A program made the translations under genes and the position numbers. A stretch of 64,000 nt of DNA, taken from assembly GCA_947561715.1 (NCBI GenBank), contig OX387197.1, positions 1,803,001 through 1,867,000 of the forward strand, in the 5' to 3' direction. Positions 1 to 64,000 of the stretch are shown piece after piece. The stretch is from Ascidia mentula. Its lineage: Eukaryota > Chordata > Ascidiacea > Phlebobranchia > Ascidiidae. Position 1 is the first letter of the stretch. The number at the start of each line of letters is the position of its first letter. The notes under the pieces were generated by a model. It saw only the letters and a list, made by a program, of their open reading frames with translations. It was not told the DNA's origin and searched no databases.

Positions 1-1
1 T

Positions 2-400
2 GGAATTCCTGTTACTGTCATACTGGATGCTGCAGCTGGATACATTATGGAAAAAGTGGATCTAGTTTTAATTGGAGCTGAAGGGGTGGTTGAAAATGGG
101 GGCGTTATCAATAAAATTGGCAGTTATCAAATTGCTTTGTGTGCAAAAACTCTTAACAAACCACTGTATGTGGTTGCAGAAAGCTTCAAATTTGTCAGAC
201 TTTATCCCTTGAGTCAGGAGGATTTGCCCAATCGATTCAAGTACAAAGCTTCCGTGTTAAAATCAAACAAAGTTGATTTGAAGCAAGAACACCCAATCGT
301 GGACTACACGCCACCATATCTGATCAGCATTTTAATAACTGACCTCGGTGTGTTGACGCCTTCTGCAGTGAGCGATGAGTTGATTAAATTGTACTTGTGA
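2..400 (+). CDS. EIF2B1: Translation initiation factor eIF-2B subunit alpha, last exon (5' partial)
   Basis: This is the final coding exon of the alpha (regulatory) subunit of eIF2B, the cytosolic guanine-nucleotide exchange factor that recycles eIF2 and senses its phosphorylation. The open frame enters from the window edge at base 2 and runs 132 codons to a TGA at 398-400. It contains the family's C-terminal Rossmann-type core: [13 protein letters not shown], then [20 protein letters not shown], then [16 protein letters not shown], and the ending [21 protein letters not shown]-like tail. These match animal eIF2B-alpha closely. The upstream exons lie outside the window. An AATAAA signal follows at 429-434. 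The gene converges tail to tail with the SRRM2-like gene. Confidence is high on family and subunit. Confidence 0.95.
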
Positions 401-778
401 TTTTTTGGGCGAGCTTTGTGGGTTAATGAATAAACTTGTGCTGCTGGAGAGCTAACGCCTGTTCTGCCTGACAGAGTTTAGGGATGAAACGAATTAAGAT
501 GTACAATTTATTGAACATGAACGCTCAGTTTTCGCTCGGCGATTAAAATAGGGCAGTTAACAATTTATCATGTTTTATTTTTTAAGCACTTACTTGCAAA
601 AAACATTTTTGTACATCACAGGGGTAATAAAAATTTACATTTTCTACATGACAGCAACAAACAATAAAACACGTTTAACTCCTTCACGACCTCAGTTGCG
701 TGGATTGTTGCAAACCAAACCTGACTATGTTCAGGTACAGAATGGGATAAAATTTCATGACCACATTTTCTTGATCCT
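401..778. other. Convergent 3' UTR region between EIF2B1 and SRRM2-like
   Basis: This is non-coding sequence between two converging genes. An AATAAA at 429-434 can serve EIF2B1. A TTTATT at 574-579, which reads AATAAA on the minus strand, can serve the SRRM2-like gene. Short open frames at 570-872 (+) and 616-831 (-) overlap the SRRM2-like coding end and look like chance frames. Confidence 0.6.
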
Positions 779-3704
779 TCATTCAGTGGATGAACTAGAG
801 TCTGATGAAGAATCAGAAGATGAATCTTCACTGGATGTTGGTTTTCTCTTCTTCTTCAGCATCGGGGAGTAGCTTAAGGAACGTGAGAGTTCACGTTTTC
901 GCTTTGTTTTCTCATTGTGAGACGATCTTCTTCTGTCGTCACTGATCCGACGAGGAGGAGAAACAGAAGGAGATCGGATCTGTCTTCTGCGAGGAGGACT
1001 TGGAGATGAGGATTTATTTTTGATTTTCTGGACCTTTGATAGAACAGCATATCGACGTGGAGGTGTTGAATCGGAATCAGAACTCGAGCTCTCCTCCTGC
1101 ATCTTGGGATGTTGGGGAGCTACCACTGGAATCTCAGAGTCACTGGATTCTGACGAGGATGAAGATGTTTCATGCTTCTTATTTTTTTCTGCTCTCCTTA
1201 CAGAAGAATTTGTTTTCCTTTGATGAGAGCGCTTTTCTGGAGGCAAATCATCTCTTGATGGGTGACTTTGGTGGCGGCGACCTCTTTGTTCAGACATTTT
1301 CTGAGATGCTTTTTCATAGTGCTGAGAACGTCTTGGCGATCGGGATAGTTGTCGCTTGGGTGGGGATATATTACGAGATCTGACCTGTCTGGAGTGTTGC
1401 TGAATATTTTTCCCTCTTGATGGAGCAGATGGTTCTGAAGAGTCGCTATCAGATGAAGAAGAAGAAGGCCTGACAATCTTTGATGACCTTTTTACTTCTG
1501 CTCTGCTTCGTACTTGCTTGGGGGAAGGTTCATCATCTGATGAGCTGTCTGATGATGTCACATTTTGATATTTCACATGTTTTTTCACAAGTTTCTCAAC
1601 CATAGGTTTTCTTTTCTTCACTCTTTGATTTTCATCATCAGAGGAGGAGGAAGAGCTAGAAGTTGAAGAATCTTGTCGTTTTCTTTCCACTCGAGATTGT
1701 TGGCGTGGAACTGCTTGAGATTTCGCTTTCAACTTCTTGCGTTCAGATTCTTGTTCAGCCAAATACCTGCGTTTTGCTTTACTGTACTTTGCAGCATCAG
1801 AATCGCTTTCCGATTCATTTCTATTTCTTCTCTGCTTCTGTGGTGGAGATCGGGAGAGCTTCCTTGTTCTGGATGATGGAATTTTTCTTTTATCTGCGAC
1901 TCTTTTACGCTCCACAACCTTTTCATCAGAACTACTTTCTTCAGATGAAGATTCTGAAGAAGTTGAATCTCTTGCAGTAATTTTTGAATGCTTCTTCTTG
2001 ACATCTCTGCGAGTCTCGTCTCTTAAAGGTATCCTTCTTGTTACCTCTGGTGAAGACGGTCTTTTTTTCCTGGAATCTCTTGTTGAATTTTGATGATTTC
2101 TGCCTTGAGTATCGTCTCTTTTATTTCTTTTATCCATACTTCGGTCGAATGATGGAGACCTTTGTCTTGATGTCTCAGATTGATGCTGTTTTTGGGAATA
2201 TCTGTCCTTATGTCTAGGAGGCGGTAACTCCGGTGATGAAGATTGCGTCCTTGTTCTTTTATCGTTTTGTTTCTCAGATTTCTTGTTATCTTTACTTGGT
2301 CTTGAACGATTTTGCTTGCTCTCAACCTGCCTTTCATGGCTGCGTGACCTCCTACGACGTACAGGAGATGTTGATGGACTTCTTCTGTTTTTGTCCTTAC
2401 GAATTCTTTCCTCCCTCACTGGTGATCGCTGACGATTTTCCCTGACTGCACGCCGGGGGGAGGGGGTTCTTCTCTGCATGTTACTGTCTCTATGGGAAGA
2501 TTTTGATTGTCTTTTCCTCTGTGGTGAAACTGACCGCTGTTTGGGAGCTTCTTTATGTTGCTTTTGTTTCTTTGGCCTTTTGGTTTCTTCATTTTCCAGA
2601 TCAGATGAACTGCTCGAGGGTTTTGCTTTTCTTTGCTTTTTCTTCTTTTTTCGATTCTTTTTATCAGCATCAGAACTTTCTGATGAACTTTCAGAGTCAG
2701 ATGAGCTCGACGACGATTGCTTTTTTCGACGTTTCTTGCGTTTCTTTTTCTCTTTTTTCTTCTCAGAAACTTCATGTGGTGGGGAAGCACTCGGTGAGCG
2801 AACAATCTTATACTGTTTCTGTTCATCTTCTGCCACCTTTGTGTTTCCCATGAACGAACTACCTTTAACATAATCATCTCGGATTCCAAACGCTTTGCGT
2901 ATTTTCTCGTTCTCTTTTTCTTTCATTTCAGCAACCTGATGTGTTTCAGAGACGATGGGTCGTCCGCTTGCATCTTCCTTTCCTGGGAGACTTTCTTGGT
3001 TTTCAAGGAGCATAAGTCGATAGGATTGGACTTTCTCTTGTATTTCCTGTTCGTCATAACCTTGCTCTTCCATCAAATCCTGCACAACATTCTTATATTT
3101 AAACTTTTTGCTCTGAACTGGAATAATAAGAATAATTTCATGAATAACAAGCGTTCAGCTATGTACGGAAACTCAGCTTATATTGATATTAAAAGTTATG
3201 ATAATACAATGCTGATATTTAATTGTAATATTCAAATAAATAAACAAATGCAGGGAAAACTCACTTGAAATTCCATGCATTTTACTTCTGCTCTTCGTTT
3301 TAAGTCGTGGAGAATTAAATCTGCATTGGGTTTTTTCTCCAATCTATGCGATAACAAAAAAATTACCAAATACTCATGAACACTGAATATACGTAAATTA
3401 TAATTTTTACATATAGGCTACAACAAAACAAAATTAATTTTGACCCCATTTCATTTATAGACAAAACAGATTTAAACCAGAGCACATCTTAACAAGAAAT
3501 TGCACGGGGAGCCCACAAACACCACCATCAATGAAAAAAAGTGTAATGATAACGAAAATACCTAGAGTCAAGTTTGATAAGTTCCTCCTCTGTTTTGAAA
3601 CCTCCTTTTTCTTTAAACTTCCTAACTGCTGAAAGATTGCGTTGAACATAACCATTCGTGCCACTTCCACGGACAGTATTCAGTCCAATACCATTGTACG
3701 ACAT
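779..3704 (-). CDS. SRRM2: SRRM2/Cwc21-like serine/arginine-repetitive splicing factor
   Basis: This is a nuclear splicing coactivator of the SRm300/Cwc21 family, which binds the activated spliceosome. Three exons are supported: 3562-3704, 3265-3343 and 779-3112. All have GT/AG borders and join in phase to give 851 aa. Exon 1 opens MSYNGIGLNTVRGSGTNGYV and continues into RNLSAVRKF, the diagnostic N-terminus of SRRM2 and yeast Cwc21. Exons 2-3 supply the cwf21 domain (about residues 60-113, with DLMEEQGYDEQEIQEKV). The rest is a low-complexity RS domain rich in SSSSSDSES runs, RSPSxSP motifs and Lys/Arg stretches, ending SSSSSTE. It is shorter than vertebrate SRRM2 (over 2,500 aa) but typical of invertebrate orthologues. 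The start ATG at 3702-3704 is fixed by homology. Many short frames across this region are by-products of the biased composition. Confidence 0.92.
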
Positions 3705-4303
3705 GTTTTAATCAAATCAGTATGTTGGAAAATTAAAAGAATTATTTATAAATATAAAACAAACCAAGTGTAACTTCACCATAAACGTATTACATTATAT
3801 CCATATATATGTCTAATTAAAAAAAACACTACAACGCCATTAAACATATTCCTATTTTCTTCACTTCTGTTGGTTGCTCACAGCCTCGCGATTTTGTTCA
3901 AAAACTCTCGGCCGCTTTTTATTTCTCATAGAATCCACACACGCGCAAAAACTCAACTGCATACAACCGTAAATTCAAACGACCCACAGCAGAACCAACG
4001 ATTAAGTTACGTTTTCATTAGAGTTGTCGTAAATATACAAAGCCATACAACAGCCATCACCACATTGATTTGACAATAAACGAAATTGTGAGTATCCATA
4101 AAAGTAATTTTTCTTTAAAAATAATGCAAAAACAAGTTTTAAATAAAATTTAACACGTGAAAAAATCGAATAATTTTAATAGTCCTGCAGAATCATTACT
4201 AAGCATTGTTTTACCTGATTGCAGAATTTGCAAACAGTTATTTGCATATTGTTTATTGAACGTGCTTTGCTTATCGTAGGTTTAATCTAAACACAATAAT
4301 ACA
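3705..4303. promoter_or_regulatory. Shared divergent promoter interval, SRRM2-like / PXMP4
   Basis: This 599 bp interval separates two divergently transcribed start codons, so it must hold the 5' ends and core promoters of both genes. It is AT-rich, with no convincing coding frame, TATA arrangement or repeat that I can recognise. Confidence 0.5.
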
Positions 4304-5376
4304 ATGGCCCCAGTATTGTTGGACGCTTTTAATCAACTGCTCGCCTCTGGAAAATACAGGGAATGGCTATCCTTAATCAAAGGCATTCGCAATGGAATTG
4401 TGTAAGTTTGTCAAAATAAACTCTTACATACGCAATGTTGAAAAAAATACATCATTATTCACACCACTATGCTTTTGCAGATACGGTGCCAAAATTCGTT
4501 TTCCCCATGCGTTGGTCATGACGTTTCTGTTCAAAAGTGGAAGGTAAGTATTATTATGTATTACAACGGTTACCAAGCAGGGGTAAACTTTCTTAACAGG
4601 AAATTTGCAAATTCTCAAAACCTCTCTTTGCATTAACAACTATTTTGCAAACTCAGTGTGTCAAAACATGGGGCTAAAATTAGCATTCAAAAGCTGCCAG
4701 GAGGTAAATTGGGGAAAAGGGTTGGTAACCTATAATGCATCAAGTGTTGACAATATCAAACTTTGAATCAGTTTTCTTTTTTTTTTAGCTTGAAAGATAA
4801 GTTGAAGTTCATATTAAGGGCAACCTACCAACATGCTCGAAATCTTGCGCAGTTTGTGTTTCTATACAAGGTTTTCACTTCAACCCTCGTTAAAATGTCT
4901 GGCAAGAAAACTCCGCTGCAATGTGCTGCTGCTGCCTTCGTTGGTGGCTACATTGTTTTTGGTGGAAACAACCCGATTAACCAGCAGGTCTGTACAACTT
5001 GACTTGCTAAACATTTGTTTGTACTTTTAGTTTTTTTGCATGGTGTATTTTTGTTTATGACTTGCAATGAATGAACTCAAACAGTTAACAACTTATTGTG
5101 ATGCAGATTAATATGTACCTTTTGTCACGGATCTTGTTTGGATTATGTCGACTTGGATCAGAAAGAGGATATCTACCATCGTCTGATCCGAAACAAGGTG
5201 GAAGAGACTGGTTTCCTTTGTTTGGTGCCACCATGTGGGGTATTGTGTTGTGGTTATTTGAGTACCACCGACACACACTGCAACCATCACTCCAATCTTC
5301 AATGACATACTTGTATGATGATAGCCAAGTGTGGCATGATTTTACTGACTTTCTTATTTATAACAAACAGCCATAG
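4304..5376 (+). CDS. PXMP4: Peroxisomal membrane protein 4 (PMP24)
   Basis: This is an integral peroxisomal membrane protein of the PXMP4/PMP24 family, related to Tim17/Tim22. Four exons join in phase: 4304-4401, 4481-4543, 4789-4987 and 5107-5376. They give 209 aa; human PXMP4 has 212. Family signatures are clear along the whole length: GIRNGIVYGAKIRFPHALVM, then TFLFKSGS, ARNLAQFVFLYK, GGYIVFGGNN.INQQINMYLLSR, and the strongly conserved WGIVLWLFEYHRHTLQPSLQ followed by SSMTYLYDD. Introns are 79, 245 and 119 nt with standard GT/AG ends. The biochemical role of the family is not well defined. The gene shares its upstream region with the SRRM2-like gene. Confidence 0.95.
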
Positions 5377-6566
5377 TTGACCTTCAATGCTCTGTAACGT
5401 CTATGTGCAATGGCGTGTTATTTTTTAATGTTGTCAATTCATTTAATTTTAAGGTACCTTACATGGTTGGAAGTACCACCATTAATCATTTGTTGCTGCC
5501 TACTAAAATTATCATGGTATATCTATCACATTCTCACAATTTCATCTCAAAATTCCTCCGAGTAAAAAAGCTTATTATATAGTCTATAAATATTTATTCA
5601 AGTGTTATCCAACAGAAGTAAAATTAGGCAAGAATTTCTGCACTTTTTGACTTAGTTACTCCTTTTTCAATTTATTTCTGCAGTAAAAAATGTATTTTTT
5701 TGAAATTTATGCAAACAGTAAAGTTTTTTTAATCTTTGTTATTGGTAGGAAATTTAAATACAATTTGCGTTCAACGGGAGTCAATTTTTATGAGAGAAGC
5801 AATTAACATTTTAAAATTTTTTTTATGTTAGAATGTTTACTTTTTGTTTTCAAGTTGCAACTAGTAATTTTTTATGTTGGTTTATGTATTTCCTGGAATA
5901 GATGAATTCAACCCAGAAACTGGTTGTAATATATCCTGCCATATAATATATGAAAAATTTTTTTTTCCTACCTATCCTTACCTCAATACCACAAACCACA
6001 CTCATTCAGATGAATCACTTTTACAATGGTATTACTGGAAGTGCAAAACAATCCCATAGTTGTGGCAAAAAGTTGAAACATGCAAAATAGTACCGTGTTT
6101 TAAAAACTACGCACGCCTGTGTTAAGTGTAATAGTACCTCACACAAAAAAATAAGGGAAATAATCGTATGTACACAAAAATTATACAGGTGTATTAAGTG
6201 GCACCATTTTGTTCTTGATTTTGATGTTAGCACCAAACAGAGGTAGCTTAAATACAAGAGACACCTTATGCAATATTCCAAAAATCTGTTTCTCACAAAA
6301 TGTTTGTTGTATGCTAGTAGTTAAAAGTCACTTGACATTGGAAATATAAAAAATCAAAATAAAACGTACACAGTTAATATATGAATTGAGCAGTTAAGTT
6401 TATAATGAACAGTTTAATTCACACATTTTTTTGATGAAAATATTGCTGACAAAGAGAATTGAACATTAAAACTTTAATCAACATAAGAATTACCAATTGC
6501 AAAGACACATAAGGAAAGAAATTTTGCTGCTCCACACCAGCAAATGGATAATTTGTCAACAAATTT
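5377..6566. other. Gap between convergent PXMP4 and dystrophin-like gene
   Basis: This 1.19 kb of AT-rich sequence holds the 3' UTRs of two converging genes. T-runs are frequent. A CTTTAAT near 6471-6477 (ATTAAAG on the minus strand) may be the poly(A) signal of the dystrophin-like gene. I see no gene, RNA or recognisable repeat. Confidence 0.5.
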
Positions 6567-9155
6567 TTAAATAGATGCTGGTGTTTCTAGAGCATGGGCC
6601 AGATTTCCAGCACTTACAAGAAGTTCATTGATGTAATCGGAGGCAGTGGAAAATACAGGCTCAACTTTAGGAGTGTTATTATGAGTTTGCGGGCTGAAAT
6701 CAGTCGCCGAATCACTCACGCTGTCTTCCTCCTGCATCAAAACCTTAAGTTGATTTAACTGCTCCCGAATGTTTTGGTTGTGATCTTCGAGAACCTGCAC
6801 TTGGCCATCAATTCTTTCTGATTGCTGATGCAGAATTTGTGCTTCCGACAGCTGGTGTGCATTAGGTGATATGCCGGTATTCATAGCAAACCTTGTTAAT
6901 GGGGGCGTTACTTCAATGGGTTGGTCATCCTGGTCAGTCACTTTCACCTTTGGAGGCATGTCTGGTGCAGGGGGAGCATGACTACTCGTGGCAACGTAAC
7001 TTCCACTGAAAGGAATTTCATCTTGCTTGTGATGAAATAATGCAGAATGACGATGTGGAAACTCAGCAGTTTTCGCCTCCGATTTGTCAAAACCCATTTT
7101 CTCACAATATTCAAGAATGAGTCTATGCTCGTCGTCCATTCCTTCAATGAGGGAGTTAATTGCAACGCTATCGTCAAGATGAGCAAGTTGATTGGCATAT
7201 TGTTGAATACGAACATGTGTTTCTGTTGTAGCACCACTCGACACTGGAAGCATAGCTTGCATCACTTGGTCTTCTGTGTCCCCGTTCTGGCATGTGGTCT
7301 CTACTTGTTTAGGCTTACTTTCTGAGAGGTTCAATGTCTTCTTGTCCTGTGGTGTCATTTGTACAGGAAGATATCCTATGTTTTTCTTACTGCTACGCCC
7401 TTTTAATTTGTTCTTAAGAACCTTGGTAAAATCTCGTATATTCTCAATGGAAGTTGTCGGCAAGCAATACTCTGCCATTGGATAGCAGAAAATATTGCCA
7501 TTGGCAATTCTGCCAGAAAAAAAGCAGCTTTGACAAATGTCATAGTTAAAGTGGCGAAGGCTTCTATATCTGAATCCAACTATTGGGCATTCACGGCAAA
7601 CAGAACACCTTGCAGGGTGGCTCACATTTTCAGCTGCAGCAAGTCTGTGGAGAACTGGAAGCCATACAAGGGACTGCGGTTCCAGTTTCAACCAGTCTAT
7701 AAATTGTGCAGCATCAATTTCTGGTCTGGTCCCAACCAACTGGAAGCAGCTTCTTATGCTCGGGCCTGCATTGCAACCACCAAAAGCACTGGACTCTCCT
7801 AGTTGCCAAGGAATAAACATTAAATTTTCAATGATACTTTCCAAACCACTATTATCCAAAAAACCAGTGGCCGCAGCCACCTGCTGGAAAATATATCGAT
7901 ATTTCTCCTCAAGGCCAGCTTTGCAAAGCGAAACAACACCACATTTGAAAGAAAGCGATGAAATTTGGCCCCTTCTTTTTGTGTCGTAAACATTTAATAT
8001 CCAGTTGAGACACATGTCAACACACAGCGGTACATTTACCAAAGTTTTGTGTTCATTTTCCAACGAGTCATACAAAGTTGTCAGGCAACCTATCATCTCA
8101 AGAATCCCCATGCTTTGTTTTGTGGCAGGAGTTTTGAATGTGGCATTAATTTTGTGTTCAGCAAATGCATTGTTTGCTGTCTGAAGTGGCAGCAAATCAA
8201 GACACAGGGCTTTTTGCAATCGCCGGAGCTTCATTGCTGTTCTGTAAGCTGAAAATCTCACATCATTCAAATCAGACATAGAGTCCATCAATTCTGCCAT
8301 TTTTGGGTGATCCCAACATGTAGTTTGCTTTTGGTGGTTGATGTAATAAGGAACTTTGTTTTCAGCAACTGCCCTTTCCCAAGGGCCCTCAACAGAAGAT
8401 GTCAAAAACAGTTGGGAGTTTGGGCCAAAATCTCTCACTGCATCTACAAGTTGTTTAACTCGCTCACCGCAATAAACCTGCAGCAACTTCCATCTCATAT
8501 TTATTTCATCAACTTTGTTCATTGCATCCTGGGATAATCCCATTTGGGTTTCTGTGACAGCTTTAAAGCACTCATCAAGATTGGAAATATTATCTGTCAT
8601 TGGCTTTATATGAGTAGATTGAAACATTTTCATTTGTACTACGTGCTCCTGCAACGATTCAATCGGAAGCTCTCCCACATTTCTCCATGTGTCTCTTTTA
8701 ATTTCCAAGGTCTTCAACATCTCTCTGCAACTTCCAATCTGTGTCCATAACTTCTTCAAAAGTGGTAGCAGAGTGTTTATCTGATTGTGAAGCTGGTCGC
8801 TCTTGCGTAGCACCATGCTCCATTCCTTTTCTAGTTCAACAACAAGATTCCTCATCAGTTTCAGGATGTTGTTTCTTTCGTATTCTCCACCCGAGAGTCT
8901 GTTCTGTTCCTGAGATTCCCGAGTAGTTGAGATATGGTTGGCAAGAGTTGACTTCGCAGTTTCTAAACCACTTCTGATGACTTCCTGTTTAGCTTCAAGC
9001 TCCATAACCAACATTTCATGTTGACTCTTTTGCTGCTGTAAGGTATTGATATCAGCGCTGCACTGCATCACCATATTACTGACATGTTCATTTTTTATTC
9101 GCAGCCAGTCCAGCAAACCTTCCAAGATACTGCACAAATTTTTCCATTCATTCAT
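6567..9155 (-). CDS. Dystrophin/utrophin/DRP2-family protein, apparently single-exon
   Basis: Dystrophin-family proteins link cortical actin or the cytoskeleton to the dystroglycan complex at the membrane. One uninterrupted 862-codon frame holds, in order: a spectrin-like coiled region (about 1-240); a WW domain (about 251-285, [10 protein letters not shown]...YYINHQ...TCWDHP); the two EF-hand-like regions (287-505); a ZZ zinc finger (512-560, [29 protein letters not shown]); the conserved PVQM segment near 597; and a C-terminal coiled coil. The WW domain separates it from dystrobrevin. Size and layout resemble DRP2 or short dystrophin isoforms such as Dp116. The ATG at 9153-9155 follows an in-frame TAA upstream. 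Lack of introns is odd, because dystrophin genes are normally highly split. In the ZZ domain the usual KGHKMHYPM segment reads NGNIFCYPM, so both histidines there are replaced. A retrocopy is likely; the long intact frame argues it is expressed. Confidence 0.9.
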
Positions 9156-9837
9156 TCTTATTAAATATTTCGACCAAAAATTTAGGTTTTAAAGTGCTAT
9201 GTGCAAAGCAGATACAGGCACATTAAGGAAAACATTAAAATACAACTAGTTTAGGTTAATTCACAACACCATTCGGTCATCCACAGTATTCTACTTCAAC
9301 AGAGCTTGTCAACAACAAAGCGTAGACATATGACGATTGATTTACAACCATTTTACAATTTCACTAATAACGCAAACGGTCTAGTTAAACCAAAATGATT
9401 ACAAATCATTTAGATTCAGCGAACATTCAATTGGCGGATAACGAAGACAAGCAAATTTCGGCAGCTGTTTGTTCAACCCACACGACCCAAATAACAACAT
9501 TCCTTCATAATGGTGCGAAATTACAACAATCCTCCCTCGGGCTTTTTCTTCGACGGGGCGGTTTACAACCAATCAATATATTTTAATTCACCACCTCTTG
9601 AATTACCGGTACAAGATAACATATTGCTTCCACATAGACGGGCCAACAAACTTAAATTAATAACCGAAGGTAAAAATTGATGACTCTTTCGCAAAAAAAC
9701 CTTTGAAAAAAAAACAAATTCAACTCTCTAGCGCCGCAGTGTTTGGCGCTCCGGGATTCTCACGTTATGAAAACGTTTGTTACCCAAAGGTTGGAGGTTT
9801 ATGTATTGAAGGGAAAGATTAATCGAAAGCAATCGTC
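9156..9837. promoter_or_regulatory. Shared divergent promoter interval, dystrophin-like / SNRPG
   Basis: This 682 bp interval lies between two divergently oriented start codons. It contains no convincing frame beyond a 63-codon chance ORF. Local GC rises around 9730-9760. No repeat was recognised. Confidence 0.45.
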
Positions 9838-11166
9838 ATGAGTAAAGCACATCCTCCTGAGTTAAAAAAGTAGGTATTTCGGCTTTTTCTGTTTTTGTAT
9901 ATATCATAACTTCGACCCTAGTAAATTGAAACATATTGATTAAGGCCTATGATAGCTAGTGCTAGACGTTTATTAACTGACCAATAAAATTGCTTTGTTG
10001 TTTTCTAGGTTTATGGACAAGAAATTGGAATGTAAGTGTAATAATTGTTTTGTATATAGTGTGACAAATTACTTGCACAAATGCATTTGCTGTGCTTGTG
10101 CAAATTTACAGTGATAACAATGCACTGCACCAGATTGGTATAAATGCAGTTGACTTGATTTTGTTATAAAATGTGCAGAGCAAACATAAACTTAGGAGCA
10201 CAACTCACGGATTTACTCATAATTCTGAGAATGAGAAGACTGGCCCATACTGTTGTTAACATTGTCGTGTTCGGCACAAACTGAGAAACATAAACTAAAT
10301 ATACATTATATATTCACAAAAAATGGCTGACCTTCTGTACAATTAACATGCACAACACAGTGGTCGTTAGTTGGCCTAACTTCTGCATTAATGTTTGTTT
10401 CTGTAGTCTTTTGAGCTTGTTGATCACATATCCTGGCTATTAAACTTGGAGGACCCCTATCACCAATATTTGGTGGTGGTTTCCCTATGTTAAATGATTT
10501 TAATTGCAGTGTTATTGTTTGGGAGAGTCTCGTTGATAAATTAAGTAAATTTTTCAGATATTTTTTATATATCAACCTTTTAATGCTGGACACCTGCTTC
10601 AAGTCATTCTATATTTCTGATGTATTTAAATAAAAAACCTGCAATTGTTTGCTTGTATCTAAAGCACGAAATGGTATGGTAAAAAATGTCTAACATAGTT
10701 TCAGGTTCTGTCCTCTTAATTGTTATTGTTATTTGTAGTAAGGTTAAATGGAGGTCGAAGCATCAGCGGAATTTTACGTGGTTTTGATCCTTTTATGAAC
10801 CTGGTTATGGATGAAAGCATCGGAAAAAAGAAAGATGGGAGCACAGAACAAATAGGAATGGTTGTAAGTAGGACCAACAATCATTATGTAATGTTGGCCA
10901 AATTATATTTATCATATCTATGATAAATAAATTGAAGTGAAATGATGAAATCAAAATCGAGAAGAGATCTACAGGTGTTACAATCGAAAAAATAATTTTC
11001 ATTGATAATATTTACCATAGTGATGGCTGCTTGAATTTTAATGAAACATGTTTAAATATAAACAAAAGCATTTCCCAGAATAATGTTGGGCTTAAAGGAA
11101 TTTTTTGAACTTTAGGTAGTACGTGGAAATTCCATTCTGATGATGGAATCTGTTGACAGAGTATAG
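9838..11166 (+). CDS. SNRPG: Small nuclear ribonucleoprotein G (Sm G)
   Basis: Sm G is one of the seven Sm-ring proteins that assemble on U1, U2, U4 and U5 snRNAs. Four exons join in phase: 9838-9869, 10009-10031, 10739-10863 and 11116-11166. They give 76 aa, the same as human SNRPG. The sequence starts MSKAHPPELKKFMDKKL, runs through the Sm1 motif NGGRSISGILRGFDPFMNLV, and ends in the Sm2 motif GNSILMMESVDRV. Exon 2 is a 23-nt microexon. A longer frame that reads through the exon 3 donor would replace the Sm2 strand with an unrelated tail, so the spliced model with exon 4 is preferred. Its neighbour on the left is transcribed divergently. Confidence 0.95.
10209..10271 (+). repeat. Short dispersed repeat, copy in SNRPG intron 2
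   Basis: This stretch (GGATTTACTCATAATTCTGA..., through GACTGGCCCATACTGTTG to ACATTGTCGTG) is matched closely, in inverse orientation, at 20573-20633. A shorter, weaker copy lies at 39855-39887. The family is not identified; it may be a MITE or SINE fragment. Confidence 0.55.
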
Positions 11167-12309
11167 CATGAATCTCACACATTTGTGTCAACACACATTT
11201 GCAGTTCTATCTGCCAACTTCATGATGACTTTATCATGCTGAATGTATTGTTTATTTGATCCACTTGTTGCGCGGTCAAACTTTATTTCTGCATTCGCTC
11301 TTGATTTTTTATGTTGACTGTTCAATAAAACAGTTGCTCTTTTATCAAAACTGAAATGTGATTCTTGTAAGTGTCCGTGATATACCCGGATTGAGTAGTG
11401 TTTTTGCAATGGGGAACACAGTGCAGTTTAACAACAGGACAGCTGCAATTTTCTGGTTTACAGAATAGATTTAATTGCTTGAATAAAATACATGTTAAAG
11501 CACGTTTGACGTCACTGGTCTAACATAACAATTCACTTGTGGATGATATTATAAGAACGAAAACAACAACATTATTCTTACAATGTAGTCTAATAATTTG
11601 CCGCAATTGAAATGGTGCTGCACGTTCTTTTGTTGCGAAGCACCGAGTTAAATTGTCTTTGCCCCATAATAAAAAAAAGCCTTTGTGGTTGATTGATTTT
11701 GATCACGTGGACAAATTGTCTGCGCCGAGGGACAGGAACTTTTATCTTGTTTCATCAGTAAGTGCAGAAAAAGTCAGAGGTAATTGATAAGAGACAACAT
11801 TTTGAAACAGATTTGCGCATGTTGCAACAAATGCCTTACTTCAATGCTGACTGGTGGAAAATGCTGGTTTTCCTGTTTAGTGTTTGGTTATCCCAGTGTG
11901 TGTAAAATCAACAAAACAAAAATGAATTAGTGCAATTTGTACTCTGATTAAAGTAAATGCTTTATTCAAGGTTGTTTCTGTGATTGATGAATTGTCACTG
12001 TTTGTTTATGAACAACACGTTTTTCAGTCACAATGCTTTTATTGTGTTTTGACTTTAAGCAACATTGCACTCCGTACAGGTAATACAAGCGCAACTGCTG
12101 TAATAACATGCAACTCAACACATAAAATAAGAAAAAGATTTGAACTTGTTTGCAAGGAAGTTATCACAGTGCGTCCAGATAACTTAAGCAAAGAAAAAAA
12201 AACTGCAATGTGGTAACTGTTTAAAAGTAACTTGAGTTATCCAACAGTAACAACAATATTGCCTATGTATGTGTAAGCTAGGTTTGGGTAACCAGGACTT
12301 GCATACTGC
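11167..12309. other. Gap between SNRPG and the coiled-coil gene
   Basis: This 1.14 kb separates two convergent genes and has no supported coding sequence. Candidate poly(A) signals for SNRPG are the AATAAA sequences near 11322 and 11482. Small frames here show no family resemblance. Confidence 0.45.
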
Positions 12310-15300
12310 TTAGTCTTGTTTAGCCCGGTAATATTCACGAAATTTGGAATAAACTGATTTCATAAAATCAACATAATCAACCTGGAACTCCGGGAAACTC
12401 GGATCAAATGGCGCAATTTCTGAGAAGCAAATGTGACCAACCATTGCTAAGGTTTCCTCGATCCTCTGCATGAAGTATGCAAGAAACAAGGGCAATGGAA
12501 GGTAAATACCCATAAATCGAATAGTTCTCCTTGTGCTAACAATGTTCTGTAGATCGGTAGTACACGTACCGATACTACGTGTTGTGGGACGATCTCCCAA
12601 TAAATCTGATAAGTTGTCCTCTTCAAAATCGTCGAAATCCGGTATTCTGTTGCAAAGCGGACACCGCGTTTCGCGAACTTTCGCCGTGTTTTCGTGCAGG
12701 GTAATTTCCTCGTTGAACCCGGACGGACGTCGCAAGTCCGCTGTGGACATTGTAGCGCGCTGGATAACTCGGTCGCACACAGGGCGGTTCAGGTCTTCCA
12801 GTTCCATTAAACCTGGAAGCGAGACGGGCGACGCACGAGGTGTGTCGTCACATTTCGGTGCCGCGGTTGAAGCTGTCGGTTCGTTTTGCATGAAATTAAC
12901 GGGCGTCCGTGAACGGTTTTCCATCAGTTTTAATTTTAGACGCGAATTTTCGGCCATCAACCGCTGGATGTCGTTCTGGTGCTGGGAGTCGCGAATTCTG
13001 AGTTGTATGACTTCGTCTTGTAGTTGACGGATTCGCGTGTTTGCGGTGACTGTGAACAAAATAATTACGATTAATATTGTGTGACTGTTGCAGCAAAAGA
13101 AATAAGTCGGTTGTTGTACTTTTAATAAAAATAATCGCACATTGAAAAATATCTTTAAAATATTTGCCGCATGGAGCCGGTTATGACCTCGTTAATCCGA
13201 GGTTAAAAGCTGGTGACCTCCCACCTCAACGCACTATTATGATCGATAGTTTTTTAATTAGGCCATTTTTTATAAGTTTAGATCGAATGCTGCGCGTGAT
13301 TAATGGCGTTTAATTTCAAACTAGCATCTGTAACATTTGATCATTCATAAATTTAGTGACTTTAATTATAAATTTAAAAAACGTATTGAAATGGTTGTTT
13401 GAAAACGGGGTAGGGTTTTTTTTGATACCATTCTTAAATTTAGCAACAAAAATGACAAAAAAGGGTTTTGAAATGTTATTCAAAATTGCGATGAGGCATT
13501 TTTCTCATATTTTCTTTTACAAATTCTCCTTCTTACCGTTTTCGTACAACGCTTCACGCATGATTTTCTCCTGTCTTCGTTCCAACAAAGTTAGAGACCT
13601 GTGGTTCATCCCGACCCTCTCCCGCAAACTACATCCTTCACTCGCCTCGCTCTTCACTCCGTGGATTGCCTCGTGAACCTCCTCATTCTTCGATGCGATC
13701 ATTTCTCTCGCTTTGCGCAATTTCTGTACGAGGGATTCGAGTGTGCTGCAAAAAAACAAATGGAAATCATAGTGGATACGTTAGCAGAAAATGGTTTAAC
13801 GGCACACGAAATAGTGGGCAGGCCAGTGACATTTTAAAGCCACTAGAACATAGATTTATTTGTGATGCTATGTTTTTTATTTGCGGAAATCACCTAATAG
13901 TCGATGGTTTAACCGTTTTTCCAAAAAAAGTCTCACGAGTTTGCAATACGTAAACCACTGTTTTTAAACGTACACTCGCAGTAAATTAACAAAACGTCGA
14001 TCTGTCAAAAACCGCACCACAGTTTGCACACCATTATTAAACTGGCACTGTTGAGCGTACGCTTTGTGTGTTTAATATACAACAATCGACCTGTTCCGCG
14101 TCTTGTTTATTCGACTCGTGACGTAATGAATGATGTAACAGTTGCGCAATGACTCTGTCACGTATGCAAAATGCAAACAGTCGGAGGTGGTCGTTGAACG
14201 TCGTTAGTCTCCCTAAAAGGTTTTTCGCCCACGATTTAATTTCATTATTACGCGTTACGAGGAAAATAACTGCGATCTAATATTTGCTTGGTGACACCCT
14301 CGTGTCTATTTTTCCTTTCGCACAAACAGAAACAGCAAACACGACATTATTTTTGCCGCCGTTTTCGTGCCGAAGGTTTGTTTTGACAACTACACGTTTC
14401 CCTACTTTTAAACTTGAAACGTTTCCACGGAATTTTACTTCAAACACTTTCACATTGTGACGTCACTATATATTAGCGTATTATATTCGAGTTTAACTGC
14501 GCAGCATCGGTGAACCTTCCACTGCCACCATAGTGATGTCACTATAACGTTGTCAAGGCGACAGACCTAACTGGAACCGGGGACAAAGTTCTTTAGTTTG
14601 TTATTTGTTCTAAAATTGTAACGCGCCATTGTCACGTAACAAGGTGGTGGGCGTCAGGGCGGGATGCGAACGGACAACTTTGTGGGAGACCAACGACCTT
14701 GTAGTTGATGTTTGACGTCACACGCGGGGTTTTGTAAGTTTCGGTCTCTGGTTTCGTTGTGTAAATATGGAAAAAAACACTGATTTGAATATCACCTCCT
14801 CCTACCTTTGCACAACCCCCGGCGCCATTTTGATGTCAAACCAGGATTTCACAACCAGTTTTAGAAAAGCGCATTTTAGATGCAAGATTAGCCCACTAAA
14901 TTATATCAGTTTTAGGTTAAAGTTTAAAATATAAATTTTAATTATAAATATTTTTGTTTTGTACACTTATTGGCTCATGACTGTTATGATTATTGCCGAC
15001 AAGGCTTTACAACTTTCATTTAAGATAAATCTGCTTTGATTTAAAACTTACGATTTATCGTCTTCCCCTTTTTCGTCATCGGAAGTCACTGACGTCACTT
15101 CAAAGTATTCTTCCTCGTGGACGTCACAACCGGGCAATGAAACGTCACAATCAGTTTCTGTAGACCCGGGCGGTACGATAACGTCACAATGACCGGAATC
15201 GTCTTTTGTGAAATCGTAATCGGTCGAGACGTTTTTATCTAAAGTCTCAATATCTTCGTCGGACATCCCAAGACTTGGTTTGATGTCGGTGGGAATAGAT

Positions 15301-16267
15301 CCGCTTCCTAGATCACCGTTCACACCTTTGTACTCTTCCTTCCATCGCAGAAATGAACGTTGGGTGGCGGCTATGTTACGGTGGAGAACTGCAGACAGGA
15401 AACAACGTTAAATTATCGGTTATTTTCCACATAACCAAGCGCCCGAATAATAACTCTGTAGTTGTAATTAGATGTTTTGAGTTTTCGTGGAATTTAGTAA
15501 AACATGACGGTAAAATTTTAACATTTTTTTGTAATTTGGCATAACATCAAACATTCTTGCAAAACCCGACATTTTTTACACGTTTTTTAAATCGACTTAT
15601 CAATTAAAGTTGTTTTTACCAATAGTTTTCACTTGAAACAAACTTTAGCCGCTTCTCAAAATTTATACACGCAAAAAACTTCGTATATAAAAAGATCCAT
15701 AAAGACTGGTCGGTAAAAACAATGGAAGGAAGTAGGATGTTTACGTTGTGCGTGTGGTGACGGTGTGCCTTATATACCCATAGCTCAACTCGCGCGTACG
15801 TTAATCGGTTTAAACGAGGATGCCTGTTTTTGCTCTCACAGTCCATCTATCACGTTTGCTACAAAAACGGCCATTACATCGGGTGTTTTAAAGCAACGTG
15901 GGCTCCTTGCATTAAAGGTTTGTACACTGTCACGCATATGCAATGCACATCGTACTCCCGAGGGAGGTTTCGCATATAACGCAACAATCGCTTGTACTTT
16001 ATGTGCAGCTTCGTTTGCTACTGGTATCTACAAGCCATTACTTTCAAACCCAGTTTTATGGGAGTTAATTGTTATTGTGATGTAAAATCACATTTCTTAT
16101 TAACTGTCACCTCCCATGCTAGCGTACTCACCTTGAAGCACACTGACAAGGTCATTGCTGTCTTCCAGGGTTTCAATGCTCATCTCCGCAACTCTTTGTA
16201 GCATAATATCAGCAAATTTTAACCGATAACCTTCACACAGCTTCAACTTAAAACCAGTTTCCTGGTG
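12310..16267 (-). CDS. Unrecognised coiled-coil protein (5' end not resolved)
   Basis: I do not recognise this gene. Four exons join in phase with GT/AG borders: 16132-16267, 15052-15388, 13537-13745 and 12310-13049. They give 473 aa to a stop at 12310-12312. The first exon shown begins at an acceptor, so the N-terminus lies further upstream. Visible features are: a helical region leading into NIAATQRSFLRWKEEY; an acidic, low-complexity linker (EEEYFEV, SDDEKGEDD); a coiled coil around LESLVQKLRKAREMIASKNE; a second heptad region IRQLQDEVIQLRIRDS...AENSRLKLKL; a CPLC motif; and a compact C-terminus containing HICFSEIAPFDPSFPEF. The continuity of phase across three introns argues that the gene is real. 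A frame at 16543-16743 containing VEFCRYLGCNRPLYHKLFEN might be an upstream exon, but no clean donor in the needed phase is evident. Confidence 0.6.
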
Positions 16268-19200
16268 CTGCAGGAACACAAAACCGATAAAGTGAGTCAC
16301 TGTAGATGCTAGACTGACTCGGAAATGACGTAGCAAGCCTGGCGCTGAGTGGTAAAAGTTCACATTCGGTTAACACACACTCCAGAAACACTTAAACTTG
16401 TCAAGCAGTCTGTGAAGAATCTCAGCCCGTACCGAGCCCCGGGCGTTTCACGGCACCGAGCATCGAATGTTGTTAAAATTGTTGCCTGACTACTTGGTTC
16501 GATCCCACGATCTGTACTTTGTGATATTCACAATATGCGTCATTACAGACCGCTCTGACGATCATCTTTTGCGCGGTGATAATCTAACGATAACGCAGAT
16601 AAGTCACCTGCGTCAAGTGATTCTTCTACCAATAAACCATCGTATTTAAGATAAAAATTTTCAAACAGTTTATGATACAGTGGTCGATTACACCCCAAAT
16701 ATCGACAAAACTCTACCATTAGGAATATACACATTTCTTTCATCCAGTTACTACGCCTTGATCTTTCTTGCTTGTTAAACTATGTCTTTTCTTTATAATT
16801 CGCATATTCTTGTAGTTTTAAACAAAGCCAGTAACCTTTCAAATACTAGCGTAGCACTATACCTAACCCTAATCACGACCACACACTGCACACGCATCTA
16901 TCCATCAAAGCTTTTAACCACACGTTCTGTCACGAACATCAACAACACGCCACTGAAGGTCACCGTCGAGGTCACCAAGACTATGTACCGCTCGTGTCCA
17001 CTCTCTTATCACGCCCCCTTCTAGGGAGGGTGTGAAAATGCGAACCAGATTCCACGCGCCGAGAATATAACAGCGCGACTTTGAAAAGGCCGGCGCCGCG
17101 CCCCTGCGTGAAAACTACCGCCCCTGAAACCCTTTTTCACCTGCCAAGGTCACGCGACCCGCGACGTCATCGCTGGTTACGTCGCAATGCAAAGTCTACG
17201 CCCGTGCGGCGCCGAACCCGCACCACTCGTGCATATATTTCTCTGCAGTCTAGGACATGTGCGTCGAAACATTTGCAAAAGAAAAATACGGTTTAATTTA
17301 AATAACTGGTCAGTGCTTGTCCAAAAAGAAGAAACAGCGTTTGAAAATACATTCAACTTGTTTGATTTACAGTCTGGCCACACGCATTGCTGCCCTTGTC
17401 ATCAAATATGGCCTTAAGCTTATCGTGTGTGTTGCATTCTCCAAGGAAATACCCTGTTTTGCAATTTCGCATCAATTCCAGAGAAATGCCACACCCCCAG
17501 AAAATGTGGGAGTAAAAAATTGATTAAATTATTGATCGTAAGAAGGGAATACACGGCAAAACATGGCAGCTGTCGTGTAGCATTGTAATATATAGCTCTT
17601 TTGTTGCGTAACAAACCACAGTTGTGACATCACTTTCGGGAATTGTTAACCTTACCTACAACTCGTGGTGGCGAAGTGTTATTTGCTGTAGCTCTTGAGG
17701 AGCTCTGCTAACTTTAATAACGCAGCCATTTTCTGTATTAAGCGGGTGTCGCGCTGTTTAAGGAGCCAAGGGCGTTTTAATGAGGCGACAACACTATGCG
17801 GTTCGATAGGACTTGACTACAAAACTAAGGTTTAACGAACTTTGACATGCTGCGGTTTTAAGTCGGACGAAGTCCTGAAAATGGCGCTGCTTTCCAAAAT
17901 ATCCACGACATTTTGTGTAGTTGATTTTCATTTCAATTCCCAAGGTTACAACGACATTGCTGGGGCCACATTTCATTAATATCATTTCATGCAGTCGAGT
18001 ACCTGTATGCTTTGCACTGAGGTCACGAGACATTCTATTATTATCTAATCCGCCGTTTTGTCTTTCGTGTTCTATCGGTGTATCCGTTCCACAATCAGTA
18101 AGATCGCCAAGATCACCGGCGGTAAGTTGAAAGAAAAACGCTTTCAATCAAAGTTATAGCACTGCAGACAGACAACTTACAAACCAATGAAGACTTCTCC
18201 ATTGTCTCCTATCAAATACAATACAGTCTGTCTAGTTTGCTTACACTTATTCAGTTTCCAGAACACGCTGTGCGACTGTGTCAAGCCGCATCGAACTTGC
18301 ATTGTTACAAACTACATGGCTACCAGCCGTGTGGTTACTGTCTGCTGTATTGTGTGTTGGACTACTCCGACTGGTCTTGTTTAAACAACAAGCAAATGTT
18401 CAATGAAGCGGAACATCCCAACTAACCCCTCGTCATACGGATGTTAAGTAAAAAACACAATTCCTGGTGCCGCAAAAAGGTGAAATATCGCCCACTTGGT
18501 ATTACACAGATGTCAGGAATTTACCTTGCCCACCTTTTTCATGGAATCTTTGTGCCCGGTGCACATTTTGGCGACCCGTTTACTAATCAATACGTCTTTC
18601 CACCACATCTGTCACGAATTTTTTTGTGCAAAAGTTGCTTTTTATCTTTTGAAACTTTAAATAAGATTGTGAAGAAAATTTTCATGCCATTAGACGTAGT
18701 TTATCAAACTATACCGGATCTTCTGGTTTTGTGTCTGCACGCATTTATCGTTGTGCAAACAGTACGCATTCCTTAACAATGGAGCTGTTTCAAGGCGGTT
18801 GCTTTTTGGCGAGGCGGTTCCTTAACACCCTCAGTTTGTTATCTGAACACAAGAAGTCAAACCAGTTACACCAGACATTGTCATATTGAGGCCCGCCAGT
18901 CAGGGGTTATTATAAACTAGCGTCACTAAAATGAAATCTTTCATACTGTAGTTTGTAGTTTAATACATTTTTAATAAATCACTACATATGCTGTCAGGCA
19001 TGTTGTATTGCTGCAATAGACTTTTCGGCCACCATGCATCAGTAGCTTTGTTGCAGCATTTTTTAATTGCAATTTTTTTTGCTTTTCAGGTAAGGCATTT
19101 AAACGTTAATTACAGTAAATAGATTAATTCACAAAGTGTGAGAACCTCCTCGTCCACTTCATACCCACACGACCCATTGCAATGTCCCGCCTGTTAATTT

Positions 19201-20572
19201 TAAGAATATTTTTGTTTCGCGAGTCGAAAAGTTTTTCCACCCCTGAGCCACACATTCTAAATGATTGACAAAAAGTAACATTTGGAGAACGTTTAATATG
19301 TTTAACTACACGGTACTATCACTAGCTTGTGCTTTTACTTCGCGAAATGAAAGTTGGAGAATATTTGCAACCTTGTGAATATTCATAGCGGGGTGTGTTT
19401 GCATTGCTCGGTTTCGCTTGAGAAATCATGCAAAGACACGACCTTGCATATTTTGTTCTGGATTCTTCTCTGTGACCTTGAAGTTCTTCCCAGAGTTAAA
19501 ATGAAGGAGAAAACGTTTTACTACGAAACGAGATGCCGGAGGCGGAAACTTACCTCGAACTTTTTTTGCGATTGCAAAAGTTAATTATCAGTTTTATTGC
19601 TCAAGATTTTTCAATGAGTCAAGTAAAATGCTTACCGACAATGCTCCTTTGTTTACAATAGCAACTAAATTACAAGCTCGAAATTTCTTATCTAATACAA
19701 CTTGCAAATGTATTGTCAACAGTGGCAATGTAAAGCTCCATCACTCCCTAATTACCGCATTACAAATGCATTCGCAGCCCCAAAATTCCTTGCAATGCCA
19801 CAGCTGCGCTGCCTGCAAACCCATAAATATTTAACTCCCTTCTGCATTCTTTCAGTTCTTAACACAAGTGCTGTGCTGTAACATATGTGCTTGTATACCG
19901 ACAGGCATGAATGACAAAAGGTTAAAGAGCGAACCGGCGATGGAAATCCACGCACGAACGCTTCGTCAACTTTACACAGACTCATTAAGGTGAGACCTCG
20001 TATCAAAGCACTTTGCCTTCTATAAATGTTGCAGACGTTTTAAAGCTTTATTCCGGCAGCTGTGAATGGCGTATCCACATATTGTGAAAGTTAAGTGGCA
20101 TGTAAAAATTTACACGGTAATTCGGGTGGATGTTTAAAGAAACTTTTGTTACCTGTTTTATGTTTCAAAAATGCACAGCTTTTATCCAACCTACTTTGCT
20201 CATCCCAATAACTTTGGCTCAATTTTGTGGCAAAGCAATTAAACAATGAATCGTTCTGTATACTTCAATTTACCCTTTTTTTTAACAACCAGCAAACCAA
20301 ATGAGCTGAACACGCAAGCCTTGAACACGCATGTGTTCCCTGTGCCAAACATGCTTGGCGCCACAAAAAGTATTTCATTAAACTCAGTTCTATGTCAAAA
20401 GCTTTACATTAAATAACGATCTGTGCATTCAAAACAACAACAACACCATTTTGTAGTGTCAGTACCAATAACGTCAGTCAGGTTAGCTTCATATAATGAT
20501 GGAGCTACACCAACCGCGTTATTCAAACTGATGATGGCATAAGTTCTTGGCATAAGCGAAACGTTCTTAAAA

Positions 20573-20633
20573 CGTGACAATGTTAACAACAGTATGGACC
20601 AGTCTTTTTATTCTCAGAATTATGAGGAAATCC
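20573..20633 (-). repeat. Short dispersed repeat, copy 2
   Basis: The reverse complement of this stretch closely matches 10209-10271, including CTCATAATTCTGAGAAT and CATACTGTTGTTAACATTGT. It directly abuts a hammerhead-like relic at 20528-20577. Confidence 0.55.
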
Positions 20634-21256
20634 TTTCCTAAGTACCGACAAGTTTTCACACAAACACAATATAAACTTCCTTCAGGCTTTATGCGGCTGC
20701 TGAATGACTTGGTAGAACTGCTGAGGGTGCTAATGTGCTTTCCATGTACAGTTAAACATACACAGTTCCCGCCACGACCCTCTTCCCTGAATGGTGGCGC
20801 TTATAACAACAAAGAATCATCTCGCTTCGCTGACTTTTCTAGAGTGTCCACAAGCTCGCTGGACAATCAATAAAATTGGACGAAGCTAATTACTCTAATT
20901 ACAATTCGGCTTTAAACGATTGGACGTCGCGCCATATGGTTTTACTATATACCCCCAAGATACGAGTTGTCTGTAATTAATAAGGATTATCGTCGTTATT
21001 CTTTGTGTGCATTCATATTGTCATTTAGTTTGTTTAATGGTCGTATACCTAACGGTGGGAAATTTACTTGAGATATGGAACTTAGTCATCACTACTTGTC
21101 ATAAATCTTCTAACACATCGAAACCTCGCAAAATCTCGCGAGCCAGACGTGTAGTGACTTTATGACGTAACAACACAATAAAAGAACTACAAAACACCGA
21201 CATTTACAAATCCTAAATAATTTTTCGCTTGCAACAAGAGATCCTAAAAAACCTTC

Positions 21257-21301
21257 AGGCGAACCAACTTTGGGTCGCGACCCACAGGTTAGGGAACACT
21301 G
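21257..21301. mobile_element. Solo terminal fragment of a hAT-like element
   Basis: The stretch ends AGGTTAGGGAACACTG, whose reverse complement begins CAGTGTTCCCTAACCT as hAT/MITE termini commonly do. It includes the 14 bp palindrome TGGGTCGCGACCCA at 21271-21284. No partner terminus or target duplication was found nearby, so this is a tentative call. Confidence 0.35.
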
Positions 21302-21882
21302 CTAAAACACTCTGGACTCACGTTTAAACTTTGATTGTTTTTTTTTTCATTTACACTTACTGGTCATGTGCATTTGTATTGATGAAGACATGCGAGTAAT
21401 AAATAAAGCGGATATTTTTGGGTGTAAACACTGATGCGAGGTAAACACTATTGTGGAATGCGACTTTATACAAGCGTCAACACTGATCATGATTCGTTCA
21501 CACTGGCTCCGATAGTTAGAAAGTGGGTCGGATAATATATTCGTTAAAATATCAACTTCGAGACTTTCTGGTGGATGTTTCTCAACAATTGTATGTCAAA
21601 GACCATCGTCATAGCCAACCGCAAAGTAACAAACTACGTTCATTAATAAACTGATTTGAACAATACTTGGCAAACACACTTACAAGCAGCATTTATAATC
21701 TGTTTCTGTTGTGTTGCAACACATGACGTCACCATAGAAAAGTTTTCTGATACGTAAAAATCTTTCACTGTCTTCGATATTCTGAATGCTCGCTTCTGCA
21801 ACAGAATCTTGCGCAAAGATTTTCTTGAACATCCACTCGTTTTGACCAAGGAATACGTTCTGCATCCTTGCGCACGCCGCTA

Positions 21883-24800
21883 TCACGTTTGTGACGTAAG
21901 CGATGTCAACGAACCGTAAACGTCGAGAGGGGTTTCTTGAATTGCGCTTGGGCGCCGCGTGGTGTTGTTTTTGGCTCGCAAATCAGCGTCACTAGAGGTG
22001 CCAGAGCCGCTCTCACTAGGTAGAAGTGTCCGTTTGCGACCTTTAGCTGTCAACCTTGCGTTGGTTCTCAGGTTGGGATTGCTTGAAAACGCTTCCTTTT
22101 TCGTTTTCATTTCCTTGGCATCTTTGGACGGTTTCTTACTCGCTCCGCTCTGCTCCCTAGTGGACGGCTTTATTGACTTGGCGCTTACCACACGTTGGCG
22201 TAGTTGTATCACTTCTCTGGCTTTGTTGTCACGTTCGGTTTCTGTGTCTGCAAGTCGTTGTTGTAAACAGGCAACTTCTCGTTGCTGAAACATACAGGTT
22301 GAAAGTTGATTAATTTCCAGTAATTTTGTTGTTACACAAATACAGTAATAAGACAGTTACGGATGGCCTGCTGATTTGGGTGTTAACGTGACTTACAAAA
22401 TTACCAGCCCTGTCTGTATTATGCAATGGCCGTATATATGTGATTTGTCAACCCTGTTTCTTTGCGACAAGAAAATATTTCCCGCAATGTCGTCGAATTG
22501 AAACTCACCCAAACTGCGTCAAGGGATCGTTTCAATGCGTTGAGATTATCCTGATACGCCAGGTTAAGCTTCTCCGCTATATCGGGTCTCATTATGGAGC
22601 CAATCATGTCATTAGGAGGTCGCTCGTTTCTTGACATGTCTGGATCCGATCTTCGGGCAGGAGAGGGCGGTAGAGCGCTGTCCGGGCTCTCGTCTCGTCT
22701 GTCAAGATAATAATATTTACTTGTTCGTCACGTGAAGCCAAAATTAATGACGGGAATTTACCCTAGTCGTATTAACTTCACATAGAAGCAACCACGCGTA
22801 GACGTTTCCAACTTAGGTTTCAAGCAAAAGTTTAAAAGATCGGAAGGTGTATTTACATGCTTATGTTTAAATTGCGATATTGCCTTGGGAGGAATCAGAC
22901 AGGTATATACAATATTCACGCCCTATAATTAGTTCCCGAATTATCAGTTTTTACGTTTTATTAATACCCAAGAACGAATTAAAAATGTTGGTAAGCGTTT
23001 TCCAATGACTTTGCGTCTTGGCTTGAAAGGTGTTCAAAACAGCAAGCTTTAAATCAACGTCAGCTACTTCAGCATTAGGAGTTGAAATATCGGTTTGTCT
23101 GTTAGGCTTCATCAATACGTCAGTATAAAATCAACTTTTTTGTCTTTAAATTGTGTTGAGCTTTTTGTAACCAATTATTTTGTGTCTTGTCATGACTGAT
23201 ATCAGCAAATTGATCAAAAAAAGCCCATAATTGCGGCCCAAATATAAAATACAGCCAAACGCAAAACGATTTAGAATTCGGCGAAATGAGAAGAATTTAT
23301 GGGTTAGCAAAAATAATATGTATTTACCCGACATCTGCATTGTACGTTCCACTCCTCATGCTGACGTTTACATTTGATACAGACTGGATATTACTTGAGG
23401 TTGCAGTCTGTTTAGTTTGAGTCGAACCACCACTGTAGGCGTTTGCAGCGGAACGATTCCTTCTCGCCTGTTGCATGATCAGGTACTGAACAAAACGCAG
23501 CAGTTAGGCAAGAAAACCGCCAACCATTTCTAATTGTCTCCGCATATACGTTGGTACATTGATGCGGTATAAGTTCTATCGCAAGTAAATATCTACTCGT
23601 AATACCACAATACCAGTTTAAGGCACTCGTAATACCAGTTTAAGGCATACCCATGCGATTACCAAAGGTCCGCCAAGCACGTCACCGTAAATTTGCTTAA
23701 ACCAGCAAGAAAATCTTTTATTTGGAGCAAAAACAAATCTGCGAACCCAACTTCGAAAACCATACTTTCTTTACAAATGTAACTGTTAGCCCGTGTCTAT
23801 CGAAGCGTGACCAAAACTCACCTGTACTCGCGGATATTTGCCCAACGACATGTTCACGTCCTCTGACGTCAGCACGAATAACTCGCTGTAGCCACAGGAT
23901 ATGACGTCACACGTTCTTCGGTGGTCTTTACGTAAGTTAAGAATGTTCATCTCGCCGAATACGTCACCGTCGTTTAGCATCGTCATACTCCCGGTGGAGT
24001 CCCTAAAGCGACCGCAAGATTATGTTTTGTAAATTTGATGAATCAAAATTGTCTTCGGTATTTTTAAAGTTGCAAACAATAGTAGCAATTTTCTCAAGCA
24101 ATGACTTATTTTTTTAGCTTCGTACTTAAACTATGTAGCTACACACTGGTTTTTTATTTACTTGAACCTGCTGAACATCACAAAATGTAAACGTGTTTGC
24201 AACTAGTATTTTCTTCATGATTTGAGTTTTATAAAAATTTAATGTATATTTATTTTGCACACAAAGTTACAGCGCTCATGACAATAAACATGATACATAA
24301 AATCGTGTTGCGGACTGAAGGTTGCACCTTTAACTCACCATTGTACTCAACTACCAACGACTTACTTGATAAGTTGTAGAATTCCCTCTCCAACAATGAA
24401 CATCTCGTTTCCCGCATCACCGCTTGTGTAAACACACTGACCGGGTAAATACGATCTTCTCTTCATCTTTGTCACCAGCTCTCGTAACAAGTTCGAGTCG
24501 CAATTCGCGAGCTCGGGTAACTGCAGGAGAAAATGTAATGTTGCGGGTCGCAGTCGACAAAATTTTTTTTTAAATAAGCAAATTGGAGCCAATGATATGA
24601 ATTGTGTAAGCTGCAGACAGATGGCCACTGTTTCGACCTGAAAGGTCTCATCAGTGCAGCTGGTGTGACTATCAGACGAATTTGCCGACCAAACGGCCAA
24701 GCAAAGACTTCCACTTTGTGGTGACTAGTTTGACACAAGCTTGTTCAGTTTTGTTTCATGCACAAATATCAGTACCTGTCTAAGTGCTTTGAAGTTGGTG

Positions 24801-27800
24801 TGCCAATTCATCTCGTGCTTTACCGTGACCGGTAGATGGCGCAACATATGCTTTTCGTCCAGGTGATCAAAGTCGGTGCTGAATTGAAAATAAGCATTCG
24901 TAAGTTTTCGAATGTTGTGTCACAAATTACTTTAATGGAATTAAAACGATTTCTATTAGTAGTTATTAGTATCGAAATATCAGAAGCAACAGACTTGGCA
25001 CCGATAATAAGCTTGAATAAATCTTATCCCAGCGTTGAAACGACAATATGTTCACTAAACACATTTTAGACGTTTTATGCTGTTTAAGCACGGTGTTTCC
25101 CCCAAACTACTTAAACTGTCGTACTTGAGCCACGTGTGATGATAAAATCTCTCCACTCGGTGGCGCAAGTCTTTCGGAAGATGTCGCTGTTTCATGTATT
25201 TGAGAGTTGACGTCATAGAGCGCTCGAAGTCATGCTTCTTTGATTGGTGCGACATTATTAGTGACGTCACATAGCCTGCGTAAAATAAATTATTTTTCCA
25301 TGAAAACAATATTGTTTGTGGTGAAGATTTACAAAACCGTGAGTCATGTTTTTATTCTCATCTTTCCACGATATAATAAGGAAAAACAAGGTCTTACCAA
25401 TGATAAAAGCTGTCATAGCGAACCCGATGACGTCAACGTAGATTGTGTAAGCAAACCTGGAAGGGAAAGCAATGATATTGGTCTGTTGTTTTCCTGAATA
25501 TTATCATTTGTCCGGAAATAATCGAACCACTGCGTTTGGCATCTATAAATGTCCCTCGTATTCCAAATAGGCTGCGTTATTTGGCACGTTGCTTGGGCCT
25601 GCACTGGACAGATGCTTTACTGTTATAAATGGTCTTGTTTGGTTGCACTCTGCATGGCTTGACCTCTGTCAACTTACTGATGACCTTTGACGCCATCTTG
25701 TTGACTCAACAAACGCGTGGCGTGGAAAAAGAGTTTTGGGTTGGTTTGCATGGCGACATTTTCAGTTCAAATTAAGGACACTCCTTTTATTGGCGCCTTT
25801 AGCTTTTCCTGATGCATTTCCGCAACAAATTTCCGACGATTTATGTCACGATTTAGTTTTTAAATTATTCTTTCTGTAACGCTCGACCCAACAATAAAAA
25901 TCATATTACTTCCAAAACACTGCATTTTCTCTTGCAATTTTTTTAAAAACACATTTTAGTACAGATGGGAATGTAGAGTCTCAGTAATAACCACAATAGT
26001 GTGGTATAACGTCGTACAGTGTCGTTATTGGGATTAAATAAAATGTACATAGACCTACTGTCCTTCCCCAAATTCGCCGGTAAATACATATAATACATGG
26101 GTTTACATCGTTGCTAAAATAAAAACACTTTGCTTTCAACACTTACTGCCAGTCATTCTCGGGCAGTGGACTGTCCTTGTTCCAGAATAGAGATTGCAGT
26201 GACCAGTACAGAGAGTAGGTGTATTGTCGTGTCACGTTCGTGTAGTCGGGGAACAGGGCGGGGTCCGGATAAGCCCAATGACTCAACGATATACCTGGAA
26301 TTTCACGTATATTAGCAATTGAGTCTGGATATTCATGTTTGCAAGCAAACAAGCACTTTTGTTTGGGACAATTTTTTTAATCCTGCTTAAGTGTTTCTGT
26401 GTAAAGCTGAAATAACGATGATACAGACAGTTATATAAATCTTGATTCAAGCATAGATCCAGTATTGTTTATTATTATTTTCGACTGCTTGGGTAATGTA
26501 TTATTAGTCTCGGTTTGCTGCTTTGCCTGCTGTTCACTTACTAACTACAGTAACGCAGAGAACAATATATAGGTGCGTTACCCTTGATTGGGTATTTGAA
26601 CATAGGTTTGAACGTACAAATACTCACCATAGCCATTGACGATCGACAGTGAGTAATAAATACACGCGTTGTAGTGCGCCACCAAGAGGGTAATGTGCAG
26701 TAGGTTTAAAGTGCGCCACACAGTGGTCCACTGTGTCCATAGCTCCACCATGCGATAAAGTGTGTACTGCAAAACAATGGTTTTGTAAAGTGCGAATCGT
26801 TGGTCATGTTGTAAACGTCGCCTGTAGCGTTTGAGCGTGCGTCTTGTTCGAGGTAAAACGGTACATAACATCGGGTAATGCACAATTTAATCTAGTATAT
26901 CAGCAACACACTGCCCATCACATCAAGCGTAAACATTATATTTACCACGGCATGACAGCTGGTAAGCACAAGCTTCTCAACTATATATTATTTACCTTAT
27001 ATCTAAATCCATATAACGTGTTGGTGTCTTTTATGTTTTAGGACATAACATCTGATAGGTGCCAACTTTTTAAACCGAATAATATTTGCATTATAATTAC
27101 CTATATCGCGATACTCACCGCTCTGTAAATGCGGATAATCCTGTTCATTCGAAGATAGGGGTTGATTGTAACAACGAAAAATATGTCGGTTGGAAATATT
27201 GAAAGCACATCTAACAAGGTTGCCCACTTCTTACGCTGGTGGTGAATGATTTCCTCCGTGTCTGCAAAATGTCAACATTCGAAAGGTCACGTTGCAGCTT
27301 GCAGCAACTTGTACTCCGACTTGGCATTTGGCCACTAGCCATTTTGCATTTAAGACACCAAAAGTTGGTAGTTTCATTTTTATGCCACTTGATATGTATT
27401 CTGATACAAAGTTGTTGTGCTTTTTTAAATCTTACATACTGTGTTATTTCAAACTCTCAATTGTTGGGAAAAATTAACATGTTATAAAAGGCGACTGCGA
27501 CTATTCCTACACATTATATACATGTGGCACTTAACAATCAATCTTCTACTTGTGGTTAAAAGAAGGTTTGTTGGGACCTATATTGAGGTGTTTTACAAAC
27601 CTTGGATATAAACGCCTCCACTCATGAAGCGCGTCCTGAATCTGACGATAATATCGACGATATAAACGATATCGCACACTACGTCAATTCCCAACCATAC
27701 TCTACTCCATGGTTCTTGAATATCTGGAAAATAAGCAACAAAATCTGGTGTAGAACCACACTCACCACATTCGAGATATAAAAGTTAGATGTAATTTTAT

Positions 27801-30800
27801 GTGATAAGCAATGTGGAGCCAATAATATGAATTGTGTATAAGCTGCAGTAATTTCATGTGTTTGAATCTGTTTGGAGTTTCCTACAAAAAAAAATCATGC
27901 ACCAAACCTTGTGTAAACTGGGTTTCTTTGATATAAACGTATAAAATGTGTACAACTATGGGATTTTGGACGATTCAAAAATATGTCAAGCAATTATTAA
28001 TTTGTGTCACGTGACCCAACGTGGAAAGGAGGCCGGGGAAAAAAACTTTTGGTTGAAATCTTTCAAAATTTACAGAAACCAGTAATTTTGGTAACATAAA
28101 AAATTCGGGTATTTTCACTTGGAATTAAGGAGTTAAGTGCAAAGTTTCCCTTATCGGGGAAGGTCCAATCACAATTAGGCGAATCGAACTGACAGTTGAT
28201 TGCCCTTGAAATAACCTTGATACCGTCATCCCTTCCGCTCAAGTCTCTTTGCCGAAACCACATCATCCTATTTGTTACTGATAATATTTTTGCGACGCGC
28301 TGTGGTGGACTTGGTGGCTACTGTTGCTTTTAAAGGCGATTCGTGTCATGTTCAAAAGGACTTGAAAATCAATTGTAGAAGACAAAGAAAAATACCGTGA
28401 AGTTTTTTTTGCAAAATTTTGTGCTTCGATCATTTTTGTGGATCCGGAGAAAGAAACCAATGCAATTTTTATATTTAATTGTGTGAAGTGTCGCACTCTT
28501 GTTACGCATAAAGTAGCATTGTGCTGGTGTACAAAATCAAGTAACCATTGCCAATAGCCAGGCCGTGTCCATCGAACACTCATGCGTAAATACTTAAAAT
28601 CAGCTACAGTGCAGGTATCTTGTCATTGCATGGCATCGTTTTATTCACATGAAGGCCATGTTTGGTATTTGTGTGTCGTGCGCTGCCAGTTGAAGCCTCT
28701 TGGCTCCAAGTCCACGATAAGCCATTAAAACCCTACGATTAAACTGTCGTCACCAAACACACGGGGGGCCTGGTACAAAATTAGCACGAGGAACAAGGTG
28801 TTTGACCTAATCACTTCAAGCAATACGATCGTATGGAGAGGAAACGGCACGGAGTTACGTTTCCTCCCTGGATTCCCGCCATTTTGGTGACAATCACTCG
28901 CGTGTCGTTTGACAGCTTTCAAGTCCGCTGTTCCAGTTTTGCTCCAAAACATCTGACTTGAGGTTTTTCGGTCAACGCAAATATAGCAAGGATATTGACC
29001 TGTTCCTCTATACGGACTTTCCTATTCCTGGATTTAATGGGTTTGTTCAAAGAATTAACTTTACCAATACATATGATGCGGATGAATATTAAATAAAACT
29101 CGCATATGATTTGTTCTCGTTTGCAATCAAGGTTTATTTAAACATTCGTTAGAATCTCCGGTGATTTTAAGCGGTTGACCCCTTTGTATGTGTAGAAAGG
29201 TTCAAGTCTTGACACGCAACAAAACATCTACAGATTGCACCTATGTTCGTATGTTTTCAAATGACATTATCGCTTTCCCGGTGATCAAAACGCGCGAAGC
29301 TAATTGTTTCGTTACAATTGTCCTGTCGAGGCATAGAATTGTGTTACCGCATTCCATTAATTGTATTCATTTCACGTCAGACTCCCGTGCAGTAATATGA
29401 CAAAACCGTGTCACGCTGTACTCCTCAGAATGATCAACGCAATGGTGATTTATTGTTTTAATGGAAGTAATCTCGTTCCGCCCATCAGTAACGACTGCAA
29501 TATGTGTGACGTCTGTTATATCAGTATCACTGCAGTGATGTCCGTGGTGACATGTTGAAGGCATACGACTTGATCAATTCAACGTTTAAAAGATTGCTTT
29601 CACTGTGCCCGAAAATTTTTCAAACGTATGCGGAAATGACAAAGATTATTGAATAAGGTGAACAAGAATAAACCATGTTATGTCCTTGCCATCACCCAAA
29701 TATAACGGCACCAAAATCTCCCAGCACAGCATTAAATTTCACCACAACTAAAACTAATCCCGAAACAAAGTTTTTTTTAATATATTTGTGTTCACCCACC
29801 TGCAAAGCTCCCGCGTAAGGGAATAACCCACACGTTGTATAACACCGTTGCTGTGACAAACATCAACCAGAAGTAAATGAACGTTGAATCGGGTCGGCGC
29901 GTCTTCCCCCAGAGGGAGCTACAGAGCAGCTTTGTGTTGGGCAGTTTGGATGTGAATTCAGTTTTCGGGTCTTCTTTGATGACGCTGCTTTCATCTTCTG
30001 TGTGTAGTTTGACAAAAAAATGAATTAAATATATTTTATAACATACAAAAACTGATGATGCCTATATAGGCGAAATTGATATTTGGATCGGTGATTCCCA
30101 ACCTTTCTGTGGTTGCGTACCACATGGAGATTAAACAATATCGACGCGTACCACCTAGTTGAGTGTTACAAAGTAACCTAGGGGATAAAGTATCGAACAT
30201 TTTGAGATCACTAACGATTTTTTAAATTCGAACTATATCCGTAAATTACGGGAAGGTGCTCGCGTACCACCTGGATTGCCGTCGCGTACCACTATTGGTA
30301 CGCGTACCACCGGTTGGGAAACAATGATTTTGATAAACTATCTGACTTTAATCTTAAACATTTTGTTTAAATAAATAAGTTGCTATCTTAAAAAATGTCT
30401 GTCGCTGGTATCAAGACAGTGTCAAATTGGGGGCTGGATTCGGCTACAAATGAGGAACCAGCAGTCTTATAACAAACAGGAAATTTGTGGTTGGACGCGG
30501 AAATACATTCTTCATGAGGCAATTTCACCACAAATTTTCTGCTTTACCGAATCGCGACTATAGCTCGGGTACTTCCAGTAGCTTTTCTATAACATCCTAT
30601 AGCTCCTTAGTCTTACAAGTTCTTTGTTTGATGCATATATTTCGCCTACTTATAGACATCAGTACCGCGTATTCAAATCGGGTAAGTCCTATAATTTTGG
30701 AGTGCTGTAGAACAGGGATTCCCAATCTGCCCAAACCCAGCGAGGTTTACAAGGAGTTCATAAATTTGTATTTCCGTAGTATTTTACAAGTGAGTTATAT

Positions 30801-31889
30801 TCCCCCAGACACGTTTGTGGGGTCACTAGAAGTTTTTCTGTCGTTTAATTAAAGTTTCTGTTTAAAGTTTTCCCACATTAAATAACTGTCAACAAGAATA
30901 AAATCCATTCAAAAGGGTGGGAACCAAAAACAGTTTGGGAAACACTGCAGCAGAGCAATTACCCAACAAGTCCCTCCAAACACAAAGTTACAACTTGATC
31001 GCGTTTGTCTTTAGCTTGGAATACACTACACGCACACTCTCCTGTATCTGTCCGTTAAACTTCGGCCTTACATTTATCCACAATAAAAACATGTGAAAAT
31101 CAAGTTCGTTTGGTAAAGCACAGTTTAATTAACACGGGCGTACCCAGGACAAAATCGTTTTATCTTTGTCACTTTTATGTTTGTCATTTTTCGCCCTGAT
31201 TGATATTAATTTCGTTTCCAAGGACGGTAAGTGATCGTGTGTTTCCTAAAACCCCCACAAGAACTTTTACCTGATGACGAATCTTCATCATTCCCGGTTT
31301 CTTCAATGGTGATTGGAACCGGATTCCCTGCCGAGTTAACCGAATATATTCCAGAATCGTACGCGCGGTAGTTCTTTGACGTTTCGGATCTTTCCGGTTC
31401 CGCTTGATCGTCACTATCCGAATATCTCGGCACGTAAGCCGGATTTGTGTAACGCGATGTCCGAAATAATCCGCTTCCATCCGAATCCTGCGTCCCGTGC
31501 ATATTTCGCATCGCAAACGAATCTTCACCGCGGCTCGACGACGATTGTTCTGGATTTAGAAATCGCGAATCGTTTTGTTGCGAACCATCGGGTGTCACCG
31601 AAGCCAGCCTGTGCCATCTCAAAGCTTTGCTGACTGCGTTCGTGATGTTGGAAAACCATTTGTGCGTTTTATCTGTTGGTTTGTCGTCTTCCAAGCTTTG
31701 AATGTTATAATCACGACTTCCCGTTTTAGGTTCAGTTGATTTGCGCGTGGTTGCCGACCATGAAACACGTGGTTGTGAAGGTGGTTGACTTTGTTCACCT
31801 TCGGTCTGAGAAGTTTCATTTCGCGGGGTTTCGGAATTCTTTTCCCCGCCAACTTCGCTGGCGATCTCTACGTCTCTCTCCGTGTCCAT
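21883..31889 (-). CDS. Cyclic-nucleotide-gated cation channel-like protein with atypical pore
   Basis: Fourteen exons join in phase to 922 aa: 31271-31889, 29800-29997, 27601-27723, 27119-27261, 26628-26766, 26147-26294, 25398-25456, 25125-25275, 24776-24878, 24366-24520, 23822-24002, 23328-23485, 22509-22698, 21883-22284. In order they encode a disordered N-terminus, S1 (FWLMFVTATVLYNVWV), S2 (VWLGIDVVCDIVYIVDIIV), S3 (LLDVLSIFPTDIFFVV), an S4 with LRMNRIIRIYR, S5 (LLVAHYNACIYY), a pore loop, S6 (VDVIGFAMTAFIIG), a C-linker (YMKQRHLPKDLRHRVERF), a cyclic-nucleotide-binding domain (DVFGEMNIL...HRRTCDV) and a C-terminal coiled coil. The binding cassette keeps the FGE and RRT residues. In the pore, the family's TTIGE filter reads FWNKD (residues 444-448). 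The C-linker exon donor (CTCAA|GTACGA) is the weakest border. The start is the ATG at 31887-31889. Channels of this family open on cGMP or cAMP binding at the plasma membrane. Confidence 0.9.
23594..23645. repeat. Small tandem duplication in a CNG intron
   Basis: The unit ACTCGTAATACCA...GTTTAAGGC occurs twice in tandem. The first copy carries an extra CAATACCA, itself a slip of the neighbouring bases. It lies between channel exons 11 and 12. Confidence 0.6.
24576..24702 (-). mobile_element. Hammerhead-carrying inverted-repeat element, copy 1
   Basis: Read on the minus strand, this short element has CTTGGCCG...GGTCGGCAA and ATAGTCACACC, then the ribozyme, then a terminal arm ACACAATTCATATCATTGGC followed by TCCAATTTGCTT. 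It fills about half of a 255-nt intron between channel exons 9 and 10. The 5' inverted arm that copy 2 keeps is missing here. No reverse transcriptase or transposase is present, so it is non-autonomous. Penelope-like elements and animal retrozymes are the known carriers of such ribozymes. Confidence 0.65.
24609..24661 (-). ncRNA. Hammerhead self-cleaving ribozyme, complete core
   Basis: On the minus strand the order is: stem I AGCUGCA; core CUGAUGA; stem II GACC, loop UUUCA, GGUC; core GAAA; stem III CAG, loop UGGCCAU, CUG; cleavage triplet ending UC; then stem I UGCAGCU. All three stems pair perfectly (7, 4 and 3 bp) and every catalytic core base is canonical, including the G10.1-C11.1 pair. 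The predicted cut lies between bases 24616 and 24615. With open ends at stem I it is a type I hammerhead. It lies in a channel intron and is read in the same direction as the channel pre-mRNA. Activity in vivo is not shown by sequence alone. Confidence 0.9.
27806..27848 (-). mobile_element. Relic arm of the hammerhead-carrying element, copy 3
   Basis: The plus-strand sequence AAGCAATGTGGAGCCAATAA, then TATGAATTGTGTATAAGCTGCAG, matches the terminal arm of copy 1 up to the start of stem I. The ribozyme itself is absent. It lies in the intron between channel exons 2 and 3. Confidence 0.6.
30089..30326. mobile_element. hAT-like MITE in CNG intron 1
   Basis: The 238 bp element has imperfect terminal inverted repeats: CGGTGATTCCCAACC at the left, and the reverse complement of GGTTGGGAAACAATG at the right. 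It is flanked by 8-bp repeats ATTTGGAT / ATTTTGAT, seven of eight identical, as expected for hAT target duplications. Internal GCGTACCAC words are shared with the MITE at 49675-50087. No coding capacity is present. Confidence 0.7.
30713..30947. mobile_element. Second hAT-like MITE in CNG intron 1
   Basis: Termini CAGGGATTCCCAATCTG and, inverted, CAGTGTTTCCCAAACTG bound 235 bp without coding capacity. Flanking octamers CTGTAGAA / CAGCAGAG agree at only five positions, so this is an older or less certain insertion. Confidence 0.5.
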
Positions 31890-34800
31890 TTTTGTTCCAC
31901 AACCGACCACTTAATGTATTCTAAAGCATCCCAGCAGATTTGTCAGTGACAAATTTTCGGTTTTTTTAATCCTAAAAATATCGTGAAAGGTTTGCGTGAG
32001 TTATTTTTGTTGAAACATTTCGGATCCAAATTAACTTTAATTAAAGACCGACTCCATTAAAGTTTATTCAAAGGCTCAATAGTTCAAACAATACCACTTT
32101 AGTGCGCTGCAGACAGATGGCCACTGTTTCTACCTATAGGGTCTCATCAGTGCAGCTTGGTGTGACTATGGGCGATCTTGCCGGCCGTCCAAGCTCACAA
32201 AATTCATATTATTGACTCCATGCTTATTTCTATGACACAGTTTCGACAACACGGTTGCATCAAACCCCCGACATCTGCTCGTGAAACTCACCGAAAAGTT
32301 GTTTTCAGTCGCAAACCAACACACGGGATTGGATCTGCCAAATCAAGACCAACTAATTACCTTTCCGGACAAATTGCACAAGTGACGTATAAATTAGTTC
32401 CGCTCATCGCGATTCGAGCGTTGTCCCGGCAACGCAGTGCGTTCGACCCGAATTTTGTCGTCAACAATTTTATTGACCTAAATTCGAGACAATCAAAGTG
32501 GAATTGTGGCCGAAAAGTTCAGGTCGGCCACGTGACAAAACGCCCAACACCTTCAGTCCCTTGACTTCTGTAAAAAACCGAGCAGGAATTTGTAAATAAA
32601 TGTCTGCCTCTCTTCCTGGGACGCAACTGGTTGCATAAAAATGTTCATGAATGCAATCAGATGACCTCACAAATACCTGGTTATTACCTCATAATCCACA
32701 TTCCGACAACAACAGAACACTTCGTAAATGTCCTCCCTCGATAATAATACAACAAACATTTATCTGGTACATCTGATAACTTGCAAAGCCAATTTCTGCC
32801 TACAATGCATTGTTTGTTTGTTTGTTATCTGTTCTACTTCATTGTTTTCTATTCTAAATCTCACAACCAAACAAGCTTAAGCGCGAAGCGTCATTCCACT
32901 TCGAACAATCAAGTGAAAATGAAACTATCACCTTAACATGCGCAATTGTAACCCTGGCGATGCGTCCTATTCACATGGACTGGCGCTGTGTGCTTATAAA
33001 CTAGCCGCGCGCGCCGCACGGATCGTTGTGATGTGTGTACGGATGACTGCAACACGAGACGAACAAAAAAGCTTTCCAGAAATTTCAACATGTGATCGAA
33101 ATGGTTGATTGCTTAGGTTTTGCCCGAAGTTTTTTTAAACACTGGATTGTTTGTTTCGATAAACATCTCAATCATAGGAGAATCTTAGAGGTTTCAACGA
33201 CTTTTGTGCTTGCGCAGTTTCGTTATGACGTATGAAACCATTTGTGCTTGAACAGTGACGTAACAATGTGCATTGGCGGAAATATTGGCATATTTGAATC
33301 GATATCAAAGAAATGATCTTTTGGAAAGTTTGTCTGTTCAGGTGTTATTACTCCAATTAGGCAATCGACGAAGTCGGCATTCGGCAACAAATGAATTTTA
33401 TTGAAAACACAAAATTTTATGTCTCAAGGTTTTCGTTAAACTGTGTAATCTGTTAGAATTATGGCATCTAAAGTTTTACATGATTTTTATTAAGTAATCA
33501 TTCTTACGTCCCTACAACTCCAAAGTTGTTGTAAGAAATATCATTGGACAAAACACATGCGGATACATGGCCTCTTTTTACTGTTTCCATTTAAAGAAAA
33601 ATCCAAATTTAGATCCGACCATGCTGTTCATTTGTTCGGTGTGTTTTAAAATCAGCCACAAGGATCTTCCCTGGTGCCCACATTCTCCACATACAGCGGA
33701 AACAGTTGAGGAGAAATGAAGAATAATGGATTCTACGTCCCCCGCCACCCTATATCCCCAACATGTTGCTATATTTGTAACTGCGGTGCTTCTCTTCCAA
33801 CAACAACCTACAATTGATCGTAACTCACCGCAAACAATGCTCGTATATGTTGTGTGCATTTAAATCCAGGAGCGGTCGTGGAAAATGCAGGATTCGATTC
33901 GAAAAGAATTTATTTTTTATGATGCCTCCCGAGAAAATGACATTCCGGGGAAATACGACCTAAATCGGGTTATCTGAAAAAGAACCGAAGATGTCGGAAC
34001 AGTGTGTACAACTGTCTGCAGCTCTCAATGATTGTGATGGTTTTTCTGCACATAAATCGAAGATGTTTTCTTTAAATTATTCTTTGTTTTGACACGAGGT
34101 CTTTTTATATTGTGAGTTAAAATGTGAAGTTTCCACCTGTGTCACAAGTAGCGTTGGACAAAGGTTGATATCAGGAAGAAAACCTTCAAATATACCAAGG
34201 ACCGAATGTGTTTAAACCTCACTCCGTATACCCTGGGTTGTGTGTACAACCGTGAATCCGATATATAACGGGCAACATAAGTTCTCCAAAACACGTGCAA
34301 GCGAAAGTTTCAGAATAGTGGGCAAGTTTAAAACACTTAAACCCGTGCGTTTTTACTGGAGCAGTTGTCAGACGGCAGCATGTCAAAACGTACTCTGTGT
34401 CTCAGTTCACACAAAACATTTCGAATTGTCACAATGTCGAGAATCTTTTGACGGCGTTGATCTTACAGAAGATCCATCAGCAGATGTCCCTTCCACAGTA
34501 AAATGGATGTAAGCGTGCAGCTGTAATCACACCAACCCACAAACACCATCCACCCGTTGATGTCACCTGACACCACGTCACAATCGAACCGCTCGCGCGC
34601 TAAACAAACGAACACGACCCCTTCATTGTTTCAACCGCGATTTTTATTCGGAGCACCAAAACACTCCGCTCATCCATTGTCCCTTATCCAAACTTACAAC
34701 ACGGTCGCATTGTGCGTCACAATGATCGGCGCGCTTCGTAATAATTGCTATTGTTTCATGGTGGAGGATCGCTTCTTGTAACCCTCCCCAGGCAGAAGAC

Positions 34801-36388
34801 AAAGCTAGAAATGAGACTAATCAGTTTCCGGTTCGTCTCGCTTAGACTTCGATTGTTACGTCACAAACAGCACTGTGATTCACTGATCAACGATTAAAAG
34901 CTGGAAAGTTTTGTAAATATTTGGACAATCAGTTAAACAGTATCGGATTCGGAATGTGTCACGTGATATAGGCCGATCCCGAGCTGATGTATCGTTTATC
35001 TCAAAACTAATCTAATCGGATCGTTTTTCTTTAAAAATAACCACAAGATTTTTTCCCAGCTAAGTGATTTATTTCAAGCGGAATTGAGTGGAAATAATCA
35101 CCCTTGATAATAACTGTCTATGACGTCAGCACACTACATTGTTGCTGCGACACTCGAAATTGTTTTTGTCACGAGTGTCTCGTGCAGGAGGTATCGGGTG
35201 GAATATTTGCGTGTGTTTAATTGTTGACGTAACTATGGCCGATTGTCTTCGAAGTGTGCGGGAGATTCTCGAAAACATCCAAAGGTCTGTGCAAAGTTGC
35301 GAAATAGCCTTTTTCACTTCTTTGAGCGACCCGAAGTCGCAAATCGACGAAGCGATGAGCATTTTTAAATTAACATAAAATCTTCTGGGCTTGGCCCAAA
35401 CTTTAACCTGACTTTTCCAGGTTTGTTAAGTTCAACATCAAATATTTCAAAATAAAAGCGCACGAGTTGAATTAGAGAAGTGAATTTGCACAGAAGGTTT
35501 TAAACAAAACAACTTGTTTATCGATTTTGGCATCTCGCTATGATTTCTATGTTCTCGTACTGCGACGACAGGTCGTTGCTGGAAAACAATCTCATGGCAG
35601 ATTTAAAAAAGATCGCTCCATTGAATGAAAGATGTTTCACCGAAGAACAGGAACTTTGGCGCCTCAAGTGGACGCCGACATTGCCACGTGACTGCCAGTG
35701 GGGGTTAGTCAGTGCGAGAGAAAGACGCGCGAAGCTTTCCCACGCGTGGTGGTCTTGTTAGGTGCGAAACCCGATTCCAGAAGGGTCGCGCGATGTGGGC
35801 GTTTATGTCGTAACAATAGGAAGCGCGTGCAGTGTTCTAGAGGCGGTGGTTGCATTCTTTCGTCGTCTTTGTGGATTGGAAAGGCAACAGACCAGCTGTG
35901 AGTTCGTGTCGATGTTGGGGAAATAAACCGACTTGATTGCGTGAAAGGAGCGGAGTCGAGTTATGCCAGCTCATAACCTTGATGGCCGCTGTACATTGTC
36001 GTGAAACAAAGTTATGCTAATGCGACACACGCAGATCGTATCTTCAAAGTAAAAGGTTTTTGCAGAATTTCGGAATCAACGGAAAATTTACACATTTTAG
36101 GGTTGCAAAATTCTGAACTTTACGACTAACACCAAGCAACGAGATTGCAAACCCTCAGCATCACTGGCAAGCTCGCCACTATTTCCTAAAATACATATTA
36201 CTGACATGTTTAGACAAGCAATGTACAGTTTATTAGCACAAGCAAAAGTTCGCAAAATGCAACAAATTTAAGTCGGCAATGAAATTTGAACACCAACATT
36301 TACAACAAACTCTTAAATATCCCGTGTCGCGATGTCGCTTGTGATGATTGCTGCCGATTCACACTTGAACTATTGACGTCATAATTTG
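31890..36388. other. 4.5 kb gap upstream of the CNG gene
   Basis: This interval holds the CNG promoter region, the second hammerhead copy (32105-32225) and the 3' UTR of the RBM20-like gene, with a TTTATT near 36230 (AATAAA on the minus strand). I support no complete gene. Two plus-strand frames (35235-35377 and about 35571-35763) look somewhat protein-like and are discussed as a finding. A minus-strand frame near 33578-33700 resembles nothing I know. Confidence 0.4.
32105..32225 (-). mobile_element. Hammerhead-carrying inverted-repeat element, copy 2 (damaged ribozyme)
   Basis: On the minus strand this copy begins AAGCATGGAGTCAATAATAT, continues through the shared CTTGGACGGCCGGCAAG and ATAGTCACACCA segments, and ends in a hammerhead (32105-32157). 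The ribozyme keeps CUGAUGA, GAAA, stem III CAG/CUG and the UC triplet. Stem II, however, is GACC/GGUA, so C11.1 is an A, and stem I is reduced to 6 bp. Cleavage is therefore probably weak or absent. The 5' arm is the inverse of the 3' arm of copy 1, which reveals terminal inverted repeats of about 35 nt in the family. It lies about 0.2 kb upstream of the CNG start codon in sense orientation. Confidence 0.65.
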
Positions 36389-39300
36389 TCACGCCTCATC
36401 GGCTCCTTGAAGCCGCATGGCGGCGCCATCGAGACACAACTTCAGTTTCTTCGAAACAGCAACAGTCGCTCTCTGTGAGGGAGATTTAGGAGTTTTTAAC
36501 CATTGTTACGTCACAAACATCACACGAGACAAAACAATACGATGTTTGGATCGAAAAGAGAAATCGTCACTTACGTTTTTAGTAGTTTTGTTAAGAGCCA
36601 CAAGCTGATCTTTTGCGTTGTTTACTTCTTGCAAAGCACTTTCGATTATAAACTGGAGTCGGGCAACCTGGAACAACAGTTCATTACATGAAGATGAGCA
36701 CGTTCTATCCCATGATAGCCTCGGCCTGTGCATATGTTCACAAACAAAATACAAAATAGCTAAACGTGAAGTGTTTGGTGTTTATTCTCCAATGATGTGT
36801 ATGTTGTGTGTTTGCAGCACCTTTCACGTAAGTTGAATAATAATGCAGTAACATATTACCTCATCTGTTTGATCAGTCGTAGTTGAAGGTGGGTTATCTG
36901 GCACACTTTCATCCTCAACCTCCTCTTCCACATCATCATTTTGCTCCTCATCCTGTGATTCTTGTGAGCTTGCATCGAGAACTGCCTTGTCTTCCTCCTG
37001 TTGTGATGTTTCATCATCCTGCTCCTCAGACTACATTATAATATAAGGGTGAGACCAATGTTTTCTTCTATTCAGCTAGTAATTGTTTAAAAGAAGCCAG
37101 TAAACATTTAAAAGTGTAGGTGCATGCAGAGATTTGAAGAAATTAAAAAATGAAAACCGAACCTCTAGCCTAATTGAACATTACTTTGCTTCAAAACTTT
37201 CCCTGGTTTTATTAAAATTATTACAACCCACACTCGTACCTTCTTCTCTTCAACCACAGTTTCAGGTTCATTTTCTTCAGCTTTCTCTTCATCCTGGTTT
37301 GATTTCCCATCTATCTCAGTATTGGGTTCCTCATTTTCCTTCACCTTCTCCTCCTCAGGTTCCTCATTTTCCCCCACTTCCTCAACTTCCATCTTTTCCT
37401 CCACATCCTCAATTTCCTTGACATCATTTTTCTCCTCTTTTTTAACTTCTTCTTCCTCCTCCTCCTCCTGGAAGGGAATGGCATCAGTCTCTGTGCACCC
37501 TTCCTGCTCCTCTGCATCATCCTTCATCTTTTCTTCCACATCCTGACGATCGTCAACATTAACATCCTCAAGATCAAGATCAGCTTGATCCAGATCCGTC
37601 ATCCCCTCCTTGGCATCTTTCTGCTCTTCCTTTTGCTCACTCCCATCTTCCTCATCTTGTTTTTGACCTTTCTCACCATCCCCATCATTCTTCTGATCCT
37701 CGCTGTACTCGTCCATGATAGCAAAGTCATCGTGCATTGCGAGTTCATCTGCGATTGCATCCAGTGGATCGGCTTCAACTGTAAACATGATTTATCGGAT
37801 TGTGTTATTTGGTTATCAACAAAATACGTGGTAACTACAAAGCCATATTTTTATGTCAAGGGAGTGTTGACAATACATTTTCATCATAGCATCTGTTTTG
37901 ATTAGAGTTACTCAGTAAGATTATTGTGTGCGGATAAGTAAGAAGAGTTTCTGTTAAGTTTGTGAAACATTTGATTGCTAACACAACCTTTCTGATCGTA
38001 ACACAAAAACTGTTAGGGGGGGGGGGGAGGTATAACTACTGCATAACAAAGTTTGTCTGCAGACACATTCTTTAAAACCAAGTGAACTTACCAGCAACCT
38101 CCTTGCCCTTCTCCACTGGAACATCCTCGGTTTTAACATTTTTCTTCTCTGTTGCATTTTCTTCAATTTTTTCATCTGTTTTTTTCCCATCCTTGTCAGT
38201 TTTTGCATCATCTTTCGGTTCAACTTTCACTTTCTTCTCAATGCTGTTTCTCTTGTCGTCAGATTTTGATGACGGAGCTCTTCTCCTATCTGCCGAATGA
38301 CGTTTATTATCTTTGCCGCGTTCAATGCTGGAACTTCTCTGTGATCTACGCTTGGTGTCAGTCTGTTTGAGACAAAAGCGGTTCATTTTATTAAAAAGTT
38401 AATAATTTTCTAATATCACAATGTGTAAAAATACGACTTGAATTATATACGAATATGCAGAAGTTATCTCAAAGTGTCCATTTGTAATACAACAATAAAT
38501 TAATGGAACTTCTGCATTTTCAAAAATACAAAACGCAATTAAAGCTTTCTGAAACGCTCACTGATGTAACTATAGAACTAGCATGGAACAACTGCAAAGA
38601 GTAGTCCATAATATAGTGGAAAAAATAACCAATTCCTGCCAAGCCAAGCAAGATACTTCAAGCAGTAATATCTCGACCACACAAAAAAATGTTTAGAAAC
38701 AACTGGAACAACATGATTTACCTTCAAGTCCGTCTTTCCATCTTTGGGAGGTGTTCTGCCCGGGGTGTGAGTGACAAGTCGTCGATTGTCCGACACCGAA
38801 ACGTTCAATCTGGGTTTGTCGTCAAACCTACTTTCACGAACCCTCTTGCTTGGAAGTTGGGTGGTTCCCCTGTGTTGAGAGCACATGATATTTTTTTGGT
38901 TTGTCAGATAACAAGTTAACTTACTTTCTAATGGGTGAAATTGATCGTGATCGGCCTCTCTTTCTATCGGGTTGCTAAGAAACAAACAGTAAGTAGTTAC
39001 TGGGCAACATTCCCATCAAATATTCCACTTTCACAACTACATGATCATAAATGAGGTTTCAACACTTTAGGTAAATGTAAAATAAAACCACACACATGTG
39101 TTGGCCTTACCTGCATTCTGAGTTGAAGATCTCTGTAGTTTGATCGGTCGACGAGAACGCTGCACCCGCATACTATAGGTGGTTTTGCTTTGTAATGTTC
39201 AACCATTGCAGCCGCACAATCATAAGATTCCATCTCCATGAAAGCCTGTAAATTAAAACCAGACCCTACAGTATTCTATTCACAGATGCTGCAAAACCAC

Positions 39301-42300
39301 ATTTCCACAATTGTCGACACCAGTACTTAAACTGCCATTGCATGGGATTAGTGGCAGCAGTTTTTACACAAAAATCAAGGAAAAAGTACAAATTGTTTGG
39401 GAGTGTATCTACACATACATAAATTTTTCATAAAATCATGTGTGCCTTTGTTGCTACTTTTTGTTATCATTGTGTAACTAAGTGGGTGGTTAGAAACAAC
39501 TTCGTGTGGGGTTTCAGTCTTCAGTGTGATTGCAACAGGAACCACTGAAGTACACAATGGTGAAGTGATGTAGTATTAACATTTAAAGCAATTTATGTGC
39601 CTTGTTTAAACTAAATTAGCTTCACCTGGGAAGCGTATAGGATTGATCACACAGAAGTAAAGTGTTTATATTTTAGACAGCATGTTGTTAATGATTATAG
39701 CCTTGGGCAAAATCACACCTCGATATTAACTTACAACCACTTGTGATGTAACAACCGCATGTTTTAATTTGCACTAAGTTTTGTGTGTTGAAGAAAACCA
39801 TTTTTCAATCAGGCACCAAATTGTTACAGTTGCTTCATATTCACAACTCACAACAGATTACTCATAATTCTAAGGACAAAGAGACTGGAGAAAATTTGCA
39901 AGTTTTTGCCAAAATATCTGAAATAAAATATATCAATGTTTTCTGTAATTTGGACCAGTATCTTTGCCCTCAATATTTACAATTTTTGATACAATAAAAA
40001 TGTGTTGATTTAATTTATGATTTATAAACCCTTGATTTCAATACCTGATTGAATCCATTCGGGATCTTAGCTTTAATTATGAGAATCTTGGAAACTTTCC
40101 CGAAAGCTGAGGCAAGTTGTTTGAGATCAGCTTCAACAATTCTTTGAGATTTAAATCTCATGTAAAGGACACGACCTTGCATTGCTCGCATCTCATCAGC
40201 CTACAGTTCACAATGGTGAAATAAAAAATAAATTTGCATTAAAAGAATCTGACTAATCCAGTGCTGTCTAGAGGATTTTAATGCACAACCCTGGTTTGAT
40301 AACATACCCATCAGAATATGCTTGTGCATATTTTACTTGAAGTAGTGGTGTCATAATAGTGAGGGGTCTTGTGGGTTGGTTTCAGAGGTAAAAAGGCCTT
40401 TTTAATAAAATTTAATTTGTTTTTTAGTATCTACTGTTTGTTTTTCGTTCATATCAAAAGAAATTCTAATTTTTGATAAGGTACATAACCAATATGTCTA
40501 ATTGTAAGTGTCCTTGATTACATTGGAGAGCAGACAAAGCTTAAAACCCACCTCCTTCTTCGCATTCCTCCTGCTGTCCTCCTCCCTTCTCTCACCTCGA
40601 TCACTGGGAGGGTACGATTGTCGTGGTTGTTGGGGAGCACGAGATTTGCTTGAACCTACAACAGATGGTAAGTAGTAAGTAACAGGGAATTTGTGTCAGT
40701 AGGTTTAATAAATATTATAATTAATATGCTTTCATAATGAGTTAAATGCCAGCCACTGGAGAGAAACTGCTTTCTAGTGGCATGTTCCAAGGGATATGTA
40801 CACTAGCAACCACTGACTGCATAGCAACAGAAACATTAGTAATTATGAAGCAATTCCAATATCCAGAAGAGTCATTTTTGCATTGAAAAACATGCAGCAC
40901 CAGTCGTGAATTGTCTAAGAAGCATTTGATGTGTGATGGTAAAATCACTTACTGCCGTGGGATTCATATGAAGAAGGTTGCTGCTTTAAAGCTTCTGCTT
41001 GAAGAACTTTGATGGCCTGAAGCTGAACTTCCAATACTGCAGGATCAGTCTGACCAGCCTACAAATTAACAATGAATAAATTAGATCAACTTTAAATGTG
41101 TTATGATAAAATCAGGATAGTTTGGAACTAATGACCCACATACAACCACTGCAAGGACAACTAGATTGGAAAAAGCATAGTTACCATTAATAGTGGGTTA
41201 AGTACAGTTGAAGCAGCTTGAGTGACAGATAAAGATTGCTGAGGAGTTCGTCCGACAGCAGCTGCAAGTGTATTCAACCCCTGTGCATTTGGTTGCAAAG
41301 GATTTCCTGCACACACAACGTTAAAATTACAACATGTACATGTAAGTATAGGGTGCATGTTTACATGGGGAGAAATGCGGAAGTTAAGAATTTGATGACC
41401 AACATTGCACAAATGTTTTAAACACAACTGTGTTCATCACCAGTGCAGCACATATTTGGCACCCACAATTTTTCTGCTTTGAGATAAATATATTGATGTT
41501 GGGCAAAAATTCTTCAGGATTTTATGAACTAAACATGGAGGCCAATACTGTAAGCATGACTAACTTCCAACTGTTTCACGAGAAAACTCTAATAGGCTTT
41601 TCCAAAAACGTTTTTGACAAAACTTAACTCTTAGAACACACCACAATCTATAACTGACGTCACCTACCTAACAATCCAGTGGAAGTTGGAGGATTCCTTT
41701 CCCATCTGCCTCGTTTCTCCGGGGATGCAAGCAAGTGTGAATTGTTCGACCCACGATTATCTGGTCCTCTAAGTAAACCACGAGGCGACGCCCTGTTCGC
41801 TCCCGATCTTGGCTGCAGAAAAGTCGTTTTTAAGTCGAAATAATTAATACAGACAAGGTCTATTTGAAATAACGATACTGGTGATGTCTACAAGCATAAG
41901 TGAAATCTATTTATCAATTGAAAATTTTGTAAAACAACACAACTTGAGATTCATTTTTATGAGTTGTTCAAAAATTCTGCTACTAAATCTTTGTTAGCCA
42001 TAAAAGCTGTTAGGAGAATTTAAACTCTCATTATCACACATGTACAAAAACTCACTGGTGGCTGGGATTTTTTGATGTTGTCAACTCTCTGGGATCTGCC
42101 ATAATCATGACCCTACATACAATGTTTGATTTAGCAATTTAACAGCATATGTATGAGAGTTTAATATATTTGATGGGTTCGCTACATGCAGTATTTAACC
42201 TGCTGTGCTCAAATTCCTACAATAGGAGGTCATCATCGCAGGCAAAAATAAAACATGCCATCACAAAGAAGTGACAACACTAAAACAGAACATCCCAAAT

Positions 42301-43691
42301 AATATTTATTCTTCAGAAATTGGTCATAATCGCCCCCCCTAAATTATCTAGTGGGATTTGACAAAGTGCTTCAGTTTCAAGATTTTGATTCTCGAGTGAA
42401 AGGAAGAGGATGTTTGTCAGACATATTTGTTTGAGAAAGGACACAATTTGTTAGAAAGTTGACAGTTCTGTGTTCCCTCTAGGTGATAAAATTTACAGCT
42501 TTTGAAGAAATGTGACACAACTGGAGATGTTTGACACCATCATAACTGAAAGCACATTTGCTCATGAACAAACTTTAAGTAAACAAGTTTGAATTAACAA
42601 AAAATACTCCCTATATTTTAGAGGGAACAAAGAATAGAATTAACAGTAGCTAATGTGGAAACAATCGACAACCAAGATCCAGTTTGTAAAAGACCAAGCA
42701 AGAAGCTAGGTCCTTCCAATTTGATCTAACCCGTCTATGGAAGCAATCAGCTGCTACAAGATAAAGCCACAAAAATTTACCCGGCACTTACCTGGCGATC
42801 ATCATTAATTTCTTCAACAATTCGTTTTGTTCTAAATTGTTCGTTCCTAGACTGGCTGCTGTTGTACTGATCTGAACTACTGCGAGAATATCGGTCGTTC
42901 CTGTCATCTCTAGAATGATAATTGTCATCGTCACGAGGGCGGTCCCGCCTTCGATCAACATTCCTTGCGCTGCCCCCATAAGAATCGTCATCTTGTAAAG
43001 ATGCCGGTTTGCGTTGCAAGAGTTGGCCACGCTGGGGAGGACCTGCAGATTTAAAACTTGAAGAAGGGGAGTTGTTATACTGGGCGGAGTCACCACGCGA
43101 GTACGGTGGCTCTCGAACCAAACTATTTCCACTTCTTTCGTATTGACCTCGACTTTCCGATTGATAAGATGACGCACTCCGTCGATTGTATTCGTACTCG
43201 GTTGTTGGATGGGACGGATCGTATGCAGATGAGCTGCTACGCTCCTTTGTGTACTGAGGAGATTGCCCTTTCTTCAGATCTCCTATTGCTCTAGCCAGGT
43301 TGTTAACATTGATCTCGTGCTCAGGCATTTGACTCAACTTCTGGATATCCGATTGCGATAAACCAAGACTCTTCATCAGCTGCGAAACTTCATCAGATTT
43401 TCTTCCGTCTCCTGACTTCATCTGGCGATCGTCCCAGTTTTGAGGTCGGCCTCCATAATTATCACGAGCTGGAGGTTTCGGAGGAGCTCCAAGAATTCCG
43501 TCTCTTACAGATTGAGACGGACGGGAGCCTTGCCAATCACCCTGGCGACTGTTCTTCAAGATGGAATGGGGTTGGGGACGCTGAGCTTGGGTTGGAACAG
43601 GGCCAAGAATACCCGAGCGAGAAGTCGGTTGCCTGACGGGGTAACCCTGATTGGAAGCACCCCGGAAACGAGGGGCCCCATATCGATCCAT
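36389..43691 (-). CDS. RBM20/matrin-3-family RNA-binding protein
   Basis: Fifteen exons join in phase to 1026 aa: 42792-43691, 42056-42112, 41668-41812, 41185-41306, 40953-41058, 40552-40655, 40045-40200, 39111-39245, 38925-38974, 38722-38869, 38092-38362, 37240-37778, 36860-37030, 36575-36667, 36389-36472. The N-terminal 470 residues are disordered, rich in Arg, Ser, Gly and Gln. One RRM spans about 487-570 (GRVLYMRF, LASAFGKVSKILIIKAK, NQAFMEMESYDCAAAMVEHY, SNYRDLQL), closest to RBM20, MATR3 and ZNF638. It is followed at once by an RS patch (RGRSRSISP) and then by a long Glu/Asp-rich region (about 735-968), the same order as in RBM20. A short helical segment and the tail GADEA end the protein. 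The C2H2 zinc fingers of vertebrate RBM20 and matrin-3 are not seen. The likely role is nuclear pre-mRNA splicing regulation; the exact orthologue is uncertain. Confidence 0.82.
39855..39887 (+). repeat. Short dispersed repeat, partial copy 3
   Basis: GATTACTCATAATTCTAAGG and the following GACAAAGAGACTGG resemble the repeat at 10209-10271 over about 33 bases. It lies in the intron between the two RRM exons. The match is weaker than that between the other two copies. Confidence 0.35.
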
Positions 43692-45543
43692 TCTTTACAA
43701 ACGTTTCTGTTGAACATAAAATTTGTCTACTTAACGTTTGATCTAAGAAGGTAAGTTTAAATCATTTAAAAATAAGAAGGGTTCCGATGGTTTGACAACT
43801 TTTCCTCATCTTCGGTTGGAAGTGGGAGGTTGATCACATGATGTCAACTAGGCCAAGTTTTTTGAAGTACAAAATCCATGTGCAGGAAATAATCACGAAA
43901 GTGAAAATGTTGAATTAATGAATCGGACAAATTACCCACGCAGGTTGCAAAAAGATTGAAATTAGTTTTATTGAAGTTTATATCTACCGTAGATAAACAA
44001 AAAGAATTTTCTGGGCAAAACAAGTTATTTTACGCCATATCTTCACTTAAAAATTTTACTGTTTGGTGATAACCGAGTTGATACAGGCAGATTGTGATGC
44101 TCTTGGGTTGATGTTACAAGCTAGGTTCCAAAAGAAGCATTTATTTAGAAATATCATCATTGAAAGCTTAGAAATGAGATTTCTTGCGATTCCTTGCTAC
44201 ATCTTTGATCAGACTATCAGAAACTCTGCCACAACCTCCTAAATTTCTGTGTGAAACTTTTGTGTTCATAACTTTTTACAATGTTTGGCCCTAATATTAT
44301 TCTCAGCAGTTTTGCAAATTCACAATCCCAGTGATTGGTAAAGCAACATTTGAAATGCAATAATGCAACTAAAAAAATTATGCAAACAAAAACTTGACAA
44401 ATGACTAATAATTTTACATAAATCCTGTCAACACAGACTGACAAACAGAAAAAAATAAGTCTTTCTGTGACATAGTTTGGCTAGAAGCCAAGCAGAAATG
44501 TGTTGCACAATAACAATGTTAAAAAAGTATTTTCTAGTCTTAGATGGATCAAACTTTCCACAAACTACATTCCATAAACAGCTTTTGTTGTCATATTACA
44601 AATGTACAAAGCCAGAAAAAAAATGATTAACTCGACACAAACATTTATAAAATTCTGCATTCCGCCCAAAAAATTAATAAACTATTATATATTTTGCATG
44701 AAGAAACGTACGTATTTCATATATTATTGCATTAACCAATTGTTTTTGTATGTATTGCCAACAAAATTGCAAAAATTTGCACTTCCAATCACGTCTATTT
44801 GTAGTCTTCTTATACGTGTGTTACATTTCTGTTAATCTTGTCAATTAAAAAGCATTATGTGCTCAAGATTTATTCAGTAATAGCACTTAAAAGTATTCTG
44901 AATAAATACATACCAGTTCTTGCCTTTTCACAAGATTGTGAGACGTTGTTGAATTCTGTCAAATAAAATTTACCATTGTTGTAATTTTCTGCAGTATTTT
45001 GTTACGTAACAATCACATTCTTAACACACAAACTACTACTTACCAGCAACAAGGCCAACGAATATCACAGGACAATTTTCTTTGACACAATTTCTTTTAA
45101 CTTTCTTGAAAACAAACGAAGCCGAAAAGAAAATGTCGCAAGTTCGATAAATCCCATGAGTTCAAAGTCAACGCTAATTTAATTGTACATTTTAAAAAGA
45201 ATTTTAGTTTGCTCGCCGCTTATCATGATGCGCGTTTAACACAAGGAAAATGAATAATGTTTTTCAAGTTTTTTAATTCAGTAAATTCTCCACCAATTGC
45301 TGTGATAATACACATTTATACCATTAGGTTTACTGATACCTTTTCTCCTATCATGTACTTTTTATTTCGTCGTCCTTGCGCATGCGCACAGAAAAAACAG
45401 ATCGTTTTGCACTGTTCAAAAATTTTCGTTAATATTAGTTTGTACCAGTACCAATAAAATATGATCTTAATATACTTATGTTGCATTGGCGTTTTGCGAC
45501 CCATATTACGGTAGTTTATTTCCAAATAATTGATGGTTGCCAT

Positions 45544-45713
45544 CATAGTATACTCTTATGGTAGTGCAACGGCTCCTATTTTCTTTGTTTGTTTTATTGT
45601 CTGTGGGAAACTCCGTCACGCATGATTTCCAGGAGATCAAATGCGACTTTTTGCATACGAAGAGATAGGAAACTCGCAAACAAATTCAAATTACTTAAAA
45701 CGTGGGTAGAGTT
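45544..45713 (+). repeat. Inverted duplication, arm A
   Basis: The plus strand here matches the minus strand of 47342-47477. A 65-base core (CTCCGTCACGCATGATTTCC to AAGAGATAGGAAACTC) differs at one base. Arm A holds about 35 extra bases after TAGTGCAAC. Similarity continues to CGTGGGTAGAGTTT. Confidence 0.8.
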
Positions 45714-47341
45714 TTAAAACGAATTTTCAGTATGTTAAAACAAGTATTATACTGATTCGAATGGGTAAAAAAATAAGAAAGAAATCATTTCCTTTTTGGA
45801 AATAACACGTCGTTTTTCCGAAGAATTTTTTGAAGGCCTTGTGCAAATGGAATGAAAAAGCGTAAGTATGCCTCTTTGCATTTGTTTTTGTTGTTAAGTG
45901 TGTTTCAACTTGCCTCTGCTGACGTAATTTAACTGTGACGTAATCATGACGCAGATTGTGAGTTCTAATCTGGCTAAAATCTCTTTGTTTGTTGTAGAAA
46001 GACATTTCAAGGCAAAATAACGTAGTCTGCCATAAGTAGACTATATTTTGAAGTTATTCCGGGTCTTCAGACATTTATAAATGTGCTGCTAATCTATTTT
46101 TGCATGTATCTTACATATTGATGTAATATTTTAATAGGGTTTGATCAATTTTATGTGTTGGATATGTACCAATGCACTCCATAAACTAAAAAGTGACCAA
46201 ACAAAATTAGTAGATTTTGGTATTATGTCACAAGTTCGCATGTTGCAGTTTAAAGTAAAACTCTACTTAATCTGTCTTCCTTGCCTAAATTTGTATGTCC
46301 AAATTATCACATACTATTTTGCCAGAACATGACAGAAGTAATATATTTCAGACAATCTTCAGGATTCTCAGATGAAAGAAGCAAGATTTTTGTACCAATC
46401 TCCACATATTTATATCATTGGAATTCTGTCTCTGATGAAAACATTTAATGTGTTCAAATATTAAAATTATTGTAAGTTTTATGGTGTATGATAATAAATT
46501 CTAAATCAAAATGTATGACTAACTCCTGTCTATCAAAAACCAATCACCACACAAAAAGTAAACAGGATACTTTGTTTATGTACAATTGCAAAGGAAATAC
46601 TCATGTCATGCTAGCATCAGAATATATTTATTAAAACCCAAAGCTTCTTTGAAAAATACATTTTTGAATCTAAGTTAACAGGCACATTATGTATTGTTTA
46701 TTTTTTTTATCTAGTTTTGTTTCTCCACACTGTGAATTTTGTAAATAACAACCTAAAAGAATTCATAAATATGTTTATGTATGGCAATTACACACAAGAT
46801 TACATATACATAACAAACTGACTCACATAGAAAAAACTGTAGGTGATTATGAAACATATCATATTACATAAATTTGTATGTATATTCTTCAAAAAAATAT
46901 TTTTGCCTGTGGTAGGCTACTTAACTTCACCAGTTTCACAAACATTATTTCAGAGCAAGCAGCCCCAAAGCATTTCGAGCTTTGGTCATCTGTTGATGTA
47001 CATTGTAGTTAGGAATTGAATCTTGCATGAAAATCAAAATACCTAAAAAAACGCAGTTTTACACTATAGGATACCTTATAACCGTATTTATGCCTATAAA
47101 ATGACGTCATGATTACGTCAATAGATTTATTACGTCAACACAGCTATGTATATACATACTTAAACCAAATATTACATAAGGTGGTATACTTACACTTCAA
47201 AACTTCCAATTTACACATGGTGTCCAAAAACTGTTCGACAAAACATCACCGTACCTCGGAAAGAAGGGTAGGAAATATTTAATATTTTTAATTATTGGAA
47301 TCAATATAGTACTAACTTTAACATACTAAAAATTCAGCTCG

Positions 47342-47477
47342 AAACTCTACCCACGTTTTAAGTAGTTCCAATTTATTTGTGAGTTTCCTATCTCTTCGTA
47401 TGCAAAAAGTCGCATTTGATCTCCTGGAAGTCATGCGTGACGGAGACAATGGTTGCACTACCATAAGAGTATACTAT
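47342..47477 (-). repeat. Inverted duplication, arm B
   Basis: This is the partner of arm A, about 1.6 kb away and in opposite orientation. On the minus strand it lies at the end of a 71-codon frame (ending FQEIKCDFLHTKR). Because the similarity runs equally through and beyond that stop, it reflects DNA duplication rather than protein constraint. Confidence 0.8.
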
Positions 47478-48375
47478 GTTGCCATCCATTAAATCTGTTA
47501 CGCACCAGTGATTGTCACGTGACTTTCCGTGGCAAGAACCACTTTTGATTTTAAAATTCTTCTGACATTTTTGAAACTGCATGTAAAAGCACCACTTGAC
47601 CATTAATAGTTTGTTTGCATCATATATGCGTAGTTATATTATCACTCGTGCGTACGATAAAGGAACTTGTATTTGTTCCGCTTCACGAACTCCGGTTACA
47701 CAACAAGCGTTGGATATTTCAGTTCCTCTTGCTGCAAACTTACGTACACTTACTGTGAAGCAAGTTTTACTTGCAATTTGCATTGGCTTTGTGTATGTGC
47801 GGATTTACCACCATGACATGTAGCAATGGTCTATTTTGCTAAGAGTGCCGCATAAAAGAGACTGTAGTGACAACAGTGTCAATATGAAGCTTGCAGCCAA
47901 GGGTTGTTCGGTTTTGCTGTGACCGCCGTTGCGACGTAATTCAATCTTTCGTATTACAACTGAGTAAACAGTTATGTGAAACAGTTATATCATATTACAG
48001 TGCTTGCTGCTGCACGTTGGTGAGCATTTGTGTATGCAGCCTGTGTTTGTACCTCTGTAATTTTTTGCACCTGATTGACACACAACACCTAAATAAATAT
48101 TCGCTTTTAACTTTTAAAATGATCAGCTTCTTGTTAATGGTAATTAGTTGGGTTTAACAGAAACTAAAATATTTGATCAATCTTAACTAACTCACGCATT
48201 ACTGCAGTTAGGTAGTGTCTTTCGACTTCAAGTAAGATTCGCAATGTGCGAATACCCACTAAACGACCTGCATTGGAGTTAAGTTCCGATGACCTCGCGT
48301 AATACGAAGATTACTCAGTTCGTCTGAATATTTAGCTGAACAGAGGTAGAATTCCAAACTGATTGTGAGGTAACA

Positions 48376-51300
48376 ATGGCTGGAGAGGATTGTACAAAGT
48401 CTGCCGAAAAATTGAAACTGGAGCACGGTGGCTATGTTTTGGAATTACTTGACAAGTAAGTTAACTTGAAGTACAACCCCTATAGTTACAGACACGTTAA
48501 GTTACGCATCAACAAAACACAGTAAACAGTAATAATCCAAATGCGAAAACCTTGTCTAAATGTTTGTTTAAATACAACGGATTGAAAAGAAATCAATCAT
48601 TTTCGTTGTCAGAATTGAAAAAAAAATGCTTGTATTGTAGTCGATGTTGGAGTTATTTTGATCACACTTTGTTCAGGGACCGAAAAAACGAACATAGATT
48701 TTGTGACGTCATTCTACGAACAGAAGAAAGTGATTTCTATGCCCACAAGTGTGTTGTTGGGTTGATGTCCGATTTCTTCGGCTCAATGCTTAAATCTGAA
48801 GTAAAACCACTTTTATAAGCTTGACTCATAGGAAAGATATCCTATTGGAACTCACAAAGTTGTTCCTTTATGACGTCACAGATGCTAGAGAGGTACGCGA
48901 ACGTGGTTCCGCTCCAGCACACATCTCCTCTTCGACTAACAATCATCCTAGACTTTATATACACGGGCGTGGTAAAACTTAGTGACGTCAGTGTTTATGA
49001 CGTGTTACAAGATGCAGACTACATGCAATTACACGGTGAGGGTCAAGAGTTTTGGGGAAACTCAAAACAATTCTTGACACAATCTTGTACTTTCTCCATT
49101 AAAACTAAATTTTACTCTTGGTGTTATAGACTTGTGGTGGTTTACCTTTCTTGCTAAGTTTTTAATGCCGTTACTTGTGTTAATATGTTATTTTTATTAA
49201 ACTTTTCAAATATAAATGTACGTTTATCGGATAACAATTTTCAAATTTGCTTGTAAAGATCATGTCTTTTAGGATTCCAAAATTTGCATATTTTTTAATA
49301 GAAATCGAAACAACATTTCATTACAAAAATACGTTTTCTGTACTTGCAGCTCTGATCGTTCTGTGCGAAATATTTTTGGTGGGAAACACATCACGTGACA
49401 ATTGCCTGAAGAACCGGTTATTCTCACAACGATTCCGGCTTAAAAAGGCATTAGAAAAATCGAACAACGTGATCAAAAGCAACGTGATGTACGTGTTACG
49501 TCACGACGAATTTCTTCAATTGGAATGTGATGACGTCAAGGATATTGTTAAAACTTGTGAGGTGTGATTACATTATTATGTGTTTATTATGATTTACATT
49601 ATCAAAAAAAAAATCGGGATTATTTCTATAGTAGCCTAGGAGAAAAATTAAAACTGAAGAAAGTTCATCTAATGCAGTGTTTCTCAAACTTTTTCCAATC
49701 ACGTACCGCTCATTTGTTTTTTGATACACTGCGTACCACCGTATTACTATACCATAACTGTTATGACATAACACCAATGAATAACAATTTAGCCAATATC
49801 ACCAGTTGCTTGGATTTCTTTATTGTGCATTTGTGACGCAGTAGTATCAACGTGAAACTGTTGCACAGTTGAATACACGATGTCAGAATTACTTCAACAG
49901 TGCAACAATTTCACGTTGATACTATTGCGTCACAAGTACACAATAAAGAAAACCGACATCATGTATTTGCAGCGGTTTTGGCTTCTGCAAAGTGCGGCAA
50001 ATTGTATAGAGTAGACTAAATCGCGTACCACTTGAAAAGCTCTCGCGTACCACTAGTGGTACGCGTACCACAGTTTGAGAACCACTGATCTAATGTATTT
50101 TTGTTGCTCTGTTGACTTTAAGATCGAATCCAAATACATGTTTAAAACAGATACAAAGAAATAAATGTTACCTTTGTTTTCTACACGAAATGTATATGGT
50201 ATCAAATCACGATTATCCATCACACGATTTTAGTATATTGAACAGTATTCCACAGAAAAGTAATCCCATTGGTTTTGTAGATCCCGCAGGACGCCTTGTA
50301 TAATGCGATAACAAGATGGGTGAAATATGATGAAGATAAAAGAAAAAAGTATTTTTCCCAACTTTTTCCTGAGATGAAATTGGGGCTTCTCCCCAAATCC
50401 TTCATTAAGAATGTCGTCGCCAAAGAGGTAAAAGTTGACATGGAAAATAAACTGTTTGAGAAACATAGTTTGTTGGTTCTATAAATGGGTTTATTATTAT
50501 TATTATTATTTTTTTAACTGCAATAATTTGGAAAAAGAAAATAAGAGAAATAATTTATCAAATTTACTTTTTACATTGGCAATAACTGTGAGAAACGGGA
50601 TATCTTGAATCCAAAACCTTATATTTTCAGAACCTTGTTTCTTCTTCTTCGGATTGCTTGCAGACTTTGCTTCAAGTTTTGCTTGAAGAGAATAAAAAAC
50701 ATCACAATCCAGGTGTTTGAAGTGAAGAAAGTAAACAATAGACTGATAAAAGTGGGAAAAACTACCAGACCTGTGGCAAATTAAATCTTATGATTTCTAT
50801 CACTAAAATAGAGTGAGATGATTTTTAATAAATTTTCTCACAATTTCTCAGGTTCATTTGTTATGATTGGAGGAGTTGAAAGGGGAAGAGAATGCGTTCA
50901 GTTCGACCACAAGTTTCAACCCAGTAATCTTCCGGTTTGTTCGACAACTTTTATGAAAACTTTCCCACTCGATTTCACATTTTATCGTGCGTTCAGAAAT
51001 TAAATGATGTCAGAATCGGGTGCGTTGCCTTCATTGACTACCCGCACTTGTACGTCGCCGGCGGCGGATCAACCTCCAGTTTTAAGACAGATCCTTCGAA
51101 AAGCGCCGAAATGTACGATTTCGGGGCGCCCACTGGCGGATGGAAATTTATGGCGAACATGAATGAAGAAAGGATGTACGCAGCCGGCTGTATTATACAT
51201 GGTATACGATCTTCTGTTGGTCATGTTTTTTGCTTGTCATGACCCAAACTTTGAGTGCAGGTTACATTTACGTCACCGGCGGGGGCAATAAATCAGGTTA

Positions 51301-52535
51301 CTTGAGGTCGTGCGAACGTTATGACGTCATAATGGAAAAGTGGAACATATTAGCTGATATGAAGGAAAACAGGGCTTTTCATGGAACAGCTAATTACAAA
51401 GGTCGTGTACTTCATTTGAAAATGTTCTTCGGAATTACTGCATTTAGTTTCACCCCAAGTTTACTTTTACCAAGTTTCAATCTTGCGCGATTTCCACGTG
51501 TTAAGTCCAATTGGGCATTCCTATTACTGGCTGTCACACCACACGTACTGAAGTGCTCCTACTTAAGGTTACAGATCATTGCTGAGGAGTTTAATGTTTT
51601 CACTAAACGTTATATAAATGAAACCACGTGTTGTGGTGCAGACACGATCTACAGCATCGGTGGCTGCAACGAACTCAACCACCTCTTATCCGTCGAAAAG
51701 TATCATTACGTCACCGACACATGGAGTGACGTCAGTCCGATGTTTGTGGGAAGGAGTGGGTTGGTGGCGATTGTTTTCGAGAATATGATATACGCAATAG
51801 GTAAGCGCGCATATCCTACAACCAACATTGTAAGTCTGCATTAGCGTTGCCAAAGAGAAACGAGCATACAAATTTCCGAAAGTTGTAAAATTGCAAATTT
51901 TTTTCCAAATGTCCAATTCGTGACTTAGTTTTTGGTTAATTACCCATTCAGTACACTTAAGTCGGTTTCTACTTTGCTTACAACCTATGACATAACTGTG
52001 CGACATTGGTCTCCTATGGCAAACTTCACGGTAAATAGGAAAACCTATTTGTTCTTATAATCTTATTGTAAGAATAATAAGAAATTCCTTCCATTTACAT
52101 TTTCCCAAAACAATAAATTTAGGGGGATTTTCGGGGAAGATTCTTCCGACCGTGGAGAGGTACAACCCCGAAACCGATACCTGGACACAGATTGCGTCAC
52201 TGAACGCACCAAGAAACAGACCGACAGCGTGTGTGCTCGGGGGGAAAATATACGTCATAGGGGGGTGAGAAATTATAATGTTGAAATCTTAGAATGAGTA
52301 AGTGTTGTAAAATTTTACCTAGTTACTGGACATTGAACGTGGCGGCCTAAGTAAAAACCTTATCATCACTAAACTCAGCACTTATCTTACTTTAATCTTA
52401 ACCACACACAGACAAGATGGTTCAAGGAACAACTTGACGTCCATAGAAGTTTATTCACATCAAGACGACACGTGGACAGTCTGCTCCGAGTCTATTGACC
52501 ATCCGCGCTTTAGTTCGGCTATGATTTCTATGTAA
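48376..52535 (+). CDS. BTB-BACK-Kelch (KLHL-type) protein
   Basis: KLHL proteins are substrate adaptors for cullin-3 ubiquitin ligases. Twelve exons join in phase to 547 aa: 48376-48455, 48677-48800, 48882-49035, 49350-49561, 50290-50427, 50631-50712, 50852-50934, 50997-51201, 51261-51401, 51642-51800, 52123-52264, 52412-52535. The BTB domain covers about 27-119 (RFCDVILRTEESDFYAHKCV, IILDFIYTGVVKLSD). The BACK domain covers about 120-262 (DALYNAITRWVKYDEDKRKK, LLPKSFIKNVV). Six Kelch blades follow, with the usual GG pairs and W residues (IYVTGGG, IYSIGG, IYAIGG, IYVIGG). The BTB contains no obvious break and the family length is normal. The intron between exons 7 and 8 is only 62 nt with a GTTTGT donor; that border is the least certain. 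I cannot assign a specific KLHL orthologue. Confidence 0.92.
49675..50087. mobile_element. hAT MITE with 8-bp target site duplication
   Basis: The 413 bp element starts CAGTGTTTCTCAAACTTT. It ends with the inverse of CAGTGGTTCTCAAACTGTGG. It is flanked by exact 8-bp duplications ATCTAATG at 49667-49674 and 50088-50095, which is diagnostic of hAT insertion. The interior contains a long palindrome with arms of about 60 nt (49815-49872 and 49892-49952). There is no transposase. It lies in the intron between Kelch-gene exons 4 and 5. Confidence 0.9.
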
Positions 52536-53770
52536 CCTGAAGTTATCAGCGATTCTTTTGTCCTAAAACTGGGGTTGGTGGAAACCGAACCAACATATTT
52601 CCCTGCAAGGTTGTTTCGTCGATCGGAAAAACTCAGTTATGTGGATATCTTTCCCTTTATTTTTACTCCATTTACGACAATAATTTGCAACGAATTATCG
52701 GATTTATTTTTAATTGTCATAAACGGCCACAGATTTTCACTCGGGGAGGTAGAAGCGTTTAAGTACAATTCTCAACCAATCATAGCCAAGAAGAAAACAC
52801 GTGGGCTGCGCTGATTGGTGAAATTCGAAAGTGCCACAAAAACTAAGAGAAAGAAAGCGATTTTCCCATAAAGTCAGTCTCAAAAATACAAAGCTTCGTT
52901 CAAGTAAAAAACTTTAACTATTTTACTCAGAATAATTTCGCTTCTTTTGCGCAAACTCTCGCTAGAGGTAAGACAATATTCACAATATACTTAATTACGC
53001 ATGAGGCATTGCGCGCACACATACATCTCGCTAGTTGTATTAACGGTCAGGGCCTTCACTGTTGATCATAAAGAAAGTGCCAGAATTTGAACAAGCAAGT
53101 CTCAGGTCTATTTAAACGTGAAGAAAGTTTACAGTAACATTCCCTCACAAAACAAAACTGGACAAGTTTCAATTTTACGAAACAACTTGATTATAGCTGA
53201 AGAGAAATTCAACTGGTTAGTGATGGAAAGGAAGAAATGTGAGAACGGACTCAGACATTACGACTTCGAACTGATTGTTCGCTTAATTAAAGGCCAAATA
53301 AAATAAATCGTTTAAAACAAGGAATTCCAACTCGAAATTCGCCATCTCATATAAAAAGGAACTATCGTAAAACCAAAGGAAATATGAAATTGTTCTAGAA
53401 ATAAAAACACGTGTTTAGTAAGGCAAGAAAAACAAAAAAAAATACTTGATCTGAAAGTGGAAAAAACAAACTTTTCATAGAATGTTTGCTAAAATCATTT
53501 TGTTGGAAATATTTTCGTTCTGCGCACACCTTTAGTCAGCAAGGCACAACTTGTCTAGGGTGAAAGTGTTCTTGACGTCACCACGATGCATCACCATGAC
53601 GTCACTTGCAGTTTTGCATATCAAAAAGGAAGCAGTATTGGCTGTGCATAGAACAATGACATATGTGCATTGAACGAGTGATTCAACAAGACCTATCCTG
53701 TAGATATTCATGTACCACAAAGTGCATCACTTCACTAGTTCTCCTCAAAACGATTCAGTACTTTCTAACG
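52536..53770. other. Gap between convergent Kelch and SLCO genes
   Basis: This 1.2 kb AT-rich interval holds 3' UTRs. An AATAAA near 53298 is available for the Kelch gene. Two TGACGTCA words lie near the SLCO end (about 53573 and 53597). The open frames at 52575-52814 and 53118-53306 show no family features and no splice context. Confidence 0.45.
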
Positions 53771-56700
53771 TCACAATGTTACGTCTTCCGAGGTTTGTGA
53801 AGTCACAGGGGGTTGGTTGGTGGAAATAAGATCAAGTTTCAGAATTTCCCGATCGGGAACCAGAGTTTTCTGGCTTCCTTCGGTGCTTAATGAAGTGGAA
53901 CTACTCGCCCCGGTTACGTCACCGGTTGATGACGCAATCACAACTGTTGGCAGGGAAGACGAGGGACGGGGCGTTGAGGTCGGTTTCGTTACAGCGATTT
54001 GTGGAACTGGTTGACCTGCGAAGAGTTCAAGGTTGTTTTTGTAGCAAATAGTTATTTTTTTAAATCTACGACCAAAATGTTGCAAAAAATGCGAATAAAC
54101 AAATGCATAAATTATTAATTTTTAACCGTTTTAACACGTCTAATTATTATTGAACACGACGTCACATTCTTTACCATAGAAAACATGGGTAACAATCTCA
54201 TTTAAATCAACCGAAAATTGCGGGTTTTCCTTTTATTATTCCTCTCAAAAGTGCACCAAACTAAAGTCACGTGACAAAGAAATTACCTTCGTTCCTCTTG
54301 TTCTTGCTCGCGGTGATCTTCGACATCGCCTTCTTCCTCCTCATTCTCCGCCACTTGGTGGTGTGCGTGTGCTCGGAGTGTTTCTGTCGGCACAAAATCC
54401 ACGAGAGAAAAACAAAGACGAACGCGAGAAGTTTGAGACCGAACGCAACTCCGAAAAAGATGTAACGGAACTTTGTTGCGTCATAAATCTGAAAAACAAT
54501 TTCTACGTAAACAAACAAGCGTGGACGAGTTCGGTGACAATTGGTCAGAATTAGCGACAATGACTTCGATAGTGCAAGAATAACAAACAATTAATCAATC
54601 TTTATGACGTCGAAAGTTTCGATTATGCTTCCCAAAAATTACCGACTGATTTTAAATTGCACACAAGTTTCGATTCGTGTAATTATTACGTCACAATCGT
54701 GACAGCTGGGCATGAAATTTGGACACTCATCAAAATTGGAAGGGAATTGAAAAAAAGGAGAATTTAGTCTCCTTTCTCGTTAACGTTTACAGAAATGAAT
54801 GAACTAGTTGATGTAAAATGTAACAAAACATCACAAACATTGACTTTGAAGGCACCAAACCACATGGAAAACTCACCAAACATGATCCTGAGCCGTTTTC
54901 ACATTGGTCAGAAGCCCCGTTCCACAACAAGCATGCTTGGTCAATGGCTGTACCGAAGTAAATTGGAGCGGGAATGTATGCTGAAGGCACAAAGAATTTC
55001 GTGAGTGACAAGAGATTGGTCAGATTTACTTATGTCCAAAAACACATCACAGACGCCGCTTGATCAAAGCCACTTTTATATGTCGCAACGAAACGAGGAA
55101 ATTCCCCTCTCTATGGGATTCGGCTTTCGGGCAAGACGCCACCCACGATTCAGATCGGGCAGTAAATTCACCAACCATAAAAACCTCACTTCGAATGAAA
55201 CGCATTGTTATTGTTGTCGGTAAGCTGATGTGGGTCCTGGGTATCATAACAAAAACCAATAGGATTTCCTCCCTTGCCCACAAGCTCGCGTGTTTCTACT
55301 AATGTCAACATGCGGTATTTCTAACTGTGGCAAATTTGTGATGTGGGAGGACATTCCCGAGTTACATTCCAATAAGCGCCTTCCATACGAATATGATGAC
55401 AGTGAATGTGGCGGAAAGATATTGATGTTTGTTGTTGCGCAAAACAATACAAGTGAGTCAAGAAATGGCGATAAATCACGTTCAGTTTGGTGTTAACGTT
55501 TCCACGGCGCAAATCTCTACCCCAAAAAAGTTCTTCTAGCAAAATCACTATTTATTGAAATCGACGTTTTGTTCGTTTTCTGACCAACGTTTCTTGAGAT
55601 ATTTCTCATAAATTTCACTCTTCCTCTTTGCTTGCAACGCTTGAGTGCGTCTAAAACAGCCACCATAAAAACGAACGCAACGCGTATAAGTTTAATTTCT
55701 ATACGTATTTTAATGCCAACCATTTTCGTTCCAACAGAGGTGAATTGGGTTTAAATTAAACCAACTTTCACGATTTGCTTTTGGGCCGGAAAAGGCGAAG
55801 AAATGGCGCAAGTTCAAGAAATCAACGCAACTTTTTCCTAATTTTTTTCTCCCATGCAAAGAACAACAGACAGGGGAATTATTGAATAATTCGTGGCGTA
55901 ACTAATCGGTTGCAACATTGAACGTGGACCTGACATTGCAAACAGGAAACGTTCATCACGATATTGTGGCGTGATGACGAGGGGACATAAATGCCTGGGG
56001 CGCTATCACTTCCCTGCTATTAAATTCAACGTTTGCTTTAAGTTGTTCAAATTCGCCACAGGGCGTTCTCCGTAATTTTTGTGACTCGTTAATGCATTCG
56101 CACTAAAAATACTGCATTTAACTTCACGTCTCGTCGTAAACAAATTTGTTTTCACAAAATCCAAGTTTGTTTAAACCAATAATTGGACTCAAATTTATTT
56201 AACTTTAAAACCCACGAACTATTTGCAGTCAAAATCTTTTATAAAGCAGATTTTTAAAATTTTGTACTTTATTAGCAACATTATTTCAAGAATAACTACT
56301 CTACACCCACCTAGTGTTCGGAAGAAGACAAACTGCAATCCGGCAGCGAAAGGTCTTTCGTCATCCTTCACACATCTGTAGGTTACCATTAGCGACGGGG
56401 TGTGGGCACACACTGTTGCCTGGCAACAACAATCAACTTATTTCCAAAAATCAAATGAAAAAATTATACGAAAGAATTAACAACTCTACTTTAAGCAAAA
56501 TAACTCAAACACCTTACATATGGTTTTGGAATTAACTACACAACTTATTACCATGGTAACAAGGAATAAACAAAAGAGAAATGGAACGAAAGATGAAGTG
56601 CAGTCTCTTGTGCACTCTCCATGAGTGGCAATTTGTGGCAGGTCTACAGTTGCTTGTGGTAAACAGGAACAATTGAAATATATTTTCTGCAAAAAATTTT

Positions 56701-59700
56701 GATTGCATTACACATTAGTTGGTAATTACATACAATAGTATAGTTAACTGTGTATTAAAAAAATATATTCAAGTTCTAGTATTCAAAAGCTCTTTGTAAC
56801 AAATGAAAACTTAAAATAACTTAAATTTTATCATTTTAAAACCATCCCCAATCCATGTTTACTCCTTATTAGTTTTAATATTACCTGAGATTCATTGGTG
56901 AGCGCAGACCCCACGCAGCCAGCATAGCATGGATTATAATAAGTGACGTCTCCTGCACAAATTGGTGAGTACGGAGTAGAAAGACACAAACAACCCGAAT
57001 TACACATGGAAGAAATATTCAACATGGCACTGAAATGAAAAAAGTGATGGTTATTTGGATGCTGTTAATTATCTGAAAAAAGTTGCAAATTTAATGTTAT
57101 TGTGAATCATTTTAAAATATCTTGATTGAACAAACATTTCGCTAAGATATTTTCTGACAACATCAACAATATGAGGATGCAATATATTTGTTTCCACCAG
57201 AGTTACCTGAAAGTTCTTTTACTAGCAGGCATTGAATTAAATACTTCAACCATGGAAATCAGACACAAATAATAGTTGGCAATTAGTGACAGGAAGGAAG
57301 TGTATCTCGTTATTAGAAAGAGAGCTCACATCGGACACAAATCTTGCATGGGATTTTTAACACAATTTTTACACAAAATGCTTTTAGGTGGATTGAATTT
57401 TTCCAGACCCATGAAAGCAAGAGTTTGGGAAATGGAAAAAGATATTTTAAGGAGCGTAAATTGCATAAATTTTATAACTACGAGCAAAATGGGATTTTTT
57501 AATTTTATTAGCAATGATATTTTTTTGCAATTTAGGTCTTTAAACTGATTTTGCAAATCTTGTCAACCAACCAAGGCATTAAATATTAATCAGGATTTCC
57601 TTGGAAGCAGCTTAACCACAAACACACAAAACACTATTGATTCTTTTCACCACACTTCAAACTTGTTTGTGAAGGAATTCCTTAAGGGATCAAGACTCTG
57701 TGTGGCTTGTAATTTGCCCTTTCATACTCAATCCAGGTTGAAAGACACCAATTACTCAAATTTAACAAACTTGTAGTTGCATCCACTATAAAATGACTCT
57801 TTTCGTCAAGTCAAGTCAGACATACAATTTAAAAACTAAACACATATTTGTAACCACCTTCCACTCATTGGATCTTCCAGGGGTGAATTAATCCCGGCAA
57901 CTTGAACCATCTCACATGATATGAGGAATACGGAGATGAAGAGGAGAAGTGAAAGTAGGTTGCTAAGTAACGCGGTCTGGGCACATCCCGTCATGTTCAG
58001 TTTAAATCGTTTTATGATGTAACCTCCAAGCAAAATACCCGTGCCCGCACTTGGGACAAGTACAGCCCCTGTGTATACATAATTTATCTATCGTAAAATA
58101 CAAGGAAAGGCATTAGGCACCTTTTAAAAGCAGGCATTAATGGAAAAGAGTTTGCATTAACAGGGATTGGGTTTAGAATTTCAGGAGATTTTCACAACTA
58201 AACAAGTTGATTATTTACCTGTAAATATGCTGGACTTTGCTGTGTCAATGCTAAAGTGACTTTGTAGAAACTTGGGGACGAATGTGAGGAAAGCTGTGAC
58301 AATGGAGAATTCGAGGGTGGCCGAGCACGTAACACACAAATATATCGGGTTGGAGAGAAGAGAGAGAAAAGCTTTGGGAAGTTCTGGAATAAAATAAAGT
58401 TACAAATTTTGTTCTAGAACTCTTTTAAACAATGGGAAACATATGAGTATATTTTAAAAATATCCCCAAACTCATTGCCAATTTCACCAAGCTAAGACAA
58501 GTTTTAGATTGCGGTTCCTAATCCCAAGTCATGGAGTGAACTCACCTTTTAAATTCTTCCCAAAGCTGATAACAGATGTGTCCAAACTATCCAATGTTGT
58601 TTCAGTTACCGTGGTAACACTCACAGGGGTTCCGGCCGTGGAATAATCCGGTGTCTCTCTGCGATAAAAACATTTTTCTTAATTCACACGACAACAAAAT
58701 CCCAGATGCACACGATTGTTAAAAACTTACAAGCCCAACTTTTCCATGTGCAGTTGCCGTGGAAACATGAGTAGAAACACAGAAATGGCAAAGCAAAGAC
58801 CAGAGCAGAGGAGATATCCCAACCACCTGATGAAAATTTTTATTTAAGTTGACTTCACTTTTTTATTTCTTTGCAAAACAAACAAAACAAGCAAAAATCA
58901 ACTTTTGTCGATTTTATAAACAATTTTTAGTGCTCACCAGGCACCGAGAAATTGTGGATCATTTGATGAGATTTGAGTTCCAAAATCAATGTAAAAAGTT
59001 AAGAAAAATCCTCCAAGTAAATATCCAACTGCTGGACCAATAGCCCCCATGGCATAAAGAATGGCTAAAACCAAAACACAAAACATGTCAGAACAAAATG
59101 GTGTCTAAATCAACCAAATGAGCACTTTTCACCACCAATGAGAACTTGGTGTTATAAAATTGCTCAAAAATGACAAATTAAGTGAAAATAATATTTACCC
59201 AAATTTTCGTGTTTGAGTTTCTCTATGTGTTAAGTTTTAAATACATTTATGTTATTGAATCATCACAAAATCGAAAAAAATACAGAAAAATTTACTGATT
59301 TAAATGTTTGTCCACAAAACCAAGAAATATTTCATCAGTGTCGGAAAACAATTAATTACATTCAGTTACACGACGTGGAATCCCAAAACAAGTTGGGACA
59401 AAAGTTGAAATGATTGTTGAAACTGTTCAAGGAACCCTTGGCCTAATCCCTGTTTAAAGTGTTTTGAAATGAGTCTGTCTCAGATGTCACAGCCGGTAAA
59501 GTAAACACTCAAAAGGACAATTAAAGTTCATTCAACAGAGATAAGTTTAAAATGTTATTTTTCAAAAACCATTTCAAAATCTGAAATTATATTAAATGAA
59601 ACACACTTTGAATACATTTGAAAAATTTGTGCACCTTATTTTCCTATTCTACACATGGAGTTGTGAAACAAAGTATTTTTTCTAAGTATTCTGATTTAAC

Positions 59701-61799
59701 AGGCAAACAAGTGATTGAAACAAGATACAATTCTTTCTTGGTTGGAAAAGTTCATCACTAATTAACCAAGTACAGTGACCTAGTAATGGCAGAGACCATT
59801 AGTGAAATCCAATACACACGTAGAGTAATGACATTATGGGTTTAAGGAGACTAAATACATTACCTTCTAATCAGACCAGTATTTATAGAAGGTAGAAACC
59901 CTGTTGTAAACAAAGTATTTGCTGAATGTGTGATATTCACTGCCTGGGGCATGTTATGCAAACCTGCATTGCTCAGCATTACACGGGTGTGGTGCAACAC
60001 TTAACAAAGGCATGTGGCACTCACCACATAATAATTGTGGTCTTGATTTGAAACAAACCGTTTTGTATGTTTTATGCGATTATATGAAGTTTTTGTTACA
60101 ATTTACACAAACAACATTTAGAAAGAACACACAATCACAATATCTGTGTAGGAAAAATTTTTTTTTAAAGATAATATAAAATGATTATGTTTATGACACC
60201 AAGAAACAAACATTGTTATGATTGCAATCCTGTCATTTATTCTGTACTTACATATGTATAACGATGAGCTCTCTCTTGGCACGTTGTCATAAATAAACGT
60301 TGTCCCCAATGTATAAATCGGTGTGGATCCAATTCCCATAATCATATTTGAAATTACGAACAGGAAAAGATACAGAGAGTTTGCTTCCTAAACAACAGAA
60401 TCACAGGTAAACATAATAGAGAATTAACAAATGCCAAAAACAAATTGCAACAAATTACCAAACACTTTAAAATACAAATAAACATATAAAAATATTAAGG
60501 TAAATCATGCGAAAAATATATTTTATTTGACAGAAGTTTTTCACAAAAACATTGCTTATATCTGTAAGTGGGTCAAACAGTCACAATTTGGTGGCAGATT
60601 TCTGACATAAGTCATTAGTCATACCATATGCATAACATCAATAAATAAGCAGGAATGATTTATCAGTGTTTACTTAAAGCATCTGCCTCACCTGGGCTTG
60701 ACATTTTACATCTGTTGTGTTGGTTTGATTTTCCGCACACAGAAATGCACCAAAATTATCATCTTCTGATATGGTGGAAGGCTGGTAGGGTGACGAAAAA
60801 AATTGTGGAAATGCAAAAATCAAAGATCCTGCAAAGTTAAATATGTGTTGTTATTATTTTTTACAACTACAAAAAAATTCATGCTGTTTTAATTATAAAA
60901 CTAAGGCATGAAAACACAGCAGCAAATATTTTTTTTGTGTTGGACATAACATGCAAAACTGTGGAGCTGTCATGACGATGCACAAGTTAAACAAATGACA
61001 TCCTTTGAAAGGTGTTGCAGTTGAACATTAATAAAAGTTACATGTGTGGTAAACAAACAAATGGTGCCTACAGCAGAAGCCAGCCACGGCAAATACAGAA
61101 AAGATTCTTGTACAAAAGTTATTACCGATGGCAACAGCGACCGACCCGATTCCAACCCATCTTGCCCTATGACCTTTTCCACCAAAGTAGGAGATAAAGA
61201 CGACAACAACGAGACTACCGATGTCGAAACTGGACACAACTAGGCCTGATTCTGCGCTACGTAATCCATACCTGAAATATACATGTGTTTAATTGCATTT
61301 ATTATTAACTTAATAAAAAAAATGCTACAGAACATAGAAATATTCAATTTAACACCTTTAACAAATGAATTTATAAATAAACTACAGAACACACCTTTCT
61401 TCAATAGTTGTAATAACACTGCTTGTTATTCCAGAAACAAGCATGCTCTGTACAAGAACAAAGAAACTTATTGTGGCGAGGAACCACTTGGGGGTAGCAA
61501 AGCGTTGCAAGTAGTAAGGTGTGCAAAATGGAAGACCACATAATACATTCTTCTTCTTTGAAGGCACTGGTAACACAAAAGCTGAATTAAAAAAAAAATG
61601 GTCCATGTTTTAAAATATACATGTATTATTATTTGTTGAAAACCTGAATATTTGTAGATTGCATCATAAGATTTTATTAAATGTGTAAAAACTATTGTCA
61701 AGTAGCCAAGGGGAAACTTGGCAAACCCTTACCATTGGCTGAGGTGCTTGGCAACTGAAGGGTCATATTGCGATTCGAAGGAGAATTTGTAGAATCCAT
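53771..61799 (-). CDS. Organic anion transporter polypeptide (SLCO/OATP family)
   Basis: This is a plasma-membrane exchanger-type transporter of amphipathic organic anions with 12 predicted membrane spans. Sixteen exons join in phase to 774 aa: 61733-61799, 61395-61581, 61126-61271, 60692-60828, 60252-60387, 58938-59064, 58731-58826, 58546-58658, 58219-58383, 57858-58068, 56885-57029, 56552-56686, 56311-56419, 54877-54980, 54287-54488, 53771-54015. Signatures are [62 protein letters not shown], the extracellular Kazal-like Cys-rich module at about 462-530 ([36 protein letters not shown]), [12 protein letters not shown]...QFVFFRTL, and [12 protein letters not shown]. The C-terminal 80 residues are Ser/Thr/Pro-rich and cytosolic. 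For exon 13 the acceptor GCCAG|GCAACA is preferred over a nearby CAACAG because only it keeps phase. Subfamily is not assigned. Confidence 0.93.
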
Positions 61800-64000
61800 A
61801 TCCAAATATCCTGATACGTTGACTACTAGGATGAAGTTTTGTACAACACAAACAACATCACTTTATATAAAACTTGATAAAAATGTGTATTTGCACAGGA
61901 CTGAAAGAAAGCAATTCGTTTTATCAAAAATAAAACAACCAATTTGAATGCAACCAACAGGTGGTTTCGCTAAACCTAACCAATTAAATACTACGTAGAT
62001 GGCGTCTCGAACACTTAATTGGGCACCCATAAAACTGACCGGCAAGGCATGCAGCTGTAAAAGCGAAGCATATAATAAACCACAAGGACCTAAACCTCAA
62101 CTGATCGCAGAAAGGCATAACTAAGAAATAACCCTGACACTCCATGACACGAATACGAGACACGATCTTCGCGTAAAAAGTTCTGCACATCACGAGACTT
62201 AAAAATGTAAAACTTGGCGGAAAGCAATGAAAAAATCTGCGCTCGTAAGATACCTTCTAACGCCAGAAGCACAATGTTGCCATGTTGCAAGAACGCGAAT
62301 AACCTCTGCGAGTTTTTCGCCTGCTTTCTGTTTACAACAGCTCGTGTGAAAAACAACACGGACCACTTGAGGCTAATGTGGGTGCGAAACCCTGAACTGT
62401 TAAAATTCAGTGACTAATTAAACACGTTTCTACAAAATTCCACGCCGCAAATCGAAGTGGTAAAACACCACACGCGGCAAACCGACGTCTCTCACATCTA
62501 AAAACCTTTTGTCGTGAGCGCTTCGCCGCGTGGTCATTTGCCGAAAAACAGCTGATAGGCCGCTCCATTGTGACGTCATATTGCCTTCTTTCTAAGTGTA
62601 GTTGTTGTGATCGCGACACATGAGTGCGCACGGCCCGACAGGCGCGCAACAAAGAACTGTTTTGACGACGTGTTTTTGAAAGGTTTTTGTGCTGGAGAAA
62701 TTCATCACATGACCTTGCAAATTCCACAAAACACAAAAGGTCTTTAGCTTAAATTGGGCATGGGTCGCGTCTCTTCCAAATGAATGAAGGTTGTACGCGT
62801 CGGTATTGTAACACAACCTTTGGCATACATTCAAACACAAAGCTTGATATTCTGCCTGCAAGGTCGATTTGTGATCAAAATGTCAACGTCTCATTAACTA
62901 AACGGATGAGAAATGGATCCTTCAATAATATTGGTAAAAAATGTGAAAAAAATATCATGAATAATGTCATTTTGAATATTTTTCCATTATTATTTAAATA
63001 AACTTATGTACAAGGAATATAATATATGAATAAAGCTCTTTGTTATACCAAGTGATAGGTCAATAATGACTGATCATCCAATATGTCATGATCTATCACT
63101 GAAAACTGCACACACTGCGCCTAATCTCTTTTCCATGGGATTTCAAACCGAATGGCGCCACTGATAGCAGTGGGTTTGGGATTTGACATCTTACAATGCG
63201 TAATCAATGAGTCCATTTCCGGCTTGGTCCAAAGTTTTTCATTACGTTGAAATTAAGTGTCAGGAAACACATTCACAGCGCACTGTATAAGTTTCTAATT
63301 AAAAAAGAACGTATTTACAAATGTTTCGAAACCAGCATGCAGCCTTAACTATCCGTTTTGGTTCGGATAAGTTACCATTTCATTTTCTGACCAAGAAATA
63401 TAAAATGAACACAAGTGTCGATTGTACTCATGTCAGAAGCGTTTCTGTTACGTCACACGTGCCCTTATTTTAAATTCTATTGTTGCATCGTTTGAGTGCT
63501 AGTATTGTATGAATGTTTGATGGTTACACAGCAGGAAATACCAACTTTTACTAAGAAATAAGACGGATGTTTAGTATCTCCATTATATGAAAAAGTAAAA
63601 TAAACAAGTGTGCGTTTTCGTTATGGGCAACAGCTTCGGCCTGCTTCTATTGTTACATTACAAAGGACGTTTTACACGTGAATAGTGTAACTCGAACGCA
63701 ATCTTTATTTAGAAACAATGCCTTTAGAAACAATGTCCATTATATGTACTTATTTCTAAACAGGAGCCCTTGCAAGCAGAAATTTTAATATGCCGTAAAA
63801 TACTAAGAGGTATATTTGTTCTACCACTGACAAAAAATAACGGTTGGCTTCGATTTTAAACAGACAGAGGTTTAGTTTTCTGTTGACCGGAAACCAGACA
63901 CCGCGATGCCCATTGTTCGAACAATAAAAGAGATTTTCGTGACGACCTTTGTACTTTCGTTAGAATCGCAACTCCGTGGAAATTGAATCTAGAAAACGTG
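61800..64000. other. 2.2 kb upstream of the SLCO gene to the window edge
   Basis: This holds the SLCO promoter side. No supported gene, RNA or repeat is seen. GC rises around 62440-62660, and a TGACGTCA sits near 62571. Frames such as 62592-62861 (-) and 62780-63001 (+) lack family features. Confidence 0.4.

What the first reader, a model, noticed from the sequence alone, without database searches (positions are those of the whole stretch)
24609..24661. Complete hammerhead ribozyme inside a CNG channel intron, in sense orientation
The minus strand folds into a three-stem type I hammerhead with every core base canonical (CUGAUGA, GAAA, UC triplet) and perfect 7, 4 and 3 bp stems. It sits in a 255-nt intron and is transcribed with the channel pre-mRNA. 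If active, it would cut the intron during transcription and could influence splicing of the exons that encode the C-linker and nucleotide-binding domain. Intronic hammerheads of this kind are known in a few vertebrate genes. I do not know of one described at a CNG locus.
Basis: partly seen in the sequence, partly recalled or inferred. Interest (0 to 1): 0.85.

Follow-up and report, generated by a model that had tools for sequence, protein, structure and literature searches.

The report
Sea-squirt retrozyme copy in intron
The self-cutting RNA motif in this sea-squirt ion-channel intron is real, but it is one of many copies of a small selfish element (a retrozyme), and the scars those copies leave match the scars of Penelope-like retrotransposons, which points to the machinery that moves it.

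Summary
A letter-perfect type I hammerhead lies at 24609-24661 (-), in sense, in a 255-nt intron next to a cNMP-binding exon; the predicted cut is 24616/24615. It is not special to this gene. It lies in a 154-bp fragment (24574-24727) of a dispersed, apparently non-coding ~285-bp unit. The genome (195.8 Mb; ascidian by mitochondrial code) holds 1376 matches to the family's ribozyme pattern, 0 in the reversed control. Some copies form 285-bp tandem arrays. This is a non-LTR retrozyme, a known kind.

The insertion scars are the new part. In 25 of 29 two-armed inserts, head-to-head arms end at two preferred places (medians 131 and 161 of the unit); 28 of 44 inserts are flanked by shared words of 9 bp or more, mode 12, AT-rich. 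Two RT+GIY-YIG Penelope-like families (PLEs) in this genome show the same anatomy with 41-nt tails. Print calls that tail unique to PLEs. So PLE machinery probably moves this retrozyme, a point left open in print. Of 74 outer arms, 70 run through the ribozyme cut junction, so templates were joined there (circle or uncut multimer). Control of channel splicing is untested and unsupported.

The parts
24609..24661 (-). Type I hammerhead ribozyme; predicted cut between 24616 and 24615
   Evidence: sequence; structural scan and Markov control
24574..24727 (-). Retrozyme fragment, unit positions 1-157 of the 285-bp unit, 93.6% identical to the unit in L037; one arm only, no target duplication found
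24521..24775 (-). Host intron, GT...AG, 255 nt
24776..24878 (-). Exon upstream of the intron (C-linker by eye)
24366..24520 (-). Exon downstream, in the cNMP-binding domain
27799..27848 (-). Second remnant in the same gene: unit 112-162 only, beginning at the ribozyme cut site, flanked by CACATRAAATTAC (12 of 13 alike)
32102..32186 (-). Degenerate copy of a related subfamily; the base pair of stem II next to GAAA is lost; a piece of unit 127-157 lies on the other strand at 32200-32227

Best explanation
The hammerhead is the ribozyme of a non-autonomous, non-coding, non-LTR retrozyme that has spread through an ascidian genome; the intron copy is a truncated passenger. Life cycle: tandem units are transcribed and the hammerheads cut the RNA to unit length (inferred); the pieces are rejoined as circles, or some RNA stays multimeric (inferred). 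The RT+GIY-YIG protein of a resident Penelope-like element cuts AT-rich DNA on both strands and starts copying the RNA at two internal sites about 30 nt apart, one from each DNA end (inferred from the scars). Each copy runs 5'-ward, sometimes more than once round the unit. The product is two head-to-head arms, one longer by a ~30-nt tail, between target duplications of about 12 bp (the scars are shown). In the channel gene the copy could at most cut the intron when it outruns splicing; I expect little effect on the mRNA (inferred).
For: Family and tandem units. Fit to animal non-LTR retrozymes (150-450-bp tandem monomers with type I hammerheads, GC under 50%, duplications above 4 bp). Two end clusters: 33 of 74 outer ends at 119-145 and 38 of 74 at 154-170; one of each in 25 of 29 two-armed inserts. 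Shared flanking words of 9 bp or more in 28 of 44 against 0.9% with swapped flanks, 80% A+T. Close neighbours of listed ribozymes: -+ 10, ++ 5, +- 0 (100 of 1376 listed). Same-genome PLEs: RVT_1+GIY-YIG frames of 801 and 892 aa, head-to-head order, tails of exactly 41 nt in two families, 12-bp duplications, GIY-YIG neighbours -+ 19, ++ 5, -- 1, +- 0 of 134 matches. Print: two-site internal start and tail unique to PLEs, AT-rich cutting of both strands; inverted arms, 31-bp tail, 9-bp duplication in rotifer Penelope. 70 of 74 outer arms cross the cut junction and 11 exceed 285 nt.
Against: Four of 29 two-armed inserts break the two-site rule (L014, L024, L033, L081) and three of 74 ends lie elsewhere. 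Sixteen of 44 inserts show no shared word of 9 bp or more. The intron copy has one arm and no duplication. I found no sequence shared by the retrozyme and the PLE loci held beyond hammerheads and nested copies, so no partner PLE is named. The rotifer paper reports no cross-mobilisation between its PLE families, though it also reports an unrelated gene moved in trans. The in vitro PLE paper finds ribozyme cleavage not needed for insertion. Tails are 41 nt in the two PLEs but about 29 nt here. RNA circles and activity are not shown; arm identity within inserts is a weak signal.
Confidence: 0.72

Rival explanations
1. Domesticated regulatory ribozyme: the hammerhead is kept in the channel intron because cutting the intron tunes splicing of the exons for the C-linker and nucleotide-binding domain.
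For: Intact core and stems, sense orientation, short intron.
Against: Dispersed family with 1376 pattern matches; 34 of 37 full-length aligned segments also keep an intact core, so intactness is usual; no excess conservation of the ribozyme in this copy, though with little power; predicted monomer fold weak.
Confidence: 0.05
2. The retrozyme is moved by a LINE with ordinary twin priming, which also gives inverted arms and target duplications.
For: Twin priming by LINEs gives head-to-head inverted inserts with duplications (recalled); the 2020 paper leaves LINEs possible.
Against: The outer end of the inverted arm should then be arbitrary, yet it lies at 119-145 in 18 of 21 best-match inserts and one end of each kind is found in 7 of 8 listed-position inserts. 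The paired sites match the PLE tail. I did not examine LINE inserts of this genome.
Confidence: 0.12
3. The two arms and arrays arose after insertion by DNA recombination or by satellite-type expansion, not during reverse transcription.
For: Tandem arrays exist, and short 145-bp and 168-bp tandem repeats lie near some copies.
Against: Duplications flank the whole two-armed structure (for example L037, L035, L093), polarity is never +- among listed neighbours, and end sites recur across unrelated loci.
Confidence: 0.06
4. Chance resemblance to a hammerhead.
For: None found.
Against: 0 in 10 Mb of Markov sequence; 1376 pattern matches against 0 in the reversed control.
Confidence: 0.01

Closest known systems
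Animal non-LTR retrozymes (Cervera and de la Pena 2020, PMC7229834; text parts 1-4 of 6 read)
   Same: Type I hammerhead in a short tandem unit of low GC, high copy number, duplications above 4 bp, PLEs in the same genome.
   Different: New sequence family in an ascidian (the terms tunicate, ascidian and Ciona do not occur in that main text); head-to-head two-site scar, not described in the parts read. Circles not tested here.
Penelope-like elements (PMC11167929 parts 1-2 of 4; PMC3846280 passages)
   Same: Insert anatomy: head-to-head arms, one arm with a tail, target duplications of about 8-13 bp, AT-rich sites, hammerhead-like core near the ends.
   Different: The retrozyme has no RT or endonuclease; its tail is about 29 nt, not 31-41.
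Minimal hammerheads of PLEs and the dimer-acting hammerheads of axolotl
   Same: Short stem III with a palindromic loop; a dimer is predicted to be the stable hammerhead form.
   Different: Here stem III has 3-4 bp and a 7-nt loop, so monomer action is not excluded; two other subfamilies have the hammerhead as minimum-energy monomer.
Conserved intronic hammerheads of amniotes (de la Pena and Garcia-Robles 2010; recalled, paper not held)
   Same: Hammerhead in a sense intron.
   Different: Those are few and conserved; here one of many dispersed repeats, conservation at the site untested.

Membership tests
Hammerhead ribozyme, type I | CUGANGA, GAAA and UH core with three stems, stem I open | tested here: met
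Hammerhead ribozyme, type I | Self-cleavage at the UH site | not testable with these tools
   needs in vitro transcription; the predicted monomer fold is weak
Hammerhead ribozyme, type I | Match to a curated Rfam hammerhead model at gathering score | tested here: not met
   also no hammerhead match in L037, L041, L042, L077, L078, L048 at E up to 0.5
Non-LTR retrozyme | Short tandem units (about 150-450 bp) each with a type I hammerhead | tested here: met
   for the family: L037 3.5 units of 285 bp, L088/L089 array; the intron copy itself is a single fragment
Non-LTR retrozyme | Non-coding, GC under 50% | tested here: met
   GC 47.4%; longest stop-free frame in two joined units 94 codons
Non-LTR retrozyme | Target duplications longer than 4 bp, when present | tested here: met
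   28 of 44 inserts with 9 bp or more; none found at the intron copy
Non-LTR retrozyme | Linear and circular unit-length RNA | not testable with these tools
Insertion by PLE machinery | Head-to-head arms, one with a 30-40-nt tail | tested here: met
   25 of 29 two-armed inserts, difference 17-45 nt, median 29; local PLEs 41 nt
Insertion by PLE machinery | AT-rich target sites with short duplications | tested here: met
   mode 12 bp, 80% A+T
Insertion by PLE machinery | PLE protein starts copying retrozyme RNA at the two sites | not testable with these tools
   needs purified protein
Domesticated intronic hammerhead | Same site conserved across species | not testable with these tools
Domesticated intronic hammerhead | Ribozyme better kept than its flanks in this copy | tested here: inconclusive
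   private differences 0 of 53 against 1 of 101

The most novel reading that the evidence does not exclude
Animal retrozymes are parasites of Penelope-like elements. A ribozyme-made RNA circle (or uncut multimer) is copied by PLE protein from both cut DNA strands at two fixed internal sites just downstream of the ribozyme cut. Inserts therefore record the state of the template: long, over-unit arms from joined RNA, and stubs of about 20-50 bp ending at the cut site, like 27799-27848, from RNA that the ribozyme had already cut. That would settle which machinery moves retrozymes and give a genomic read-out of circular templates.
Probability: 0.5. Interest if true: 0.68.

Novelty: new member of a known kind. 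Interest (0 to 1): 0.52.

Why it matters
The ribozyme in the channel intron is ordinary for this genome, which removes the case for a channel-specific switch. Following it gave something more useful. Which enzyme moves animal retrozymes was left open in 2020 (LINEs or PLEs among others, PLEs a strong candidate), and the PLE two-site start was shown in vitro in 2024. The inserts described here join the two and make the question directly testable with an existing assay: add retrozyme RNA to PLE protein and map the starts. Ends lying beyond the ribozyme cut also bear on whether circles are real templates. In the held open-access library I found no paper on this scar in retrozymes (retrozyme + twin priming 0 papers; retrozyme + Penelope + target-primed 1 paper, the 2020 one; further searches, of which most papers were seen as listings only). 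For hammerheads in tunicates, searches gave one relevant paper, Didemnum with nine type I loci (passages). Subscription papers and supplements were not searched.

Tried and rejected
Rfam as arbiter: rejected, since its models miss the intron copy at gathering score and gave no hammerhead for six related loci at E up to 0.5. Reading all 13117 loose core matches as ribozymes: rejected, since the reversed control alone has 1540 and several listed ones lack the other stems on inspection. One template shown by arm identity: tried; opposite arms differ by 3.3%, different inserts by 4.4%, and in several inserts (L090, L032, L021, L083) the two arms differ more than most other inserts do, so this is weak; L035, L088/L089 and L036 have identical arms. 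A pile-up of insert 5' ends at the cut as proof of cleavage in vivo: tried. Of 164 exact copies of the post-cut 25-mer, 12 lack C at base -9; about six of these break within two bases of the cut, three of them at or near a palindromic junction, so suggestive only. A partner PLE by shared sequence: BLAST of the unit against the PLE loci held matched only hammerheads and nested copies. No related ascidian genome was at hand.

How the inserts were chosen: 27 (L010-L037 without L017, which shares flanks with L016) were best matches to the intron copy, so one long-type arm is built in; their informative number is the other arm, short in 18 of 21 two-armed inserts. The other 18 inserts are L041 plus 17 from the 18 regions, picked by eye from the 100 positions listed; they hold five of the seven close -/+ pairs of this subfamily in that list. 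There 7 of 8 two-armed inserts have one end of each kind; the ten one-armed are 6 short and 4 long. Left out before counting: L009 (the window), L017, L038 (same array as L037), L039 and L040 (copies in two like regions). L088 and L089 are two ends of one array and were left out of the duplication count.

Full report
WHAT IS THERE. The minus strand at 24661-24609 reads as a complete type I hammerhead with canonical core, stems of 7, 4-5 and 3-4 bp and a GUC triplet. A strict structural scan finds this one motif in the window and none in 10 Mb of Markov sequence. It lies in sense in a 255-nt GT-AG intron, 24521-24775. Four exons around it, joined, give an open frame with a cNMP-binding domain, E 1.1e-13. 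Rfam reports no hammerhead at gathering score. The genome is ascidian: COX1 has AGA or AGG at 16 places, several of them invariant glycines by recall, as in mitochondrial code 13.

WHAT IT BELONGS TO. A DNA search of the same genome with the intron gave 78 matches including itself (40 of 2097 first-look candidates scored); the top relatives are 91-95% identical over about 150-175 bp. The shared stretch is 24574-24727. In relatives it is part of a 285-bp unit that at C69 forms a 3.5-unit array with 99% matches between units; another array lies at C1:3.33 Mb. Unit GC is 47.4% and the longest stop-free frame in two joined units is 94 codons. The family ribozyme pattern occurs 1376 times, its reversed control 0; the pattern does not demand every stem pair, so not all are intact. 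The loose core pattern occurs 13117 times against 1540, a PLE-type minimal pattern 1480 against 3, and the post-cut word of the intron's subfamily 166 times against 0. Subfamilies differ in loops II and III while core and stems are mostly kept. These features match the non-LTR retrozymes of animals (PMC7229834, text parts 1-4 of 6 read). A second remnant, 27799-27848, lies in the same gene, and a degenerate copy at 32102-32186.

HOW INSERTS ARE BUILT. I mapped 45 inserts onto the unit: 29 with two head-to-head arms, 16 with one arm. Of 74 outer 3' ends, 33 lie at unit 119-145 (median 131), 38 at 154-170 (median 161), and three at 96, 228 and 279. Twenty-five of 29 two-armed inserts have one end of each kind, 17-45 nt apart, median 29; the exceptions are L014, L024, L033 and L081. 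The set is not random (see Tried and rejected): 18 of 21 in the best-match part, 7 of 8 in the part taken from listed positions. Flanks share 9 bp or more in 28 of 44, against 0.9% with swapped right flanks; the mode is 12 bp and the shared words are 80% A+T. Among the 100 listed of 1376 ribozymes, neighbours within 1.2 kb are -+ ten times, ++ five times, +- never. An older subfamily copy, L042, has two arms and a 12-bp duplication, ATATTTTTAACT.

WHY THIS POINTS TO PENELOPE-LIKE ELEMENTS. The genome holds PLEs: 134 GIY-YIG matches (150 of 382 candidates scored). Two families have single open frames of 801 and 892 aa with RVT_1 and GIY-YIG, hammerhead-like cores beside them (other stems not examined), tandem and head-to-head order, tails of exactly 41 nt and 12-bp duplications. 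Neighbouring GIY-YIG matches within 6 kb are -+ 19, ++ 5, -- 1, +- 0; PLE-type ribozymes within 4 kb are -+ 9, ++ 1, +- 0 of 100 listed. In print, a purified PLE protein cuts both strands of AT-rich DNA and starts copying at two adjacent internal RNA sites; [quoted passage not shown]). Rotifer Penelope has inverted arms, a 31-bp tail on one of them and a 9-bp duplication (PMC3846280, passages). The retrozyme scar fits that description. That PLE protein moves the retrozyme is inferred from anatomy, not shown. Against it: no partner PLE could be named, the tail lengths differ (29 and 41 nt), and the rotifer paper sees no cross-mobilisation between PLE families, though it reports a host gene moved in trans.

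WHAT THE TEMPLATE WAS. The ribozyme cut is at unit 112/113. Ends in the two clusters lie 7-58 nt beyond it, and 70 of 74 outer arms run through it; the four that do not are in L014, L024, L033 and L037. A cut linear monomer (113 round to 112) could give only stubs of about 20-50 bp from these sites. Eleven arms exceed 285 nt, up to 989 nt in L037. So templates were joined at the cut site: a circle or an uncut multimer, which this cannot tell apart. In L037 the short arm runs 164 to 138 and stops just before 134, where the other arm begins, as if the two copies met. The remnant at 27799-27848 is such a stub: unit 112-162, beginning at the cut, with a 12-of-13 duplication. Genome-wide support for stubs is thin, and arm identity is weak evidence.

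THE RIBOZYME IN THE INTRON. On energies alone the monomer prefers a helix between CACUG of the core region and CAGUG; the hammerhead is about 3% of the ensemble. Two copies together prefer a double hammerhead through the palindromic UGGCCA loop. Two other subfamilies have the hammerhead as minimum-energy monomer, although in one the rival helix stays near 0.8. These energies ignore loop-loop contacts, so they lower but do not exclude monomer activity. Compared with 37 full-length aligned segments (some from one array), the copy has one private base, outside the ribozyme; 34 of 37 keep an intact core. Nothing marks this copy as selected. A cut would fall 160 nt after the 5' splice site, with 95 nt of intron left, and could matter only if faster than splicing.

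CONCLUSION. Observation confirmed; gene-specific reading not supported. The element is a new ascidian member of the retrozymes. The lasting result is the insert anatomy, which ties retrozymes to PLE machinery and to joined RNA templates and can be tested with a published assay.

Noticed in passing
window 20528-20561 (+); genome-wide: PLE-type core CTGATGATGGCATAAG..GCGAAACGTT, a likely PLE remnant; the minimal pattern occurs 1480 times in the genome against 3 in the control. That it is a PLE hammerhead is recalled, not tested.
   Followed up: partly
window 30052-30075 (+); L043 865 (-) and 886 (+); L046 164 (+): Another repeated core-like word, CTGATGATGCC....GGCGAAAT, in L043 as a head-to-head pair; its other stems were not found and its nature is unknown.
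   Followed up: no
L021, L022, L023, L031, L032, L035, L082, L084, L085, L096 (unit coordinates 61-69): Inner 5' ends of at least ten arms fall at unit 61-69, at the outer edge of stem I (unit 67); three one-armed inserts hold little more than the ribozyme and its tail. Unexplained.
   Followed up: no
ribozyme listing; folds: TG after the CAG of stem III, which could pair CACUG of the core region with CAGUG, is kept in the main subfamilies although the U has no partner in stem III; a possible off-state for the ribozyme.
   Followed up: partly
L077 and L059 (C67:6132528-6148499): A head-to-head tandem of a PLE with identical 2870-bp units and 892-aa open frames, apparently very young.
   Followed up: partly
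L041 1521-2363; L024 167-656; L033 4-618: Short tandem repeats (about 145 bp and about 168-171 bp) near retrozyme copies.
   Followed up: no
window 6567-9188 (-), 779-3154 (-), 51167-51844 (+): Long open frames that by eye look dystrophin-like with a ZZ zinc finger, SR-rich splicing-factor-like and kelch-like; names recalled, not searched.
   Followed up: no
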